From assembly GCF_000412695.1 (NCBI RefSeq), contig NC_021499.1, positions 4,216,001-4,280,000 of the forward strand: DNA of 64,000 nt, given 5' to 3'. The notes beneath the pieces were generated by a model, which saw only the letters and a list, made by a program, of their open reading frames with translations, ran no database searches and was not told where the DNA came from. Positions 1 to 64,000 of this stretch are shown in pieces (the first letter of the stretch is position 1; each line of letters starts with the position of its first letter). Both the position numbers and the translations under genes were made by a program. Origin of the DNA: Pseudomonas resinovorans NBRC 106553 (lineage in GTDB: Bacteria; Pseudomonadota; Gammaproteobacteria; Pseudomonadales; Pseudomonadaceae).

Positions 1-1362
1 GCCTCCACCGACCTCTACGCCAGTCGCGAAAAAATCTACACCCGAGCCTTCACCGGGCTGTTCCGCAACCTGCGGATGGCCGGCGGCGCCTTCCTCTTCC
101 TGCTCTACTTCGGCACCGTCTGGCTCAACTGGAACGAGCGCCAGGCCGTCTGGTGGAACCTGCCCGAGCGCAAGTTCTACATCTTCGGCGCCACCTTCTG
201 GCCCCAGGACTTCATCCTGCTGTCGGGCCTGCTGATCATCTGCGCCTTCGGGCTGTTCTTCATCACCGTGTTCGCCGGCCGCGTCTGGTGCGGCTACACC
301 TGCCCGCAGAGCGTCTGGACCTGGATCTTCATGTGGTGCGAGAAGATCACCGAAGGTGACCGCAACCAGCGCATGAAGCTCGACAAGGCTCCCATGAGCG
401 GCCAGAAATTCGCGCGCCGGTTCGCCAAGCACAGCCTCTGGCTGCTGATCGGCTTCGCCACCGGCATGACCTTCGTCGGCTACTTCACCCCCATCCGCGA
501 ACTGGTCTTCGAATTCTTCACAGGCGCCGCCAGCGGCTGGGCCTACTTCTGGGTCGCCTTCTTCACCCTCGCCACCTACGGCAACGCCGGCTGGCTGCGT
601 GAGCAGGTGTGCATCTACATGTGCCCCTACGCGCGCTTCCAGAGCGTGATGTTCGACAAGGACACCCTGATCGTCTCCTACGATCCCCGTCGCGGCGAAT
701 CCCGTGGTCCGCGCAAGAAAGGCGTCGACTACAAGGCCCAGGGCCTGGGCGACTGCATCGACTGCACCATGTGCGTCCAGGTCTGCCCCACCGGCATCGA
801 CATCCGCGACGGCCTGCAGATCGAATGCATCGGCTGCGCCGCCTGCATCGACGCCTGCGACAGCATCATGGAGAAGATGAACTATCCCAAGGGGTTGATC
901 AGCTACACCACTGAACACAACCTGAACGGTCAGACGACTCACCTGCTCCGTCCGCGCCTGATCGGTTACGCTATCGCCCTTGTCGCCATGATCGGCTTCT
1001 TCTTCTACGCCGTGGCCAGCCGTTCCCTGGTGGAACTGGACGTGATCAAGGACCGCGTGCTGTTCCGCGAGAACGAGCAAGGGCGAATCGAGAACGTCTA
1101 CACCCTGAAGATCATGAACAAGGCACAGGTCGACCAGACCTTCGTCATCGAAGCCGAAGGCCTCGACGGCCTGATCTACGAAGGCAAGCGCGAAGTCCGC
1201 GCCGACGCCGGCGAAGTCCTCTCGGTACCGGTGGAACTGTCCATCGAGCCGGACCAGCTGCCGTCCAGCGCCAACAAGATCCTCTTCCGCGTCCACAGCG
1301 CGGACGATCCCAGCATCAAGACCGACGCCGACAGCCGCTTCATCGGCCCCAGCGTCCGCTAG
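1..1362 (+). CDS. ccoG: Cytochrome c oxidase accessory protein CcoG (partial, 5' end outside window)
   Basis: The reading frame is open from base 1, so the start lies upstream; an internal ATG at 76 is not the true start. CcoG is a membrane ferredoxin-like protein needed to mature cbb3-type cytochrome oxidase, in the FixG/RdxA family. The translation shows several membrane segments, cysteine pairs CGYTCPQ and CIYMCPYARF, and two 4Fe-4S clusters in CIDCTMCVQVCPTG and CIGCAACIDACD. A last membrane segment and the FixG C-terminal immunoglobulin-like domain follow. It is the first visible gene of a same-strand run with ccoH, ccoI and ccoS, 15 bp before ccoH. The identification rests on motifs and gene order together. 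Confidence 0.95.
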   Translation, partial: ASTDLYASREKIYTRAFTGLFRNLRMAGGAFLFLLYFGTVWLNWNERQAVWWNLPERKFYIFGATFWPQDFILLSGLLIICAFGLFFITVFAGRVWCGYTCPQSVWTWIFMWCEKITEGDRNQRMKLDKAPMSGQKFARRFAKHSLWLLIGFATGMTFVGYFTPIRELVFEFFTGAASGWAYFWVAFFTLATYGNAGWLREQVCIYMCPYARFQSVMFDKDTLIVSYDPRRGESRGPRKKGVDYKAQGLGDCIDCTMCVQVCPTGIDIRDGLQIECIGCAACIDACDSIMEKMNYPKGLISYTTEHNLNGQTTHLLRPRLIGYAIALVAMIGFFFYAVASRSLVELDVIKDRVLFRENEQGRIENVYTLKIMNKAQVDQTFVIEAEGLDGLIYEGKREVRADAGEVLSVPVELSIEPDQLPSSANKILFRVHSADDPSIKTDADSRFIGPSVR

Positions 1363-1377
1363 CAGAACGGAATACCC

Positions 1378-1878
1378 ATGCAGTCCGAATCGCCCACGAG
1401 CACCTGGTACAAGCAACCCTGGCCCTGGTTCATCCTCGCCATCCTCGGCACCTCCGTGGTGCTGGGCAGCAGCTTGCTGGTGATCGCCAGCAAGAACCCG
1501 CCGAGCCTGGTGGCCGACAACTATTACGAAGTCGGCAAAGGCATCAACACTTCCCTGGAACGCGAGAACCTGGCCAAGAAGCTGGGCATGCGCGCCGACC
1601 TGCAGATGGACCAGGCCAGTGGCAGCATCGACCTGCAACTGCAGGGTGAAAGCCGTCCGCAGCAACTGGTGCTGAGCCTGATCTCCCCCACCCAGCCGGA
1701 GAAGGACCGCCGCGTCGTGCTCCAGCCCCAGGCCGACGGTCACTACCGTGGCCAGGTGGAAGACAGCGTCAGCGGCCGTCGCTTCGTCGAGCTGATCGGC
1801 CAGGAGCAAGGCCAGGACTGGCGCCTGTTCGAAGAGGAAACCCTGACCCAGGGCAGCGCCATTCGCCTCGGCGAATAA
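1378..1878 (+). CDS. ccoH: FixH/CcoH family cbb3 oxidase assembly protein
   Basis: This 166-residue protein has one N-terminal membrane segment (about residues 14-36) followed by a periplasmic domain containing [11 protein letters not shown], a FixH family signature. FixH/CcoH proteins help assemble cbb3 oxidase and are thought to stabilise or assist copper delivery by the FixI/CcoI ATPase. It sits between ccoG and ccoI with short gaps of 15 and 6 bp, which supports one transcript. The ATG start leaves only a weak ribosome binding site (GGAATACCC), which is common inside this operon. Confidence 0.9.
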
Positions 1879-1884
1879 GCGCCG

Positions 1885-4284
1885 ATGAGCGCACCGCAAC
1901 CCTGCTACCACTGCGGCCTGCCGGTACCCAAAGGCAGCCGCTTCGAGGCCCGCGTGCTGGGAGAGACGCGGGCCATGTGCTGTCCGGGGTGCCAGGCGGT
2001 GGCCGAGGCCATCGTCGCCGGCGGCCTGGAAAGCTACTACCGCCACCGCAGCGACTCCGCCCCCAACCCCGACGCCCTGCCCCGCGAGCTGCCCGACGAG
2101 CTCGCGCTGTATGACCGCGCCGAGGTACAGCAGCCCTTCGTCCAGCACCAGGGCGAACTCAGCGAAACCTGCCTGCTCATCGAAGGCATCAGCTGCGCCG
2201 CCTGCGGCTGGCTGATCGAGAAGCACCTGAAAACCCTGCCGGGCGTCGCCGAAGCCAGCCTCAACCTCTCCAACCATCGCCTGCAGGTGCGCTGGTCCGA
2301 TAGCCAGCTGCCCCTGAGCGCGCTGCTCAAGGCGCTGCGCAAGATCGGCTACGCCGGCCATCCCTACAAGGCCGACGAGGCCGCCGAGCGCCTGGCCAGC
2401 GAGAACCGTCGCGCCATGCGCCAGCTGGGCGTGGCGGGCCTTCTGTGGATGCAGGTGATGATGGCCGCCATGGCCACCTGGCCGGAATTCAACATCGACC
2501 TGTCGCCGGAGCTGGACACCATCCTGCGCTGGGTCAGCCTGTTCCTCACCACCCCCATCGTCTTCTACTGCTGCGGCCAGTTCTTCCGTGGCGCCCTGCG
2601 CGACCTGCGCACCCGCCACCTGACCATGGACGTCTCGGTATCCCTGGCCATCGGCGGCGCCTACGTCGCCGGCATCTGGTCCACGGTCACCGGGGTGGGC
2701 GAGCTCTACTTCGACGCGGTGGGCATGTTCGCCCTGTTCCTCCTGGCCGGCCGCTACCTCGAACGCCGCGCCCGCGAACGCACGGCGGCGGCCACCGCGC
2801 AACTGGTCAACCTGCTGCCCGCCTCCTGCCTGCGCCTCGACGGCCAAGGGCACAGCGAGCGCATCCTGCTCAGCGAACTGAAGGTCGGCGACCGCGTACT
2901 GGTGCCGCCGGGCGCCCTGCTGCCGGCCGATGGCCGCATCCTCCAGGGCCAGTCCAGCGTCGACGAGTCCCTGCTCACAGGCGAATACCTGCCCCTGCCG
3001 CGCCGCGAAGGCGACGCCGTCACCGCCGGCACCCTCAACGTCGAAGGCCCGCTGACCCTCGAAGTCCAGGCGCTGGGCGACGACACCCGCCTGTCCGCCA
3101 TCGTCCGCCTGCTGGAACGCGCCCAGGCCGACAAGCCGCGCCTGGCAGAAGTGGCCGACAAGGTGGCTCAGTGGTTCCTCATCATCGTCCTCGGCGCCGC
3201 CGCCATCGTCGGCCTCGTCTGGTGGCAGATCGACCCACAGCGCGCCTTCTGGGTCGTGCTCTCGCTGCTGGTGGCCACCTGCCCCTGCGCCCTGGCCCTG
3301 GCCACCCCCACCGCGCTGACCACGGCCACCGGCAGCCTGCACAAGCTCGGCCTGCTGCTGACCCGTGGCCATGTGCTGGAAGGCCTGAACCAGATCGACA
3401 CGGTGATCTTCGACAAGACCGGCACCCTCACCGAAGGCCGCCTGACCCTGAACGCCATCCATACCCTGGGCAGCCTCGACCGCGATGCCTGCCTGGGCCT
3501 GGCCGCGGCCCTGGAGAACCGTTCGGAGCACCCCATCGCCCGTGCCTTCGGCCGTGCCCCGCAAGCGGCCGGGCAAGTGGACAGCATTCCCGGCCGTGGC
3601 CTCGAAGGCCGCGTCGGCGAGCACCTGCTGCGGATCGGCCAGCCCGATTTCGTCGCCGAACTGAGCGGCCAGCCGACACCGGCCATCCCCGGCGACCAGG
3701 GCCAGTGGCTGCTGCTCGGAGACGAACAGAGGCCACTGGCCTGGTTCGTCCTTGACGACCGCCTGCGCGAGGACGCCCCCGCCCTGCTCGATGCCTGCCG
3801 CGAACGCGGCTGGAAGCTCCTGCTGCTCTCCGGCGACAGCTCGCCCATGGTCGCCGGCATCGCCCGGGAACTGGGCATCGACGACGCCCGTGGCGGCCTT
3901 ACCCCGGACGCCAAGCTGGACGTGCTGCGCCAGCTCCACCAGCAAGGCCACAAGGTGCTGATGCTGGGCGACGGGGTCAACGACGTGCCGGTGCTGGCCG
4001 GCGCCGACATCAGCATCGCCATGGGCAGCGCCACCGACCTCGCCAAGACCAGCGCCGACGCCGTGCTGTTGTCCAACCGCCTGGACAGCCTGGTGCAGGC
4101 CTTCGCCCTGGCCCGCCGTACCCGCCGCATCATCATCGAGAACCTGGCCTGGGCGACCCTGTACAATGGCCTGGTGCTGCCCTTCGCCGCCCTCGGCTGG
4201 ATCACCCCGCTCTGGGCGGCCTTCGGCATGTCGGTCAGCTCGCTGCTGGTGGTGCTCAACGCCCTGCGCCTGGCCCGCACCTGA
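1885..4284 (+). CDS. ccoI: Copper-translocating P1B-type ATPase CcoI/FixI
   Basis: This 799-residue protein exports or delivers copper for cbb3 oxidase assembly. The N-terminus carries CYHCGLP and CCPGC cysteine motifs, then a heavy-metal-associated domain with GISCAACGWLIE (about residues 96-107). Eight membrane segments surround the P-type core. The ion-binding CPC motif (CPCALALATP), the phosphorylation site DKTGTLT and the hinge GDGVNDVPVL are all intact. The extra N-terminal cysteine-rich region is typical of FixI rather than of the detoxifying CopA ATPases. It starts 6 bp after ccoH and ends 25 bp before ccoS. Confidence 0.96.
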   Translation: MSAPQPCYHCGLPVPKGSRFEARVLGETRAMCCPGCQAVAEAIVAGGLESYYRHRSDSAPNPDALPRELPDELALYDRAEVQQPFVQHQGELSETCLLIEGISCAACGWLIEKHLKTLPGVAEASLNLSNHRLQVRWSDSQLPLSALLKALRKIGYAGHPYKADEAAERLASENRRAMRQLGVAGLLWMQVMMAAMATWPEFNIDLSPELDTILRWVSLFLTTPIVFYCCGQFFRGALRDLRTRHLTMDVSVSLAIGGAYVAGIWSTVTGVGELYFDAVGMFALFLLAGRYLERRARERTAAATAQLVNLLPASCLRLDGQGHSERILLSELKVGDRVLVPPGALLPADGRILQGQSSVDESLLTGEYLPLPRREGDAVTAGTLNVEGPLTLEVQALGDDTRLSAIVRLLERAQADKPRLAEVADKVAQWFLIIVLGAAAIVGLVWWQIDPQRAFWVVLSLLVATCPCALALATPTALTTATGSLHKLGLLLTRGHVLEGLNQIDTVIFDKTGTLTEGRLTLNAIHTLGSLDRDACLGLAAALENRSEHPIARAFGRAPQAAGQVDSIPGRGLEGRVGEHLLRIGQPDFVAELSGQPTPAIPGDQGQWLLLGDEQRPLAWFVLDDRLREDAPALLDACRERGWKLLLLSGDSSPMVAGIARELGIDDARGGLTPDAKLDVLRQLHQQGHKVLMLGDGVNDVPVLAGADISIAMGSATDLAKTSADAVLLSNRLDSLVQAFALARRTRRIIIENLAWATLYNGLVLPFAALGWITPLWAAFGMSVSSLLVVLNALRLART

Positions 4285-4309
4285 TCTCAATCCACCACCG
4301 GAGTCCCCC

Positions 4310-4531
4310 ATGCCAGCGCTCTACATACTGATTCCGGTCGCCGTCGGCCTGGTCGGTTTCGCCATCTGGCTGTTCTTCTGGGCAGTGGACAGCGGCCAGT
4401 ACGACGACCTCGACGGCCCGGCCCACAGCATCCTCTTCGACGACGAGGACCCCAAGCACCAGGCCGGCATCGCCGAAGCCAAGGGCGAAGACAAGGACAA
4501 GGCGGACGAGCAGGACAAGCCCCGTGGCTGA
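4310..4531 (+). CDS. ccoS: cbb3-type cytochrome oxidase assembly protein CcoS
   Basis: This 73-residue protein begins MPALYILIPVAVGLVGFAIW, a single membrane anchor. The conserved acidic stretch GQYDDLDGPAHSILFDDE follows and ends in a charged lysine/aspartate tail. This is the CcoS pattern; CcoS is required to insert cofactors into cbb3 oxidase. The start at 4310 has a GGAG ribosome binding site 6-7 bases upstream. Its 3' end overlaps the next gene by 8 bases, which suggests translational coupling. Confidence 0.93.
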   Translation: MPALYILIPVAVGLVGFAIWLFFWAVDSGQYDDLDGPAHSILFDDEDPKHQAGIAEAKGEDKDKADEQDKPRG

Positions 4532-5249
4532 ACTGGCTCCACTGCTGCTTTCCGCGTTCATCCTCGGCCTGCTCGGCGGCGGCCATTGCCTGGGCATGTG
4601 CGGCGGCCTGATGGGCGCCCTGACCCTGGCCATCCCGCCGGAGCAGCGCGCCAGGCGCTTGCGCCTGCTGCTGGCCTACAACGTCGGGCGCATTGCCAGC
4701 TATACGCTCGCCGGCCTGCTCATCGGCCTCGCCGGCTGGGCCATCGCCAGCAGCCCCGCCGCCATGGGCCTGCGCGTGGTGGCCGCCGTGCTGCTGATCA
4801 CCATGGGCCTGTACCTGGCCGGCTGGTGGAGCGGCCTGACCCGCATCGAAGCCCTGGGCCAGGGCCTCTGGCGCCATATCCAACCAATAGCGCGCAAGCT
4901 GCTGCCGGTGTCGTCCCTGCCCCGCGCCCTGCTGTTGGGCGGGCTCTGGGGCTGGCTCCCCTGCGGGCTGGTCTACAGCACCCTGCTCTGGTCGGCCAGC
5001 CAGGGGTCGGCGGCGGACAGCGCGCTGCTGATGCTGGCCTTCGGCGTCGGCACCCTGCCGGTCCTGGTGGCCACGGGCCTGGCCGCCGAACGCCTGACCG
5101 CACTGCTGCGCAAGCGCGGCATCCGCATCGCCGGCGGCCTGCTGGTGATCCTCTTCGGCCTCTGGACCCTGCCCGGACCGCACCAGGCCTGGCTGATGGG
5201 CCACGGCGGCCACAACGCCGCCAGCGAGCAACACCAGCACAGCCACTGA
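4524..5249 (+). CDS. Sulfite exporter TauE/SafE family (UreH-like) membrane protein
   Basis: This 241-residue polytopic protein starts with GTG and overlaps ccoS by 8 bases. The N-terminal loop has GGGHCLGMCGG and the middle has WLPCGLVYSTLLW, both typical of the TauE/SafE or UreH-like family found beside cbb3 assembly genes. The C-terminus is histidine-rich (GHGGHNAASEQHQHSH). The motif Cys/Met residues, the histidine tail and the operon position point to metal handling, perhaps copper supply to the oxidase, but this is inference. No sulfite-related gene is nearby. Confidence 0.85.
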   Translation: MAELAPLLLSAFILGLLGGGHCLGMCGGLMGALTLAIPPEQRARRLRLLLAYNVGRIASYTLAGLLIGLAGWAIASSPAAMGLRVVAAVLLITMGLYLAGWWSGLTRIEALGQGLWRHIQPIARKLLPVSSLPRALLLGGLWGWLPCGLVYSTLLWSASQGSAADSALLMLAFGVGTLPVLVATGLAAERLTALLRKRGIRIAGGLLVILFGLWTLPGPHQAWLMGHGGHNAASEQHQHSH

Positions 5250-5254
5250 ACGGC

Positions 5255-5268
5255 TTGATACAAATCAA
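5255..5268 (+). promoter_or_regulatory. ANR/FNR box upstream of hemN
   Basis: The 14 bases TTGATACAAATCAA match the FNR/ANR consensus TTGAT-N4-ATCAA at every defined position. The site is centred about 70 bp before the hemN start and lies just after the stop codon of the preceding gene. It implies that hemN is activated under low oxygen by ANR, which is encoded 2 kb downstream. Confidence 0.93.
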
Positions 5269-5330
5269 GATCGCCCAGGTCACGGGCCCCTAGACTGCCA
5301 GCCACTGACAGACTTTCCGGGGATGCCCGC

Positions 5331-6713
5331 ATGCTCGACAACATTCGCTGGGATACGGACCTGATCCGCCGCTACGACACCCCCGGCCCCCGCTACACCT
5401 CCTACCCCACCGCCGTGCAGTTCAACCACAAGGTGGCGTCCTTCGACCTGCTCCACGCCCTGCGCGACAGCCGCAAGGCCTGCCGCCCACTGTCGCTCTA
5501 CGTGCACGTGCCGTTCTGCGCGAACATCTGCTACTACTGCGCCTGCAACAAGGTCATCACCAAGGACCGTGGCCGCGCCCTGCCCTACCTGGAGCGCCTC
5601 GAGCGGGAAATCGAACTGATCGCCTGCCACCTAGCCCCCAAGCAACGGGTCGAGCAACTGCACTTTGGCGGCGGCACCCCGACCTTCCTCAGCCACGACG
5701 AACTGCGCCGGCTCATGGGCCACCTGCGCAAGCACTTCCATCTGCTGGACGACGATTCCGGCGACTACGGCATCGAGATCGACCCCCGGGAGGCCGACTG
5801 GCCCACCATGGGCCTGCTGCGCGAACTGGGCTTCAACCGCGTCAGCCTCGGCGTGCAGGACCTGGACCCGGCGGTGCAGCGCGCGGTCAACCGCCTGCAG
5901 AGCCTCGACGAGACCCGCGCCATAGTCGAAGCCGCGCGTACCCTGCAGTACCGCTCGCTGAACCTCGACCTGATCTACGGTCTGCCCAAGCAGAACCCGG
6001 ACGGCTTCGCCCGCACCCTGGACGAAGTGATCGCCCTGCAGCCGGACCGCCTCTCGGTGTTCAACTACGCCCACCTGCCGGAGCGCTTCATGCCCCAGCG
6101 GCGCATCCGCAACGAAGACCTGCCCAGCCCCGGGCAAAAGCTGGAGATGCTCCAGCGCAGCAGTGAACAGCTGGCCGCCGCCGGTTACCGCTACATCGGC
6201 ATGGACCACTTCGCCCTGCCCCACGACGAGCTGGCCATCGCCCAGGAGGATGGCCGCCTGCAGCGCAACTTCCAGGGCTACACCACCCACGGCCACTGCG
6301 ACCTGATCGGCCTCGGGGTATCGGCCATCAGCCAGGTGGGCGACCTCTACTGCCAGAACACCGCGCAGATCAACGACTACCAGAACGCCCTGGACGCGGG
6401 CCTGCTGGCCACCGAGCGGGGCTTGCTATGCGATCAGGACGACCGCGTCCGGCGGGCGGTGATCCAGCAACTGATCTGCGAGTTCGAGCTGGACTTCGAC
6501 AGCATCGAAGGCCGCTTCAACATCGAATTTCGCGGCTACTTCGCCGACATCTGGCCACAATTGCAGCAAATGCACGCGGATCGCCTGATCGACCTCAGCG
6601 AAAACCGGATCGACGTGCTGCCGGCCGGCCGCCTGCTGGTGCGCGCCCTGTGCATGCTCTTCGACGCCTACCTGCCGGCGCAGAACCAGCAGCGCTTCTC
6701 CCGGGTGATCTGA
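5331..6713 (+). CDS. hemN: Oxygen-independent coproporphyrinogen III oxidase HemN
   Basis: This 460-residue radical SAM enzyme decarboxylates coproporphyrinogen III to protoporphyrinogen IX in haem synthesis without oxygen. The cluster-binding motif reads CANICYYCAC (CxxxCxxC, about residues 62-71). It is followed by the glycine-rich HFGGGTPTFLS motif and the HemN C-terminal domain. The length matches true HemN (about 455-460) and not the shorter HemW paralogues. Control by the ANR box 62 bp upstream makes sense because haem is needed for the anaerobic and microaerobic oxidases. Confidence 0.97.
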   Translation: MLDNIRWDTDLIRRYDTPGPRYTSYPTAVQFNHKVASFDLLHALRDSRKACRPLSLYVHVPFCANICYYCACNKVITKDRGRALPYLERLEREIELIACHLAPKQRVEQLHFGGGTPTFLSHDELRRLMGHLRKHFHLLDDDSGDYGIEIDPREADWPTMGLLRELGFNRVSLGVQDLDPAVQRAVNRLQSLDETRAIVEAARTLQYRSLNLDLIYGLPKQNPDGFARTLDEVIALQPDRLSVFNYAHLPERFMPQRRIRNEDLPSPGQKLEMLQRSSEQLAAAGYRYIGMDHFALPHDELAIAQEDGRLQRNFQGYTTHGHCDLIGLGVSAISQVGDLYCQNTAQINDYQNALDAGLLATERGLLCDQDDRVRRAVIQQLICEFELDFDSIEGRFNIEFRGYFADIWPQLQQMHADRLIDLSENRIDVLPAGRLLVRALCMLFDAYLPAQNQQRFSRVI

Positions 6714-6720
6714 ACCCGCC

Positions 6721-7176
6721 TCAACCGGCGAGCAGCTTGCCCAGCTCGCCGGCCTGCTCCTGGCTGAGGTTGGCGTCGCGCACCGCCTTGACCAGGTTGG
6801 CGTTGGCACTGCCCAGCGCCCCCTGCAGGGACGCCAACTGGCCCTGTACCGCTTCCAGCCGCTGCCTGCGGGTTTCCTCGTCCAGGCCGGGGTCGCTGGC
6901 GATCGCCTGCAACTCCGCCTTGCGCTCGGCGATCTGCGCCTTGAGCTCGCGGATCATCTTCAAGAGCTCCTTGATGCGGTCCGGCAGGCTGCTCTCGTCG
7001 ATATCGTCGTTCTTCTGCGGCTTGCCGGCCTTGCCCAGGTCCGACAGGCTGACGCGGATTCCCTGGAGCACGGTGGCCCGATCCTCGGGCTCGTCACCCC
7101 GCTCCTTGGCTGCGACCTGTCGCCGCACCGCCTCCGACAGCCGTGCCACTGAGTTGTTGACGTCCAGGCTCAACAT
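6721..7176 (-). CDS. Conserved hypothetical coiled-coil protein
   Basis: I do not recognise a characterised family. The 151-residue product is soluble, charged and mostly helical, with a coiled-coil stretch in the middle (SLPDRIKELLKMIRELKAQI and the following heptads). I chose the second ATG (7176) because a GGGAGG ribosome binding site lies 8 bases upstream of it and only 2 bases from the alternative ATG at 7182. It lies convergent to hemN with a 7-bp gap and divergent to anr. A protein of this kind between hemN and anr is common in Pseudomonas as far as I recall. Confidence 0.75.
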   Translation of the reverse strand: MLSLDVNNSVARLSEAVRRQVAAKERGDEPEDRATVLQGIRVSLSDLGKAGKPQKNDDIDESSLPDRIKELLKMIRELKAQIAERKAELQAIASDPGLDEETRRQRLEAVQGQLASLQGALGSANANLVKAVRDANLSQEQAGELGKLLAG

Positions 7177-7321
7177 AGACATTTCCTCCCTATGACTCCC
7201 CCCGATGTCGGCCTCCGGAACCAGAACTTGAACGATGCGTCAGGTAGGCTTTTTCTGGCCGTCACCTGCCCCCTGCGTTACCCTTACGGGCATTGTGTGA
7301 TTGCATTGCAAGGAAGAGCCC

Positions 7322-8056
7322 ATGTCCGAAACCATCAAGGTGCGTAACCTTCCCCAGGCCCACTGCAAGGATTGCAGCCTGGCGGCCCTGTGCCTGCCCC
7401 TGTCGTTGAACATGGAAGACATGGATGCACTGGACGAGATCGTCAAACGCGGTCGCCCCCTGAAGAAAGGCGAACTGCTGTTCCGCCAGGGCGATGCCTT
7501 CGGCTCCGTCTTCGCCGTGCGCTCGGGCGCCCTGAAGACCTTCACCGTCACCGACGCCGGTGAAGAGCAGATCACCGGCTTCCACCTGCCCAGCGAGCTG
7601 GTCGGCCTGTCCGGCATGGACACCGAGCTTTACCCGGTATCCGCCCAAGCCCTGGAAACCACCTCGGTGTGCGAGATCCCCTTCGAACACCTCGACGAAC
7701 TCTCGGTCCAGTTGCCGCAGCTGCGCCGCCAACTGATGCGCGTGATGAGCCGGGAAATCCGCGACGACCAGCAGATGATGCTGCTGCTGTCGAAGAAGAC
7801 CGCCGACGAGCGCATCGCCACCTTCCTGGTCAACCTGTCGGCCCGTTTCCGCGCTCGTGGCTTCTCCGCCAACCAGTTCCGCCTGGCCATGTCGCGCAAC
7901 GAAATCGGCAACTACCTGGGCCTGGCGGTGGAGACCGTTTCCCGCGTCTTCACCCGTTTCCAGCAGGCCAACCTGATCGCCGCCGAGGGCAAGGAAGTGC
8001 ATATCCTCGATCCCATCGAACTCTGCGCCATGGCCGGCGGCAGTATCGAAAGCTGA
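7322..8056 (+). CDS. anr: Anaerobic/microaerobic transcriptional regulator ANR (FNR family)
   Basis: This 244-residue CRP/FNR-family regulator senses oxygen through a 4Fe-4S cluster. The N-terminal ligands are C15, C18 and C24 ([11 protein letters not shown]) and the fourth is at about residue 117 (TTSVCEIPF). A cyclic-nucleotide-binding fold and a C-terminal helix-turn-helix follow ([18 protein letters not shown]), with the E--SR recognition residues that read TTGAT half sites. The start at 7322 follows an AAGGAAG ribosome binding site and gives the usual ANR length; the in-frame ATG at 7301 would add seven unlikely residues. Its own box lies before hemN at 5255. Confidence 0.97.
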
Positions 8057-8107
8057 TCCCCGCGGGTCCGCGTGCTCCCCCCTGCCCCTTCCTTTCAGGC
8101 TGCAACG

Positions 8108-8656
8108 ATGATTTTCGACGATTTCTCCCTCAAGACCCTGATCCGCCCCGTCCCGGACTTCCCCAAGCCCGGCGTGGTGTTTCGCGACATCACCCCGCTG
8201 TTCCAGTCCCCCCGTGCCCTGCGCCTGGTGGCCGACAGCTTCATCCAGCGCTACGTCGAGGCCGACTTCAGCCACATCGGCGCCATGGACGCCCGTGGCT
8301 TCCTGATCGGCTCGATCATCGCCTACGAACTCAACAAGCCCCTGGTGCTGTTCCGCAAGCAGGGCAAGCTGCCGGCCGACGTGCTCGCCGAGCCCTACCA
8401 GACCGAATACGGCGAAGCCCTGCTGGAAGTGCACAGCGACAGCCTGTGCGAGGGCGACAAGGTGCTGGTCTTCGATGACCTGATCGCCACCGGCGGCACC
8501 CTGCTGGCCGCCGCGCGCCTGGTCCGCCGCATGGGCGCCAGCGTGTTCGAGGCCGCCGCCATCATCGACCTGCCGGAACTCGGCGGCTCGGAACGCCTGG
8601 CCGACGCCGGCATCCCCACCTTCGCCCTGACCGCCTTCGCCCTCGACGAGCGCTGA
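8108..8656 (+). CDS. apt: Adenine phosphoribosyltransferase
   Basis: This 182-residue purine salvage enzyme makes AMP from adenine and PRPP. It contains the PRPP-binding motif [17 protein letters not shown] (about residues 118-134) and the flexible-loop residues FRKQGKLP. The start [19 protein letters not shown] was chosen because Apt proteins begin this way and the earlier GTG at 8072 adds a non-conserved tail. It lies 51 bp behind anr and is followed by a strong hairpin. Confidence 0.96.
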
Positions 8657-8680
8657 TCCGCGCGCGGGCCCGGTGAAATT

Positions 8681-8716
8681 CGAAGCCCCTGGCACCACGC
8701 GGTGCCAGGGGCTTCG
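8681..8716 (+). terminator. Hairpin terminator after apt
   Basis: A perfect 16-bp inverted repeat (CGAAGCCCCTGGCACC and its complement) encloses a 4-base loop ACGC, 24 bp after the apt stop codon. Only a weak T-tract (TCGTTC) follows, so termination efficiency is uncertain. It separates the anr-apt unit from the aat operon. Confidence 0.8.
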
Positions 8717-8790
8717 TCGTTCAGGGCGGTGAATTCCGCGAAGCCTCCCACGGAAACGAACCGTAGGTGCGCATTCATTCGCGAATATCG

Positions 8791-8804
8791 TTCGGAAATC
8801 CGAA
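8791..8804. promoter_or_regulatory. AauR-type operator, site 1
   Basis: TTCGGAAATCCGAA is a perfect palindrome of the form TTCGG-N4-CCGAA, which I recall as the reported AauR recognition sequence in Pseudomonas. It is about 117 bp upstream of the sigma-54 promoter at 8921, a normal distance for an enhancer site of a sigma-54 activator. Confidence 0.85.
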
Positions 8805-8821
8805 CGCCGATCGGCCGGATA

Positions 8822-8835
8822 TTCGGCAAGCCGGA
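8822..8835. promoter_or_regulatory. AauR-type operator, site 2 (one mismatch)
   Basis: TTCGGCAAGCCGGA matches TTCGG-N4-CCGAA except for one base. It lies 31 bp from site 1 (start to start), close to three helical turns, so two AauR dimers would bind the same face of the DNA. Confidence 0.7.
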
Positions 8836-8920
8836 CACCACTGGGAAGCGGTCCGTCATAAAATCAATTAAAACCGTTATTTATCAATAAGTTATAAACT
8901 TACGATAAGCACCATACAGC

Positions 8921-8935
8921 TGGCACACATCCTGC
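8921..8935 (+). promoter_or_regulatory. Sigma-54 promoter of the aat operon
   Basis: TGGCACACATCCTGC fits the -24/-12 consensus TGGCAC-N5-TTGC with one mismatch; the invariant GG and GC are 10 bp apart. It lies 74 bp before the aatJ start and downstream of the two AauR sites. AauR, encoded at 15942, is a sigma-54-dependent activator, so site and regulator agree. Confidence 0.85.
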
Positions 8936-8978
8936 CAATACAGATCCCCGACGGACGCGAACAACCGCTCGCGCCGAT

Positions 8979-8986
8979 AAGAACAA
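8979..8986 (+). promoter_or_regulatory. Hfq/Crc CA motif in the aatJ leader
   Basis: AAGAACAA matches the catabolite activity motif AANAANAA and lies 22 bases before the aatJ ATG. In Pseudomonas such motifs recruit Hfq and Crc to block translation of genes for less preferred carbon sources. Regulation here is inferred from the motif alone. Confidence 0.5.
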
Positions 8987-9008
8987 TCAACATCGAGGAC
9001 TGTCGTTC

Positions 9009-9917
9009 ATGCGTATGCTCCCCAAGGTGCTGGCCACCGCTATCGCAGCAACCCTGATTTCCGCTCCGGCGTTCGCCGCCGAGCTGACCGGTACCCTGAA
9101 GAAGATCAAGGAGACCGGCACCATCACCCTCGGTCACCGTGACGCCTCCATCCCCTTCTCCTACCTCGGCACCGAGCCGGGCAAGCCCATCGGCTACTCT
9201 CATGACCTGCAGCTGAAAGTGGTCGATGCCATCAAGCAGGAACTGGGCATGCCGGAGCTGAAGGTGCGCTACAACCTGGTGACCTCCCAGACCCGCATCC
9301 CGCTGGTGCAGAACGGCACCGTGGACATCGAGTGTGGCTCCACCACCAACAACCTCGAGCGCCAGAAGCAAGTCGGCTTCTCCGTGGGCATCTTCGAGGT
9401 GGGCACCCGCCTGCTGTCGAAGAAGAGCGCCGCCATCGGCGACTTCGCCGACCTCAAGGGCAAGAACGTGGTGACCACCGCCGGCACCACCTCCGAGCGC
9501 CTGCTGAAATCCATGAACGCCGAGAAACAGATGGGCATGAACATCATCTCGGCCAAGGACCACGGCGAGTCCTTCCTGATGCTCGAATCCGGCCGCGCCG
9601 TGGCCTTCATGATGGACGACGCCCTGCTCTACGGCGAAATGGCCAAGGCCAAGAAGCCCGATGACTGGGTCGTGACCGGCGCGCCGCAGTCCTACGAGAT
9701 CTACGGCTGCATGGTCCGCAAGGGCGACGAGCCCTTCAAGCAGGTGGTCGACAAGGCCATCGCCGCGACCTTCGCCTCCGGCGAGATCAACGGCATCTAC
9801 GACAAGTGGTTCACCCAGCCCATCCCGCCCAAGGGCCTGAACCTGAACTTCCCCATGAGCGACGAGCTGAAGAAGCTGGTAGCCAACCCCACCGACAAGT
9901 CGGCTGAAGAGATCTGA
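9009..9917 (+). CDS. aatJ: Glutamate/aspartate ABC transporter periplasmic binding protein
   Basis: This 302-residue protein starts with a Sec signal peptide (MRMLPKVLATAIAATLISA, cleavage near AFA-AE). The rest is a type 2 amino acid binding fold (GTITLGHRDASIPFSYLG, then DLQLKVVDAIKQELG). It captures glutamate and aspartate in the periplasm for the permease encoded next. It is the first gene of the operon and is followed by two hairpins before aatQ, an arrangement that often gives more binding protein than permease. Substrate assignment rests on synteny with ggt and aauSR and on family likeness. Confidence 0.93.
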   Translation: MRMLPKVLATAIAATLISAPAFAAELTGTLKKIKETGTITLGHRDASIPFSYLGTEPGKPIGYSHDLQLKVVDAIKQELGMPELKVRYNLVTSQTRIPLVQNGTVDIECGSTTNNLERQKQVGFSVGIFEVGTRLLSKKSAAIGDFADLKGKNVVTTAGTTSERLLKSMNAEKQMGMNIISAKDHGESFLMLESGRAVAFMMDDALLYGEMAKAKKPDDWVVTGAPQSYEIYGCMVRKGDEPFKQVVDKAIAATFASGEINGIYDKWFTQPIPPKGLNLNFPMSDELKKLVANPTDKSAEEI

Positions 9918-9945
9918 CCTTGCCCCTCCCCTCTCCGCCGTTACT

Positions 9946-10042
9946 CCCCTCTCCCTCCGGGAGAGGGGTTGGGGGAGAGGGAAGGTGGGGGCCGTGCAGA
10001 GTCATGCTGCCCTCACCCCAGCCCTCTCCCACAGGGAGAGGG
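9946..10042 (+). repeat. Two GC hairpins between aatJ and aatQ
   Basis: Hairpin one (9946-9968) pairs CCCCTCTCCC with GGGAGAGGGG around a 3-base loop. Hairpin two (10022-10042) pairs CCCTCTCCC with GGGAGAGGG. Both belong to a pyrimidine-rich palindrome type repeated widely in Pseudomonas intergenic DNA. Placed between binding protein and permease genes, they probably protect the upstream message or attenuate read-through. Confidence 0.7.
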
Positions 10043-10087
10043 TGCTTTTGCCTTCACCGCAGATCGACCTGATAGGGGACAACCCTG

Positions 10088-10834
10088 ATGAATTACAACT
10101 GGGACTGGAGCGTGTTCTTCAAGTCCACCGGCATCGGCAGCGAAATCTACCTGGACTGGTTCGTCACCGGCCTGGGCTGGACCATCGCCATCGCCCTGGC
10201 CGCCTGGATCATCGCCTTGTCGCTGGGCGCGCTCCTCGGCGTGATGCGCACCATGCCGAGCCGCTGGGTCTCCGGCATCGCCACCGTCTACGTGGAAATC
10301 TTCCGCAACGTGCCGCTGCTGGTGCAGCTGTTCCTCTGGCACTTCCTGGTACCGGACCTTTTGCCCGAGCCGCTGGAAATCTGGTTCAAGCAGGACCTCA
10401 ACCCGGCCACCTCGGCCTACCTCAGCGTGGTGGTCTGCCTCGGCCTGTTCACCGCTGCCCGCGTCTGCGAACAGGTGCGCACCGGCATCCAGGCACTGCC
10501 CAAGGGCCAGCTCGGCGCCGCCCGCGCCATGGGCTTCCGCCTGCCGCAGATCTACCGCTACGTGCTTCTGCCCCAGGCCTTCCGCATCATCATTCCGCCG
10601 CTCACCAGCGAGTTCCTCAACATCTTCAAGAACTCCTCGGTGGCGTCCCTGATCGGCCTGATGGAGCTACTGGCGCAGACCAAGCAGACCGCCGAGTTCT
10701 CCGCCAACCTGTTCGAGGCCTTCACGCTGGCCACCCTGATCTACTTCACCCTGAACATGAGCCTGATGCTGCTCATGCGCCTGGTGGAGAAGAAGGTCGC
10801 GGTACCCGGCCTGATCTCCGTAGGGGGCAAATAA
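10088..10834 (+). CDS. aatQ: Glutamate/aspartate ABC transporter permease subunit
   Basis: This 248-residue inner membrane permease of the HisM/GlnP type forms the channel together with AatM. It has about five membrane segments and the ABC-contact EAA loop [20 protein letters not shown], where it docks on AatP. The start ATG follows AGGGGACAACC. The stop TAA overlaps the aatM start by one base (TAATG), so the two permeases are translationally coupled. Confidence 0.93.
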
Positions 10835-11495
10835 TGGATTTCTCCGCGATCATCCCCGCCCTGCCGGGCCTGGCCGACGGCCTGCTGATGACCTTCCAGC
10901 TGATGGTCCTCGGCGTGCTCGGCGGCGTGGCCCTGGGCACCGTGCTGGCGCTCATGCGCCTGTCCCACAACCCGCTGCTGTCGAAGGCGGCCGGGATCTA
11001 CGTCAACTACTTCCGCTCCATCCCGCTGCTGCTGGTGATCACCTGGTTCTACTTCGCGGTGCCCTTCCTGCTGCGGGCGATCACCGGCGAAGACACCCCG
11101 GTGGGCGCGTTCACCTCCTGCCTGGTGGCCTTCATGATGTTCGAGGCGGCGTATTTCTGCGAAATCGTCCGCGCCGGCATCCAGGCCATCCCCAAGGGCC
11201 AGATGGGCGCCGCCCAGGCGCTCGGCATGACCTACGGCCAGAGCATGCGCCTGATCATCCTGCCCCAGGCCTTCCGCAAGATGACCCCGCTGCTGCTGCA
11301 GCAGAGCATCATCCTGTTCCAGGACACCTCGCTCGTTTACACCGTGGGCCTGATGGACTTCCTCAACGCCGCCCGCTCCCGTGGCGACATCATCGGCCAG
11401 CCCCACGAGTTCCTCATCTTCGCCGGCCTGGTGTACTTCAGCGTCAGCTTCATCGCCTCCCAGCTGGTCAAACTCCTGCAGAAAAGGTTAGCCGT

Positions 11496-11499
<4 letters not shown>
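10834..11499 (+). CDS. aatM: Glutamate/aspartate ABC transporter permease subunit
   Basis: This is the second permease, 221 residues, with the EAA loop [20 protein letters not shown] and five predicted membrane segments. The start at 10834 ([16 protein letters not shown]) overlaps the aatQ stop by one base and is preceded by GTAGGGGGC. Its own stop overlaps the aatP start in an ATGA, so stoichiometric translation of the transporter subunits is likely. Confidence 0.93.
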
Positions 11500-12230
<731 letters not shown>

Positions 12231-12237
12231 GACACAT

Positions 12238-12260
12238 CCCCGGCCGGCATTCGGCCGGGG
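12238..12260 (+). terminator. GC hairpin between aatP and ggt
   Basis: CCCCGGCCG pairs with CGGCCGGGG around the loop GCATT, 8 bases after the aatP stop. There is no T-tract, so it is more likely an mRNA-stabilising or attenuating hairpin than a full terminator. Confidence 0.6.
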
Positions 12261-12276
12261 ACCTGTACCACCCCAC

Positions 12277-12284
12277 AACAACAA
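12277..12284 (+). promoter_or_regulatory. Hfq/Crc CA motif before ggt
   Basis: AACAACAA (within AACAACAAGA) matches AANAANAA and lies 14 bases before the ggt start, next to the ribosome binding site. The identical ten bases occur at 48455 before another catabolic gene. Post-transcriptional repression of ggt by Hfq/Crc is inferred. Confidence 0.55.
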
Positions 12285-12298
12285 GATAGGGATATCCC

Positions 12299-13975
12299 AT
12301 GCAACCGATGATCCTCCTGCGCCCCGTCGCCCTTGGCGTCGCCATCGCCACCGCCAGTTCCTCGGTGTTCGCCGCCAGCCTCGAAGGCGGCGCGGTGGCC
12401 GCGCCGGACCTGTACGGCGCCAAGGTCGCAGCCGACGTGCTGAAGGCCGGCGGCAACGCGGTGGACGCCGCGGTGGCCACGGCCTTCACCCTGGCGGTCA
12501 CCTACCCCGAAGCCGGCAACATCGGTGGCGGCGGTTTCATGACTCTGTACATGGACGGCAAGCCCTACTTCCTCGACTACCGCGAAGTGGCGCCCAAGGC
12601 CGCGACCAAAACCATGTACCTGGACGACCAGGGCGAGGTGATAGAGAACCTCAGCCTGGTGGGCGTCCGGGCCGCCGGCGTGCCCGGCACCGTGATGGGC
12701 CTGTGGGAGGCGCACCAGCGCTTCGGCAAGCTGCCCTGGAGCGAGCTGGTCACCCCGGCCATCGGTTACGCGAAAAGCGGTTTCAAGGTCGCCGACAAGC
12801 AGTTCCAGTACCGCCAGGACGCCATCGCCCTGTTCAACGGCAAGACCAACTTCGGCGACTACTTCGGCACCATGAAGGCCGGCGAAACCTTCACCCAGCC
12901 GGAGCTCGCCAAAACCCTGGAGCGCATCGCCGACAAGGGCCCGGAGGACTTCTACAAGGGCGAAACCGCGCGCCTGCTGGTGGCGCAGATGCAGCAGGAC
13001 GGCGGCCTGATCAGCCAGGACGACCTCAGCGGCTACAGCGCCAAGTGGCGCGAGCCGATGCGCATCGACTGGCAGGGCAACAGCCTCTACACCGCGCCGC
13101 TGCCCAGCTCCGGGGGCATCGCCCTGGCCCAGCTGATCGGCATCAAGGAAGCCCGCGCCGCCGACTTCAAGGGCGTGGAACTGAACTCCGCGCGCTACAT
13201 CCACCTGCTGGCGGAAATCGAGAAGCGCGTGTTCGCCGACCGCGCCGACTACCTGGGCGACCCGGACTTCTCCAAGGTGCCGGTGGCCCAGCTGACCGAC
13301 GCCGGCTACATCGCCAAGCGCGCCGCCGAGGTCAACCCGAACGCCATCTCCGCCACCGAGAAGGTGCGTCCGGGCCTGGAACCGCACCAGACCACCCACT
13401 TCTCCATCGTCGACGCCGACGGCAACGCGGTGAGCAACACCTACACCCTCAACTGGGACTTCGGCAGCGGCGTGGTGGTCAAGGGCGCCGGCTTCCTGCT
13501 CAACGACGAAATGGACGACTTCAGCGCCAAGCCCGGCGTGGCCAACGCCTTCGGCGTGGTGGGCAGCGACGCCAACGCCATCGAGCCGGGCAAGCGCATG
13601 CTCTCCTCCATGAGCCCGAGCATCGTCACCCGCGACGGCAAGGTCAGCCTGGTGCTGGGCACCCCCGGCGGCTCGCGCATCTTCACCTCGATCTTCCAGG
13701 TGCTGAACAACGTCTACGACTACCAGCTGCCGCTGGAGAAAGCCGTGGCCGCCCAGCGCGTGCACCACCAGTTGCTGCCCAAGGACACCCTCTACTACGA
13801 CGCCCACGCCCCGCTCACCGGCAAGGTGGCCGAGGAGCTGAAGGCCATGGGCTACACCCTGGAAGACCAGGGCTGGAACATGGGCGACATCCAGGCCATC
13901 CGCGTCGACGGCGCGAATCTGGAAACCGCTTCCGACCCGCGTGGCCGGGGCGTCGGCCTGGTGGTCAAGCCATAA
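12299..13975 (+). CDS. ggt: Gamma-glutamyltransferase (periplasmic)
   Basis: This 558-residue Ntn-family enzyme hydrolyses or transfers the gamma-glutamyl group of glutathione and other gamma-glutamyl compounds, releasing glutamate for the transporter upstream. A signal peptide covers about residues 1-24 (ending VFAAS). The autocleavage site is the threonine in HQTTHFSIVDADGNAVS (about residues 364-380), which starts the small subunit. The substrate-binding motif GNIGGGGFM and the PSSGG and GSRIF segments of the family are intact. It lies 68 bp after aatP on the same strand. Confidence 0.95.
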   Translation: MQPMILLRPVALGVAIATASSSVFAASLEGGAVAAPDLYGAKVAADVLKAGGNAVDAAVATAFTLAVTYPEAGNIGGGGFMTLYMDGKPYFLDYREVAPKAATKTMYLDDQGEVIENLSLVGVRAAGVPGTVMGLWEAHQRFGKLPWSELVTPAIGYAKSGFKVADKQFQYRQDAIALFNGKTNFGDYFGTMKAGETFTQPELAKTLERIADKGPEDFYKGETARLLVAQMQQDGGLISQDDLSGYSAKWREPMRIDWQGNSLYTAPLPSSGGIALAQLIGIKEARAADFKGVELNSARYIHLLAEIEKRVFADRADYLGDPDFSKVPVAQLTDAGYIAKRAAEVNPNAISATEKVRPGLEPHQTTHFSIVDADGNAVSNTYTLNWDFGSGVVVKGAGFLLNDEMDDFSAKPGVANAFGVVGSDANAIEPGKRMLSSMSPSIVTRDGKVSLVLGTPGGSRIFTSIFQVLNNVYDYQLPLEKAVAAQRVHHQLLPKDTLYYDAHAPLTGKVAEELKAMGYTLEDQGWNMGDIQAIRVDGANLETASDPRGRGVGLVVKP

Positions 13976-13982
13976 CGCCGAG

Positions 13983-14016
13983 GCCAGCCCGTCGCCCACC
14001 CGGGCGGCGGGCTGGC
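13983..14016 (+). terminator. Long GC hairpin after ggt
   Basis: GCCAGCCCGTCGCCC pairs over 15 bp (one G-T pair) with GGGCGGCGGGCTGGC, starting 7 bases after the ggt stop. No T-tract follows. It probably ends or attenuates the aat-ggt message before aauS. Confidence 0.65.
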
Positions 14017-14031
14017 CCGTACGGGTCGACT

Positions 14032-15945
14032 ATGATGCAATGCCCCACCGCCAGCCTCCGCGCCGTGCCGCCCGCCCTGACCGTGAAACCGCGCCTGCTC
14101 CGCCATTTCCTGCTGTTCCTGTTGCTCGCCCTGTGCATGCTGGGTTTCGGCTACGTCGGCTACCACCTCAGCGAAGAGGCGGGCATCCGTCAGCTACGGG
14201 ACGATGGCGAGCGCCAGCTGGAACTCCACGCCCGCGCCGTGGAAAGCGAGATCAACCGCTACACCTACCTGCCCAGCCTGCTGGAGCTGGAATCCAGCGT
14301 CAGCCACCTGCTGCTCAACCCCACGCCCTACCGGCGCAACCTGGTCAACCACTACCTCGAAGGCCTCAACCGCCGCAGCGGCGCCCGCGCCATCTACCTG
14401 CTGGATACCCAGGGCCGGGTGCTGGCCACCAGCAACTGGCGCGACGCGGACAGCTACCTGGGCGAGGACCTGGCCTTCCGCGCCTACTTCCAGGAAGCCG
14501 TGCAAGGCCGCCCCGGCCGCTTCTACGGCATCGGCAGCACCACCGGGGAGGCCGGCTACTACCTGGCCCACGGCCTGCGCTACCAGGACCGGATCATTGG
14601 CGTGGCGGTGGTCAAGGTGAAGCTGGAAACCCTGCAGGAGCGCTGGGAAAAGGCCCGCCTGCAAGCCTTCGTCAGCGACGAGAACGGCATCATCATCCTC
14701 TCCAGCGACCCGGCCCTGCGCATGAAGGCGGTGCGCCCGCTCTCGGCCGAAGACAAGGAACGCCTGGCCCGCAGCCTGCAGTACTACTGGTGGGCCCTGA
14801 ACGAATGGGAACCCCTGAGCCGCCAGGTGCTGGGCGAGGGCCTGGAAGCCATCAGCTTCGCCGCCAGCGACCCGGTGGGAGCGGCCGAAGGCGAAGTGGC
14901 CTACCTGGCCCAGACCCGCACCCTCGACGACACCCCCTGGCACTTCACCCTGCTCTCGCCGCTGGCCGACCTGCGCCGCGAAGCGGTGATCCAGGGCATG
15001 CTCGCCGCCGTCGGCTTCGCCCTGCTGGCCTTCCTGCTGATCGCCTGGAACGAGCGGCGCAAGGTCTTCGCCACCCGCCTGGCGGCCCGCGAGGCACTGC
15101 TGGCGGCCAACAACGAGCTGGAACGCAAGATCGCCGAACGCACCCAGGACCTGCGCGCCAGCAACAGCCGCCTGCTGGCGGAAATCCGCGAGCGCAAGCA
15201 GACCGAGGACAACCTGCGCAAGGCCCAGGACGGCCTGGTCCAGGCCGGCAAGCTGGCGGTGATCGGGCAGATGTCCACCAGCATCGCCCACGAACTCAAC
15301 CAACCCCTGGCGGCCCTGCGCACCCTCTCCGGCAACACCGTGCGCTTCCTCGCCCGTGGCGCCCTGGACACCGCCAGCACCAACCTGGCGGCGATCAACG
15401 AACTCGTCGATCGCATGGGCCGCATCACCGCCAGCCTGCGCGCCTTCGCCCGACGCTCCGACGACCACGGCCAGGCGCGCCTGGGCAAGGCGGTGGACGC
15501 CGCGCTGTTCCTCCTGCACAGCCGCCTTGACCGCAGCGGGCTGACCCTCAATCGCGACGTCGACGATGTGCTGCTGGCCATCGACCAGACCCGCCTGGAG
15601 CAGATCCTGGTCAACCTGGTGGCCAACGCCCTGGACGCCATGAGCGGCCAGAGCGACTGCCTGCTCTGGCTCAGCGGCCACGCCGACGGCGATACCTACC
15701 GCCTGCAGGTGCGCGACAACGGCCCCGGCATCGACCCGGCCAACCGCCAGTACCTGTTCGAGCCCTTCTTCACCACCAAGCCCGGCGAACATGGCCTGGG
15801 CCTGGGCCTGACCCTTTCGGCCAGCCTGGCCACCGCTGCGGGCGGCAGCCTGGCGGCCCAGCATCCGGAAACCGGCGGCACCGCGTTCGAACTCTGCCTG
15901 CCGCTGCTGCACCGCCCCGAAGGAACCGCGAGCACCGCCCCATGA
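14032..15945 (+). CDS. aauS: Sensor histidine kinase of the acidic amino acid two-component system
   Basis: This 637-residue kinase belongs to the DctB-like group. A membrane segment at about residues 25-45 and a second near residue 325 enclose a periplasmic double-Cache type sensor domain. A coiled coil leads to the H-box SIAHELNQPLAALR, then the ATPase domain with N-box NLVANALDAMSG, DNGPGID and GLGLGLTLS. It overlaps aauR by 4 bases (ATGA), so kinase and regulator are co-translated. The exact start is uncertain: ATGs at 14032 and 14035 are adjacent. Sensing of glutamate/aspartate is inferred from the neighbouring transporter. Confidence 0.92.
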   Translation: MMQCPTASLRAVPPALTVKPRLLRHFLLFLLLALCMLGFGYVGYHLSEEAGIRQLRDDGERQLELHARAVESEINRYTYLPSLLELESSVSHLLLNPTPYRRNLVNHYLEGLNRRSGARAIYLLDTQGRVLATSNWRDADSYLGEDLAFRAYFQEAVQGRPGRFYGIGSTTGEAGYYLAHGLRYQDRIIGVAVVKVKLETLQERWEKARLQAFVSDENGIIILSSDPALRMKAVRPLSAEDKERLARSLQYYWWALNEWEPLSRQVLGEGLEAISFAASDPVGAAEGEVAYLAQTRTLDDTPWHFTLLSPLADLRREAVIQGMLAAVGFALLAFLLIAWNERRKVFATRLAAREALLAANNELERKIAERTQDLRASNSRLLAEIRERKQTEDNLRKAQDGLVQAGKLAVIGQMSTSIAHELNQPLAALRTLSGNTVRFLARGALDTASTNLAAINELVDRMGRITASLRAFARRSDDHGQARLGKAVDAALFLLHSRLDRSGLTLNRDVDDVLLAIDQTRLEQILVNLVANALDAMSGQSDCLLWLSGHADGDTYRLQVRDNGPGIDPANRQYLFEPFFTTKPGEHGLGLGLTLSASLATAAGGSLAAQHPETGGTAFELCLPLLHRPEGTASTAP

Positions 15946-17264
15946 CCGAGCCCCTCAGCGTCCTCATCGTCGAAGACGACCCCCACGTCCTGATGGGCTG
16001 CCAGCAGGCGCTGGCCCTGGAAGACATTCCCAGCATCGGCGTCGGCAGCGCCGAAGAGGCCCTGGCCCAGGTGGGCGAGCATTTCGCCGGCATCGTCATC
16101 AGCGATATCCGCCTGCCCGGCATGGACGGCCTGACCCTGCTCGAACGCCTCAAGGCCCGCGACCGCAGCCTGCCGGTGGTGCTGATCACCGGCCACGGCG
16201 ACATCAGCATGGCGGTGCAGGCCATGCGCGACGGCGCCTATGACTTCATGGAGAAGCCCTTCTCCCCTGAACGCCTGGTGGACGTGGCGCGCCGCGCCCT
16301 GGAAACACGCGCCCTGGCCCGCGAGGTGTCGCAGCTGCGTCGCCAGCTCGCCGGCCGGCAATCCCTCGAGCAGCGCATCATCGGCCGCTCGCCGGCCATC
16401 CAGGCCCTGCGCGAGCTGATCGCCAACGTCGCCGACACCTCGGCCAACGTGCTCATCGAAGGCGAGACCGGCACCGGCAAGGAACTGGTCGCCCGTTGCC
16501 TGCACGACTACAGCCGGCGCCAACCCAGGCAATTCGTCGCGCTCAACTGCGGCGGCCTGCCGGAGAACCTGTTCGACAGCGAAATCTTCGGCCACGAGGC
16601 CCACGCCTTCACCGGCGCCGGCAAGCGCCGCATCGGCAAGATCGAGCACGCCCACCAGGGCACCCTGTTCCTCGACGAAATCGAGAGCATGCCGCTCAAC
16701 CTGCAGATCAAGTTCCTCCGCGTGCTGCAGGAACAGACCCTGGAACGCCTGGGCTCCAACCAGCCGATCCCGGTGGACTGCCGGGTGGTCGCCGCCACCA
16801 AGTTCGACCTGGACGAGGAAGGCCGCGCCGGGCGTTTTCGCAGCGACCTCTACTACCGCTTGAACGTGGTCACCCTGGAGCTGCCGCCGCTGCGCGACCG
16901 CCGCGAGGACATCCTGCTGCTGTTCGAGCACTTCCTGCAGCTCTCCTCCCTGCGATTCGACCGGCCGGCGCCCGAACTGGACAACGCCACCCTCTCCGCG
17001 CTGATGGCCCACGACTGGCCGGGCAACGTGCGCGAGCTACGCAACGTGGCCGAACGCTTCGCCCTGGGCCTGCCGGTGTTCAAGAAGAGCGGCCAGACCC
17101 CGGACGGCAACGAGCCGCGCTTCGCCGAAGCGGTGGAAGCCTTCGAGAAGAACCTGCTCGGCGCCGCCCTGGAACGCCACGGCGGCAACCTCAGCCAGGC
17201 CTGCATCGCCCTCGGCATGGCCAAGACCACCCTGTTCGACAAGGTGAAGAAGTACGGGCTGTGA
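15942..17264 (+). CDS. aauR: Sigma-54-dependent response regulator for acidic amino acid uptake
   Basis: This 440-residue DctD/NtrC-type activator has a receiver domain ([11 protein letters not shown], phosphorylated Asp in [11 protein letters not shown], conserved Lys in [11 protein letters not shown]). An AAA+ domain follows (Walker A GETGTGKE, Walker [12 protein letters not shown], arginine finger region [10 protein letters not shown]), then a Fis-type helix-turn-helix at the C-terminus. The sigma-54 contact loop reads HAFTGA instead of the usual GAFTGA. Its likely targets are the TTCGG-N4-CCGAA sites at 8791 and 8822 and the promoter at 8921. Confidence 0.94.
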
Positions 17265-17273
17265 AATGCGAAC

Positions 17274-17360
17274 CGTAGGTTGCGGCTGAGCGACGCGAAG
17301 CCCAACATCCCTGCGCCACGCCCCCATGTTGGGCCGCGCTGCGCTTGGCCCAACCTACGA
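17274..17360. repeat. Intergenic palindromic repeat (GTAGGTTG...CAACCTAC type)
   Basis: The element begins CGTAGGTTG and ends CAACCTACG, with inner arms GCCCAACAT and ATGTTGGGC. It fills the gap after aauR and matches the copy at 43743 in its outer arms. It may act as a terminator or mRNA 3' stabiliser. Confidence 0.75.
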
Positions 17361-17442
17361 AAAATCCTGCAACCCCTCCCGCAAGACATCCCGCCCCTCC
17401 ATGGTCTAAACCCTTCCAGACCACTCCCAACGAACCACCGCC

Positions 17443-18735
17443 ATGTCCCCGCTGCACCGCGCCATCCATGCCAGGCCTGGTGAACTGGGCCCGGCCCTGG
17501 CCGCCTTCGCCCTGCTGTTGAGCCTGTTCGGCGGCTATTTCATGCTGCGCCCGGTGCGCGAAACCATGGGCATCGCCGGTGGCGTGGAGAACCTGCAGTG
17601 GCTGTTCAGCGCCACCTTCGTCGCCATGTTGCTGGCGGTGCCGGCCTTCGGCTGGCTGAACGCGCGGGTGCCGCGGCGGGTGTTGCTCGATTGCGTCTAC
17701 CTGTTCTTCGCCAGCCACCTGTGCATCTTCGCCTGGCTGCTCTGGCGCACTCCCGACCCGCTGTGGACGGCGCGAGCCTTCTACGTCTGGCTGTCGGTCT
17801 ACAACCTGTTCGTGGTGTCGCTCGCCTGGAGCCTGCTGGCCGACGTATTCAACCGCCGCCAGGCCAAGCGCCTGTTCCCCGCCATCGCCGCCGGGGCCAG
17901 CCTGGGCGGGCTGCTCGGCCCTGTGCTCGGCGGCCTGCTGGTGGGCAGCCTGGGCACCGCCGGCTTGCTGGTGCTGGCCGCGCTGCTCCTGCTACCGCCC
18001 CTGGCCCTGCGCCGCTACCTGATGAGCTGGCGTGCCCAGGGCGGCGCCGGGCGCCCCGGCGCGGAGCGGGAACCACCGGAACGCCCGGTGCCCGGCAACC
18101 CCTTCGCGGGCATCAGCCTGGTGCTGGGCTCGCCCTACCTGCTGGGCATCTGCGCCTTCGTCCTGCTGCTGTCCTGCACCAGCACCTTCCTCTACTTCGA
18201 GCAGGCGCGGTTGGTGGCGGCGCTGTTCCCCGACAGCCAGCAGCAGGTTCGCGTGTTCGCCCTGCTCGACTTCGTCGTGCAGGCACTGTCGCTGGCCTGC
18301 CAGCTGTTCATCGCCGGGCGCGTGGCCCAGCGCTTCGGCGTCGGAGCGCTGCTGGCCGGGGTGCCGCTGCTGGTGGCGCTGGGCTTCGTCGGCCTGGCGC
18401 TGCTGCCCCAGTTCGCCGTGCTGGCCGGGGTGATGGTGCTGCGTCGGGTGGGGGAATACGCCTTCGTGCGGCCGGGGCGGGAGATGCTATTCGTGCCGCT
18501 GGATGCCCAGCAGAAATACCGGGCGAAGAACTTCATCGACACCCTGGTCTATCGCGGCGGCGATGCCCTGAGCGCCTGGCTCAATGCACTGCTCAACGCC
18601 ATCGGCCTCGGTGCCGCCGCAGTGGCGCTGGTGGGTGCCGGCGTGGCCCTGGCCTGGTCGGCACTGGGCTGGCGCCTGGGCCGCCGCCACGAGCAGACTC
18701 AATCCTCGGCAAGCCCACAGGAGGCCAAGCCATGA
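17443..18735 (+). CDS. MFS-type transporter, NTP/NDP exchanger-like
   Basis: This 430-residue protein has about twelve membrane segments. The start of segment one reads [16 protein letters not shown], a sequence typical of the bacterial nucleotide-exchanger-like MFS group. The substrate is unknown; in free-living bacteria these proteins are unlikely to import ATP. It overlaps the next gene in an ATGA, so the two are co-translated with a putative reductase. It has no other obvious partner. Confidence 0.8.
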
Positions 18736-19655
18736 AAAGCGGCATCACCCGCGCCCAATTCCTCCGGCTCAGCGCCGGTACGGCGCTCCTGGCCATGAGC
18801 CCCTTCAGCCTGGGCGCCGACACGGCGCAACAGCCCCTGCGCAAGCGCGCGATTCCCTCCAGCGGCGAGCAGCTGCCGGTGGTCGGCATCGGCACCTACC
18901 GGGGCTTCGACATCGCCCGCCAGGACAGCGCGGCCTGGGCCGACTGCCGCCAGGTGCTGCAAGCGCTGTTCGCCGCCGGCGGCTCGGTGATCGACAGCTC
19001 GCCCATGTACGGCCAGGCGGAGCAAGCCATCGGTGGCCTCTTGGACGAACTCCAGGCCCAGGACCGCGCCTTCGTCGCCACCAAGGTCTGGACCCAGGGT
19101 CGCCAGGCCGGCGTGAAGCAGATGCAGCAGTCCATGGCGCTGCTGCAGCGCCAGCGCATCGACCTCATGCAGGTGCACAACCTGGTGGACTGGCAGGAAC
19201 ACCTGGTGACCCTGCGCCAGTGGAAGGAAGCCGGCCGCATCCGCTACCTGGGCGTCACCCACTACACCGAGAGCGCCTACGACCAGCTGGAGCAGGTGCT
19301 GGGCAGCGAGAAACTGGATTTCGTGCAGATCAACTACGCGGTCAACGACCGGGCCGCGGAGCGGCGCATCCTGCCCCTGGCCGCCGAGCGTGGCGTGGCG
19401 GTGCTGATCAACCGTCCCTTTGGCGGCGGCAACCTGCTGCGCACGCTGTTGGACAAACCCCTGCCGGACTGGGCCGGCGACTACCACTGCACCAGCTGGC
19501 CACAACTGCTGCTGAAGTTCTGCCTGAGCCACCCGGCGGTGACCTGCGTGATTCCCGGAACGGGAAACCCCCGCCACATGCTGGACAACCTACAGGCAGG
19601 GCGGGGGCGGGAAGCCGACCAGGCGTTTCGCGAGCGCCTGATTCGTCTCTTGTAG
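18732..19655 (+). CDS. Aldo/keto reductase with N-terminal export-like signal
   Basis: This 307-residue protein carries a hydrophobic N-terminal segment resembling a Tat signal (ITRAQFLRLSAGTALLAM), but the twin arginine is missing (TRAQF in place of TRRxF). The body is an aldo/keto reductase with the catalytic Asp and Tyr in VIDSSPMYGQ, Lys in VATKVW and His in MQVHNLVD. It oxidises or reduces an unknown carbonyl substrate with NADPH. It is translationally coupled to the transporter gene before it. The TAG stop is part of the repeat that follows. Confidence 0.85.
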   Translation: MKSGITRAQFLRLSAGTALLAMSPFSLGADTAQQPLRKRAIPSSGEQLPVVGIGTYRGFDIARQDSAAWADCRQVLQALFAAGGSVIDSSPMYGQAEQAIGGLLDELQAQDRAFVATKVWTQGRQAGVKQMQQSMALLQRQRIDLMQVHNLVDWQEHLVTLRQWKEAGRIRYLGVTHYTESAYDQLEQVLGSEKLDFVQINYAVNDRAAERRILPLAAERGVAVLINRPFGGGNLLRTLLDKPLPDWAGDYHCTSWPQLLLKFCLSHPAVTCVIPGTGNPRHMLDNLQAGRGREADQAFRERLIRLL

Positions 19656-19803
19656 GGTGGAAATCGCTCTTCATTTCCACCAACGGTGCCGAGCCGGACT
19701 CCGCTGGTGGATCGATGAAGCGTGATCCACCCTACGCGTGATCACGCACCCCGTAGGACGGTAGAGCGAAGCGAAACCCATCGATCAGGTCGACGGGTTT
19801 CGC
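19652..19803. repeat. Two adjacent intergenic palindromes
   Basis: The first (19652-19736) begins TGTAGGGTGGAAATC and ends GTGATCCACCCTACG. The second (19752-19803) begins CGTAGGACGG and contains GCGAAACCCATCG facing CGACGGGTTTCGC. The first supplies the TAG stop of the aldo/keto reductase gene. Together they fill the gap between convergent genes. Confidence 0.75.
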
Positions 19804-19809
19804 AGAACC

Positions 19810-20559
19810 TCAGGCCGAGAACCCACCATCGATCGTCAGGTTGGCCCCGGTGATGTAGCCCGCCTCAGGGCCGGCCAGGTAGGCCACGAAGCTGGCGATC
19901 TCCTCGGCCTGGCCATAGCGCGGCAGGGCCATGATCCCCTTGAGGGACTCAGCGAACTCGCCGCTGTCGGGGTTCATTTCGGTATCCACCGGGCCGGGCT
20001 GCACGTTGTTCACCGTGATACCGCGCGGCCCCAGGTCGCGGGCCAGGCCCTTGGTGAAACCGGCCACCGCCGCCTTGCTCAGGGCATAGACCGAGCCACC
20101 GGCGAAGGGCATGCGCTCGGCATTGGTGCTGCCGATGGTGATGATCCGACCACCCTCGCCCATCAGCCGGGCGGCTTCCTGGCTGGCGATCACCACGCTG
20201 CGCACGTTCACGTCGAGGGTGCGGTCCAGGTCTTCGATCTTGAACTCTTCGATGGGTGCCACAGCCAGCACACCGGCGTTGTTCACCAGGATGTCGAGGC
20301 GGCCGAAGCTGTCCACGGCATGGCGGATGGCCGCGCGGATGGCCTGCTCGTCGCGGCTGTCGGCCTTGATGGCGATGGCGCGGCCGCCGGCGGCTTCGAT
20401 GGCCTCGACCACTTCGAGGGCACTGCTGGCGGAGGCCGAATAGGTCAGCGCGACGGCGGCACCGTCCTTGGCCAGGCGTTTGGCGATGGCGGCGCCGATG
20501 CCGCGGGAACCGCCCTGGATGAATGCGACTTTGCCTTCGAGGGTTTTCAGAGTGCTCAT
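19810..20559 (-). CDS. SDR family NAD(P)-dependent oxidoreductase
   Basis: This 249-residue short-chain dehydrogenase has the cofactor motif QGGSRGIGAAI, the NNAG motif, the catalytic Ser in TIGSTNAER, and YALSK with the catalytic Tyr and Lys. The C-terminus GANLTIDGGFSA is the usual SDR ending. The substrate is unknown. The start at 20559 has AGGAGAAACCCC upstream. It is divergent from a LysR gene at 20680, which probably controls it. Confidence 0.92.
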   Translation of the reverse strand: MSTLKTLEGKVAFIQGGSRGIGAAIAKRLAKDGAAVALTYSASASSALEVVEAIEAAGGRAIAIKADSRDEQAIRAAIRHAVDSFGRLDILVNNAGVLAVAPIEEFKIEDLDRTLDVNVRSVVIASQEAARLMGEGGRIITIGSTNAERMPFAGGSVYALSKAAVAGFTKGLARDLGPRGITVNNVQPGPVDTEMNPDSGEFAESLKGIMALPRYGQAEEIASFVAYLAGPEAGYITGANLTIDGGFSA

Positions 20560-20679
20560 GGGGTTTCTCCTGGAACTGGGGGTTGGTGTGGAAGACGGCC
20601 CCAGTATTGCTCCAGGATTCACAACCGATAAGCTGGCAATCGCTATATTCAGTCGATACCAATGGTTTATGGAGAGCCC

Positions 20680-21627
20680 ATGGAAACCCTCAGCAGCATC
20701 GAGTGCTTCGTCCGCGCCGCCGAGGCCGGCAGCTTTGCCGAGGCCGCGCGGCGCCTGGGCCTGACCCCGGCGGCGGTGGGCAAGAACGTGGCGAAACTGG
20801 AGTCCGGCCTTGGCGTCCGGCTGTTCCTGCGCAGCACCCGCAGCCTGAGCCTCACCGAGGCCGGCGAGCGTTTCCTGGCGGAAGTGAGCGGCGGGCTGGC
20901 GAGCATCCAGGGCGCGGTGGCCAACCTCGCCAGCAGCCAGGGCCAGCCGGCGGGCACCCTCAAGGTGAGCATGGGCATGGCCTTCGGCCGCGACTACATC
21001 CTGCCGCACCTGGCCGACTTCCTCGCCCGCTACCCGGCCATCGTCCCCGACTGGCACTTCGACAACCGCCCGGTGGACCTGATCGGCCAAGGCTTCGACG
21101 CGGCCATCGGCGGCGGCTTCGAACTGCCGCCCGGGGTGATCGCCCGGCAACTGGGGCCGGGCCACCGGGTGTTGCTGGCAGCGAAGGACTACCTGGCGCG
21201 GCACCCGGCCATCGAATCACCAGACGACCTCGCCCGACACGACGGCATCCTTCTCCGCTCGCCCCAGACCGGCCGGGTGCGTGCCTGGCCGCTACGCACC
21301 CGCGACAACCAGCAGGCCAGCTTCGAGTTGAAAATGCGCATGGCCATGAGCGACCCGGAGGCGGCCTGCCATGCGGCCCTGCAAGGCCTGGGAGTGACCC
21401 TGGTGAGCACCGTGCATGCCCTGCCCCACCTGCAGAGCGGCAGCCTGGAACGGGTGCTGCCGGACTGGTACGTGGACACCGGCGGGCTGTCGCTCTACTT
21501 CAGCGCGCAGAAGCTGCTGCCGGCCAAGACACGCGTGTTCATCGACTTCATCGTCGAACGCTTCCGCGAGCGGACGCTGGCGGAGAAGTTCAACGCCAAC
21601 TCTGTCCCTATGCGTGGCAGCCCGTAG
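20680..21627 (+). CDS. LysR family transcriptional regulator
   Basis: This 315-residue regulator has the N-terminal winged helix (ECFVRAAEAGSFAEAARRLG, then AAVGKNVAKLE) and the LysR effector-binding domain. I chose the ATG at 20680 because GGAGAGCCC lies just before it; the in-frame ATG at 20662 lacks a site. It is divergently arranged with the SDR gene and likely regulates it. Its TAG stop lies inside the downstream repeat. Confidence 0.92.
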   Translation: METLSSIECFVRAAEAGSFAEAARRLGLTPAAVGKNVAKLESGLGVRLFLRSTRSLSLTEAGERFLAEVSGGLASIQGAVANLASSQGQPAGTLKVSMGMAFGRDYILPHLADFLARYPAIVPDWHFDNRPVDLIGQGFDAAIGGGFELPPGVIARQLGPGHRVLLAAKDYLARHPAIESPDDLARHDGILLRSPQTGRVRAWPLRTRDNQQASFELKMRMAMSDPEAACHAALQGLGVTLVSTVHALPHLQSGSLERVLPDWYVDTGGLSLYFSAQKLLPAKTRVFIDFIVERFRERTLAEKFNANSVPMRGSP

Positions 21628-21696
21628 GATGGGTTGAGCGAAGCGATACCCATGCGGTCCCGGTGATGGGTATCGCTGCGCTCAACCACATCCTAC
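21623..21696. repeat. Intergenic palindrome (GTAGGATGGGTTGAG type)
   Basis: The element begins CGTAGGATGGGTTGAGCGAA and ends with the complementary arm reading ...CTCAACCACATCCTAC. Related copies lie at 23623, 28738, 36438 and 62676. It overlaps the LysR stop codon and separates convergent genes. Confidence 0.8.
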
Positions 21697-21708
21697 AAAT
21701 CGCGCCCG

Positions 21709-22974
21709 TCAAACATGCTCGCTGCGGGCGGAGACATGCAGGTTGCGCCCGGCCCCCAGGCCAAACGCCGTGGCGGCCAGGCTGACCACCACGAAGATGA
21801 TCCCCACCGCGCTCCAGCCGTCGGTGAGGTCGTGCACCACCCCCACCATCAGCGGGCCCATGGCGGCCAGGGTGTAGCCCACGCCCTGGGCCATGCCGGA
21901 GAGGTTGGCGGCCACGTGGGCGTCCCGCGAGCGCAGCACGATCAGCGCCAGGGCGATGCTGAAGGTGCCGCCCTGGCCGAGGCCGAGCACCACCGCCCAA
22001 CCCCAGATGCCCGACAGCGGCCCATAGAGCATGCCTAGCAGGCCCGCCAGGGTCAGACCCATCACTAGCACCACGGCGGCGCGCTGGTCGCGGCCACGGG
22101 TGGCCAGCCAGGGCGCGCCGAGGGCGCTGATCAGCTGCACCATCACCGAACCGGAGAGCACCAGGCCGGCCTGCACCGCGGAAAGACCGCGATCGATGAG
22201 GATCGACGGCAGCCAGCCGAAGACGATGTAGGCCAGGGACGACTGCAGGCCCATGTACAGGGTCACCTGCCAGGCCAGGGGGTCGCGCCACAGGCCGGTG
22301 ACCTTGTAGGCCTGGCGGTGGCCGTGCTGGGCCTGGCGCGCCTGGGGCAGCCAGACCAGCGCGGCGAGGATCGCCGGCAGCGCCCAGAAGGCCAGGGCCG
22401 GTTGCCAGGCGTCGTCCAGCAGACCGGCCATCGGCACCGTGGCGCCGGCGGCCAGCGCCGCGCCCAGGCACAGGGCCATGGTGTAGACCCCGGTCATCAG
22501 CCCGGCGATATGGGGGAAATCGCGCTTGACGATCCCCGGCAGCAGCACGCCGATGATGCCGATGCTCGCCCCCGCCAGCAGGCTGCCGAGGAACAACCCG
22601 GCCACCGGGAACAGGCTGCGCAGCACGATGCCGCCGGCCAGGGTGAGGAGGATCAGCAGCACCGTGCGCTCGCTGCCCAGGCGCCGCGCGAGGATAGGCG
22701 CCAGCGGTGCGAACAGGCCGAGGCAGAGCACCGGCAAGGTGGTCAGCAGGCCCGCGCCGGTGGCCGAAAGGCCCGTGGCCTCGCGCACCATGTTCAGCAT
22801 CGGCGCCAGGCTGGAGAGCGCCGGGCGCAGGTTCAGCGCCACCATCACCAGGCCCGCCAGCAACAGCCAGGTGCCGCCGCGTATCACGGGTGGCGTGGGC
22901 TCGTCGTCGGCCTCGGCGTCGATCAGCAGTTCTTCCGGCGGGCAGGCCGGCTTGGGGTCGTTGGCGGCATTCAT
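21709..22974 (-). CDS. MFS transporter, CynX/NimT family
   Basis: This 421-residue protein has about twelve membrane segments after a short acidic N-terminus. Segment features such as LNLRPALSSLAPML (residues about 46-59) are typical of the CynX/NimT group of cyanate or nitroimidazole-type transporters. No cyanase or related gene is adjacent, so the substrate is unknown. A possible gene remnant lies directly upstream (23001-23120). Confidence 0.87.
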   Translation of the reverse strand: MNAANDPKPACPPEELLIDAEADDEPTPPVIRGGTWLLLAGLVMVALNLRPALSSLAPMLNMVREATGLSATGAGLLTTLPVLCLGLFAPLAPILARRLGSERTVLLILLTLAGGIVLRSLFPVAGLFLGSLLAGASIGIIGVLLPGIVKRDFPHIAGLMTGVYTMALCLGAALAAGATVPMAGLLDDAWQPALAFWALPAILAALVWLPQARQAQHGHRQAYKVTGLWRDPLAWQVTLYMGLQSSLAYIVFGWLPSILIDRGLSAVQAGLVLSGSVMVQLISALGAPWLATRGRDQRAAVVLVMGLTLAGLLGMLYGPLSGIWGWAVVLGLGQGGTFSIALALIVLRSRDAHVAANLSGMAQGVGYTLAAMGPLMVGVVHDLTDGWSAVGIIFVVVSLAATAFGLGAGRNLHVSARSEHV

Positions 22975-23000
22975 GGCAGTTCCGGCAAATGGGGCAAGGT

Positions 23001-23120
23001 CAGATCAGCACGGCGCGGTTGGCCGCGAGGGCGGCGTCCGCATCCAGTCGTTCGAGGGCTTCCAGCCGCGCGCACTGCAGGAGGAAGGCCCGGGAGGCGA
23101 AGGGGAAAAGGTTAGCTCCC
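23001..23120 (-). pseudogene. Possible 3' remnant of an unknown gene
   Basis: About 39 codons are open on the minus strand between an in-frame TAG and a TGA at 23001. The product FLLQCARLEALERLDADAAL, ending AANRAVLI, has normal Pseudomonas codon choice and a helical look. There is no start codon. It lies 26 bp upstream of the MFS gene on the same strand. I read it as the tail of a lost gene, perhaps a regulator, with low confidence. Confidence 0.3.
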
Positions 23121-23248
23121 TAAGCAATGCCTCGCAACGGGGATACTTGCGATTCACGAAATAGTCATTATCGGCGGGGATGATTTTTCCCCACCCCATG
23201 CCATTGGTAGCCTTCGCACATTCCGCAACGGACTGCCCAGGGGGCACC

Positions 23249-23491
23249 ATGAAGCACGCACACATCCTTGCGCTGGCCGTAATAGCCCTGGTCCTCACCG
23301 GTTGCGCCGGCCAGCCCGAACCCGAGCAACGCCCCTACACCGACGCCGAAGTGAAACAGTTCGCCCTGGAAATGCTCAGCCGCGCCGGCCTGCCCTACGA
23401 CGACTACGAGAAGGTCCGCCAGGCCATCCTCCACCCCCGGGTACCGGAAGCCGGCGAGGACCTGCCCAAGGAAGCCCCGCGCAAGGGCTGA
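23249..23491 (+). CDS. Small putative lipoprotein
   Basis: This 80-residue protein has a lipoprotein signal peptide, MKHAHILALAVIALVLTGC, with the lipobox LTGC and the modified cysteine at residue 19. The mature part is short and charged, with no recognised domain. The in-frame ATG at 23180 would bury the signal, so 23249 is the better start. A good terminator follows at 23554. Confidence 0.78.
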   Translation: MKHAHILALAVIALVLTGCAGQPEPEQRPYTDAEVKQFALEMLSRAGLPYDDYEKVRQAILHPRVPEAGEDLPKEAPRKG

Positions 23492-23553
23492 CCCTTTTCC
23501 CGGATGGGCCCACCCGGCCCGTCCACTGCCAGGAGCGACCGGCCCCGGCAACA

Positions 23554-23584
23554 AAAACGCCGCACTCACAAGGTGCGGCGTTTT
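23554..23584 (+). terminator. Rho-independent terminator
   Basis: AAAACGCCGCAC pairs with GTGCGGCGTTTT around a 7-base loop and is followed by CCTTCT. It ends the small lipoprotein gene. Confidence 0.88.
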
Positions 23585-23622
23585 CCTTCTCCCATGCGCA
23601 ATTCCACACCATCGAACAGCGC

Positions 23623-23880
23623 TGATGGGTATCGCTTCGCTCAACCCATCCTACGGCTCTCTTTCCGGTATCGGCACCGCGCATTCGCAGGGCGTTTCAT
23701 GTCAACGCGATGACTTCGTGGATGGCGCTTTTCCATCCACCAACAGTGCCACGCCAGACCGCCGATGGTGGACCGGTGAAGCGTGGTCCACCGACTGCCC
23801 AGCTCGGCAGAGCGCGATGGGTTTCGCAGGCTCTACCCATCCTACGGCCAGGATCGCGATTGAAATCGCGCCTACCGGAA
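23623..23880. repeat. Cluster of intergenic palindrome arms
   Basis: This stretch between the terminator and the DUF1801 gene contains a GATGGGTATCGCTTCGCTCA half element (23623-23655). It also holds a TGGATGG...CCATCCA and GGTGGACC...GGTCCACC block (about 23718-23792), a GATGGGTTTCGCAGG...CCCATCCTACGG element, and GCGATTGAAATCGC near 23863. Several repeat families are nested here. I see no gene in it. Confidence 0.65.
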
Positions 23881-23934
23881 CGCCATCCATTGACGATACT
23901 CAAGCGTCCATCCCTCGGAGCAGGCGACACATCC

Positions 23935-24327
23935 ATGAAGAAGGACAGGACGGAAACCACGGCAGCGGAAGCCCCCGCCTCCCACCTGATAGACACACGC
24001 ATCGCCGAGCTGGGCGATTGGCGCGGCGAGACGCTGGCCCGTGTGCGCGCGATCATCCTCCAGGCCGATCCGGAGGTGGTCGAGGAGTGGAAATGGCAGG
24101 TTCCGGTGTGGTCCCGCGGCGGCATCATCTGCACCGGCGAGGCCTACAAGAAAGCCGTGAAGCTGACGTTCGCCAAGGGCGCGTCGCTGGACGATCCAAC
24201 CGGCCTGTTCAACGCCAGCCTCGAAGGCAACACCCGTCGCGCCATCGATATCCATGAGGGCGAGCGCATCGATGAAGCGGCGCTGGCGACGCTGATCCGC
24301 ACGGCGGTGGCGTTCAATCTTTCATAG
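23935..24327 (+). CDS. DUF1801 (YdhG-like) domain protein
   Basis: This 130-residue protein contains VVEEWKWQVPVWSRGGIICT and KAVKLTFAKGASL, the pattern of the DUF1801/YdhG fold whose function is not known. The start at 23935 is preceded by a GGAGCAGGCG region. The longer frame upstream runs through repeat DNA and is not coding. The TAG stop is the first TAG of the repeat at 24325. Confidence 0.85.
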   Translation: MKKDRTETTAAEAPASHLIDTRIAELGDWRGETLARVRAIILQADPEVVEEWKWQVPVWSRGGIICTGEAYKKAVKLTFAKGASLDDPTGLFNASLEGNTRRAIDIHEGERIDEAALATLIRTAVAFNLS

Positions 24328-24382
24328 CCCGGATGCAATCCGGGAGCGGCGGTTGGGCCTTCCCCGGATTGCATCCGGGCTA
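24325..24382. repeat. Intergenic palindrome (TAGCCCGGATGCAATCCGGG type)
   Basis: TAGCCCGGATGCAATCCGGG faces CCGGATTGCATCCGGGCTA, a near-perfect inverted repeat of about 20 bp with an 18-20 base spacer. A related copy is at 43675. The first TAG is the stop codon of the DUF1801 gene. Confidence 0.82.
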
Positions 24383-24387
24383 CCGCC

Positions 24388-25017
24388 TTACCCCACCCTG
24401 CGCCACAGGCTCGCCAGCCAGGGTTGCTGTTCCCGGGGCAGGCCGGCGGGGCGGTAGTAGTGTTCGAGTTCCTCGAAGCCCGCCGCCTCCAGCAACGCCT
24501 TCCAGCTTTCATAGTCGTGCCAGGCGCCGTAGCGCTGGCCACTCCAGCCTTCGTCGTTGTGCCCGCGCGGGTTGGAGCTGAACAGCACGCCGCCGGGCCT
24601 CAGCGCCGCGCGCAGTTGCGCCAGGACCCGTGGCAGTTCCTGGCGCGGCACATGGAACAGGCTGGCGTTGGCGAAGATGCCGTCGAAACGTTCGGCCGGC
24701 AGGTCGAGGGCGAGGAAGTCCTGGTGCCAGACCTCGCAACCCGAATCGGCGCGAGCCATGGCGACGAAGCTCGCCGCGCCGTCCAGGCCGATGGCCTGGT
24801 GGCCCAGGCGGGTGAAGGTGGCGAGGTCGCGCCCCGGTCCGCAGCCGAAATCGAGGATGGCGAAAGGTGCCTCACCCTGGATGTGCCGCAGCAGCGCCTC
24901 GATGTTCTGGCTCACGTCGTGGTCGCGGGTGCCCTCGCGGAAGGCGGCGGCGTTGCGGTTGTAGTCGCCCAGGGTGGTGGCGGTGATGCTGGCGAGGTCT
25001 TCGGGTGGCAGGGGCAT
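24388..25017 (-). CDS. Class I SAM-dependent methyltransferase
   Basis: This 209-residue enzyme has the SAM-binding glycine motif ILDFGCGPGRDLATF (about residues 54-68), an acidic loop ending in GLDGAASFV and FDGIFANASLFH. It methylates an unknown substrate. The N-terminus YNRNAAAFREGTRDHDVSQN is typical of a small-molecule methyltransferase group. It is divergent from the antiporter gene and convergent with the repeat at 24325. Confidence 0.88.
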   Translation of the reverse strand: MPLPPEDLASITATTLGDYNRNAAAFREGTRDHDVSQNIEALLRHIQGEAPFAILDFGCGPGRDLATFTRLGHQAIGLDGAASFVAMARADSGCEVWHQDFLALDLPAERFDGIFANASLFHVPRQELPRVLAQLRAALRPGGVLFSSNPRGHNDEGWSGQRYGAWHDYESWKALLEAAGFEELEHYYRPAGLPREQQPWLASLWRRVG

Positions 25018-25130
25018 GGGCGGCTCGACGCGGCGAATTACGAATAACGGAATTCTACCTCGTGGCCGGCGGCAGCAACGGCGTGCGCCGCCTATCTTTC
25101 TGGAAGCGCTTCTCCTCGAAGGATTCCCGC

Positions 25131-26468
25131 ATGGCAGCTTCCGGCAAGAAAATGACCCTCACCGGCCTGACCACCCTGGTGGCGGTGAACATGATGGGCT
25201 CGGGCATCATCATGCTGCCGTCGAGCATGGCCCAGCTGGGCGCCATCTCCCTGCTGTCCTGGGCGATCACCGCGGTGGGCTCCATGGCCATCGCCTACTG
25301 CTTCGCCCAGTGCGGCATCTACTGCAACCGCTCCGGCGGGATGTCGGCCTATACCGAGGAGGCCCATGGCAAGTCGGCCTTCTTCCTCTGTTCCTACCTC
25401 TACTTCCTCTCGCTGGCCATCGGCAACGTGGCCATCGCCATCTCCGCCGTGGGCTACCTGACACCCTTCCTCCCCTGGCTGGGCAGCGGCGCCATCCCCC
25501 TGTTCATCGGCGCGGTGGTGCTGATCTGGCTGACCACCCTGGCCAACTTCGGCGGACCGAAGATCACCGGGCACATCGGCTCGATCACCGTCTGGGGGGT
25601 GATCATCCCGGTGGCGGGGCTGTCGGTGATCGGCTGGTTCTGGTTCGAGCCGGAGATCTTCAGGGCCGCCTGGAACCCCAACCAGATCGCCACCAGCGAT
25701 GCCATCACCCAGAGCATCCCGCTGACCCTCTGGGCCTTCCTCGGCATGGAGTCGGCGGCGCAGAACTCCGACGCGGTCGAGAACCCCAAGCGCAACGTGC
25801 CGATCGCCTGCCTGCTGGGCACCCTGGGGGCGGCGGTGATCTACGTGCTGTCCACCTCGGTGATCATGGGCATAGTGCCCAACGCCGAGCTGGCCAACTC
25901 CAGCGCGCCCTTCGCCTATGTCTATGCGCAGATGTTCAACCCAGTGGTGGGCAACATCATCATGGCCCTGGCGGTGATGGCCTGCGTCGGTTCGCTGCTG
26001 GGCTGGCAGTTCACCCTGGCGCAGACCGCCAAGATCACCGCCGACCAGCACATGTTCCCCGCCCTGTTCGCCAAGGTCACCCTGCTGGGCGCGCCCATCG
26101 CCGGGCTGGTGGCCAATGCCTTGCTGCAGAGCGCCATGGCGGTGTCGACCATCTCGCCCAATGCCTCGGAGCAGTTCGGCAAGCTGGTGAACCTGGCGGC
26201 GGTGACCAACATCATTCCCTACATCACCTCGCTCTCGGCCCTGCTGGTGATCATGCAGAAGGCCGGGGTGACGGGCTTCCCGCACCACCGCAACGTCGTC
26301 GTGCTGATCGTCGCCATGGCCTACAGCTTCTACGCGCTCTACGCCTCGGGCACCGAGGCGGTGTTCGGCGGCATGATCGTCACCGCCGTGGGCTACCTGA
26401 TGTTCGGCTACATCGCCGACCGTTTTCTCGAACGGCAATCAGTCCCGAACGTGGAGGAACGGCCATGA
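25131..26468 (+). CDS. potE: Putrescine/ornithine antiporter-like APC transporter
   Basis: This 445-residue inner membrane transporter has twelve predicted segments and begins KKMTLTGLTTLVAVNMMGSG, close to the PotE family of polyamine/basic amino acid exchangers. The ATG at 25131 has GAAGGA upstream; the longer frame from 25005 is not convincing. It overlaps the next gene in ATGA, so it is co-translated with a periplasmic binding protein. Assignment to putrescine is by family likeness only. Confidence 0.82.
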   Translation: MAASGKKMTLTGLTTLVAVNMMGSGIIMLPSSMAQLGAISLLSWAITAVGSMAIAYCFAQCGIYCNRSGGMSAYTEEAHGKSAFFLCSYLYFLSLAIGNVAIAISAVGYLTPFLPWLGSGAIPLFIGAVVLIWLTTLANFGGPKITGHIGSITVWGVIIPVAGLSVIGWFWFEPEIFRAAWNPNQIATSDAITQSIPLTLWAFLGMESAAQNSDAVENPKRNVPIACLLGTLGAAVIYVLSTSVIMGIVPNAELANSSAPFAYVYAQMFNPVVGNIIMALAVMACVGSLLGWQFTLAQTAKITADQHMFPALFAKVTLLGAPIAGLVANALLQSAMAVSTISPNASEQFGKLVNLAAVTNIIPYITSLSALLVIMQKAGVTGFPHHRNVVVLIVAMAYSFYALYASGTEAVFGGMIVTAVGYLMFGYIADRFLERQSVPNVEERP

Positions 26469-27358
26469 AACACTCACGCTTGCGCGTCGCGCTGCTGCTG
26501 GCGGCCCTGCTGCCCTTGCTGGCGCCGGCCCAGACCCTGGACCGCATCCGCGCCAGTGGCATCCTCACCCTGGGCTACCTGCCCGACCAGCCGCCCTTCT
26601 CCTCCACCGAGGGCGAAGGCGCGTCCGGCTATTCCATCGACCTTTGCCAGACGGTCGCCGAGCAGCTGCGTAGCCAGCCGGGCCTCGCCGCCCTCAAGGT
26701 GCGCTTCGTGCCCCTGGCGCCGGAAAAGGCCCTGGACGTGGTGCACGACGGCGGCGTGGACCTGCTCTGCAGCCCCATGGTGGACACCCTCAAGCGCCGC
26801 CAGAGCGTGGCCTTCTCCCTGCCGGTCTATACCGCCGGCATTGGCGTGGTGCTGCGCAAGAACGCGCCGCCGTCCCTGGTGAGGGTGCTCAACGGCGAGA
26901 TGGAACAGACCGGCCCCACCTGGCGCGCCACCCTCAACCGGGGCCTGGCCGCCCACAGCTTCGCGGTGCAGAGCGGCACGGTGGTGGAGACCTGGGCGCG
27001 GGACAAGCTGCGCCTGCTGAAGGTGCTGGTCACCCTGGAAACCGTGGCCAGCCCGGCCGAAGGCGTGGCGCTGGTGGCCGATGGCAAGGTGGACGCCTTT
27101 TTCGCCAGCCAGATCATCCTGCGCAGCCTGGTGGCGCGGGATACCGCCAACACCAACCTGATGGTGCTGGACCGGCGCTTCGAGTACGAGCCGGTGGCCC
27201 TGGCCATGGCCCGTGGCGACGAGGACTTCCGCCTGCTGGTGGATACGGCGCTGAGCCAGGCCTATCGCTCCGGCGCCATCGTGCCGCTGTACAGCAAGTA
27301 CTTCGGCCCGCCGAGCGAGATGGACCAGACCCTGTTCAAGCTGTATTCGCGCCCCTGA
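26465..27358 (+). CDS. Amino-acid-type periplasmic solute-binding protein
   Basis: This 297-residue protein has a signal peptide (MKHSRLRVALLLAALLPLLA, cleavage near APA-QT) and the SBP_bac_3 fold (ASGILTLGYLPDQPPFS, then GYSIDLCQTVAEQL). It is coupled by a 4-base overlap to an APC antiporter, with no ABC permease or ATPase beside it. It may serve a distant ABC system or present substrate to the antiporter; both are inference. Confidence 0.85.
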   Translation: MKHSRLRVALLLAALLPLLAPAQTLDRIRASGILTLGYLPDQPPFSSTEGEGASGYSIDLCQTVAEQLRSQPGLAALKVRFVPLAPEKALDVVHDGGVDLLCSPMVDTLKRRQSVAFSLPVYTAGIGVVLRKNAPPSLVRVLNGEMEQTGPTWRATLNRGLAAHSFAVQSGTVVETWARDKLRLLKVLVTLETVASPAEGVALVADGKVDAFFASQIILRSLVARDTANTNLMVLDRRFEYEPVALAMARGDEDFRLLVDTALSQAYRSGAIVPLYSKYFGPPSEMDQTLFKLYSRP

Positions 27359-27412
27359 ATTCGACAGCAAGAGTCAGGATGCGGGCGGCGGCCTGCCCGC
27401 ATACTCTCCTCC

Positions 27413-28495
27413 ATGAGCGAACAGAAAGCGGATGACGCCATGAAGAGGACCACCATCGAACAGGACCCGCGCTGGGCCGCCGTGCGGGCCCGCGATCCGG
27501 CCGCCGACCGGCAGTTCGTCTACGCGGTGAAGACCACCGGCATCTACTGCCGCCCCAGCAGCCCCACCCGCCTGCCGCGCCCGGAGAACGTGGAGTTCTT
27601 CGACAGCCCCGAGGCCGCCGAGGCCGCCGGCTACCGCCCCAGCCGCCGCGCCGCCGCCGACATGACCCGCGTCGCCGAACAGCACGCGGCCCTGGTGGCG
27701 GCCGCCTGCCGGCACATCGAGTCGGCCGAGGACGCACCGGGGCTGGAAGCCCTGGCGGAATCGGTGGGCATGAGTACGTCGCACTTCCACCGCGTGTTCA
27801 AGGCCGTGACCGGCCTGACCCCCAAGGCCTACGCCCGCGCCCGCCGCGCACGCAAGGTACGCGACCAGCTCGGCGCCGGCGTCTCGGTGACCGAGGTGAT
27901 CTATGACGCCGGCTTCAACTCCAACAGCCGTTTCTACGCCGACTCCGCCCAGGTGCTGGGGATGAAGCCCGCCGACTACCGCGCCGGCGGCATCAACAAC
28001 GAGATCCGCTTCGCCCTGGGGGAATGTTCCCTGGGGTCCTTCCTGGTGGCGCAAAGCGGCATCGGCGTCTGCGCCATCCTCCTGGGTGATGACCCGGAGG
28101 CGCTGCTGCGCGACCTGCAGGACAAGTTTCCCCGCGCCCAACTGATCGGCGGCGACAGCGGCTTCGAGCAGCTGGTGGCCAAGGTCATCGGCTTCATCGA
28201 GGCGCCCAACCTGGGCCTGGACCTGCCGCTGGACGTACGCGGCACGGCCTTCCAGGAGCGGGTCTGGCAGGCGCTGCGGGAAATCCCGCCGGGCAGCACC
28301 GCCAGCTATGCCGAGATCGCCGAGCGCATCGGTTCGCCCCGTGCCGTGCGCGCCGTGGCCCAGGCCTGCGCGGCCAACAGCCTGGCGGTGGCCATTCCCT
28401 GCCACCGCGTGGTACGCAGCGACGGCGCTCTCTCCGGCTACCGCTGGGGCGTGGAACGCAAGCGCCGCCTGCTGGAGCGCGAGGCCGAGGGATGA
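27413..28495 (+). CDS. ada: Ada-like bifunctional regulator/O6-methylguanine-DNA methyltransferase with degenerate zinc site
   Basis: The 360-residue product has an Ada N-terminal domain (about 15-85), an AraC-type helix-turn-helix (about 95-185) and a C-terminal alkyltransferase with the acceptor cysteine in AIPCHRVV (C330). In the N-terminal domain only the first zinc cysteine is kept (GIYC, C46). The positions equal to E. coli C42, C69 and C72 are S50, S77 and A80. Repair of methylphosphotriesters by this domain is therefore doubtful, while O6-methylguanine repair should work. An in-frame ATG at 27440 is an alternative start. Confidence 0.92.
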   Translation: MSEQKADDAMKRTTIEQDPRWAAVRARDPAADRQFVYAVKTTGIYCRPSSPTRLPRPENVEFFDSPEAAEAAGYRPSRRAAADMTRVAEQHAALVAAACRHIESAEDAPGLEALAESVGMSTSHFHRVFKAVTGLTPKAYARARRARKVRDQLGAGVSVTEVIYDAGFNSNSRFYADSAQVLGMKPADYRAGGINNEIRFALGECSLGSFLVAQSGIGVCAILLGDDPEALLRDLQDKFPRAQLIGGDSGFEQLVAKVIGFIEAPNLGLDLPLDVRGTAFQERVWQALREIPPGSTASYAEIAERIGSPRAVRAVAQACAANSLAVAIPCHRVVRSDGALSGYRWGVERKRRLLEREAEG

Positions 28496-28734
28496 AACTG
28501 CTGCGGGCGGACGGCGAGGCCTACTTCAGCGAGGTCCCCGGCACCTTGGGCGGGCATCGCGGCACAGGCATCTACGGCCGCCTCGACTGCCCCACAGCCC
28601 TGCGCGCCATCGCCCGGGGCGGCTATGTGAAGCACCGGGTGTTCTTCCTCGACGAGGCGACGGCCCGGGCCGCCGGGTATCGGCCTTGTGGGTGTTGCAT
28701 GCGAGACGCCTACCACGCCTGGCGAGAAACGTAG
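28492..28734 (+). CDS. Ada metal-binding-domain-like small protein
   Basis: This 80-residue protein resembles a free-standing Ada zinc domain: GIYGRLDCPTALR, then FFLDEATARAAGYRPCGCCM. It has C33, C66, C68 and C69. Aligned with Ada, it keeps the second, third and fourth zinc ligands but has Gly in place of the first, the methyl acceptor. H22 or H48 could replace it. It overlaps the ada-like gene by 4 bases (ATGA), so the two are co-translated. Its TAG stop touches the following repeat. Confidence 0.85.
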   Translation: MKLLRADGEAYFSEVPGTLGGHRGTGIYGRLDCPTALRAIARGGYVKHRVFFLDEATARAAGYRPCGCCMRDAYHAWRET

Positions 28735-28737
28735 GGT

Positions 28738-28811
28738 CGTAGGATGGGTTGAGCGGAGCGATACCCATGCGGTCCGGATCGATGGGTATCGCAGGCTCAA
28801 CCCATCCTACG
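28738..28811. repeat. Intergenic palindrome (GTAGGATGGGTTGAG type)
   Basis: CGTAGGATGGGTTGAG faces CTCAACCCATCCTACG with inner arms GCGATACCCAT and ATGGGTATCGC. It separates the convergent ada-side and oxidoreductase genes and belongs with the copies at 21623 and 62676. Confidence 0.85.
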
Positions 28812-28814
28812 GGC

Positions 28815-29867
28815 TCAGTCCTGACTGACCTCCACCACCCCACCCTCCCGGGCGGCCTGGGCGATGGCCTCCACCACCCGCAGGTTCTGCAAGCCATCGC
28901 GCACGCTCACCAGGGGTTCGGCATCGCCACGGATGACCTGGCAGAAGTGCGCCAACTGGCGCGCCAACGGGTCTTCCCGTTCGAGCGCGGCCACCTCGCA
29001 GGTGAAGGGCTTCCACCAGGAACGCTCCTCCAGGCGCTCGTAGCACTTCAGCCGCAGGCTGGGCACCGCCAGGGAGCCCTGGGTGCCGGCGATCAGGTAG
29101 CAGTCTTCGTCGTCGTAGCTGGGGTAGTCGCGGTTTTCCCGGGAGGTCTGCTCCCAGCTGCGGGCCGAGGCGGCGGTATCGGACAGCAGGAAGCTGCCCA
29201 GGGCGCCGCTGGCGAAACGCAGGCTGATGGACACCGTGTCCTCCACCGGGAAGCCCCGGGTGGCGCTGGAGGCCAGGGCCTGCACGGCGACCACCTCGCC
29301 GCACAGCGAACGCAGGTTGCCGATCTCGTGGATCAGGTTGATCAGCACCGGGCCGCCACCGGCCTGGCGGCGCCAGGGCGCGGCATCGAAGTAGTCCGCA
29401 GGCTTGTAGAACAGCGCGCTGCCCATCACCGCCACCAGGTTGCCCAGGCGACCCTCGCCGATGAGCGCCCGCGCCCGTTCGAGAATGGGGCTGTGGGCGC
29501 GGTGGTGCCCCACCAGCAGCGGCACCTTCGACCGGCGGGCGGCGGCCAGCAGGCGCTCGCCCTCCTCCAGGGTATGGGCCACCGGTTTCTCGATCAGCGC
29601 GGGCACCTCGGCCTGCAGGCAGGTCAGCGCCTGGGCCACATGCAGCTGGTTGGGGGTGGCCAGGATGATGCCGTCGGGACGCCCGGCTTCGAACAGCGCC
29701 TCCAGCGACGGGAACAGCGGCACGCCAGCGCGTTGGGCCACGGCTTCGGCGGCCGGGGACGGGTCCACCAGGGCGGCGAGTTGGCAGGAGTCGCTGGCCT
29801 GGATGAGTTCGAGGTGGCGCTGGCCGATCAGGCCGGCGCCGGCAATGGCGATGCGGAGAATGCTCAT
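28815..29867 (-). CDS. Gfo/Idh/MocA family oxidoreductase
   Basis: This 350-residue protein has an N-terminal NAD(P)-binding Rossmann motif (ILRIAIAGAGLIGQRHLELI) and the family motif EKPVAHTLEEG near residue 95, where the catalytic Lys follows Glu. The C-terminal half is the substrate-binding alpha/beta domain. These enzymes oxidise inositols, sugars or related compounds; the substrate here is unknown. It is divergent from a LysR gene at 29964, its likely regulator. Confidence 0.9.
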   Translation of the reverse strand: MSILRIAIAGAGLIGQRHLELIQASDSCQLAALVDPSPAAEAVAQRAGVPLFPSLEALFEAGRPDGIILATPNQLHVAQALTCLQAEVPALIEKPVAHTLEEGERLLAAARRSKVPLLVGHHRAHSPILERARALIGEGRLGNLVAVMGSALFYKPADYFDAAPWRRQAGGGPVLINLIHEIGNLRSLCGEVVAVQALASSATRGFPVEDTVSISLRFASGALGSFLLSDTAASARSWEQTSRENRDYPSYDDEDCYLIAGTQGSLAVPSLRLKCYERLEERSWWKPFTCEVAALEREDPLARQLAHFCQVIRGDAEPLVSVRDGLQNLRVVEAIAQAAREGGVVEVSQD

Positions 29868-29963
29868 GTCGTTCGATCTGCGCGTGTGGTGGGAGGTCCG
29901 GCGTGGATATCCGGGGCGTGATCGAAAGACTAATATTCACCAAACAACCAATAATCCCTCCCC

Positions 29964-30908
29964 ATGAAAAATCAGAATGCGCTTTTAGCGAATAATGATC
30001 CCTTCCTCCGCGACCTCCTGCTGTTCTGCAGCGTGGCGCGGCGCTCCAGCTTCATCGCCGGCGCCAACGAGCTGGGCATTTCCCCGGCCCATGTGAGCAA
30101 GCGCATCGCGATGCTGGAGGAGTCCCTCGGGGTCAAGCTGTTCAACCGCACCACGCGGCGGGTGAACATCACCGCCGATGGCGAGGCCGCCTTCGTCTGG
30201 GCGCAGAAGATCCTCGAAGACGTGGAAGCCATGGTGGAGTCGCTCTCCGGCAGCAAGGGCGAGCCGCGCGGCGTGCTGCGCATCGCCACCAGCCTGCGCC
30301 TGGGGCGCGACCACCTGGCGCCGGTGCTGTCGCTGCTGCGCCAGCGCCATCCGGGGCTGGAAGTGTGGCTGGAGCTGCTGGACCGGCGGGTGGACCTGAT
30401 CGGCGAGAACCTCGATATCGACCTGCGGGTGGGCGAGGTGCACGAGCCGCACCTGATCGCCCACAAGATCGCCGAGAGCCACCGCATCCTCTGCGCCGCC
30501 CCGTCCTATGTGGCGCGCCGTGGCCAGCCGCGCAGCCTGGCTGACCTGGCGCAGCACGACTGCCTGCTGTTCCGCGAGCGCGAGCTGGGCTTTGGTGTGT
30601 GGCGCCTCGCCGGCCCCAACGGCGAGGAAACGGTGAAGGTCACCGGCCCCATGGCCTCCAACCACAGCGACGTGGTGCGCCAATGGGCCCATGAAGGCCA
30701 CGGGGTGATCATGGCCTCGGTCTGGGATGCCGCGCCGAGCCTGCGCGACGGCAAACTGGTGCAGGTCCTGCCGGCCTACCAGCAGCGCGCCGACGTCTGG
30801 GCGGTGACCGCCGCACGGGCCTCCGGCTCGGCCAAGGTGAAGCTGTGCATCGACTTTCTCAAGGACCACTTGACCCAGGGTCCCCACGCCCTGGTCACCC
30901 GACTCTGA
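29964..30908 (+). CDS. LysR family transcriptional regulator
   Basis: This 314-residue regulator has the winged helix near residues 17-76 (LLFCSVARRSSFIAGANELG, then HVSKRIAMLEESLG) and an effector domain of the group that includes DsdC/CrgA-like proteins. The A-rich 97-bp gap to the divergent oxidoreductase gene probably holds both promoters. It may also read into gltS, which starts 90 bp downstream. Confidence 0.92.
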   Translation: MKNQNALLANNDPFLRDLLLFCSVARRSSFIAGANELGISPAHVSKRIAMLEESLGVKLFNRTTRRVNITADGEAAFVWAQKILEDVEAMVESLSGSKGEPRGVLRIATSLRLGRDHLAPVLSLLRQRHPGLEVWLELLDRRVDLIGENLDIDLRVGEVHEPHLIAHKIAESHRILCAAPSYVARRGQPRSLADLAQHDCLLFRERELGFGVWRLAGPNGEETVKVTGPMASNHSDVVRQWAHEGHGVIMASVWDAAPSLRDGKLVQVLPAYQQRADVWAVTAARASGSAKVKLCIDFLKDHLTQGPHALVTRL

Positions 30909-30998
30909 CAGCGGGTCGACAAGCCTCGCGCCCTTGGCTAGACCTCTAGGCAGATGCCCCCGCCCATCGCGGGGCAGCGCCTGGCAGGAAGCAACGAC

Positions 30999-32192
30999 GT
31001 GACGCTGCAACCCATGGAAACCCTGTTGCTGGCCACCCTGGCGCTGATCCTGGGGCGGCTGGTGAATCGGCTGATCCCCGTGCTGTCGCGCTACAGCATC
31101 CCGGAGCCCATCACCGGCGGCCTGCTGGTGTCGATCTGCCTGGCCCTGGCCAACGTGGCGAACGATTTCAGCCTGCAATTCGATACCTCCATGAAGGCGC
31201 CCCTGCTGCTGGCGTTCTTCTCGGCCGTGGGCCTGTCGGCGAACCTGGGCATGCTCAAGCACGGCGGCAAGCGCATGGTGCTGGTGGTCCTCGCCCTGAT
31301 CCCCTTCCTGCTCCTGCAGAACCTCCTCGGCGTGCTGATGGCCTGGGGCCTGGACCTGCATCCGCTGATGGGTCTGGTTGGCGGAACCATCACCCTGGTG
31401 GGTGGCCACGGCACCGGCGCGGCCTACGCCGAGCGCTTCGCCGAGGTGTACAACCTGCAGTCGATCATGGAGCTGTCGATGACCTCCGCCACCCTCGGCC
31501 TGGTGGTGGGCGGCATCATCGGCGGGCCCCTGGCCCAGTGGCTGCTCAAGCGCCACAAGGTGGCCCCTGCCACGGGCCCGGGAGCGCACCACGAGTTAGT
31601 CGGCGACGATCGCACACCGCCGGTGACGTCCGGCAATTTCCTCACCGTGCTGAGCGCGACCCTGGTGGCTCTGGTGGCCGGCCAGTTGCTCGCCGGGAAG
31701 TTCAGCGGTGGCGCCGTGACCCTGCCGAGCTTCGTCTGGTGCCTGCTGCTGGGCGTGGCCATCCGCAACAGCCTGCCCCTGGTGGGCGTGCGCCTGAACG
31801 ACGGCGCCATCGACCTGCTGGGGTCGATCACCCTGTCGCTGTTCCTGGTGATGACCATGATGGCCCTGGACCTCAGCCACGTGGCCAGCGTGGCCGGGCC
31901 GCTGCTGCTCATGCTGCTGGGACAGGCGATACTCGCCCTGCTCTACGGCGCCCTGGTGTTCTTCCGCGTCACCGGCCGCGACTACGAAGCCGTGGTGCTC
32001 TCGGCGGCGTTCAGCGGCTTCGCCATCGGCGCCACGGCCACCGCCGTGGCCAACATGCAGGCCATCGCCCACAAGTACGGCCCGGCGCCGGAAGCCTTCA
32101 TCATCGCGCCGCTGGTGGGCGCCTTCCTCATCGACCTGCTCAACGCCCTGGTGCTGACCGGATACCTGGCGATACCGGGGATAGGAGGTTGA
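30999..32192 (+). CDS. gltS: Sodium/glutamate symporter GltS
   Basis: This 397-residue membrane protein matches GltS in length and in its segments LGRLVNRLIPVLSRYSIPEP and GGHGTGAAYAERF, the glycine-rich re-entrant loop. It imports glutamate with sodium. I chose GTG at 30999 because AGGAAG lies 7 bases upstream and the length then fits GltS; the ATG at 30954 adds an odd 15-residue extension. It is separated by two bases from the lipoprotein gene that follows. Confidence 0.9.
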   Translation: MTLQPMETLLLATLALILGRLVNRLIPVLSRYSIPEPITGGLLVSICLALANVANDFSLQFDTSMKAPLLLAFFSAVGLSANLGMLKHGGKRMVLVVLALIPFLLLQNLLGVLMAWGLDLHPLMGLVGGTITLVGGHGTGAAYAERFAEVYNLQSIMELSMTSATLGLVVGGIIGGPLAQWLLKRHKVAPATGPGAHHELVGDDRTPPVTSGNFLTVLSATLVALVAGQLLAGKFSGGAVTLPSFVWCLLLGVAIRNSLPLVGVRLNDGAIDLLGSITLSLFLVMTMMALDLSHVASVAGPLLLMLLGQAILALLYGALVFFRVTGRDYEAVVLSAAFSGFAIGATATAVANMQAIAHKYGPAPEAFIIAPLVGAFLIDLLNALVLTGYLAIPGIGG

Positions 32193-32194
32193 CC

Positions 32195-33673
32195 ATGGTC
32201 CGCGCGCTCGTCCTCGTCCTGCTCGCGCTGGTCCTGACCGGCTGCTCCGAGGGGCCCGACCAGGCCACCCTGGAAGCCGAGGTGCAACAACGCCTGCAAC
32301 AGGCCTTCGGCGAGAACGCCCTCAGCCTCGTCACGCTGAACCGTCGCGGCGCGGCCACCGACGCCCACGCGCCGCGCGGCGAAAAACGCCTGGTGATCTA
32401 TTTCGACAGCACCCTGAAGCTGGAGCGCGACCAGGACTTCGGCTCCTGGGATTCGCCCGGCGTGGCCAGCCTGATCAGCACCCTGGGCGCCGGCCCGCGC
32501 GGGCTCTCCGGCATCCGCAACCAGGGCAACAGCAAGGATGACCTGCTGAAGGTCCACGGCAGCCTGATCTTTCGCCGGGTCGACGGCACCTGGCAGGCGG
32601 TGGTGCCCCAGGGCTTCCAGGCGTCGCCCACGCCGGCGACCATCGAGCCGGGCCTCACCCAGACCCGCGAGCAACTGGTGGCGGCCATCGGCACCGCACT
32701 CAACCTGTCCCCCGGCGGGACCGGGACCAAGCAGCGGGAAATCATTTCCGAGGAACTGGGGCGGTCCCTGAACACCATCCAGGGGCGCCTGAGCCGATTG
32801 CACAATGGCCTGCCCCTGGCCGGCGGACCGGCGTCGGGACAGTACGCGCGGCTGGCCCAGGCCATGGCCGGGCTGATGCGCGCCAACGGGCCGCAACTGA
32901 CACCCCTGACCACCGAGGGCGGCCTGGACAACCTGCGCCTGCTGCGCGAGGGCGATGTGGTGATCGCGCTGTCCCAGAGCGACATGGCGCATCTGGCCTG
33001 GCATGGCGAGGGCCCCTTCGCCGAAGCCGGCCCCAACCCCAGCCTGCGCGCCCTGGCCAGCCTCTACCCCGAGCAGGTGCATGTGCTGGTGCGTGGCGAC
33101 GGCCCCCTGCGCGACATCGCCGGCCTGCGCGGCAAGCGGGTCAACCTCGGCCCGCCCGGATCCGCCTCGCGGGATACCGTGATCGCCGTGCTGGCGGCCC
33201 ATGGCATCCGCCCCGAGGACCTGGGCGACGCCGCCAGCCTGGACCTGCAGCACGCCCTCACCGCCATCCGCGATGGCCAGCTGGACGCCACTCTGCAGGT
33301 GATCGGCTCACCCGCCGACAGCATCCGCGCCGCCGCGGAGGACATGCAGCTGCGCCTGCTGCCACTGGAGGAATCGGCCATCCGCACGCTGGAAGCCAGC
33401 CGGCCGGGTACCTTCGCCGCCCAGGTGGCCGCCGCCACCTACCCGGGCCAGACCGCGCCGGTGCCCACCATCGCGGTCAGCGCCTTGCTGCTGGGCGACC
33501 AGCAACTGAGTTCGGGTGAAGTCGAACTCCTGGTGCGCCAGCTGTTCAGCACCGAATTCGACTGGCTGGCGGCCGGCAGCATCCAGGGCGAGCAGCTATC
33601 CAGGGACACCGCCAGGCGCGGCCTGACGGTGCCCCTGCATGAAGGCGCCTTGCAGGCGCTGGAGGTACCCTGA
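32195..33673 (+). CDS. TAXI family TRAP-type solute-binding lipoprotein
   Basis: This 492-residue protein starts with a lipoprotein signal (MVRALVLVLLALVLTGC, lipobox LTGC). The C-terminal part from about residue 210 is a TAXI-type binding domain with GLRGKRVNLGPPGSASRDT and VPTIAVSALLL. The N-terminal 190 residues form an extra region that I do not recognise. No TRAP permease lies nearby. It begins 2 bp after gltS and probably shares its message. AGGAGG precedes the start. Confidence 0.82.
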   Translation: MVRALVLVLLALVLTGCSEGPDQATLEAEVQQRLQQAFGENALSLVTLNRRGAATDAHAPRGEKRLVIYFDSTLKLERDQDFGSWDSPGVASLISTLGAGPRGLSGIRNQGNSKDDLLKVHGSLIFRRVDGTWQAVVPQGFQASPTPATIEPGLTQTREQLVAAIGTALNLSPGGTGTKQREIISEELGRSLNTIQGRLSRLHNGLPLAGGPASGQYARLAQAMAGLMRANGPQLTPLTTEGGLDNLRLLREGDVVIALSQSDMAHLAWHGEGPFAEAGPNPSLRALASLYPEQVHVLVRGDGPLRDIAGLRGKRVNLGPPGSASRDTVIAVLAAHGIRPEDLGDAASLDLQHALTAIRDGQLDATLQVIGSPADSIRAAAEDMQLRLLPLEESAIRTLEASRPGTFAAQVAAATYPGQTAPVPTIAVSALLLGDQQLSSGEVELLVRQLFSTEFDWLAAGSIQGEQLSRDTARRGLTVPLHEGALQALEVP

Positions 33674-33678
33674 AGGGG

Positions 33679-34374
33679 CTAGCGCACGTAATCGCTCTCC
33701 ATCACATCCCGGTACGCCGCGGCGAAGGCCTTCCAGTCTTCGTCCGGCATCGGCTTGCGATGCTGCTTGAACTGCTCGTAGTCATGTTTGGAAGCGCTGT
33801 AGGCGGTCAGCCGATGGCTGCTCTTGGCCAGGCCCAGCAAGGCCACCTCCACCTTCTTCTCGCGCTCGCCACTGACCTTCACGAAGATGTTCTTCGGATA
33901 CAGCCGGCCGTGCTCCCAACCCGCGCGGTGCATACGGCCGATGGTGTTGGCCAGTTGCTGGATCATCTGCTGGCGAAGGTCCAGGGACACCGGCTCGGCG
34001 TACCAGTCCTCCAGGCTGCGGAAGCCGTCCAGGCTCTCGGTGACCAGCAGCGCCTGCCATTCGGTCTCGGTCTTGCGCGCGGCGCTGAACACCACCTTGG
34101 GCACGCGGATGCCCAGCTCGGCCAGGGCCTGCAGGGCACGCATCTCATGGAGGATGGTGGGCTCGCCGAAGGGATGCACCAGGTCGTGGTGGAAGTGATT
34201 GATCTGGCGCTTGCTGTAGAGCACCTGGCCATCGGGGGTATGCAGCCGCTGGATGCCGCTCTCGCCGCTGGAGAGCTGGTCCTGGGAGTCGAACCATTCG
34301 CCATAGCGGTCCCACCACTGGTCGAAGCTGCCATTGGCGGCGGCGTTGTCATGCCTGAACCACTGGGTGTTCAT
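33679..34374 (-). CDS. InaA/WaaP-type lipopolysaccharide kinase family protein
   Basis: This 231-residue protein has a small protein-kinase-like fold. VLYSKRQINHF likely carries the ATP-binding Lys and MHRAGWEHGRLYPKNIFVKV corresponds to the catalytic loop, with Arg-Leu-Tyr replacing the usual Asp region. Relatives include InaA and the Kdo/heptose kinase WaaP. Its substrate is unknown. The start at 34374 follows AGGAGGTGCTCTG. It is convergent with the TAXI lipoprotein gene. Confidence 0.8.
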   Translation of the reverse strand: MNTQWFRHDNAAANGSFDQWWDRYGEWFDSQDQLSSGESGIQRLHTPDGQVLYSKRQINHFHHDLVHPFGEPTILHEMRALQALAELGIRVPKVVFSAARKTETEWQALLVTESLDGFRSLEDWYAEPVSLDLRQQMIQQLANTIGRMHRAGWEHGRLYPKNIFVKVSGEREKKVEVALLGLAKSSHRLTAYSASKHDYEQFKQHRKPMPDEDWKAFAAAYRDVMESDYVR

Positions 34375-34600
34375 CAGAGCACCTCCTCGTGGAGCGCAGC
34401 GGCTCCACCGGGCTACTACCGAGGCAACCCGACACGGGCCACCGCATGAGGCCGGAACGCCGACCCCTGGAATCAACTTAGCTCCCTTCCGCCGGGTCTG
34501 CTGGCGCGTTTCTGGGCACCTGGGGGTCGAATACAGACAACTCCGGGTACAGCATTGGACCTATGGTGTCGGGTCTTTCATCAGATCGATTGGAGCTGAA

Positions 34601-34945
34601 ATGTCCGACTTCATCACTGTTCTGCGCGAAACCTGCCCCACCCCCGTCATCGACGCCACCAAGTGGAAGCGCATCGGCGGCGATCCGCACACCGTCAACC
34701 TCAACGCCTACCTGTCCAATGACGGCAGCAAGATCATGGGCACCTGGATCTGCACCCCCGGCAAGTTCGAGGTGAACTACGAAAAGTGGGAGTACTGCCA
34801 CTTCCTCGATGGCTACTGCATCATCACGCCCGAAGGCGAAGAGCCGAAGCACCTGAAGGCCGGTGACGTGTTCGTGATCGAACCCGGCATGAAGGGCACC
34901 TGGGAAGTGGTGGAGACCGTGCGCAAGTATTTCGTCTTCGCCTGA
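34601..34945 (+). CDS. Cupin domain protein (DUF861/EutQ-like)
   Basis: This 114-residue protein is a single cupin barrel: GTWICTPGKFEVNYEKWEYC (first motif) and LKAGDVFVIEPGMKGTWEV (second motif). DUF861 cupins include ureidoglycolate- and ethanolamine-related proteins, but the role here is unknown. A TGGAGC ribosome binding site precedes the ATG. A terminator follows 49 bp after the stop, so it is a single-gene unit. Confidence 0.87.
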   Translation: MSDFITVLRETCPTPVIDATKWKRIGGDPHTVNLNAYLSNDGSKIMGTWICTPGKFEVNYEKWEYCHFLDGYCIITPEGEEPKHLKAGDVFVIEPGMKGTWEVVETVRKYFVFA

Positions 34946-34994
34946 ATGGGCCCCGGCCAAACAGGTAAAGGCTGTGTCGCACACGAACCAAAAG

Positions 34995-35017
34995 GCCGGG
35001 CATCTGCCCGGCTTTTT
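34995..35017 (+). terminator. Rho-independent terminator after cupin gene
   Basis: GCCGGG and CCCGGC pair around the loop CATCTG and are followed by TTTTTG. An A-run on the other side means it could also work on the minus strand. Confidence 0.88.
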
Positions 35018-35119
35018 GTTTTCAGTTCGAAGTGCAAGCCAGTCCGACCCTAGCGGCTAGCGCGCCGGCACGGACTCGGGATGGGCGAAAAAGGCCGGCG
35101 AACCGCCGACCTTCCCCTG

Positions 35120-35917
35120 TCAGGCCTTGTAGCGCGCCGCCGCACTGGAGCGCGACAGGTTCGGCGCCATGTGGAAGCGCGCGGCGGTGAAGTTGTCCCA
35201 GTCGGCCTTCTCCGGCAGCGAGGGAATGGTCACCAGCTCGCCCTGGTCCAGGCCGGCCAGCGCGGCATCGACCATCTCACCCACTTCCATGAGCATTTCC
35301 TGCGGGAAGGTATCCAGATCGGTACCCGAGCGTTCCCAGATTTCGGTGCGGGTCGCCCCCGGCAGCACCACCTGCACGCGCACGCCCTGGTCCTTCACTT
35401 CCTGGGCGAGGGACTGGCTCAGGTTGAGCACGAAGGCCTTGGTGCCACTGTAGGTGCCGTTGAACAGTTCCGGCGCCAGGGCCAGTACCGAGGCGATGTT
35501 GATGATGGTGCCGCGACCCTGGGCGACGAAGTTGGCGGCGGCGGCCGCGGCCAGGTGGGTCACGGCCACCACGTTGAGCTGGATCATCGCGTCGAAGCGG
35601 TCCAGGTCGGTGTCCAGCAGGGCGCCGTTGATGGCCACGCCGGCGTTGTTCACCAGCGCGCTGATGGAGGTGTCGCTGCGCAGGCGCTGGGCCACGCGGT
35701 TCAGGTCGGCGCGGTCGGTGAGGTCGGCCTTCAGCACTTCCACCTTCACCCCGTACTGCTCGCGCAGTTCGGCGGCCAGGGCTTCCAGGCGGGCCTGGTC
35801 ACGGGCGACCAGCAGCAGGTCATGGCCCCGTCCGGCCAGGCGCTTGGCATAGGTGGCGCCGATGCCGGTGGATGCGCCGGTGATCAGGGCAACGCCTTGG
35901 TGCTTCTGTTCGCTCAT
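35120..35917 (-). CDS. SDR family oxidoreductase
   Basis: This 265-residue short-chain dehydrogenase has TGASTGIG (cofactor binding), NNAGVAING, and catalytic Tyr/Lys in GTYSGTKAFVL. It resembles the classical SDR group often called DltE- or YqjQ-like. The substrate is unknown. The start at 35917 has GGAGAGCAAGAC upstream. The upstream gap contains an AT-rich stretch (35958-36000) that likely holds its promoter. Confidence 0.9.
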   Translation of the reverse strand: MSEQKHQGVALITGASTGIGATYAKRLAGRGHDLLLVARDQARLEALAAELREQYGVKVEVLKADLTDRADLNRVAQRLRSDTSISALVNNAGVAINGALLDTDLDRFDAMIQLNVVAVTHLAAAAAANFVAQGRGTIINIASVLALAPELFNGTYSGTKAFVLNLSQSLAQEVKDQGVRVQVVLPGATRTEIWERSGTDLDTFPQEMLMEVGEMVDAALAGLDQGELVTIPSLPEKADWDNFTAARFHMAPNLSRSSAAARYKA

Positions 35918-36437
35918 GTCTTGCTCTCCAGTCAGGTGCTCGGGGGTTCGAGCGGTGGACTTAAATTACACACATAATATTACGATCACAATATCTCTTT
36001 GCTGACCGTTGGTCGTGGGACCTGGTGGAGACAGCTTAGCTGCCCCTGTGTCTGCGTTAAGTGTTGCTGGCGAGTCTTCAGCCGAGTTGCTTATCGAGTG
36101 GGCTGCGGGGTTCTGTTTCGTCCCCCCGGACGAGTCCCTTTCTCGATCGCCGAAAGGAACCAAATGTATGGGCTTGCCCCTGCATCCGGCCCGACTGCGT
36201 CGGGTCCCCTCGCTTCATCGCTGCTCCGGGGGCCCTGCGCGCCTCTCGCGGCATCCATGCCGCTCGTCCCCCTGCGCAACGATTCCGCTCGGCCTCCTGA
36301 AGGGGCGGTCTGCGCGGCGTCATCTTCTCTGCTTCGTTTCAGGCCGCAGTTGGCATCAGGTTGGTTTATGCCTCTCCGGCGCGAGTCACCCCTCTACCTT
36401 CAGGCGGGCCGCGTTCGGATGAGGGATGCACCAGCCC
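35918..36437. other. Intergenic region with an unexplained 430-bp segment
   Basis: The first 80 bases are AT-rich and include TATTGTGATCGTAATATTATG on the minus strand, a plausible promoter/operator of the SDR gene. From about 36005 to 36437 the DNA is GC-rich and all three plus-strand frames are largely open. No frame has a convincing start site, known domain or protein-like composition. It includes small hairpins such as CCTTTC...GAAAGG near 36138. I find no gene here that I can support. Confidence 0.5.
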
Positions 36438-36532
36438 CGTAGGATGGGTTGAGCTTGCGATACCCATGCTGTTCGCCAGAGCTGATGGGTATCACTTCGC
36501 TCAAGCGGAACGCCGCCCGCCCCATCCTGCGA
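36438..36532. repeat. Degenerate intergenic palindrome (GTAGGATGGGTTGAG type)
   Basis: The left arm is CGTAGGATGGGTTGAGCTTG and inner arms ATACCCAT and ATGGGTAT are intact. The right arm is interrupted by CGGAACGCCGCCCGC before CCCATCCTGCG. It is a decayed relative of the copies at 21623 and 28738. Confidence 0.65.
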
Positions 36533-36560
36533 GCGTTTGAAGCCCACCAACGAAATGCGG

Positions 36561-36601
36561 AAAAGAAAAAACGGCGCGCGGGCAGCAATCCCGGGCGCCG
36601 T
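36561..36601 (-). terminator. Rho-independent terminator of the aminotransferase unit
   Basis: Read on the minus strand, ACGGCGCCCGGG pairs with CGCGCGCCGT-type sequence (one mismatch) around TTGCTG and is followed by TTTTTTCTTTT. It lies 65 bp after the aminotransferase stop codon. Confidence 0.85.
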
Positions 36602-36665
36602 AAAACTGCCTAGCAGCTGTGGTGACGGACCGCCGGCCCTGGTAGCCGGCAATCCGTAGTGGGGC

Positions 36666-38048
36666 TCAGAGCAGCCCCAGCTCCTGCGCGGTGCGATCCA
36701 CCGCGATCCTGGTCTTGCCCACCAGCTCGTCGATCTCGGCACGGGTGGCAACCAGGGCCGGCGCCATGATCATGCGGCCCAGGGTGGAGCGGATGATCAG
36801 CCCCTCTTCGAAGCCGATGGTGCGGCAGCGCCAGGCGATATCGTTCTCGTTGGCGAAGCGCTTGCGGGTCGCCTTGTCCTCGGCCAGTTGCAGCGCGGCG
36901 ACGAAGCCGGTGCCCTGGATGTCGCCCACCAGCGGGTGGTTGCCGAAGACTTCGCGCAGGCACTGCTGCAGGTACGGACCGGTGTCGTTCTTCACCTGGG
37001 CCACCACGCCTTCGTCGCGCAGCGCCTTGAGGTTGGCGATGGCCACCGCCGCCGCCACCGGGTGCCCGGAGTAGGTCAGGCCGTGGGCGAACACGCCGCC
37101 CTGCTCTACCAGTGCCTCGGCCATGCGCTTGCTGAGGATCAGGCCGCCCATGGGGATGTAGCCGGAGGTCAGGCCCTTGGCGATGGACAGGGTGTCCGGC
37201 TCGAAACCGAAGTACTCGTGGGCGAACCACTCGCCGGTGCGGCCGAAGCCGCCGATCACTTCATCGGCGCACAGCAGTACGTCGTACTTGCGGCAGATGC
37301 GCTGGATTTCCGGCCAGTAGGACTCCGGCGGGAAGATCATGCCGCCTGCACCCTGGAAGGGTTCGGCGACGAACGCGGCCACCTTGTCGGCGCCCAGTTC
37401 GAGGATTTTCTCTTCCAGCTGGCGGGCGGCGCGCAGGCCGAACTCCGCCGGGGTCAGGTCGCCGCCGTTGGCGAAGAAGTACGGCTCGTCGATGTGGGCG
37501 ATGTCCGGCAGCATGCCGCCCATCTCGTGCATGAACTTCATGCCGCCCAGCGCCGTGGCGCCCAGGGTGGAGCCGTGGTAGCCGTTCCAGCGGCCGATCA
37601 TGATCTTCTTCTCCGGCTTGCCCTGGATCTGCCAGAAGCGGCGCACGGTGCGGATCAGCACCTCGTTGGCCTCGGAGCCGGAGTTGGTGTAGATGGCGTG
37701 GCTGTAGTGGCCCGGCAGCAGGCTGAACAGCAGCTCGGACAGTTCCACCACCGCCGGGTGGGTGGTGTGGAAGAACATGTTGTAGTACGGCAGTTGCTCC
37801 AGCTGCTGGGTCGCGGCGGCGGCGAGGTCCTTGCGGCCGTAGCCGAGGTTGGTGCACCACAGGCCGGACATGCCGTCGAGGTAGCGCTTGCCGTCGTTGT
37901 CCCAGAGGTGCAGGCGCTCGCCGCCGACTATCACCCGCGGCCCTTCGGCGTTCAGCGCCTTCTGGTCGAGGAAGGCATGGATGTGGTGGGCCGCATCCGC
38001 CGCCTGGTAGTCACTGGTTTCGCGCTTGGCCTGGAATTGAGCGTTCAT
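36666..38048 (-). CDS. Omega-aminotransferase, polyamine (SpuC-like) type
   Basis: This 460-residue class III PLP aminotransferase has the catalytic Lys in SIAKGLTSGYIPMGG. It also has the Asp that holds PLP in CADEVIGGFGRTGEW and the phosphate-binding TNSGSEANEVL. It is similar to putrescine/cadaverine-pyruvate aminotransferases such as SpuC. It would convert a diamine to an aminoaldehyde for the dehydrogenase encoded at 40984. GGAGACCCCC precedes the start. An 18/20 motif shared with the dehydrogenase promoter lies about 80-100 bp upstream. Confidence 0.88.
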   Translation of the reverse strand: MNAQFQAKRETSDYQAADAAHHIHAFLDQKALNAEGPRVIVGGERLHLWDNDGKRYLDGMSGLWCTNLGYGRKDLAAAATQQLEQLPYYNMFFHTTHPAVVELSELLFSLLPGHYSHAIYTNSGSEANEVLIRTVRRFWQIQGKPEKKIMIGRWNGYHGSTLGATALGGMKFMHEMGGMLPDIAHIDEPYFFANGGDLTPAEFGLRAARQLEEKILELGADKVAAFVAEPFQGAGGMIFPPESYWPEIQRICRKYDVLLCADEVIGGFGRTGEWFAHEYFGFEPDTLSIAKGLTSGYIPMGGLILSKRMAEALVEQGGVFAHGLTYSGHPVAAAVAIANLKALRDEGVVAQVKNDTGPYLQQCLREVFGNHPLVGDIQGTGFVAALQLAEDKATRKRFANENDIAWRCRTIGFEEGLIIRSTLGRMIMAPALVATRAEIDELVGKTRIAVDRTAQELGLL

Positions 38049-38128
38049 CTGGGGGTCTCCTGGTAACGGTGCTCAGCTGCCTCGATGCTGGCCGAAGCCA
38101 GTGGGCAGGGAAACTACAAAATTTGTCT

Positions 38129-38148
38129 TCGAGCTATATGAAAAAGCT
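38129..38148 (-). promoter_or_regulatory. Shared operator-like motif upstream of the aminotransferase gene
   Basis: On the plus strand it reads TCGAGCTATATGAAAAAGCT and matches 18 of 20 bases with 42572-42591 upstream of the aldehyde dehydrogenase gene. Both are the same orientation and similar distance from a minus-strand start. Co-regulation by one factor is inferred. Confidence 0.7.
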
Positions 38149-38252
38149 GCCCTGCCCGCCAGGCGCTCTGGCGCCCGCCTTTCAGGATGGTGCGCGGACA
38201 GGTTGGCAAACCGGGGCCCTCGGGCCCCGGCTGGACGGTCAGGTCAAGGGGC

Positions 38253-39656
38253 TCACTCGGCGCGCGCCAGGGGTTCCGGACGGAACAGGTCCTTGCGCAT
38301 CACCAGCTTGATCCAGAGCACGGCGATCAGCGACACCAGGCCCAGCACCACGCCGGCGATGCCGAAGATCTTGCCGGTCATGTCCGGGCTCGGCGAGGCG
38401 TACCAGATGCCATAGAGCATGCCGGCGATGCCGAACAGCTGCGGCAGCGGGTAGAACGGCGTGCGGAACGGCCGGGCGATATCCGGGTAGCGGCGGCGCA
38501 GGGCGATCACATCCAGGTGGACGATGATGTAGGCCAGCAGCCAGGCCAGGGCGGCGGCCAGCAGCAGCAGGGCGATGGAGGCGGCGTCCTGGCCCATCAC
38601 CAGGATCGGCAGGCCGGTAATGGCGGACACGAACAGCACGGCGACCCAGGGGGTGCGGGCGCGCGGGCTGAGGCGCTTGAACTGCGGGAAGGCCTGGCCG
38701 TTCTGCGCCATGCCGTAGAGCATGCGCGGGATGGCCGCCAGGGAGGAGTTCAGGGTGCTGAAGGTGGCGGTCACCGCGGCGATCACCAGGAACACCTCGC
38801 CCGGCTTGCCGAACACGGTGGTGGCGAACAGGTAGTGCGGCAGCGCATCGGTGGTCAGGGCTTCCTGCGGCACCAGGAACAGCGCGCCCAGGCAGTACAG
38901 GGCGATGGTGAGGAAGATCACCGTCAGGCCGATGATCATCGAGCGCGGGATGTTGCGCTCCGGACGCTTGGTTTCCTCCACCAGCGGGCAGACGAACTCG
39001 GCGCCGACGAAGCCCCACACGGCCAGCGCGGTGAGGGTCAGCACCCCGGCGCCCATGGGGTTCCAGTCGCCCTTCAGCACGGCGCTGGCGGTTTCGGTGG
39101 GCGCACCCTGGTAGATGGCGGCCACGCCGATGATCAGCAGCACGCACACCATGATCACCGCCAGTGCGGTCTGCAGCTTGGCGAACACGTCGATGCCCAG
39201 CAGGTTGAGCACGGTGAACAGGCCGAGCACGCCGAAGGCGACGCTGAAGGTGGGGAAGACGCCGGGGTAGACCTTGTTGACGATCAGGTCGAGCAGCAGC
39301 AGTTCGGCCGACAGGGCGAACATGGCCACCACCACGTAGCCGGAGAAGGTCGCCAGGATGGCCGGGAAGTGCCCCAGGGCGATCTCGGTGTAGCTGGACA
39401 GGCCGCCGGCGCGGGGAATCATCAGCGACAGCTCGGAGAAGGAAAACGCGTAGCTCAGCGCCAGCAGGTAGGCCAGCCCCAAGGGCACGATGAAGCCCAG
39501 GCCGGAGAAGCCCACACCCTGCAGCATCAACACCATCACGCCTTGGGAAACCACCAGGCCGATGGCCACCGACAGCAGCGCACCCAGACCCAGTACCCGG
39601 CGGAAACCGCCCTCTTCCGCCTGCCCCTGGGCAGGAACGGACATAGTTGCACTCAT
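38253..39656 (-). CDS. APC superfamily amino acid/polyamine permease (PuuP-like)
   Basis: This 467-residue inner membrane permease has about twelve segments. It includes GVMVLMLQGVGFSGLGF in segment one and IPRAGGLSSYTEIALG, the APC consensus loop after segment two. It probably imports an amine or amino acid for the enzymes of this cluster. It lies between the binding protein gene and the aminotransferase gene on the same strand. A GC hairpin (CCGGGGCCC...GGGCCCCGG near 38214-38233) follows its stop. Confidence 0.88.
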   Translation of the reverse strand: MSATMSVPAQGQAEEGGFRRVLGLGALLSVAIGLVVSQGVMVLMLQGVGFSGLGFIVPLGLAYLLALSYAFSFSELSLMIPRAGGLSSYTEIALGHFPAILATFSGYVVVAMFALSAELLLLDLIVNKVYPGVFPTFSVAFGVLGLFTVLNLLGIDVFAKLQTALAVIMVCVLLIIGVAAIYQGAPTETASAVLKGDWNPMGAGVLTLTALAVWGFVGAEFVCPLVEETKRPERNIPRSMIIGLTVIFLTIALYCLGALFLVPQEALTTDALPHYLFATTVFGKPGEVFLVIAAVTATFSTLNSSLAAIPRMLYGMAQNGQAFPQFKRLSPRARTPWVAVLFVSAITGLPILVMGQDAASIALLLLAAALAWLLAYIIVHLDVIALRRRYPDIARPFRTPFYPLPQLFGIAGMLYGIWYASPSPDMTGKIFGIAGVVLGLVSLIAVLWIKLVMRKDLFRPEPLARAE

Positions 39657-39800
39657 GACACTCTCCCAATCTTGTACTTGTTATCCGCCCGCCTTGCCGT
39701 AGCCGGCGGGCATTGGTAGTGCGGGGTCCGGCCGCTGCCGGCCCCGCTGGTTACACCCCGCTCGGCCGCCGGACGCGCCGGCAGCCGCGAGGCGCAAATT
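39657..39800 (-). other. Hairpin-rich leader between binding-protein and permease genes
   Basis: On the minus strand two stable hairpins follow the binding-protein stop: GCGGGGCCGG...CCGGACCCCGC, then CCCGCCGGC...GGCGGG. GGATAACAAGTACAAG and GGGAGAG come just before the permease ATG. The pattern is similar to the aatP-ggt gap. The hairpins may stabilise upstream mRNA. Confidence 0.55.
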
Positions 39801-40853
39801 TCAGCGTGCCGCCCAGGCGTTGAAACGCTCCTCCAACTCCTCGCCGTGGTTGACCCAGAACTCGGCGCTGACCAGCTGCGCATCAGCCAGGTTGGCCGGT
39901 GCGGTGGGCAGTTGTGCCTGGGTGGCGGCGGGCAAGGCGGCCAGCGCGCCCTTGTGGACCGGGCCGTAGGGGATCTGGCTGGAGAAGGATTGCTGGGTGT
40001 CCGCCTGGCTGGCGAAGGTGATGAAGCGTTCGGCCAGGGCCTTGTTCGGGCTGCCGCGCACGATGGCCCAGTGGTCCGGGTCGTAGAGGTTGCCGTTCCA
40101 GACGATGGCGAGCTTGGAGCCTTCCTTCTGCGCGGCGGCGATGCGGCCGTTGTACGCGGCGGACATCACCACATCGCCGGCCACCAGCCACTGGGGCGGC
40201 TGCGCACCGGCTTCCCACCACTGGATGTGCGGTTTGATCTGGTCCAGCTTGCGGAAGGCGCGGGCTACGCCGTCCGGGGTTTCCAGCACCTTGTAGAGGT
40301 CTTCGCGCTTGACCCCGTCGGCCAGCAGCGCGGCTTCCAGGGTGTACTTGGCGCCCTTGCGCAGGCCGCGCTTGCCGGGGAAGCGCTCGGTGTCCCAGAA
40401 ATCCGCCCAGGAGCTCGGCACGCTTGCCAGCTTGTCGGCGTTGTAGGCCAGCACCATGGACCAGACGTAACTGGCGACCCCGCACTCGCTGACCGTGCCT
40501 TGCATGTAGCCGGCGCCGTCGCCCAGCAGCGCCGGGTCGATGCGCTCGAACAGGCCTTCCTCGCAACCGCGCAGCAGCTCGGGGCTTTCCACTTCCACCA
40601 CGTCCCAGGTGACCTGGCCGATGTCCACCATGGCCTTAACCTTGGACAGCTCGCCGTTGTACTCGCCAGCGATCACCTTGCCGGCGCCGCTCTGCTCAAA
40701 GGGTTTGAAATAGGCCGCATCCTGCGCGGCCTTGGTGGCGCCACCGAAGGAAATCACGGTAAGGCTGGAGGACTGTGCCTGGGCGGCGAAGCTGGCGCCT
40801 GCCAGCAGGGCGACGCCAAGGGTCGAGCGGATGCACGGAAAGGACTTGAGCAT
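39801..40853 (-). CDS. Periplasmic polyamine-type (PotD-like) solute-binding protein
   Basis: This 350-residue protein has a signal peptide (ends AQAQSSS) and the SBP_bac_1/PotD-type fold with SLTVISFGGATKAAQDAAY. Lobe sequences include WDVVEVESPELLRGCEEG and SAAYNGRIAAAQKEG. It would bind a polyamine or related amine. No ABC permease or ATPase genes are near, so it is either an orphan subunit or works with another system. GGGAGTTCCC precedes the start. Confidence 0.87.
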   Translation of the reverse strand: MLKSFPCIRSTLGVALLAGASFAAQAQSSSLTVISFGGATKAAQDAAYFKPFEQSGAGKVIAGEYNGELSKVKAMVDIGQVTWDVVEVESPELLRGCEEGLFERIDPALLGDGAGYMQGTVSECGVASYVWSMVLAYNADKLASVPSSWADFWDTERFPGKRGLRKGAKYTLEAALLADGVKREDLYKVLETPDGVARAFRKLDQIKPHIQWWEAGAQPPQWLVAGDVVMSAAYNGRIAAAQKEGSKLAIVWNGNLYDPDHWAIVRGSPNKALAERFITFASQADTQQSFSSQIPYGPVHKGALAALPAATQAQLPTAPANLADAQLVSAEFWVNHGEELEERFNAWAAR

Positions 40854-40934
40854 GGGAACTCCCTCACTGCTTGTACGTTGTGGTCAGTTGCTGAGGCAGT
40901 CATGGGCCGCGTGACACCACGCGACGGAATAGCT

Positions 40935-40942
40935 TTCTTGTT
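40935..40942 (-). promoter_or_regulatory. Hfq/Crc-like A-rich motif in the binding-protein leader
   Basis: Read on the minus strand AACAAGAA matches AANAANAA. It follows a GC hairpin (GGCCGCGCG...CGCGCGGCC near 40948-40973) but lies 82 bases from the start codon, farther than usual. Its role is uncertain. Confidence 0.3.
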
Positions 40943-40983
40943 ATGTACGGCCGCGCGCTGCGGGGCGCGCGGCCGGTGTGGCA

Positions 40984-42507
40984 TCAGCGCAGCTGGAACC
41001 AGGTGGTCTTCAGCTGGCTGTACTTGTCGAAGGAATGCAGCGAGAGGTCGCGACCGAAGCCCGACTGCTTGCCGCCGCCGAAGGGCACGGTGACGTCCAG
41101 GGCGTCCACCGTGTTCACCGACACCGTGCCGGCCTTCAGTTGCCGGGCCACGCGGTGGGCGCGGTGGAGGTCGTCGCTCCAGACCGAGGCGGCCAGGCCG
41201 TAGATGCTGTCGTTGGCCAGGCGTACCGCTTCTTCCTCGGTATCGAAGGTACTGACGGCCAGCACCGGGCCGAAGACCTCTTCCCGCGCCAGTTGCATGT
41301 CGCCGCGCACGTCACTGAAAACCGTGGGCTCGACGAAGTTGCTGGAGCCGTTGAAGGACAGGCGGCGGCCACCGGTGAGCAGCTGTGCACCCTCCCCTTG
41401 CGCGCCTTCGATGAAGGACATGATGCGGGCGGTCTGCCCGGCGTCGACGATGGCGCCGGCACGGCTGGCCGGGTTCAGCGGGTCGCCGGGCGTCCAGTCG
41501 CGGGCCTTGGCCAGCAGGCGCTCGATGAATTCGTCGCGGATGGAGCGCTGCACGTAGAGCCGGGAGTTGGCCGAGCAGACCTCGCCCTGGTTGAAGAAGA
41601 TGCCGAAGGCGGCCTTCTCGGCGGCCAGGTCCAGGTCGCGGCAGTCGTCGAACACCAGGTTCGGGCTCTTGCCGCCGCACTCCAGCCAGACCTGCTTGAG
41701 GTTGGACTGGGCCGAGTACTGCATGAAGTACTTGCCCACCTGGGTGGAGCCGGTGAACACCAGGCAGTCCACGTCCGGGTGCAGGCCGAGGGCCTTGCCG
41801 GCGTGCTCGCCCAGGCCCGGCACCACGTTCAGCACGCCTTCCGGCAGCCCGGCTTCCAGGGCCAGCTCGGCCAGGCGCAGGGCGGAGAACGGCGACTGCT
41901 CGGCGGGTTTGAGCACCACGCTGTTGCCGGCGGCCAGGGCCGGCGCCAGCTTCCAGGCGGCCATGTCGAGGGGGAAGTTCCAGGGCACCACGGCGGCGAC
42001 CACACCCAGGGCTTCGCGGGTGATGGTGGCCAGGGCGTTGGCGGCGGTGGGCGCCACCTGGTCGTAGAGCTTGTCCAGCGCCTCGCCGTACCAGGCGAAG
42101 ACGTGGGCGGCGCCCGGTACGTCGATGTTCCAGGCGTCCATTACCGGCTTGCCCATGTTCAGGGAATCCAGCAGGGCCAGTTCCTCGCGGTGGGCGAGCA
42201 TCAGCTCGGCGAGGCGCAGCAGCACCTTCTTGCGTTCCACCGGCGCCATGCGCGCCCAGGGGCCTTCGTTGAAGGCGCGACGCGCGGTGCGCACCGCCAG
42301 GTCCACCTCGGCCTCGCCGCAAGCGCTGACACGGGCCAGCAACTGGTTGGTGGCCGGGTTGATCGAGTCGAAGGTTTCGCCGGAAGCGGCGGCCACCTGG
42401 CGGCCACCGATCAGTGCCTTGTCGATGAATGCTTGCTGGGCTGCACGCTGCTGCCAAAAGCCGAGATCAAACACGCTGCTCTCCCGCTCGACCGTCGTTG
42501 CGGTCAT
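40984..42507 (-). CDS. Aldehyde dehydrogenase (PuuC/KauB-like)
   Basis: This 507-residue NAD(P)-dependent enzyme has the catalytic Cys in FNQGEVCSANSRLYV, the general-base Glu in LECGGKSPN, the cofactor Asn in VPWNFPL and the motif FTGSTQVGKYF. The N-terminal SVFDLGFWQQRA and the overall length match gamma-glutamyl-aminobutyraldehyde/aminoaldehyde dehydrogenases. It would oxidise the aldehyde made by the aminotransferase of the same cluster. It is the first gene of the minus-strand cluster and is divergent from a LysR gene at 42710. Confidence 0.92.
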   Translation of the reverse strand: MTATTVERESSVFDLGFWQQRAAQQAFIDKALIGGRQVAAASGETFDSINPATNQLLARVSACGEAEVDLAVRTARRAFNEGPWARMAPVERKKVLLRLAELMLAHREELALLDSLNMGKPVMDAWNIDVPGAAHVFAWYGEALDKLYDQVAPTAANALATITREALGVVAAVVPWNFPLDMAAWKLAPALAAGNSVVLKPAEQSPFSALRLAELALEAGLPEGVLNVVPGLGEHAGKALGLHPDVDCLVFTGSTQVGKYFMQYSAQSNLKQVWLECGGKSPNLVFDDCRDLDLAAEKAAFGIFFNQGEVCSANSRLYVQRSIRDEFIERLLAKARDWTPGDPLNPASRAGAIVDAGQTARIMSFIEGAQGEGAQLLTGGRRLSFNGSSNFVEPTVFSDVRGDMQLAREEVFGPVLAVSTFDTEEEAVRLANDSIYGLAASVWSDDLHRAHRVARQLKAGTVSVNTVDALDVTVPFGGGKQSGFGRDLSLHSFDKYSQLKTTWFQLR

Positions 42508-42571
42508 GTTGTTATCGAGTCGGGCAGATGGTGCGCCAGCTTCCTGCAGAGGAAAATTATTAAAAATATGC

Positions 42572-42591
42572 TCGAGTCATATGAAAAAGCT
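42572..42591 (-). promoter_or_regulatory. Shared operator-like motif upstream of the aldehyde dehydrogenase gene
   Basis: TCGAGTCATATGAAAAAGCT (plus strand) differs from the site at 38129 in two adjacent bases. It lies 65-84 bp before the dehydrogenase start, with an AT-rich tract between, as at a promoter. Confidence 0.7.
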
Positions 42592-42709
42592 CAGCAGCCC
42601 GGCGCCCCAAAATACGCGGTTGGGGTATGGTGCAGGCCGATGATCGGCGGCCTGTCGCCTACTAAGCGGAATCTCCGGGCAACTCACCCGGACAGCGTGG
42701 AGAGTGCCC

Positions 42710-43639
42710 ATGGCGACCTACACCTTGAGACAACTGAAGTACTTCGTAACCACGGTCGAGGCCGGCAGCGTGGCCGAAGCCTCGCGCAAGCTCTATATCG
42801 CCCAGCCGTCCATTTCCACCGCGATCAAGGGCCTGGAAGAAAGCTTCGGCGTGCAGCTGTTCATCCGCCACCACGCCCAGGGGGTGTCCCTGACCCCCAG
42901 CGGCACGCGCTTCTACGAGAAGGCCCAGGAACTCCTGCGCATGGCCCGCGAGTTTGAGCAGAACGCCCTGGCCGACAACGACATAGTCGCCGGGCAGATC
43001 GACATCGGCTGCTTCGAGACCGTCGCCCCGCTCTACCTGCCGCAACTGATCGCCGGTTTCCGCGAGAGCTATCCGGGCGTGGACATCCGCATCCGCGACG
43101 GCGAGCAGCAGGAGCTGGTGCAGGGCCTCACCGCCGGCACCTTCGACCTCGCCTTCCTCTACGACCACGACCTGGACAGCACCATCGAAACCGAACCGCT
43201 GATGCCGCCGCAGAAGCCCTACGCCCTGCTGCCGGAGAACCACCGATTCGCCAGCCAGGCCCAGGTATCCCTGCGCGACCTCTGCCTGGAGCCGATGATC
43301 CTGCTCGACGTGCAGCCGAGCCGTACCTACTTCGTCAGCCTGTTCCACGAGCTGGGCCTGACGCCCAACATCGTCTTCAGCTCGCCCTCCATCGAGATGG
43401 TGCGCGGCATGGTGGGCCAGGGCTTCGGTTTCTCCCTGCTGGTCACCCGCCCCCATTCGGAATGCACCTACGACGGCAAGAAGGTGGTCACCGTCGACAT
43501 CGCCGAACCCGTGGCCACCTCGGGCCTGGTGGCGGCCCGCCTCAAGCGCGCCCAGCTGACCAAGCCAGCCCAGCTGTTCGTGGATTTCTGCCGCGAGCGG
43601 CTGGCGCAGAAGGTGGAGGCGCCGGCGCAGGAGGAGTGA
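42710..43639 (+). CDS. LysR family transcriptional regulator
   Basis: This 309-residue regulator begins MATYTLRQLKYFVTTVEAGS and has the winged helix up to about residue 60 (PSISTAIKGLEESFGVQLF). Its effector domain resembles the CysB/CynR-like group that starts with RQLKYF. I chose the ATG at 42710 with GGAGAG 5 bases upstream over the GTG at 42704. It is divergent from the aldehyde dehydrogenase gene and may control the amine cluster, although the shared motif could belong to another regulator. Confidence 0.92.
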   Translation: MATYTLRQLKYFVTTVEAGSVAEASRKLYIAQPSISTAIKGLEESFGVQLFIRHHAQGVSLTPSGTRFYEKAQELLRMAREFEQNALADNDIVAGQIDIGCFETVAPLYLPQLIAGFRESYPGVDIRIRDGEQQELVQGLTAGTFDLAFLYDHDLDSTIETEPLMPPQKPYALLPENHRFASQAQVSLRDLCLEPMILLDVQPSRTYFVSLFHELGLTPNIVFSSPSIEMVRGMVGQGFGFSLLVTRPHSECTYDGKKVVTVDIAEPVATSGLVAARLKRAQLTKPAQLFVDFCRERLAQKVEAPAQEE

Positions 43640-43674
43640 GCGAACGATCGGTGCGCCACCACCCGCTCAATGGG

Positions 43675-43732
43675 TAGCCCGGATGCAATCCGGGGAGGGC
43701 CTGCCAGTCGTTCCCGGATTCATCCGGGCTAC
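43675..43732. repeat. Intergenic palindrome (TAGCCCGGATGCAATCCGGG type)
   Basis: TAGCCCGGATGCAATCCGGG faces CCCGGATTCATCCGGGCTA; the right arm has lost one base compared with the copy at 24325. Confidence 0.8.
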
Positions 43733-43742
43733 GGTCTCTCTT

Positions 43743-43828
43743 GTAGGTTGGTGCAGAGCGCAGCGAAGCCCAACAAAGCAATGGTGATCCGGAATCGTTG
43801 GGCTTCGCGTAGCTCTGCCCAACCTACG
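43743..43828. repeat. Intergenic palindrome (GTAGGTTG type)
   Basis: GTAGGTTGGTGCAGAGC faces GCTCTGCCCAACCTAC, with inner arms GCGAAGCCCAAC and GTTGGGCTTCGC. It is the second copy of the family seen at 17274 and lies directly behind the copy of another family at 43675. Confidence 0.82.
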
Positions 43829-43851
43829 GGTTGTAGTGCGCCACCACCCGC

Positions 43852-44430
43852 TCAGTCTTCCCGCACCACCGCCGCCTCGCCGATGGCATAGAAATGCCCG
43901 CCGGCGATGTAGTGCAGGCTGCGCCAGCGATCCTCGGCCTCCTCGAACCGCCAGTGGCCGTCCTTGAACACCCGGGTATCGGCCCAGGCGCCGACCACTT
44001 CGCCGATGAACAGGTCGTAGGTCTGCTGGATATGGGGTTCGGGGATCACCTTGCACACCAGCCAGGCCGAGCTGCCGGCCACCAGGGGCACGTCGAAGCC
44101 GTCCATGCGGAACAGCTCGACGCCGCTCTCGGCGAGCTTGTCGGGCACGTCCACCAGGCTGCGGGTGCCCACCTGGTAGGTGAGTTCCAGCTGGCCGAGG
44201 TTGGGCACCTGCAGGGCGAAATGGCCGCTGCCTTCCACCAGCGCGCGGGTGCGGGTGGCCTTGTCCAGCACCACCGTCACCTTGGGCGGCGCGAAGTCCA
44301 GGGCGCAGGACCAGGCCGCCGCCATCACGTTGTCGACGCCGCCGTGGCTGGCGGACACCAGCACCGTGGGTCCGTGGTTGAGCAGGCGGTAGGCACGCTC
44401 CAGCGCCACCGGCGCGATGTGCTCGTTCAT
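43852..44430 (-). CDS. Flavin reductase family (FMN-binding split barrel) protein
   Basis: This 192-residue protein has the flavin reductase-like fold (VLVSASHGGVDNVMAAAWSC, then GSGHFALQVPN and LVGGSSAWLVCKV-type core strands). Such proteins reduce FMN/FAD or act as flavoprotein oxidoreductases. No partner monooxygenase is adjacent. It is transcribed in the same direction as the LysR gene at 45428 and lies 50 bp after it. Confidence 0.85.
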   Translation of the reverse strand: MNEHIAPVALERAYRLLNHGPTVLVSASHGGVDNVMAAAWSCALDFAPPKVTVVLDKATRTRALVEGSGHFALQVPNLGQLELTYQVGTRSLVDVPDKLAESGVELFRMDGFDVPLVAGSSAWLVCKVIPEPHIQQTYDLFIGEVVGAWADTRVFKDGHWRFEEAEDRWRSLHYIAGGHFYAIGEAAVVRED

Positions 44431-44480
44431 GGGGAAACCTCGTTCGTTGCGTGCCGCAGTCGGCTCGGAAAATGGGCGGA

Positions 44481-45428
44481 TTATGCGGACTGCGCGCCAG
44501 GCTCACCACCAGGGCTCGCGAACTGGTTCTCGCGCCAGTGCTCCTTCAGGTACTCGATGAACACCTTCACCTTGCGCGTGTTGCGCCGGTGGGTGAGGTA
44601 GAGCACGTAGACCATGGGGCCGAAGCCGCTGGGTTCGCGCCAGTACTCGGGCATCACCTCCACCAGCTCGCCGCTGGCGAGGTACGGCGCGGCGCTCCAC
44701 TGGGGGATGAACTGCAGGCCCTGGCCGTCCAGCAGGCAGGCCAGGAGGAAGTCGTAGTTGTCGCTGGCCAGGCGCGGCGCCGGCTGGTTGAGGCGGATGC
44801 GCTCGCCGCCCCGGCTCACCCACCAGAAGTGCCGGTTGAGCAGCGGGTGGCGGAGGATTAGCCAGTCGTACTGCTGGTAGTTGTCCAGGGTCACGTCGCC
44901 GCCGCGTTCAGCCAGGTAGGCCGGGCTGGCGCAGAGGGTGATGCGGTTTTCCACCAGGGGCTGGGCGATCACGCCGGGCAGGTCGGTGGGGCCGTCGCGC
45001 AGGGCCAGGTCGTAGCCGCCGTCCACCAGGTCCACATAGGTGTCGGACAGGTCCACCTCCAGGTGCACATGGCGGTGCTCGCGCAGGAAGCGGCAGCACA
45101 CCGCGTTGAGGAAGGCCGGAGCGAAGGACGGCGGCGCGGTGATGCGCAGGCTGCCGCGCAGTTCGTGCTGTAGCTGCTCGACGCCTTCGCCGGCCAACTG
45201 CAACTGCATCAGCGCCTGGCGCGCGCCCTCCAGGTAGATGTGCCCGGCCTCGGTGAGTGACATCCGCCGGGTGGTGCGCTCGAACAGCTTGGCCCCCAGC
45301 CCCTCCTCCAGTTGCGCCACCGCCTTGGTCAGGGAGGACGGCGTGGTGCCCAGCTGCTCGGCGGCACGGCTGAAATTGCCCTGCTCGGCGGCGGCCACGA
45401 ACATGCCCAGCGCGGTCAATCGGTCCAT
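44481..45428 (-). CDS. LysR family transcriptional regulator
   Basis: This 315-residue regulator begins MDRLTALGMFVAAAEQGNFS, a typical LysR start, with the winged helix reaching about residue 60 (TPSSLTKAVAQLEEGLGAKL). I prefer 45428 to the ATG at 45440 because family members start this way. It is divergent from the amidohydrolase operon (45534) across a 105-bp gap and is the likely regulator of it, of the flavin reductase gene, or of both. Confidence 0.92.
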   Translation of the reverse strand: MDRLTALGMFVAAAEQGNFSRAAEQLGTTPSSLTKAVAQLEEGLGAKLFERTTRRMSLTEAGHIYLEGARQALMQLQLAGEGVEQLQHELRGSLRITAPPSFAPAFLNAVCCRFLREHRHVHLEVDLSDTYVDLVDGGYDLALRDGPTDLPGVIAQPLVENRITLCASPAYLAERGGDVTLDNYQQYDWLILRHPLLNRHFWWVSRGGERIRLNQPAPRLASDNYDFLLACLLDGQGLQFIPQWSAAPYLASGELVEVMPEYWREPSGFGPMVYVLYLTHRRNTRKVKVFIEYLKEHWRENQFASPGGEPGAQSA

Positions 45429-45511
45429 GTTTATTTCCACTTCAGAAAAGAAGTTATGCCAGGCCCGGCGTTATTCCCGGCGCGGCGACTGGGTAGTCTT
45501 TGCCGCAGATC

Positions 45512-45519
45512 AACAATAA
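45512..45519 (+). promoter_or_regulatory. Hfq/Crc CA motif before the amidohydrolase gene
   Basis: AACAATAA matches AANAANAA and lies 14 bases upstream of the ATG at 45534. It suggests catabolite repression of this operon. Confidence 0.5.
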
Positions 45520-45533
45520 TCAAGGCCACCCAC

Positions 45534-47261
45534 ATGAAGCCGATCGTCTCCCTGGCGCTCTCCGTCGCCCTCGCTTTTTCTTCCATGGAAACGATGGCGG
45601 CGGCAGACCTGATCCTGCACAACGCCAAGGTCTACACCGCGGAGCCCGGCCAGGCGCTGCAGCAGGCGGTGGCCATCGAGGGCGGCCGGATAGTCGCGGT
45701 GGGCTCCGACAGCGAGGTGCTGGCGCTGAAAACCGACGGCACCCGGCTGCAAGACCTCGGCGGCAAGGTGCTGATGCCCAGCTTCATCGACTCCCACGCC
45801 CACGTGGTCAAGGGCGGCCTGCAACTGCGCCAGGCCAACCTGGACGGCCAGGAAATCCCCCTGGAGGAACTGGAGCAGCGCCTGCGCCAGTGGCGCGCGG
45901 ACGGCAAGGCCAAGCGAGGCGAATTCCTGGTGGTGGGCGGCCTGCCCACCGGCTACTGGGACCGCATCGGCGACTTCGAGCAACGCTTCAACGCCGCCGA
46001 GTGGGCCGACACGCCCATCCTCTTCGCCGGCTGGGACTACCACACCGGCTGGGCCAACCGCGCCATGCTGGCGCGCGCCGGCATCGATGCGAAGAAGGTC
46101 AAGGCGCTCAAGGGCGAGGAACTGGCCACCATCGGCCACCACCCGGACGGCCAGCCCAACGGCTTTCTCGTCGACGCCGGCCTCTACGCAGCCCAGGAGC
46201 TGATCCCCCTGCCCACCCAGGATGAGCTGCTGGCCGGCGCCCGCGACGCGCTTAAGTACTACAACAGCCTCGGGATCACCGCCTGGATGGACCCGTTGGC
46301 CAACGAGATTCCCGGCGGCCCCATCGACAACACCTCCGTCGGCGTGCTGCCCACCTACAAGGCCCTGGCCGATGCCGGCGAACTGACCGCCCATGTGGCC
46401 GCCCTGCTGATGGCCGACTCCAAGGCGACGCCCAAGGACCTGGACGAGCTGGACAAGGTGCGCCAGCAATTTGCCCATGTGCCCAACCTGACCCTGCCCG
46501 GCATCAAGGTGTTCGCCGACGGCGTGGCCGAGCACCCGGCCCAGAGCGCGGCCATGCTGGAGCCCTACAAGAACTCGCAGAAGAGCGGCGAACTGCTGAT
46601 CGACCCGGCGCACTTCGGTGAACTGGTGGACGCCGCCGACGCCCGTGGCTGGCTGGTGCACGTGCACGCCATCGGCGACCGCGCGGTGCGCGAGGCCCTC
46701 AATGGCGTCGAGCGGGCGCGCAAGGCCCGCAGCAGCGGCATCCCCCACTCCATCACCCACCTGCAGATGGTCAACCCCAAGGAGTTCGCCCGCTTCAAGC
46801 CGCTGGATGTGATCGCCTCCATGCAGCTGTACTGGGCCAGCGCCGACGAACTCAGCGTCGACCTGGTGCAGCCCTACGTCAGCGCCCTGGCCTTCCAGTA
46901 CCAGTACCCGGCCCGCTCCCTGCTGAAAAACGGCGCCACCATCGCCGGCGCCAGCGACTGGCCGATCACCACCCCCGAACCCTGGAAGGCCATCTACCAG
47001 GCCGTGAGCCGCAAAGGCCCGAAGGGCGTGCTCAACGCCGCCGAGGAAATCGACCGGGACACCATGTTCCAGGCCTACACCCTCAACGCCGCCCGCGCCC
47101 TGCGCCTGGACGACCGCATCGGCTCCATCGCCCCCGGCAAGCAGGCCGACCTGATCCTGCTGGACCGCGACGTGTTCAGCGTCGAGCCCGAGGCCCTGCG
47201 CGATACCCAGGTGCTAAAGACCTGGTTCGCCGGCCGCAACGTCTACACCCGCAACCGCTGA
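45534..47261 (+). CDS. Secreted amidohydrolase family protein (YtcJ-like)
   Basis: This 575-residue protein has a signal peptide (MKPIVSLALSVALAFSSMET, cleavage near MAAA). The amidohydrolase metal site is complete: SFIDSHAHVVKGG (HxH near residue 89), His in WLVHVHAIGDRAV and HSITHLQMV, and Asp in IAGASDWPITT. YtcJ-like enzymes hydrolyse amide or related bonds; the substrate is unknown. It is the first gene of a three-gene run and has an A-rich motif just before the start. Confidence 0.9.
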   Translation: MKPIVSLALSVALAFSSMETMAAADLILHNAKVYTAEPGQALQQAVAIEGGRIVAVGSDSEVLALKTDGTRLQDLGGKVLMPSFIDSHAHVVKGGLQLRQANLDGQEIPLEELEQRLRQWRADGKAKRGEFLVVGGLPTGYWDRIGDFEQRFNAAEWADTPILFAGWDYHTGWANRAMLARAGIDAKKVKALKGEELATIGHHPDGQPNGFLVDAGLYAAQELIPLPTQDELLAGARDALKYYNSLGITAWMDPLANEIPGGPIDNTSVGVLPTYKALADAGELTAHVAALLMADSKATPKDLDELDKVRQQFAHVPNLTLPGIKVFADGVAEHPAQSAAMLEPYKNSQKSGELLIDPAHFGELVDAADARGWLVHVHAIGDRAVREALNGVERARKARSSGIPHSITHLQMVNPKEFARFKPLDVIASMQLYWASADELSVDLVQPYVSALAFQYQYPARSLLKNGATIAGASDWPITTPEPWKAIYQAVSRKGPKGVLNAAEEIDRDTMFQAYTLNAARALRLDDRIGSIAPGKQADLILLDRDVFSVEPEALRDTQVLKTWFAGRNVYTRNR

Positions 47262-47272
47262 CCGCCCTCCCC

Positions 47273-47301
47273 GCCGCGCGGCCCGTACGGGCGTGCGCGG
47301 C
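47273..47301 (+). terminator. GC hairpin after the amidohydrolase gene
   Basis: GCCGCGC pairs with GCGCGGC and encloses the palindrome CCCGTACGGG. No T-tract follows, so it is probably an mRNA processing or stabilising hairpin. Confidence 0.6.
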
Positions 47302-47335
47302 CGCTCCACCCATCCATGCTCAACAGGTAATCACC

Positions 47336-48412
47336 GTGAAACTCCATACCTTCGTCACCGACACCTCGAACCCGCAGACTCGTGGCCGCCAGATCGGGGA
47401 ACGGTGGGCGGAGCAGATCCGCCAGACGGTCTCGCTCTACCTCGACTTCTTCAACCAGGTGGACGTGGCCCCCGAGCGGGTGCGCCACCTCGGCGAGGCC
47501 AGCCTCGGCGCCCTGGAAGCCTGGAGCCCGAACCTGGCCGAGGAAGTGGCCGGCATCGCCTTGGGTGCCGACCTGCCCTTCTGGCAACTGGCGGCGCTCA
47601 ACGCCCGCACCGAGATACTCGCGGTGATGCCCACCCCGCCGGAAGGCGAGTGCTCCACAGCCGTATACGCCCCGCGCGGCGCCCAGGCCCCACGCAGCAT
47701 CCAGACCTGGGACTGGCACGACTCCCTGGTGCCCGACGGCCTGCTGCTGCAGTTCCCCGGCAGCGCGGGGCTGTCGGTGAAGCTGTTCACCGAGTTCGGC
47801 ATGCTCGGCAAGATCGGCGTGAACAGCGCCGGCCTCGGCCTGCACTTCAACATCCTCCACCACGGCAGCGACAACGACAGCGCCGGCGTGCCGGTGCACG
47901 CCATCGCCCGCCGCCTGCTGGAGGAAGCCCGCAGCGTCGACGAAGCCATCGCCCTGGCCCGCTCGGCGCGGGTCAGCGCCTCCACCGTGCTCACCGTGTT
48001 CTCCCGCCACGACCGCTCCCCGCGCGCGGCCAGCATCGAGCTCGCGCCCCAGGCCACCGCCGTGGTGCTGCCGGGTGAGGACGGCTGGATCACCCACACC
48101 AACCACTTCCTCGCCCCCGAGCTGGTGCCCGACGAGCGCACCCTGGACGTATCCACCACCTATGCGCGCCTGGAGCACGTGAACGCCCACCGCGCCGCCA
48201 TGACCGGCGCCAACCTGGCCAGCCGCGCCGAGGCCATGTGCGGCGGCCTGGGGGACAGCGCGCCGATCTGCTTCATCCCCGACCTGGCCCTGCCGCCCAC
48301 CGAGCGCTGGGAAACCCTGCTGACCATCGGCATCGACACCGAAGGCTTCGCCCTGGACTACGCGGCCGCCACGCCCCTGGCCCTCGCCCGCCACGGCCAG
48401 GCGCGCTTCTGA
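47336..48412 (+). CDS. C45 family peptidase / acyl-CoA:6-APA acyltransferase-like Ntn hydrolase
   Basis: This 358-residue protein starts with GTG. The expected autocatalytic cysteine is C106 in PPEGECSTAVY, close to the Cys103 position of the fungal penicillin acyltransferase, so a propeptide of about 105 residues would be cut off. The core has the family segments TWDWHDSLVPDGLLLQF and GKIGVNSAGLGLHFN. These enzymes hydrolyse N-acyl amides or short peptides. The position between an amidohydrolase and a permease suggests breakdown of an imported amide. Confidence 0.88.
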   Translation: MKLHTFVTDTSNPQTRGRQIGERWAEQIRQTVSLYLDFFNQVDVAPERVRHLGEASLGALEAWSPNLAEEVAGIALGADLPFWQLAALNARTEILAVMPTPPEGECSTAVYAPRGAQAPRSIQTWDWHDSLVPDGLLLQFPGSAGLSVKLFTEFGMLGKIGVNSAGLGLHFNILHHGSDNDSAGVPVHAIARRLLEEARSVDEAIALARSARVSASTVLTVFSRHDRSPRAASIELAPQATAVVLPGEDGWITHTNHFLAPELVPDERTLDVSTTYARLEHVNAHRAAMTGANLASRAEAMCGGLGDSAPICFIPDLALPPTERWETLLTIGIDTEGFALDYAAATPLALARHGQARF

Positions 48413-48418
48413 TGCCCC

Positions 48419-48441
48419 GGCCGCCGGGCCTCCCGGCGGCC
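48419..48441 (+). terminator. GC hairpin after the C45 peptidase gene
   Basis: GGCCGCCGGG pairs with CCCGGCGGCC around the loop CCT, 7 bases after the stop codon. It is followed at once by the A-rich motif at 48455, as in the aatP-ggt gap. Confidence 0.65.
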
Positions 48442-48454
48442 GCCACCGCCCTAC

Positions 48455-48464
48455 AACAACAAGA
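48455..48464 (+). promoter_or_regulatory. Hfq/Crc CA motif before the MFS gene
   Basis: AACAACAAGA contains AANAANAA and is identical to the ten bases at 12277 before ggt. It lies 13 bases before the ATG at 48478, over the ribosome binding region. Confidence 0.55.
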
Positions 48465-48477
48465 CGAGCAACGGCAC

Positions 48478-49797
48478 ATGGCTAACCCACAACAACCGCA
48501 ATCGGCGCTCCGCACCTTCTTCGTCTCCGGCATGGGCACCGCGCTGGAGTTCTACGACTTCGTCATCTACGGGGTGGCCGCCGCCCTGGTCTTCCCCCAG
48601 GTGTTCTTCCCCGACCTCGATCGCCTCACCGCCACCCTGGTGGCCTTCGCCGCCTTCGGCGCCGGCTTCTTCGCCCGCCCCCTGGGCGGCATGGTGTTCG
48701 GCCACCTGGGCGACAAGGCCGGGCGGCAGAAGGCCCTGGTCATCACCCTGCTGCTGATGGGCTTCTCCACCCTGGCCATCGGCTGCCTGCCGAGCCACGC
48801 CAGCATCGGCGTAGCCGCGCCCATCCTGCTGGTGCTGCTGCGCCTGGTGCAGGGCTTTGCCGCCGGCGGCGAATGGGGCGGCGCGGCGCTGTTCGGCATC
48901 GAGTCGGCACCGCCCGGCAAGCGCGGCCTGTGGGGCAGCTTCACCAGCATGGGCATCGGCATTGGCGGCATCCTGGGTTCGGCGGTGTTCGCCATCGTCA
49001 GCACCGCGTACGACGACAACCTCGCCGACTTCGCCTGGCGCATCCCCTTCTGGCTGGGTGGCGTGCTGGTGCTGATCGGCCTTTATGCACGCCTGGCCAA
49101 CCCCGCCACCAAGCCCCTGCAACCCCGTGAAAGCACCCGCCTGCCCCTGGTCGCCGCGCTGCGTTCGCGCCCCCGGCAGATGCTGCTGTGCACCGGCATC
49201 GCCTTCGGCTACGTGACCATCGCCTACATCGGCAGCACCTTCTTCCTGGCCTACGCCACCCAGGTGGGCTATGGCAGCACCGAGGCCCTGCTATTCGACG
49301 TGTCGCTGTCCATCGCCATCGTCATCAGCGCGCCAATGTTCGCCGCCCTCTCCGACCGCATCGGCCGGCGCCGGGTGATGATCCTGGGCTCGGTGCTGAT
49401 GGCCGCCGGCTTCTTCGTCTTCTTCGCCCTGGTGGGCCGCCACAGCCTGGCCGTGGCCTGCGCCGCCTACGTGGTGGTGGGCGCCCTGATGGGCGCGACC
49501 CAGGGCCCCATCCCGGCCTTCCTCGCCGAACAGTTCCCGCGCCACATGCGCTACTCCGGCATGTCCGCCGCCTACCAGATAGGCGCGGCCTTCGGCGGCG
49601 GCACCGCCTCCAGCCTGGCCACCGCCATCCTCATCAGCACCGGCAGCCCCTATGGCGTAGCCGCCTACGGCGCGGCGGCCCTGGCCCTGGTGGCGCTGTG
49701 TTCGTACCTGCTGAAGGAGACGGCGCACCTCAGCATGGAGGCGTTGGATGCGGAGGTGGGAGTCGAAGGAAGCGTAGGGATGGCGAGGTCGGTTTGA
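48478..49797 (+). CDS. MFS transporter, metabolite:H+ symporter (MHS) family
   Basis: This 439-residue importer has twelve membrane segments and the MHS signatures GTALEFYDFVIYG, FGHLGDKAGRQKAL and LVQGFAAGGEWGGAAL. It belongs with ShiA, ProP and citrate/dicarboxylate symporters. It probably imports the compound degraded by the two hydrolases upstream, or its products. It is the last gene of the unit and ends at a strong bidirectional terminator. Confidence 0.92.
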   Translation: MANPQQPQSALRTFFVSGMGTALEFYDFVIYGVAAALVFPQVFFPDLDRLTATLVAFAAFGAGFFARPLGGMVFGHLGDKAGRQKALVITLLLMGFSTLAIGCLPSHASIGVAAPILLVLLRLVQGFAAGGEWGGAALFGIESAPPGKRGLWGSFTSMGIGIGGILGSAVFAIVSTAYDDNLADFAWRIPFWLGGVLVLIGLYARLANPATKPLQPRESTRLPLVAALRSRPRQMLLCTGIAFGYVTIAYIGSTFFLAYATQVGYGSTEALLFDVSLSIAIVISAPMFAALSDRIGRRRVMILGSVLMAAGFFVFFALVGRHSLAVACAAYVVVGALMGATQGPIPAFLAEQFPRHMRYSGMSAAYQIGAAFGGGTASSLATAILISTGSPYGVAAYGAAALALVALCSYLLKETAHLSMEALDAEVGVEGSVGMARSV

Positions 49798-49846
49798 GGG
49801 CCAACGGGGGCCAGGGAGTAATGCCTCTGGGATGAAAGTGAGGACA

Positions 49847-49878
49847 AAGAAAAGCGGGCCCTGGGGCCCGCTTTTCTT
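49847..49878. terminator. Bidirectional Rho-independent terminator
   Basis: AAGAAAAGCGGGCC pairs perfectly with GGCCCGCTTTTCTT around the loop CTGG. T-runs occur on both strands, which suits the convergent MFS and fic genes on either side. Confidence 0.93.
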
Positions 49879-49900
49879 GTTTCTGGGTGGCAGTGACTGC

Positions 49901-51067
49901 CTATGGCCGTGCTGTGACTACGGGTTCAGGAATGAAGCCCTCGGCGGTCAGCATACGAATCACGCCGCGGAGGAGAAAGTTGTGGGTAAAGCCGAGTGAG
50001 TACTGCCGAGCACCGGGCTGGATCGGCACCAACATTCCCTTATCCACCAGCTTCTTGATCTGGTAAGTCCGCTGCGGCCCATTCAAGCCAGGCATAGCAT
50101 CGGCAAGCTCTGCCGACTTGGCCACTCCCGTGTCGGTTTCCAGCAGGAGGCGAAGGATCGACTGTTCCTGCTGCGTGATGTGCTCGCGCTCGCGGGCAAA
50201 GTTGAGTGCAGGCACCAGGATCTCGGCTTTGAGGTAGCGATAATCACACAAGCGATCGAGCTTGTTCAGCTCAGCCAGGATGCCCTTGAGCACGTAAACA
50301 CACCAACTCTCCAGGCCTTCCTGGGTGCCGCGATCAGCCTCCCCGAGCATCTCGTAGTAGCGCTCGCGGTCGTTACAGAACACTGCAGTGGGGTTCAGCA
50401 GACGGCCGCCAGCGGAGACATCGAACCCGTACTTGATCAGCATCAAGTAGGTCAACAAGCGGACGACCCGGCCATTGCCATTGGAGAACGGGTGGATCCA
50501 TCCAAACCGATGGTGCGCGATCGCCACCTTCATGAGGTCGTATTTCTGCGGGTCGCGCGCGTTGACGAAAGCCACCAGCTCGTCCATGTAAGCCGCAACC
50601 TGTACTGCGTCGGGGGGCAGGTGTTCCGATTGCGCAATGCGAACGGGTCCGGTCCTGAACTGACCTGGGGTGCGATCCCCTTCGCGGTCCAGCTCGCCGA
50701 CAGTGATGGCGTGCAGCTCTCGAATGAGGTGCTGGCTGACCTCGCTACCTTCCGTGAAATGCTCCTCGATGTAGGTCATGGCCTTCTCGATGTTGGAGAT
50801 CTCACGCAGCTGATCGGTGGCTGCGTCACTGCCCTCCATCTTGCTTTCCACGTAATCAGCCAGGGTTGTGTGGTTGCCCTCGATGCGGGCAGAGCCGAGG
50901 CTCTCCAGAATGTGGAATACACCCTTGAGCTGGAAGAAGAGGCTTGGCGGGGTCGACCCGGCGAGTCTGAAGCGGCGGAGGTGTTCCAGCTCGGTCAGCA
51001 CGTCGACAAGCGGCGAATCGAAGGATGGATTGAGCAGCGCCAAATCGTGGTGAGTGAAGGTAGGCAT
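49901..51067 (-). CDS. Fic domain protein (class II, N-terminal inhibitory helix)
   Basis: This 388-residue protein probably transfers AMP (or another nucleotide part) to protein hydroxyls. The Fic core is [12 protein letters not shown] (near residue 190), in which Asn replaces the Asp/Glu that binds magnesium. The N-terminal inhibitory motif SARIEGN (S-x-x-x-E-G-N, residues about 57-63) is present, so activity should be self-restrained. A C-terminal winged-helix (about 300-375) may bind DNA or a partner. No antitoxin gene is adjacent. It marks the start of the accessory region. Confidence 0.9.
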
Positions 51068-51407
51068 ATTTTCACTATCTCAAGACTGGATAAGAGCTAT
51101 GTCAAAAAATTCCGCCAGCACTAGCGGATTTACTGGCATTCACACACAACCACTCAACACATTAAGTCAAATCATGCATGAACACTAACTGAAAACGCCC
51201 TCGCGAGTATGTCGAAAACGTACTCTTCCGGCGCCGGTGTATCGGTTAGCTGCGGCCCATCGGCAAATTGAGTTGCCGATGGGATCCTAGCGGGCGATGT
51301 CGGCTCGGGGTCAGTAGCTGCCGGTCACGAGCAGCCAGAGGGCAGACCCAGCGCAACAACTAGGGTCGGCCGAATCGGCTTGCCGCCTGTAGCCGCTCGG
51401 CGCGCGG
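51068..51407. other. Intergenic region without a recognised gene
   Basis: The 340 bp between the fic start and the end of the next minus-strand gene have lower GC in the first half (AACCACTCAACACATTAAGT). I see no ORF with a start site and no clear hairpin. The first 60 bases probably hold the fic promoter. The second half (51290-51400) is GC-rich and may be decayed coding DNA. Confidence 0.5.
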
Positions 51408-51941
51408 CTAGACTCGGGCGCCTGGGGTGCCGCGAGCGTACTTCTTCTCCAGGATCATCGACGCTTCGTTGTAGGCGGCCTGGAAGGCCTCGCCGCCGAC
51501 CCAGTTCACCGCCGTGTCTTCGTCTTCATCGTGGAAGATCCCGCGATAAACGATCAGCAGGCCCATCATGAAGTCGGTCGCCGACTCTTCCGACTCCTCC
51601 GCGACCACCAGTTCCAGCACCGGGTATTGCAGGAACACCAGGCTCAACGCCAGGAGACTGATGCCTTCGGCGACTTTCATCGCCTGGAACAGATCGTCGA
51701 AGTGCGCCGGGTCGAAACCGTTCTCTTCGATGTCCTTGAAGTCGAAGGTGCTCAGGTCGATTTCCACATCATCGAATGGCTCGTTGACCAGCGGATTGGC
51801 CAGCAACGGATGGATGACATTGATCTTGGCCTTGGCTTTGCCCGAACGGTTCTGCTTGGCCTTGGCTTTCGCCCGTTGGGCGCGTTTTTGCTGTTTATCG
51901 GTGGAGGCCATGGAGGCGGGTTCCTTGTTCGAGGCAGCCAT
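51408..51941 (-). CDS. Hypothetical acidic protein with basic N-terminus
   Basis: I do not recognise this 177-residue protein. The N-terminal 40 residues are lysine/arginine/alanine rich (KRAQRAKAKAKQNRSGKAKA) and could bind nucleic acid. The rest is acidic and helical (DVEIDLSTFDFKDIEENGFD, LVVAEESEESATDFM). An ATG at 51911 is an alternative start. Codon use is like the host. It stands alone between fic and the lytic transglycosylase region. Confidence 0.65.
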   Translation of the reverse strand: MAASNKEPASMASTDKQQKRAQRAKAKAKQNRSGKAKAKINVIHPLLANPLVNEPFDDVEIDLSTFDFKDIEENGFDPAHFDDLFQAMKVAEGISLLALSLVFLQYPVLELVVAEESEESATDFMMGLLIVYRGIFHDEDEDTAVNWVGGEAFQAAYNEASMILEKKYARGTPGARV

Positions 51942-51970
51942 GTAAATGGCCTGGGGTATTCGGGCACGAA

Positions 51971-52228
51971 TTGTATTCAGTCTTGGCCAGGTGCGTCGGC
52001 CCAGGGGGCAGATTTTTCGTGCTCTGTACCTTTGCTTTCGGCCCTGGCAAGCCGGGACGACGCGTCGTGCGGGCGATCAGCGGGAGCGCCGACAGCCCGT
52101 ACGTCAAGGCAGGCGCCCAGGCCGGTTACAAGGGTTATAACTACCAGTACGAACGGTGGGCCACTCAGGACAGGCCCGCCAAAGGCACCTCCAGACCTGA
52201 TCGGCGCCTGCGGCGCGGAGCGATGTAA
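51971..52228 (+). CDS. Possible small protein coupled to the lytic transglycosylase gene
   Basis: This frame is open to a TAA whose last base is the A of the next ATG (TAATG at 52226-52230), the usual sign of translational coupling. The C-terminal part has protein-like composition (VKAGAQAGYKGYNYQYERWA). The start is unclear and there is no good ribosome binding site. I do not recognise the product. It may be the tail of a degraded gene. Confidence 0.3.
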   Translation: MYSVLARCVGPGGRFFVLCTFAFGPGKPGRRVVRAISGSADSPYVKAGAQAGYKGYNYQYERWATQDRPAKGTSRPDRRLRRGAM

Positions 52229-53034
52229 TGAGTTCCAGTGCATGGCAATGGGCTCACAAGAGCCTTCTTGGCTGCATCCAGCTGGCCTTGCTGGTCGCTC
52301 CGCTGTGCGCCAGCGCCACGTTCAAGTGCCAAGCCAAGGACGGAACCATCAGCTACCCAAGCCAAGCCATCGCCAGCGCCCGCTGCACTCACCTGGAGGG
52401 CAAGGCGGGCGCCACTGCCGGCGCCAAGGCAAAGGCCCAGCCAAAGATTGTGCGAGGCAACGACCCAGGCGCGATGCGGATTCGGGTGTACACCTTCGTC
52501 CACAAGGGTGTTCGTAAATACGTGAGCCGGCGCCCCGTCGGGATCTCCGCTCGGGTCACCGTCCTTGAGCTCGATTACATCAAGGGCTGCTACCTGTGCA
52601 TGGCGCCGAAGGACTTCAAGGTGGCCTCACTGCGCCTGGACACCCGCTCCTACCGGCGGGAGATCGAAGCCGCTTCGGGTCAGTACGGGGTCGACAAGGC
52701 GCTGATCCGCGCTGTGATGCATGCCGAATCGGCGTTTCGCCCCCACGTCATTTCCGTGGCCGGCGCCCAGGGGTTGATGCAGCTGATGCCCGCCACCGCC
52801 GAGCGCTTCGCCGTGGACGACCCGTTCGACGCGCGACAGAACATTCGCGGCGGCACGCGCTACCTGGCCTGGCTGCTCAAGCGCTTCAACGGCAACCAGG
52901 TGCTGGCGTTGGCCGGCTACAACGCCGGCGAAGCGACCGTGGTCCAGTACAAGGGGGTGCCACCCTACGCCGAGACGCAATCCTACGTCACCCTCGTGCA
53001 GGCCTTGACCGAACGCTATCGGAATCATCGGTAG
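52228..53034 (+). CDS. Lytic transglycosylase (SLT domain)
   Basis: This 268-residue exported enzyme cleaves peptidoglycan glycan strands. A signal peptide covers about residues 1-30. A small N-terminal region (FKCQAKDGTISYPSQA) resembles DUF4124. The SLT domain (about 150-260) has the catalytic Glu in AVMHAESAFRPHVIS, the motif GAQGLMQLMPATA and ALAGYNAGEATV. In accessory DNA such enzymes often belong to conjugation or secretion systems, but no such genes are nearby. Confidence 0.9.
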   Translation: MSSSAWQWAHKSLLGCIQLALLVAPLCASATFKCQAKDGTISYPSQAIASARCTHLEGKAGATAGAKAKAQPKIVRGNDPGAMRIRVYTFVHKGVRKYVSRRPVGISARVTVLELDYIKGCYLCMAPKDFKVASLRLDTRSYRREIEAASGQYGVDKALIRAVMHAESAFRPHVISVAGAQGLMQLMPATAERFAVDDPFDARQNIRGGTRYLAWLLKRFNGNQVLALAGYNAGEATVVQYKGVPPYAETQSYVTLVQALTERYRNHR

Positions 53035-53087
53035 TGCTGTGGGGCACATGACCTGGGAGAGGTTGTACGCTGGTCTCGCCACCGCGG

Positions 53088-53246
53088 ATGGCGCTGGCGT
53101 GTTATCCGCCCGACGAAAGCAATCAGGTTTCGTACTTGATCAATACGCTGGGCGGGGAATGGCTCAACCGAAGGTCCACGTTTGCCAGTTGCTATCGACC
53201 CGAAGCGGCCGATGGGAAGCAGCAGAAACTGGCCAAGTGCGGATAA
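53088..53246 (+). CDS. Possible small protein or gene tail
   Basis: A 52-codon frame encodes a peptide with natural composition (MALACYPPDESNQVSYLINT, then EWLNRRSTFASCYRPEA) and stops at TAA just before the DNA turns AT-rich. There is no clear ribosome binding site and no recognised family. It could be the 3' part of a lost gene. Confidence 0.25.
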   Translation: MALACYPPDESNQVSYLINTLGGEWLNRRSTFASCYRPEAADGKQQKLAKCG

Positions 53247-53296
53247 TTAGAATTAATAAAATAAGCCCACCATTTCTCACTTACCCCTCCTTTTCC

Positions 53297-53627
53297 TTAG
53301 TGGATGTTTAGAAACTTTCTATAAGCCGGGTGAATGGACCAAGTTATATGGTTTTTCTTGTTTTCCATAGAGCGATAAAGATCAGGGTCGTTGGTGAAGT
53401 GAGTGAACTCTTTGCCGTCGTCGTGAATGCGGGAGATGAGACCTAGTTTGTATAGGAAATCCCCAAGATCTTCGGTATCCGCATAGGACTTCCCATCCAC
53501 AAGAGGGATATCGTTTTTTTCTCTACCTCTAATGAAGGCGGACTCAAGAATCAAATGAAGCTCTTGACGATTAAATTCCTTCTTAGTAGCTCTCAGAGAG
53601 TCAATTAAGTTGCTTAGCTCATCAAAT
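53297..53627 (-). pseudogene. 3' fragment of a gene broken by the IS element
   Basis: The last 110 codons of an AT-rich gene run from the IS border to TAA at 53297. The product has DTEDLGDFLYKLGLISRIHD and ends ITWSIHPAYRKFLNIH. This tail resembles the C-terminus of some large P-loop ATPase or AAA-type bacterial proteins as I recall them, without certainty. The frame continues into IS sequence up to a TTG at 53659, which could give a chimeric start. The matching 5' end is probably the fragment at 54859-54935. Confidence 0.75.
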
Positions 53628-53689
53628 TGAATCGCCCCTAGTTTCGTAGACACCTCCAAGCCTCATAATGAGGCCCATTAGGAGGTGCC

Positions 53690-53968
53690 ATGAGCAACCA
53701 GCGTTACCCCGAAGAATTCAAAATCGAAGCGGTCAAACAAGTGACCGAGCGCGGCCTCCCCGTAGCCGAGGTGGCAGCGCGGTTAGGCATGTCGGTGCAT
53801 AGCCTGTATGCCTGGATCAAGCGCTACGGCAAGCCCCAGGCGCAGCGGCAGCAAGACGACGATCAGCAGGCCGAACTGCGTCGTCTGCGCGCCGAACTCA
53901 AGCGAGTGACCGAAGAGCGAGACATCCTAAAAAAGGCCGCCGCGTACTTTGCCAAGGAGTCCGGCTGA
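53690..53968 (+). CDS. IS3-family transposase OrfA
   Basis: This 92-residue DNA-binding protein begins MSNQRYPEEFKIEAVKQVTE and has the helix-turn-helix VAEVAARLGMSVHSLYAWIK, followed by a leucine-zipper-like helix. AGGAGGTGCC precedes the ATG. The last third of the gene contains the frameshift site that joins it to orfB. Confidence 0.95.
   Translation: MSNQRYPEEFKIEAVKQVTERGLPVAEVAARLGMSVHSLYAWIKRYGKPQAQRQQDDDQQAELRRLRAELKRVTEERDILKKAAAYFAKESG
53929..53935 (+). promoter_or_regulatory. Programmed -1 frameshift site (A AAA AAG)
   Basis: The slippery heptamer A-AAA-AAG is in the orfA reading frame. A -1 shift there continues without stop through GGCCGCCGCGTACTT into orfB, giving the OrfAB fusion transposase that is normal for the IS3 family. 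Confidence 0.88.
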
Positions 53969-53994
53969 AGTACGCCTTCATCAGCAAGCTGTCG

Positions 53995-54840
53995 GTGGAG
54001 TACCCGGTTCGACGTCTCTGCCAGACCCTGAAAGTGCATCCCAGCGGTTACTACGCCTGGCTGACCGAGCCGAAATCCGTACGCGCCAAGGAAGATCAGC
54101 GCCTACTCGGGTTGATCAAACATGCCTGGCTGGAAAGCGGTGGGGTCTACGGCTATCGCAAGATTCACGACGACCTGCGTGAGCTGGGGGAGTCCTGTGG
54201 CCGGCACCGCGTGGCTCGCCTGATGCGAGGAGAAGGGCTGCGCTCACAGACCGGCTATCGGCGGCGCCCCGGCTATTACGGCGGCCGGCCAACGGTGGCT
54301 TCGCCCAATCGCCTGGAGCGGCAATTCAACGTTAGTGAACCGAACAAGGTCTGGGTCACCGACATCACCTACATCCGCACCTATGAAGGCTGGCTGTATT
54401 TGGCGGTGGTGCTGGATCTGTTTTCACGCCAGGTGATCGGCTGGTCGATGAAGCCACGGATGTGCAGCGACCTGGCTATCGATGCCCTGTTGATGGCGGT
54501 GTGGCGGCGCAAGCCCAAGCAGGAAGTGATGATCCACTCCGACCAGGGCAGCCAGTTCAGCAGCTCGGACTGGCAGAGCTTCCTCAAGGCCAACAACCTG
54601 ATCAGCAGCATGAGTCGACGCGGTAACTGCCACGACAACGCGGTGGCGGAAAGCTTTTTCCAGTTGCTGAAGCGGGAACGCATCCGACGAAAAACCTACG
54701 GCACCCGCGAAGAAGCCCGGAGTGATGTGTTCGATTACATCGAGATGTTTTATAACCCCAAACGCCGGCACAGCAGCGCTATGCAGCTATCGCCAGTGGA
54801 GTTTGAAAAGCGTTATTTCCAGAGCTTGGAGAGTGTCTAG
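53995..54840 (+). CDS. IS3-family transposase OrfB (DDE integrase domain)
   Basis: The 281-residue product has the rve/DDE core: Asp in VWVTDITYIRTYEG, Asp in MIHSDQGSQFSSSDW, and Glu in NAVAESFFQLLKRERI with K/R seven residues on. It is probably made mainly as an OrfAB fusion; a GTG start at 53995 would give OrfB alone. No stop or frameshift damage is visible, so the element may be active. Confidence 0.94.
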   Translation: MEYPVRRLCQTLKVHPSGYYAWLTEPKSVRAKEDQRLLGLIKHAWLESGGVYGYRKIHDDLRELGESCGRHRVARLMRGEGLRSQTGYRRRPGYYGGRPTVASPNRLERQFNVSEPNKVWVTDITYIRTYEGWLYLAVVLDLFSRQVIGWSMKPRMCSDLAIDALLMAVWRRKPKQEVMIHSDQGSQFSSSDWQSFLKANNLISSMSRRGNCHDNAVAESFFQLLKRERIRRKTYGTREEARSDVFDYIEMFYNPKRRHSSAMQLSPVEFEKRYFQSLESV

Positions 54841-54858
54841 GAAAGCCGGGGCGATTCA

Positions 54859-54935
54859 CTAATTATCGACCGCTCTGATGCAACGTCTCCAGGTGACGCA
54901 ATCATGATATTGTAAGTTGTTGCAAGATAACTCAT
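54859..54935 (-). pseudogene. 5' fragment of a gene broken by the IS element (SPGDV..ER motif)
   Basis: Read on the minus strand towards the IS, an ATG with AGGA upstream starts MSYLATTYNIMIASPGDVAS followed by ERSII, then runs into the IS and stops. The I-A-S-P-G-D-V-x-x-E-R start is typical of DUF4062-like or related N-terminal domains. Together with the 3' fragment at 53297-53627, on the same strand and likewise AT-rich, it appears to be one interrupted gene with its middle missing. Confidence 0.65.
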
Positions 54936-55047
54936 GGATTACTGTCCTTTTTTTTGCGCACAGCATGATTTAAGTGCTTCTAAACAAAATGGATGGATTG
55001 GTACTGAAACTACAAACAGGGGCGGGATAGGAGGTGAGGAGGTTTGT

Positions 55048-55323
55048 ATGACTGGATGGAAGCGGAGACCCAAAACGCATTGGCGGACAGAACCCTGAGG
55101 CATCGCTCCAGCGATTGCTGTTCCAGTAGCCCTGTTGTCCATGGCAATCCTTCTGCCTGAAGCTATATGGTGGGAGGCTTTGTATGAAAAGCCCATAGGA
55201 CCAGGAGAATACCTTGGCGCGATACTAAGTAGCCAGTATCTGGAGTTGTACGTTGGGCGGGGTACTGGCGGCGCGAGGTCGAAGAGGGAATGCGGCAGGT
55301 GCCGCCGGGCGACGGTGCCTTGA
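55048..55323 (+). pseudogene. Small membrane protein gene with an in-frame TGA
   Basis: AGGAGGTTTGT places a strong ribosome binding site before ATG at 55048. The frame reads MTGWKRRPKTHWRTEP, stops at TGA (55096-55098), and then continues in the same frame for 74 codons with IAPAIAVPVALLSMAILLP (a membrane helix) and EALYEKPIGPGEYLGAILSS. I do not recognise the family. It is most simply a pseudogene with one nonsense mutation. Confidence 0.5.
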
Positions 55324-55569
55324 AACCATGGAAAGACGGAAAAGGGGGGAGATTTATTTTTACTCCAGTTTCCACTTCTGGACGATAGCAGCCAATTGCG
55401 AGCGGCAGAGATCCGCTGGAAGCAGCTTATGCGCAATGCATACGGACTGCGGGCTACCAACGCCATAGCATCGCCCGCACGGCTATTGCCTACAGAAATT
55501 TCTGATCATTTATCTCCCTCCCTACAGAGAAATTTCCCACACCCCATTAGCCTTGAGGCCCTACGCGTG
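55324..55569. other. Intergenic/decayed DNA
   Basis: This stretch follows the membrane-protein pseudogene. A plus-strand frame gives AAEIRWKQLMRNAYGL, which looks protein-like, but it has no start site and no known family. The last part is AT-richer (AGAAATTTCTGATCATTTAT). I find no gene here. Confidence 0.4.
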
Positions 55570-55859
55570 CCCTGGCTAGTGTCCCTCCCCGTCACGGTCA
55601 ATTCCGTGACCGGGTTTGACAGCCCGCATACGTTGGCGCGATTGCGCCGCAAGGTGCATGCGAAAGACGGCGAATGTCTTTTGCAGGCATCGGCACGCAT
55701 GCAGCTTTAAAGGCTGCACTGCTTTATGGCAGGTCGCGCGGGGAGGTCCTCGTGGCCTGCCGGCGCCAACGTACCGGTCTGTCAACCCCGCGTGACTCTG
55801 CCACCCTTCGATTGACAGCGAATGGCGGCAGCTCCTCAACCTTACGTTGGAGCTCCACC
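55570..55859 (+). ncRNA. Structured leader upstream of the BRO-like gene
   Basis: The 290 bp before the BRO-like ATG carry several inverted repeats. GTCACGG-TCAATT-CCGTGAC lies at 55591-55610 and GCAGC...GCTGC at 55701-55717. GGCAGG...CCTGCC at 55728-55761 encloses GAGG-T-CCTC. No convincing protein is encoded. I recall similar leaders in front of BRO-type genes in other Pseudomonas, so a conserved RNA or operator region is possible. Whether it is transcribed separately is unknown. Confidence 0.45.
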
Positions 55860-56327
55860 ATGCACGATGCATATACCCCTGTCGTTTTCTATCACCACCA
55901 CCAACGCCTGCGCGCCGTGATGGTCGACAACCAGCCCTGGTTCGTCGCCCATGACTTTGCACGGCTGATCGGGCTTCCCGATGCCCTCCCCTTGCTCCAG
56001 GCCCTGGAGCCTCACGAACAGCAAACCCTCTGTCTTGGCTACACCCACGACTTCCATGAAGAGATCACCGCCATCAGCGATATCGGCGCCTACCGGGCGC
56101 TGTTCCAGTTCGGCGGGCCTGAGCATGAGGCTGTCGGCCGCTGGCTCAGTGCGGTGCTGGTGCCGACGCTGCATGACTACCACCGGGTGCCTGATGCGGC
56201 GCCGCGTCGTAACGAGCTGAGCTACGAAGGTCGGCGGATTGGTGTGGTGCGTTGGCAGGGTGAGGTGTGGGTGGCCTGGCGGGATTTGCCGGCCTTTATG
56301 GTTAGCGGCAAGGAGGTGTCGGTATGA
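55860..56327 (+). CDS. BRO-N domain (prophage antirepressor-like) protein
   Basis: This 155-residue protein carries a BRO-N fold: VVFYHHHQRLRAVMVDNQPW, FVAHDFARLIGLPDAL and ITAISDIGAYRALFQ, followed by EAVGRWLSAVLVPTLHDY. BRO-N domains occur in phage antirepressors and bind DNA. The start at 55860 is preceded by a GGAG. It overlaps the next small gene by 4 bases. There are no other phage genes around it, so it is an isolated module rather than a prophage. Confidence 0.85.
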   Translation: MHDAYTPVVFYHHHQRLRAVMVDNQPWFVAHDFARLIGLPDALPLLQALEPHEQQTLCLGYTHDFHEEITAISDIGAYRALFQFGGPEHEAVGRWLSAVLVPTLHDYHRVPDAAPRRNELSYEGRRIGVVRWQGEVWVAWRDLPAFMVSGKEVSV

Positions 56328-56569
56328 GCGACGACCTTGATGAGCGGCGGTTGTGGGAGCTGGTGAATCGGCTGGATTCGCGGCTGAACACGGTACGGGT
56401 GCTGGCTGAAGTCCTCCTGGACAATGCGGCTATGCGAGAGGGGATTCCCGGGCCCTATCTGGACAACGTCAAGGAGAGTGCGTTGATGGAGGCCTTGATC
56501 TATTTGTCCCGGAGCAACGAGAAGGATTTCTTGCGGTTGGCGAAGATGCAGCAATTGCCGTTGGTGTGA
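56324..56569 (+). CDS. Small partner protein of the BRO-like gene, unknown function
   Basis: This 81-residue acidic protein (MSDDLDERRLWELVNRLDSR at the start, then VRVLAEVLLDNAAM) is predicted to be all helical. I know no function. It overlaps the BRO-like gene in ATGA and both end at the terminator at 56579, so they form a two-gene operon. I recall the same pairing elsewhere in Pseudomonas. Confidence 0.75.
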   Translation: MSDDLDERRLWELVNRLDSRLNTVRVLAEVLLDNAAMREGIPGPYLDNVKESALMEALIYLSRSNEKDFLRLAKMQQLPLV

Positions 56570-56578
56570 GGTGAGGTG

Positions 56579-56617
56579 GGCCCCTCTTCCGGGGTGGGAG
56601 AGGGGCCTTTGTTTTGT
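56579..56617 (+). terminator. Rho-independent terminator of the BRO module
   Basis: GGCCCCTCT pairs with AGAGGGGCC around an 11-base loop and is followed by TTTGTTTTGTT, 10 bases after the stop codon. Confidence 0.88.
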
Positions 56618-56620
56618 TGG

Positions 56621-56993
56621 GGCAACGGGGTTGCCCTTGGCGATTGAAATCGCCCCTACAGGGGTGGGTGCGGCGCGGGGGCGATCGCGAATGAATTCGC
56701 TCCTACAGGAGAGAGCGCGTGCCGGGTGAGGGGGCAACGGGGTTGCCCTTGGCGATTGAAATCGCCCCTACAGGGGTGGTGCGGCGCGGGGGCGATCGCG
56801 AATGAATTCGCTCTTACAGGAGAGCGCGCGTGTCGGGTTAGGGGGCAACGGGTTGCCCTTGGCGATTGAAATCGCCCCTACAGGGGTGGCGCGGCGCGGG
56901 GGTGATCGCGAATGAATTCGCTCCTACAGGAGAGACCGCGTGCCGGGTAAGCGGGCAACGGGGTTGCCCTTGGCGAATGAATTCGCCCCCACA
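56621..56993. repeat. Tandem array of 111-bp palindromic repeats, 3.4 copies
   Basis: Units start with GGCAACGGG at 56621, 56733, 56844 and 56954, giving periods of 112, 111 and 110 bp. Each full unit holds two palindromes: GCGATTGAAATCGC followed by CCCCTACAGGGG, and GCGAATGAATTCGC followed by CTCCTACAGGAG. The fourth unit is a hybrid, joining the start of the first palindrome to the second (GGCGAATGAATTCGCC). The array lies between convergent genes and ends at the amidase stop codon. Confidence 0.92.
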
Positions 56994-56997
56994 GGAA

Positions 56998-57843
56998 TCA
57001 GGCCAGCAAGCCCGCCTCGCCATACAGGGTTGGTCGGCGGTCCTGGTGGAGGTGGTTGTGGCGGCTGATGCGTTTGTTGTGCGCGTCCGCCAGGTTCAGG
57101 GTGGCGAGCAGTATCTGCTCGCCGCCCTCCTCTGCCGGGCCGGCGCGAGGGAAGCCGTCGGCGTCGACTATCACCGAGCCCTGTACCCAATTCACGCCGC
57201 GCTCATTACCGTGCCGGTCGCAGGCGGCGACGAACAGGCGGTTGACCGAGGCGTTGGCTTGCACCCGCACCACTTCCGCCGGGCGCTCGTGGTCCGGGCG
57301 CGGGCTCCAGGGCCAGTTCACCGGGGCGCAGAGCAGCTCGGCGCCGGCCAGGGCCGGCAGGCGCACCCATTCGGGGAACTCCAGGTCGTAGCAGATCATC
57401 ACCGCGATCCGGCCGAAGGCCGTTTCAACCACCGGCGGCGCTTCGTCGCCGGCGGTGAAGATGAGGTTCTCACCATCCCACAGGTGCGCCTTGCGGTAGA
57501 CCGCCCGCACGCCGCTGGCATCGATCAGCGCCGCGCTGTTGGCCACCCGCTCGCCCTCCAGCCGCTCGCAGAAGCCGCCCACGATGACAATGCCCAGCTC
57601 CCGCGCCAGCCCTTGCCAGAGCTGGAGCGTCGGGCCGTCCTGGGTTTCGGCCAGCGCCAGGGCTTCGGCGCGGTCATGGAAGACGTAGCCGCTCTGCGCC
57701 AGTTCGGGGAGCACGACCACCTGGGCGCCGCGCAGTGCGGCGCTGCGGATCGCGCGTTCACTGACACGCCGGTTGTGGGCCGGATCACCCACGCTGGGCG
57801 CCAACTGGCAGCAGGCCACGGTGACGGGTTTGGAGGCGTTCAT
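56998..57843 (-). CDS. Carbon-nitrogen hydrolase (nitrilase superfamily amidase)
   Basis: This 281-residue enzyme has the Glu-Lys-Cys triad of the nitrilase superfamily: VVLPELAQSGYVF, VYRKAHLWDGE and VMICYDLEFPEWVR. It resembles aliphatic amidase or N-carbamoyl amine hydrolases; the substrate is not known. The ATG at 57843 (MNASKPVTVACCQLAPS) is preferred over 57864. It lies 17 bp after the permease gene on the same strand, so substrate uptake and hydrolysis are probably linked. Confidence 0.9.
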   Translation of the reverse strand: MNASKPVTVACCQLAPSVGDPAHNRRVSERAIRSAALRGAQVVVLPELAQSGYVFHDRAEALALAETQDGPTLQLWQGLARELGIVIVGGFCERLEGERVANSAALIDASGVRAVYRKAHLWDGENLIFTAGDEAPPVVETAFGRIAVMICYDLEFPEWVRLPALAGAELLCAPVNWPWSPRPDHERPAEVVRVQANASVNRLFVAACDRHGNERGVNWVQGSVIVDADGFPRAGPAEEGGEQILLATLNLADAHNKRISRHNHLHQDRRPTLYGEAGLLA

Positions 57844-57860
57844 GCTTTGGGTCCCTGCTG

Positions 57861-59366
57861 TCACGGGCGAGGTTCGCCGGCGTGGCCGGTCATGGCGAGG
57901 ATGTCGGCTTCGCTGATGGCGTCGACCACGCGGCGCTCCGCGTCCAGGTCCAGGGAGCGGCTGAGTAGGTAGTAGGTCAGGCCCGATACCAGCAGGCCCA
58001 CCAGCCAGGCGACGTCCACGCCATCGAGCATCCGCGCGATGGGGCCGACGAACACTTCCTCACCGGCGGCGGCGTCATAGATGAAGAAGAACGGGATCAT
58101 GCAGACGAAGCCCACCAGGTAAGCCACGATGCCGCGCAGCTGCCAGGCGCCGTAGATGCCGTTGGGGGTGAAGAAGTGCGGAATGGCGTAGCGGCCCTTG
58201 CGCACGCCGAAGTAGTCCACCAGGTTCACTGCGGTCCAGGGCACCAGGAAGTACAGCATCAGCACCAGGAAGGTATTGAGGATGGAGATGCCGCTGCCGC
58301 GAATCGACAGGACGCACGCCAGCAGCACCAGGGTGATGACCAGGATCGACAGCACCCGCGCGCGAGGCGTGGGGGTGATGCGACGCACCGAATCCACGCC
58401 GGTGAGCAGGGTCAGCATGGCGCTGTAGGTGTTCAGGGCGATCACCGGCAGGAAGCCGACCACCGATACCAGCACCAGCACATGGCCCAGGCCCGGGAAC
58501 AGCGAAGAGCCGACCCGATCCAGCGCCACCAGGGCGTCGGAGGCCTGCAGCAACTCGGCCAGCCAGGCGCCGAGCCCGATCATCCACGCCCCCGACAACG
58601 ACGCGCCGAGGAACACCGCGGCAATCAGCTTGGTGCGGCTGGTGTTTTTCGGCAGGTAGCGCGAGTAGTCCGACACGTAGGGTGCGTAGGAGATGTTGTA
58701 GCTGGCGGCAATCGCGAACTGGGTGGCGAAGGCGACCCAGCTGAAGCCCAGGCTGCTCGGTTCCGCGGCGGGCGCGTCACCCTGCCCCGCGCCGAACAGC
58801 AGGGCGAGGGTCACCAGCGCGTAGAGCGGCAGCGTCAGCATCAGCGCCCACTTGAAGGCCTTGTGCATCAGGTCGTGGCCGTAGATCGACAGCAAGGCGC
58901 CCACGGCGATCACCGCGCAGGCCACCGGCACCGGCGGAAGGCCGAAGACGTTGTGCAGGCCACCCATGATCAGCGAGACGTTGACCACGTTGAAGCCGAC
59001 GAACACGAAGAGCGTGGCCAGCAGCGCCAGCACCACCCCGCGATAACCGAACTGGGCCCGCGACTGGATCATCTGCGGCAGGCCCATCTCCGGCCCCTGG
59101 GAGCCATGGAAGGCCATGAACAGGGTGCCGAACATGATGCCCAGGGCACCGGCCAGGGTCGTCCACAGGGCGGACAGGCCCAGGCTCGGCCCGACGAAAC
59201 CGATGGAAATGGTGAAGAAGTGGAAGTTGCCGAGGAACCAGAACGGCCCCTGGCTGGAGAGGCGAGCGTGGCGCTCGGACTCGGGGATGTAGTCGATGGA
59301 ATGGCCTTCGATGGCCAGCCCGGTGCCGGCTTCGGCAGTGTGGGCGGTATGGCTGGACCCGGACAT
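57861..59366 (-). CDS. NCS1 family purine-cytosine permease (CodB-like)
   Basis: This 501-residue membrane protein has about twelve segments. The NCS1 features include PFWFLGNFHFFTISIGFVGP near the N-terminus and YNISYAPYVSDYSRYLPKNT in the middle. NCS1 members import cytosine, allantoin, hydantoins, thiamine and other nitrogen compounds. With the amidase it forms a two-gene unit, divergent from a LysR gene at 59617. The compound used is not evident from the sequence. Confidence 0.9.
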   Translation of the reverse strand: MSGSSHTAHTAEAGTGLAIEGHSIDYIPESERHARLSSQGPFWFLGNFHFFTISIGFVGPSLGLSALWTTLAGALGIMFGTLFMAFHGSQGPEMGLPQMIQSRAQFGYRGVVLALLATLFVFVGFNVVNVSLIMGGLHNVFGLPPVPVACAVIAVGALLSIYGHDLMHKAFKWALMLTLPLYALVTLALLFGAGQGDAPAAEPSSLGFSWVAFATQFAIAASYNISYAPYVSDYSRYLPKNTSRTKLIAAVFLGASLSGAWMIGLGAWLAELLQASDALVALDRVGSSLFPGLGHVLVLVSVVGFLPVIALNTYSAMLTLLTGVDSVRRITPTPRARVLSILVITLVLLACVLSIRGSGISILNTFLVLMLYFLVPWTAVNLVDYFGVRKGRYAIPHFFTPNGIYGAWQLRGIVAYLVGFVCMIPFFFIYDAAAGEEVFVGPIARMLDGVDVAWLVGLLVSGLTYYLLSRSLDLDAERRVVDAISEADILAMTGHAGEPRP

Positions 59367-59616
59367 GGGGCGCTCCTGCTCTACGCGATATTGTTCTTGT
59401 GGAGGATTCGGCTCGGCCGCTTACATAGGGCATCCATCTATGCTGCGCAGGGTACTGGTCACCTCACCCCGGCGCGCTGACAACTGCCTGTCACGTCCCT
59501 ACACTTGCGCAATCCCGTGCCGTCGAAGGCAGAATCTAGGCCCGGCCAACGCGCCGTAAAATCACGCGCTACCACTGTTCACATAGATCACCATCTATAT
59601 AAATCCGAGGTACCAG

Positions 59617-60525
59617 ATGCTGGGCAACGTTTCGGAACTGGATATCCGCCTGATCCGGGTCTTCCTCGCCGTGGTCGAGGCCGGTGGTATTTCCGCCGCG
59701 CAGGGCGCGCTCAATACCACCCAGCCCACCATCAGCGCCCAGCTGGCGTCGCTGGAAACCCGCGTGGGTTTCCGCCTGTGCCAGCGCGGCCGAGGGGGCT
59801 TCGCCCTGACGCCCAAGGGCAGCCAGTTCCTGGAGGCCGCGCGGCGCCTGCTGGCCGCCGCCGAGGGCTTTCGGCTCGAAGTCCAGCAGATCAACCGCAC
59901 CCTCAGCGGCACCCTCAACATCGGCCTGCTCGGGCAGCTCGACCCGCAGGCGAACAAGCAGATCGCCCTGGCCGTCGCCCGCCTGCGCGCCCGCCATCAG
60001 GGCCTGTTCTTCCAGTTCACCGAGCTGTCCTCGACCTTCCTCGAGGAGAAGCTCATCAACGGGCACCTCGACCTCGCCATCGGCTACTTCTGGCGGCGCC
60101 TCGACAGCCTGGACTACCTGCCGCTGTTCCGTGAAACCCAGGTGGCCTACTGCGGTGCCACCCACCCCCTGTACCCCGAGGCCGGCGGGTTGGACCACCA
60201 GGATGTCGCCGAGCATGAGTGGGTCTGGCCCAGCCATCCCCTGCCGGAGATGCCGGCCCCCACGGCACTGGAGCACCTGACCGCGCTGACCGACAGCATG
60301 GACGGCGCGGCCCTGCTGATCCTCTCGGGCCAGCACCTGGGCTTTTTGCCCGAGCACTACGCGGCCCGGCATGTGGAGCAGCGGCAATTGCGGGCCTTGA
60401 ACCCAGAGCTGTTGCGTTACGAAGTGGACTTCCAGGCCGCCATGCGCCGCTCGTCCCGCCCTGGCGAACTGGTCAGTGCCTTTCTCGAGGAGTTGATGGG
60501 GGTGTTCGACGTGGAGGGCCAGTAG
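59617..60525 (+). CDS. LysR family transcriptional regulator
   Basis: This 302-residue regulator has the winged helix near residues 6-65 (IRLIRVFLAVVEAGGISAAQ, then TISAQLASLETRVGFRLCQR) and a LysR effector domain. The 250-bp gap to the divergent permease gene, with the AT-rich CATCTATATAAATC just before the start, should hold both promoters. It likely controls the permease-amidase pair. Confidence 0.92.
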   Translation: MLGNVSELDIRLIRVFLAVVEAGGISAAQGALNTTQPTISAQLASLETRVGFRLCQRGRGGFALTPKGSQFLEAARRLLAAAEGFRLEVQQINRTLSGTLNIGLLGQLDPQANKQIALAVARLRARHQGLFFQFTELSSTFLEEKLINGHLDLAIGYFWRRLDSLDYLPLFRETQVAYCGATHPLYPEAGGLDHQDVAEHEWVWPSHPLPEMPAPTALEHLTALTDSMDGAALLILSGQHLGFLPEHYAARHVEQRQLRALNPELLRYEVDFQAAMRRSSRPGELVSAFLEELMGVFDVEGQ

Positions 60526-60603
60526 TGGATGTCGCTTTCCACATCCACCCACGGAGCCTACCCGAAGCACAAGGGTGGACCGGTGAAGCGCGGCCCCCAC
60601 CCT
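60526..60603. repeat. Intergenic palindrome (GTGGATGTCGC/CCACC type)
   Basis: TGGATGTCGCTTTCCACATCCA forms one arm and GGGTGGACCGGTGAAGC...CCCACCCTGC the other; it is a relative of the 19652 copy. The TAG stop of the LysR gene directly precedes it. Confidence 0.6.
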
Positions 60604-60763
60604 GCTCGCCTGATGACGCGTTCCGAGACGATCCTTTAGCCCGGCTAAACCGCCGCCCTTCAGATCAAATCCATTGTCCGCAAGGCCGCCGTCCCTTGAG
60701 ATACGCGGGCCGTTCGACGCCGCTCGAACGCGCGCTCCGCACAACTACAAGAGGACTGCGTTC

Positions 60764-61672
60764 ATGGGAAAAATCGCCGGTAGCCTGGCAATGGCCAGCC
60801 TGGCCCTGATGGGCTTCGTATCCACGGCCGGAGCCACTGAGGCACCCGACCAGGGCAAGCCGAGCTTCGTGCTGCACAAGATTTCCGACCATCTCTACGC
60901 CATCGGCGAACCCCACTACTACCAGAAGAACTACTCGTACCTGCTGGTGGGCGAAGAGCGCGCACTGATGTTCGACGCCGGCGCCAACCAGACGGAAGAC
61001 ATCACCCAACTGGTGCGCACGGTCACCGACAAGCCGCTGTCGGTGCTGCCCTCGCACCTGCACTTCGATCACCTCGGCGGGCTGCACAACTTCTCCAGCA
61101 TCTACCTGCCGGACCTTCCCTTCGTCCGAGGGTTCCAGCAGGACGACGGCCTCTACCAGGTGCCGGAGCCGGTCCACCTCGGCAACATCGATCACCTGAG
61201 CCTGCCGCCGTTCAAGGTCGAGCGGCTGGTCAAGCCGGGCGAGGAGATCGACCTGGGCGGCTACAAGGTGAAGATGATCAGCACCCCCGGCCACACCCGC
61301 GATGAAGTGGCGCTCTTCGATGAGGCGAACAACATCCTGCTCTCGGGCGACCACCTCTATCCGTCCTGGCTGCTGTCGGGGAACCTCGGCGACTACATCG
61401 ACTCCCTCACGGCAACGCTGGCGCTGATCGACAAGAACACCACCCTCTACGGCGCCCACGCCGACGAGGACCCGAACCGCGTGCCGAGCATGACCTATGA
61501 CGACGTGCTCCAGGTCCGCGACAAGATGCTGGCGATCCAGGATGGCCGGGCCAAGGGGGAGAAATTCAGCGACCCGGAACTCATCAAGGACTCGCAGCTG
61601 TACAAGGTGGTGAAGGACATCAGCATCCTCACCGACGTGCAGTTCACCGACGGCCGTCGCTACGGTTACTGA
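60764..61672 (+). CDS. Secreted metallo-beta-lactamase-fold hydrolase
   Basis: This 302-residue protein has a signal peptide (about residues 1-24, ending AGA-TE) and the MBL zinc motif SHLHFDHLGG (HxHxDH). A downstream His follows in STPGHTRDEV and an Asp in LLSGDHLYPS. It hydrolyses an unknown substrate, perhaps a lactone or ester. I chose ATG 60764 with AGAGGAC upstream; the longer frame from 60674 would lose the signal. It is convergent with the next LysR gene. Confidence 0.88.
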   Translation: MGKIAGSLAMASLALMGFVSTAGATEAPDQGKPSFVLHKISDHLYAIGEPHYYQKNYSYLLVGEERALMFDAGANQTEDITQLVRTVTDKPLSVLPSHLHFDHLGGLHNFSSIYLPDLPFVRGFQQDDGLYQVPEPVHLGNIDHLSLPPFKVERLVKPGEEIDLGGYKVKMISTPGHTRDEVALFDEANNILLSGDHLYPSWLLSGNLGDYIDSLTATLALIDKNTTLYGAHADEDPNRVPSMTYDDVLQVRDKMLAIQDGRAKGEKFSDPELIKDSQLYKVVKDISILTDVQFTDGRRYGY

Positions 61673-61683
61673 GGCGGCTTGGT

Positions 61684-62568
61684 TCAGTTGGCCGTCGACA
61701 TCAGCCAGTCGATGAAGGCCATGACCTCGGGGCGCTCCCGCTTGGCCTCGGTGCACACGCAGTAGTAGTTGTGCACCGCCGGCACCGAGAGCGCCAGGGG
61801 CTGCACCAGGCGGCCCTCGTCGAGGTCGCGGGACGAGACGATCTCGTCGCTCAAGGCCACGCCGAAGCCGTCCCGCGCCGCCTGCAGCACCATGGCGAAG
61901 TCCTCGAAGTAGACGTCCGCGGCACCGGCGCCTAAGTAGCCCGCCTCGGCCAGCCACTGCTGCCACTGGGCGCCGTTGTCCTCGTGCAGCAGCCGGTGCC
62001 GCGCCAGGTCCTCCACGCTGCGGATGGCCTGGGGGCCCCGGAGGAACTGCGGGCTGCACACCGGGACCATGCGGATGCCGTGCAGCAGGCGCCACCAGAA
62101 GCCCGGCCAGGGCGGCGTGCCGTAGACCACCGCCACGTCGGCCCGGCGCCAGTCCACCTGGTTGAAGTGGGTGGCCTTGATCACCTTCAGGCGGACGGCG
62201 CGGCTCTCCTCCATGAAACGGAACAGGGGCGTAGCCAGCCAGGTGACGCCGTCGGCGGGCGGCAGCGACAGCGTCAGCTCGATGGCCTCGGGCACCTGCT
62301 TCGCGCCGCTCTGCAGGGCCAGGACCGCCTCGGTGATCTCGCCGAGGGCCCCGGCGATGCGTTGCTGCAACGCCCGGCCCGTGTCGGTCAGCACCAGGTG
62401 GCGGCCACGCTTCTCGAACAGTTCCACCCCCAGGCTGCCCTGCAGTGCCTTGATCTGCTGGCTGACCGCCCCGGTGGTGACGTGCAGTTCCACCGCCGCG
62501 GCCGCCAGGTTGCCCAGGCGGGCGACCGCTTCGAATACCTTGATGCTGTGCAGTGGAGGCAGTGCCAT
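61684..62568 (-). CDS. LysR family transcriptional regulator, GcvA-like
   Basis: This 294-residue regulator begins MALPPLHSIKVFEAVARLGN, a start typical of GcvA/AmpR-like regulators. The winged helix runs to about residue 65 (VTTGAVSQQIKALQGSLGVE). I chose 62568 over 62628 because the longer version adds a non-conserved tail. It is convergent with the hydrolase gene and 11 bp from it. Its target is not clear. Confidence 0.9.
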   Translation of the reverse strand: MALPPLHSIKVFEAVARLGNLAAAAVELHVTTGAVSQQIKALQGSLGVELFEKRGRHLVLTDTGRALQQRIAGALGEITEAVLALQSGAKQVPEAIELTLSLPPADGVTWLATPLFRFMEESRAVRLKVIKATHFNQVDWRRADVAVVYGTPPWPGFWWRLLHGIRMVPVCSPQFLRGPQAIRSVEDLARHRLLHEDNGAQWQQWLAEAGYLGAGAADVYFEDFAMVLQAARDGFGVALSDEIVSSRDLDEGRLVQPLALSVPAVHNYYCVCTEAKRERPEVMAFIDWLMSTAN

Positions 62569-62675
62569 CGATGCTCCGTGGTTGGCCGAATCACAGTGGA
62601 CGTTGGCGCCAGAGCTTCCGCCAATCACCGCCCGGGCGGCAAGCGTGATCGGCGCCCGACAGTTTCCGCAAGCAG

Positions 62676-62747
62676 CATGGGTATCGCTTCGCTCAACCGC
62701 ATCCTACGGCCCTTGTAGGATGGGTTGAGCGAAGCGATACCCATCGA
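62676..62747. repeat. Intergenic palindrome (GTAGGATGGGTTGAG type), near-perfect
   Basis: ATGGGTATCGCTTCGCTCAA on the left faces TTGAGCGAAGCGATACCCAT on the right across a 28-base centre; the order of the arms is inverted relative to the 21623 copy. It lies between divergent genes. Confidence 0.8.
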
Positions 62748-62907
62748 TCAGGGCCCCCATGGGTTCGCGCGTGACCACTGCCTCGGTCATGCGTGCGGAA
62801 AGTGGATAGAACGCGTTCGCCCCGGCGAACGACACTAGTCCCACGGCCTGGCAGCGGTTTGCTGCAGGCGCGTCATCACTCCGCAACCATGAACCTTCCG
62901 AGGCTTG

Positions 62908-64000
62908 TATGAACACCCCCGCCGAGCAACTGGAGCAACGGCTGAAACAACAAAAGATCACCGAAGTCGAATGCGTGGTCAGCGACCTGACCGGCATCGC
63001 CCGCGGCAAGATTTCCCCGACCAACAAGTTCCTCGCCGAAGGCGGCATGCGCCTCCCGGAAAGCGTCCTGCTGCAGACGGTCACCGGTGACTTCGTGGAC
63101 GACGACGTCTACTACGCCCTGCTGGACGAAGCCGACATCGACATGGTCTGCCGCCCCGACCCCGACGCCATCTTCCTGGTGCCCTGGGCCCTGGAACCGA
63201 CCGCCATGGTCATCCACGACACCGTCGACAAGTACGGCAACCCCATCGAGCTGTCGCCGCGCAACGTGCTCAAGCGCGTCCTGAAGCTGTACGCGGACAA
63301 CGGCTGGAGCCCGGTGGTGGCGCCGGAGATGGAGTTCTACCTGACCAAGCGCAGCAGCGACCCGGACTTCCCCCTGGTGGCGCCCGTGGGCCGCTCGGGG
63401 CGCCCGGAGAGCGGCCGTCAGAGTTTCTCCATCGATGCCACCAACGAGTTCGACCCGCTGTTCGAGGACGTGTACGACTGGTGCGAAGCGCAGGGCCTGG
63501 ACCTGGACACGCTGATCCATGAAGACGGCCCGGCGCAGATGGAAATCAACTTCCGTCACGGCAACGCCCTGAGCCTGGCCGACCAGATCACGGTGTTCAA
63601 ACGCACCATGCGCGAAGCCGCGCTCAAGCATGATGTGAGCGCGACCTTCATGGCCAAGCCCATCACCGACGAACCGGGCAGCGCCATGCACATCCACCAG
63701 AGCGTGCTGGATGTGGCCACCGGCAAGAACATCTTCGCCAACGAGGATGGCTCCAAGAGCGAGCGGTTCCTGCACTTCATCGGCGGCCTGCAGAAGTACA
63801 TCCCGAAGGTGCTGCCCATGTTCGCGCCGAACGTGAACTCCTTCCGCCGCTTCCTGCCCGACACCTCGGCGCCGGTGAACGTCGAGTGGGGCGAGGAAAA
63901 CCGCACCGTGGGGCTGCGCGTGCCGCCGTCCTCGGCCGAAGCCACGCGGGTCGAGAACCGCCTGCCCGGCGCCGACGCCAACCCCTACCTCGCGCTGGCC
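62908..64000 (+). CDS. Glutamine synthetase family protein, gamma-glutamylpolyamine synthetase-like (partial, 3' end outside window)
   Basis: The frame is open from the ATG at 62908 to the end of the window, 364 codons. The product shows the glutamine synthetase core: VVAPEMEFYL, EDGPAQMEINFRHG, TFMAKPITDEPGSAMHIHQS (ATP and glutamate binding) and NSFRRFLPDTSAPVNVEWGE. The short N-terminal domain (VSDLTGIARGKISPTNKFL) is that of the PuuA/SpuI-like group, which joins glutamate to putrescine or related amines. This links it to the amine catabolic cluster at 36.6-42.5 kb, by inference. GAGG lies upstream of the start. Confidence 0.9.

What the first reader, a model, noticed from the sequence alone, without database searches (positions are those of the whole stretch)
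55570..56617. Compact module: structured leader, BRO-N protein and coupled 81-residue partner
Seen: 290 bp with at least three strong inverted repeats, then two genes overlapping by 4 bases and a strong terminator, with no phage genes around. The partner has no known function. Inference: a stand-alone regulatory or conflict module (antirepressor-like DNA binder plus small acidic protein) under control of a structured RNA or palindromic operator. The leader recalls the immunity-RNA regions of P4-like elements, but I cannot show homology. This is my best candidate for an undescribed system in the window.
Basis: partly seen in the sequence, partly recalled or inferred. Interest (0 to 1): 0.7.

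Follow-up and report, generated by a model that had tools for sequence, protein, structure and literature searches.

The report
Chromosomal C4-RNA gate over BRO-N pair
This is a bacterial copy of the antisense-RNA switch of phage P1, here placed over a small DNA-binding-type protein and a coupled partner; the same chromosome holds 18 such switches, many with pairing codes of their own, which looks like a large family of insulated RNA locks on little-studied genes.

Summary
Rfam identifies it as the C4 antisense RNA (55722-55808, 65.8 bits) plus its a1/b1 target (55576-55630), the immunity RNA of phages P1/P7. The layout matches P1 part for part: a1, b1, C4, a2, b2 at the Shine-Dalgarno site, first ORF, second ORF with a 4-base overlap. 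BRO-N stands where P1 has icd, the 81-residue protein where P1 has ant. Less expected is the scale. This genome has 18 C4 copies, all 18 genomes searched in the genus have 3-25, and the loops mostly match their own neighbouring gene (73 modules of five species: 7-base match to own start site 48/73, to other modules' 39/1026). Within a genome, BRO-N pairs with 90-98% identical proteins have different codes (11 of 11). In some modules BRO-N is replaced by a 21-27-codon ORF while the coupled partner remains. In four other genomes of the family, 62 of 80 DUF6124 matches sit just downstream of a C4. Blocking of the start site is well supported by sequence; what the proteins do is unknown.

The parts
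55457..56650 (+). whole module: the unit that is homologous among paralogues of this genome
   Evidence: BLASTN against L010, L011, L017, L018, L020: left edge 55456/55457 in four and 55480 in L011; right edge 56651-56715 in four, L017 to 56930 through repeats; L016 aligns only over 55587-55986
55553..55582 (+). probable promoter: -35 TTGAGG (55553-55558), -10 TAGTGT (55577-55582), 18-base spacer
   Evidence: placed by analogy with P1 promoter P1c4, whose -10 box also falls at the start of the c4-a1b1 model; both boxes invariant in six paralogues; the consensus scan found no promoter
55576..55630 (+). c4-a1b1 target element, with the a1 box TTGACAG at 55616-55622
   Evidence: Rfam RF03163 50.7 bits; a1 letters identical to the annotated P1 a1
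55629..55639 (+). b1 target TACGTTGGCGC
   Evidence: 11 of 11 complementary to the C4 loop; differs among the six aligned paralogues
55722..55808 (+). C4 antisense RNA; b' loop 55763-55773, a' 55779-55785
   Evidence: Rfam RF01695 65.8 bits, full length 1-87; covariation
55812..55818 (+). a2 box TTGACAG
   Evidence: same letters as the annotated P1 a2; complementary to a'
55843..55853 (+). b2 target TACGTTGGAGC, overlapping the Shine-Dalgarno GGAG at 55849-55852
   Evidence: 10 of 11 complementary to the b' loop; loop duplex -16.2 kcal/mol
55860..56327 (+). ORF1: 155-residue BRO-N protein, in the place of P1 icd
   Evidence: Pfam PF02498 E 4e-6; PHROGs anti-repressor families; AlphaFold2 model mean pLDDT 82
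56324..56569 (+). ORF2: 81-residue partner, coupled by a 4-base overlap, in the place of P1 ant
   Evidence: sequence; same -4 overlap in six of six C4-BRO-N-partner modules of this genome; low-confidence helical-hairpin model, mean pLDDT 65
56578..56608 (+). intrinsic terminator
   Evidence: 14-pair stem followed by a T-rich tail

Best explanation
A P1-type C4 antisense-RNA gate on a chromosomal two-gene unit. One transcript starts at the leader promoter. The C4 segment is cut out (by RNase P in P1; inferred here) and, with its a' and b' loops, pairs with a2 and b2 just upstream of ORF1, covering its Shine-Dalgarno site. ORF1 (BRO-N) is then not translated, and ORF2 stays silent because its start overlaps the ORF1 stop (ATGA). 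The a1/b1 copy in the leader can also bind C4 and probably serves as a built-in sponge or derepressor, as IsrK does in Gifsy-1. Most modules carry a b code of their own, so each can be switched apart from its sisters. Shown by sequence: the parts, their complementarity, covariation, copy number, mostly private codes and retained coupling. Inferred: promoter, processing, repression, trigger. Unknown: what BRO-N and the partner do once released; my leading guess is a phage-related response in which BRO-N acts on DNA or on repressor proteins and the partner is the more essential output.
For: Rfam C4 and c4-a1b1. P1 (AF234172) has the same order a1, b1, C4, a2, b2, icd, ant1, with icd/ant1 overlapping by 4 bases, and identical a boxes TTGACAG. 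In 73 modules of five species (76 fetched; L041, L043, L083 dropped because my loop pattern failed) the loop pairs with the own start region better than with other modules' of the same genome: -15.3 against -11.5 kcal/mol, 0 of 20000 permutations; Watson-Crick run of 7 or more with own b2 48/73 against 39/1026, with own b1 51/73 against 56/1026, with either 65/73. In six paralogous leaders (mean column identity 86%) the stems, a boxes and promoter boxes are conserved while b1, b' and b2 differ. 15 of 76 modules have a first ORF under 60 codons and 14 of these 15 keep a second ORF overlapping by 4 or 8 bases; in L046/L073 the 21-codon ORF reads like the BRO-N start followed by its end, with the partner still coupled. 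Translational coupling through AUGA and control by the upstream RNA were shown by experiment in Gifsy-1 isrK-orf45-anrP (passages of PMC4825925).
Against: No expression or processing data for this organism. Own b2 is the best site within its genome for only 40 of 73 loops and own b1 for only 12 of 73 (chance about 5). Eight of 73 have neither a b1 nor a b2 run of 7. In this genome L012, L014, L019, L021, L023, L024 and L025 show no convincing b2 (runs of 3-6; L012's six look accidental) and L009 only five; five of the first seven have a b1 run of 7 or more. Codes are not strictly unique: 5 of 513 within-genome pairs share 7 or more bases and L032/L039 have the same loop. L150 (G015) has BRO-N and partner but no C4 above the cut-off in 3 kb. 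Other patches of the leader vary too (a hairpin before C4 and the stretch before b2). The consensus promoter scan found nothing.
Confidence: 0.82

Rival explanations
1. The chromosomal C4 RNAs mainly act in trans, on incoming phages' ant mRNAs or on host mRNAs, and pairing with the neighbour is secondary. The 18 copies would then be an RNA immunity bank.
For: Weiss et al. proposed phage or host targets for the Acinetobacter copies (PMC5320573). Of 72 IMG/VR stretches with the C4 core pattern (one contig gave two), two (L181, L186) have a loop sharing 8 bases with the loop of this window, so cross-silencing of a phage is conceivable. Seven modules of this genome show no convincing b2.
Against: The loop matches its own neighbour far more often than other modules; this is not expected if the neighbour were not a target. 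The partner has no match in 50,697 phage records (tblastn, E 1e-3).
Confidence: 0.15
2. RNA-antitoxin module: C4 is a labile antitoxin RNA and ORF1 and/or ORF2 stops growth when C4 is lost, for instance during phage takeover (a type I toxin-antitoxin or abortive-infection logic).
For: Many stand-alone small modules with mostly private codes, small proteins without known domains, and surroundings of ordinary metabolic genes at the five places looked at look like such systems. P1 icd is annotated as an inhibitor of cell division. IsrK overexpression affects growth through AnrP and AntQ (and the review passages).
Against: No toxicity data. PADLOC gives only a weak hit for BRO-N (PDC-M05B, E 0.0024) and none for the partner. 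BRO-N is an antirepressor-type domain, not a known toxin (recalled).
Confidence: 0.3
3. Decaying prophage immunity regions without present function.
For: The RNA is of phage type; an orphan partner copy has lost the 5' half of its module (L148); two BRO-N frames look broken (L025 of this genome, matched in two frames; G008 L077).
Against: Fifty of 76 modules have a BRO-N-like ORF of 110 residues or more by my filter (L025 among them), stems keep compensating bases, loops match their own sites, and shrunken first ORFs keep start and coupling. No phage gene by Pfam among the scanned neighbours of five of 18 copies. BRO-N is 25-30% identical to the 20 of 115 phage records listed, and under 60% in all 115.
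Confidence: 0.12
4. The palindromes act as DNA operators for BRO-N rather than as RNA.
For: BRO-N is a DNA-binding-type domain (recalled) and the leader is rich in inverted repeats.
Against: The stems covary as RNA pairs including G-U, match the C4 model over its full length, and the long-range b'-b1 and b'-b2 complementarity is explained at RNA level.
Confidence: 0.04

Closest known systems
c4-icd-ant (immI) of phages P1 and P7, C4 antisense RNA (Rfam RF01695, RF03163)
   Same: RNA family, order of a1, b1, C4, a2, b2, identical a boxes (P1), b2 at the start site of the first ORF, and a 4-base overlap between the two ORFs
   Different: Chromosomal, not in a phage; 18 copies in one genome; BRO-N in the place of icd and an 81-residue protein without known family in the place of ant; no C1 repressor system was looked for
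C4-like 'Group 1' sRNAs of Acinetobacter baumannii AB5075 (PMC5320573; abstract, sections 16-17 and passages read)
   Same: Many C4 RNAs (21, 15 full length) in one chromosome, variable in the target-specificity loop, expressed and apparently processed
   Different: There the targets were left open in what I read; here the loop mostly matches the gene just downstream, with BRO-N/partner or DUF6124-type cargo
isrK-orf45-anrP of Gifsy-1 (PMC4825925; passages read)
   Same: A leader RNA controls a short ORF whose stop overlaps the start of an antirepressor gene (AUGA); coupling shown there by experiment
   Different: The isrK model scores below its Rfam cut-off here (31.8 against 50 bits); in a prophage
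Salmonella Gifsy antirepressors acting in trans (PMC3121763; seen only in a search listing with the start of its abstract)
   Same: Antirepressors that can act across elements
   Different: Action of the BRO-N protein here is untested

Membership tests
C4 antisense RNA (RF01695) | Sequence-structure match above the curated score | tested here: met
   65.8 bits against 45, model 1-87
C4 antisense RNA (RF01695) | a1/b1 target upstream (RF03163) | tested here: met
   50.7 bits against 46.7; b1 11/11 complementary. Among the other 17 copies of this genome only L016 reaches this cut-off
C4 antisense RNA (RF01695) | a2/b2 target covering the start site of the next ORF | tested here: met
   a2 TTGACAG identical to P1, b2 10/11 over GGAG
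C4 antisense RNA (RF01695) | Cut from a longer transcript by RNase P | not testable with these tools
   Stated for P1/P7 and suggested for Acinetobacter (PMC5320573); no RNA data here
P1-type c4-icd-ant operon | Two coupled ORFs, the second an antirepressor | tested here: inconclusive
   Coupling met (4-base overlap); but the antirepressor-type domain is in ORF1, and ORF2 has no known domain
BRO-N domain protein | Pfam Bro-N above cut-off | tested here: met
   27.7 bits against 25.6
Phage antirepressor (function) | Relieves a phage repressor | not testable with these tools
   Only family resemblance (PHROGs)
isrK (RF01394) | Score above curated cut-off | tested here: not met
   31.8 against 50 bits
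P4-type immunity RNA | Homology to the P4 immunity region | not tested
   No P4 sequence was compared
Type I toxin-antitoxin | RNA antitoxin and growth-inhibiting protein | not testable with these tools
   The antisense part fits; toxicity unknown

The most novel reading that the evidence does not exclude
Genomes of this Pseudomonas family carry a bank of up to 36 C4-RNA locks, mostly with their own codes, on small effector genes (BRO-N plus partner, DUF6124, DUF3077 and others). The lock code diversifies faster than the protein so that modules stay insulated from each other, and first ORFs can shrink to mere coupling leaders. The bank would act as a multi-channel alarm or immunity system against phages and mobile elements, and would give the first regulatory context for the orphan families DUF6124 and DUF3077.
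Probability: 0.35. Interest if true: 0.85.

Novelty: new variant of a known kind. Interest (0 to 1): 0.62.

Why it matters
C4 is best known as the immunity RNA of single phages. A chromosome with 18 copies, many of which match their own neighbour by 7-11 bases at loop, b1 and b2, is a natural set of nearly orthogonal antisense switches. It gives a testable prediction for each module, and suggests where to look for the targets of the Acinetobacter copies, which were left open. It also places most DUF6124 matches in four genomes, a family not mentioned in any paper of the searched library, under a known kind of RNA control.

Tried and rejected
Considered and dropped: (1) P4-type immunity RNA: the Rfam match is C4; P4 itself was not compared. 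(2) Code tied to genomic site, with proteins homogenised: tested by BLASTN (E 1e-30, over 400 bases) of the flanks of 20 stretches of about 12 kb. Only one same-code pair shared a flank (L089/L091, right); three pairs with different codes shared flanks between species (L086/L100 right, L094/L102 both flanks in opposite orientation, L089/L099 right), so the code is not simply site-bound. Other matches were overlapping neighbours or, as I read them, repeats or insertion sequences. (3) Partner homologous to DUF6124/DUF3077: not supported by profile comparison (hhalign probability under 1%); the 93-102-residue proteins of G028 (with two of G082) against DUF6124 gave E 0.0065, probability 6%. (4) Known fold for the partner: no significant match (best E 1.2), low-confidence model. 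(5) BRO-N in PDB: no sequence match that I trust (armadillo hits look spurious); Foldseek best is the N-terminal domain of a granulovirus protein, 4ye7, E 0.09, probability 0.99. (6) Known defence family: PADLOC weak for BRO-N, none for the partner. (7) Partner in phages: none of 50,697 records at E 1e-3, although phrog_16312 gives E 4e-4. (8) The permutation test in the low-GC genome G028 was weaker (12 of 15 modules usable; -10.5 against -8.5, 140 of 20000). (9) A tree of 34 BRO-N proteins: my filter left out many modules, so I used pairwise identities of the wider set instead. (10) 72 IMG/VR stretches: 55 of 72 have a run of 7 or more with the sequence downstream, but without a shuffled control, so I do not lean on it.

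Literature: ten searches. 'C4 antisense RNA' is in 17 papers, 15 listed; DUF6124 in none, DUF3077 in one. None of the listed titles and abstract starts describes C4 control of Pseudomonas BRO-N or DUF6124 genes; subscription journals are mostly not covered.

Full report
What is there. The leader, the two overlapping genes and the terminator are at the stated place. Rfam identifies the leader: the c4-a1b1 target element at 55576-55630 (50.7 bits, cut-off 46.7) and the C4 antisense RNA at 55722-55808 (65.8 bits, cut-off 45). ORF1 is a Bro-N protein that also matches anti-repressor families in PHROGs. ORF2 has no Pfam family and only a weak match to phrog_16312 of unknown function. Of ten neighbouring proteins, eight gave Fic, a transglycosylase, an IS3-type element (two proteins), a nitrilase-type hydrolase, a permease, LysR and a metallo-hydrolase; two had no match. 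Ten of 19 ORFs of 200 codons or more listed around four other copies (L086, L092, L095, L101) gave no phage family either; the other 13 copies were not checked.

Comparison with P1. In the P1 record AF234172 the annotated order is promoter, a1, b1, C4, a2, b2, icd, ant1; icd ends at 48691 and ant1 starts at 48688, a 4-base overlap. Rfam finds C4 and c4-a1b1 there too. The window has the same order. Its a1 (55616-55622) and a2 (55812-55818) are TTGACAG, letter for letter those of P1. Its b boxes differ from P1: TACGTTGG in place of GTTAGTG. The b' loop GCGCCAACGTA (55763-55773) is 11/11 complementary to b1 (55629-55639) and 10/11 to b2 (55843-55853), and b2 covers the Shine-Dalgarno GGAG. The b2 box starts 17 bases before the start codon here and 18 in P1 (from the coordinates).

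Copies in this genome. G000 holds 18 C4 matches over the cut-off. Fourteen of the 18 are followed by a BRO-N relative (tblastn); L009, L013 (two modules) and L015 are followed by other small proteins without a Pfam family above cut-off in the three tested. Six carry the partner in the same -4 overlap: L022 (the window), L017, L011, L010, L018, L020. A seventh partner gene (L148) follows a 3' remnant of BRO-N; the 5' half of the module is gone. In L025 the BRO-N match lies in two frames. Of 25 predicted C4 pairs 13 have two-sided compensatory changes over the 18 copies. The c4-a1b1 model reaches its cut-off in only two of the 18, the window and L016, although most others have a b1-like match. 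Among six paralogous leaders (mean column identity 86%) the promoter boxes, the a boxes and the stems are conserved and b1, b' and b2 differ; a hairpin before C4 and the stretch before b2 also vary. The shared unit begins at 55456/55457 in four comparisons and 55480 in one.

Copies elsewhere. All 18 genomes searched in the genus, this one included, have 3 to 25 C4 RNAs. In the family 78 of 119 genomes and 17 of 19 genera have one; the largest count seen was 36 in G045. Fourteen control genomes had none. The partner is nearly confined to the genus: 16 of 148 family genomes, 13 of them among the 18 of this genus and the other three with E no better than 2.6e-7. The named records with the partner in the GTDB collection are Pseudomonas alcaligenes MRY13-0052 (five loci) and Pseudomonas sp. 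BN417 (one); that this points to the otitidis/resinovorans neighbourhood is recalled and inferred.

Private codes. I fetched 58 further modules from four species: 19 of 25 in G002, 14 of 21 in G017, 13 of 16 in G013, 12 of 16 in G008, those whose places were listed. With the 18 of this genome that is 76; 73 were usable (L041, L043, L083 dropped: loop pattern not found). Own loop against own start region averages -15.3 kcal/mol, against permuted partners within a genome -11.5; 0 of 20000 permutations reached the own value. For b1 the figures are -15.5 and -13.5, again 0 of 20000. A Watson-Crick run of 7 or more with own b2 is found in 48/73, with other modules of the same genome in 39/1026; with own b1 51/73 against 56/1026; 65/73 have at least one. 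Against the reading: own b2 is the best site within its genome for only 40 of 73 and own b1 for 12 of 73 (chance about 5), eight have neither, and in this genome L012, L014, L019, L021 and L023-L025 show no convincing b2 and L009 a run of only five.

Code and protein are uncoupled. Among BRO-N modules, 22 within-genome pairs have proteins at least 80% identical, and one of the 22 (L045/L051) shares a loop stretch of 7 or more bases; of the 11 pairs at 90% or more none does. Meanwhile 13 between-species pairs share 10 or 11 loop bases, 11 of them with proteins 39-70% identical and two with 87-91%. Over all 73 loops, 5 of 513 within-genome pairs and 64 of 2115 between-genome pairs share 7 or more bases; shuffling genome labels gave 5 or fewer in 21 of 20000 (expected 13.5). 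Part of this depletion could come from common descent of modules between species. Shared sites do not explain it: one same-code pair shares a flank, while three pairs with different codes do. I read this as duplication and movement of modules with pressure to keep codes distinct within a genome; the cause is inferred.

Which gene is the output. In 72 of 76 modules a first ORF (ATG, Shine-Dalgarno-like site, 12 codons or more) starts 37-76 bases after C4, as my script required; 15 of these are under 60 codons, and 14 of the 15 have a second ORF overlapping by 4 or 8 bases; in two of the 14 (L021, L041) the second ORF is BRO-N itself. In L046 and L073 the first ORF is 21 codons that read like the start and end of BRO-N, and the partner follows with ATGA; L080 (27 codons) and L083 (22 codons, not clearly BRO-N) also lead into the partner. 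So BRO-N can be missing while the gate and the coupled partner stay. This is the best evidence that ORF2 matters. Coupling of this kind was shown in Gifsy-1 for orf45-anrP (passages of PMC4825925).

Other cargo. In G082 19 of 24 C4s are followed by a DUF6124 match, and DUF3077 matches also occur there. In G082, G089, G067 and G045 together 62 of 80 DUF6124 matches (74 of the 80 above the Pfam cut-off) lie within 400 bases downstream of a C4 on the same strand, using 62 of 95 C4s; about 0.07 would be expected by chance. I chose these four from one genus of the family because they had many C4s, so the fraction may be lower elsewhere. In G082 the own-pairing test also holds (19 of 24 usable; -15.4 against -10.4; 0 of 20000). 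In the low-GC genome G028 four C4 RNAs precede vgrG-like ORFs (L108, L111, L112, L116); L108 was checked by family search, the others resemble it by eye.

Structures. The BRO-N model is good in its first 110 residues (mean pLDDT 82.4 overall), and its C-terminal part looks like a half repeat of the same strand-strand-helix (my reading). Foldseek found nothing at E 0.001; the best hit is 4ye7 (E 0.09). The partner model is a helical hairpin of low confidence (64.7) without a significant match.

Known or new. The RNA and its way of working are known from P1/P7; Weinberg et al. 2010 list it for Proteobacteria and phages (passages of PMC2864571). Many C4-like sRNAs in one chromosome are known from Acinetobacter baumannii (PMC5320573: abstract, two sections and passages read), whose authors left the targets open in what I read. 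I found no paper in the searched library on C4 control of BRO-N/partner or DUF6124 genes in Pseudomonas. I therefore call it a new variant of a known kind.

Noticed in passing
G082, G089, G067, G045 (loci L118-L141 for G082): 62 of 80 DUF6124 matches lie within 400 bases downstream of a C4 RNA; DUF3077 matches in G082 also occur there. This may matter more than the window itself.
   Followed up: partly
L108, L111, L112, L116 (genome G028): C4 RNAs 46-54 bases upstream of vgrG-like ORFs in a low-GC genome with 15 C4 copies.
   Followed up: partly
L050/L052 (G017) and L078/L079 (G008): Two C4 RNAs in tandem about 280 bases apart in front of one BRO-N gene.
   Followed up: no
L012, L014, L019, L021, L023, L024, L025: Modules in which the loop has no convincing match at the start site; five of the seven match the upstream leader (b1) by 7 or more bases. 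Their way of control is unexplained.
   Followed up: partly
L149, L152: Partner-family genes outside C4 modules; by eye the upstream stretch looks like a divergent HTH gene with palindromes (no C4 in L149).
   Followed up: no
L150 (G015): BRO-N plus partner without a C4 above the cut-off in 3 kb.
   Followed up: no
window 55799-55835 and the same place in paralogues: The C4 3' end (TGCCACC) has a complementary GGTGGC-like stretch just downstream in many modules, a possible alternative hairpin that would compete with C4 folding (by eye).
   Followed up: no
L181, L186: Two viral contigs carry C4 loops sharing 8 bases with the loop of this window, so cross-immunity is conceivable.
   Followed up: no
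window 56615-57000: Tandem REP-like repeats directly behind the terminator, with similar stretches behind L011, L017, L018 and L020.
   Followed up: no
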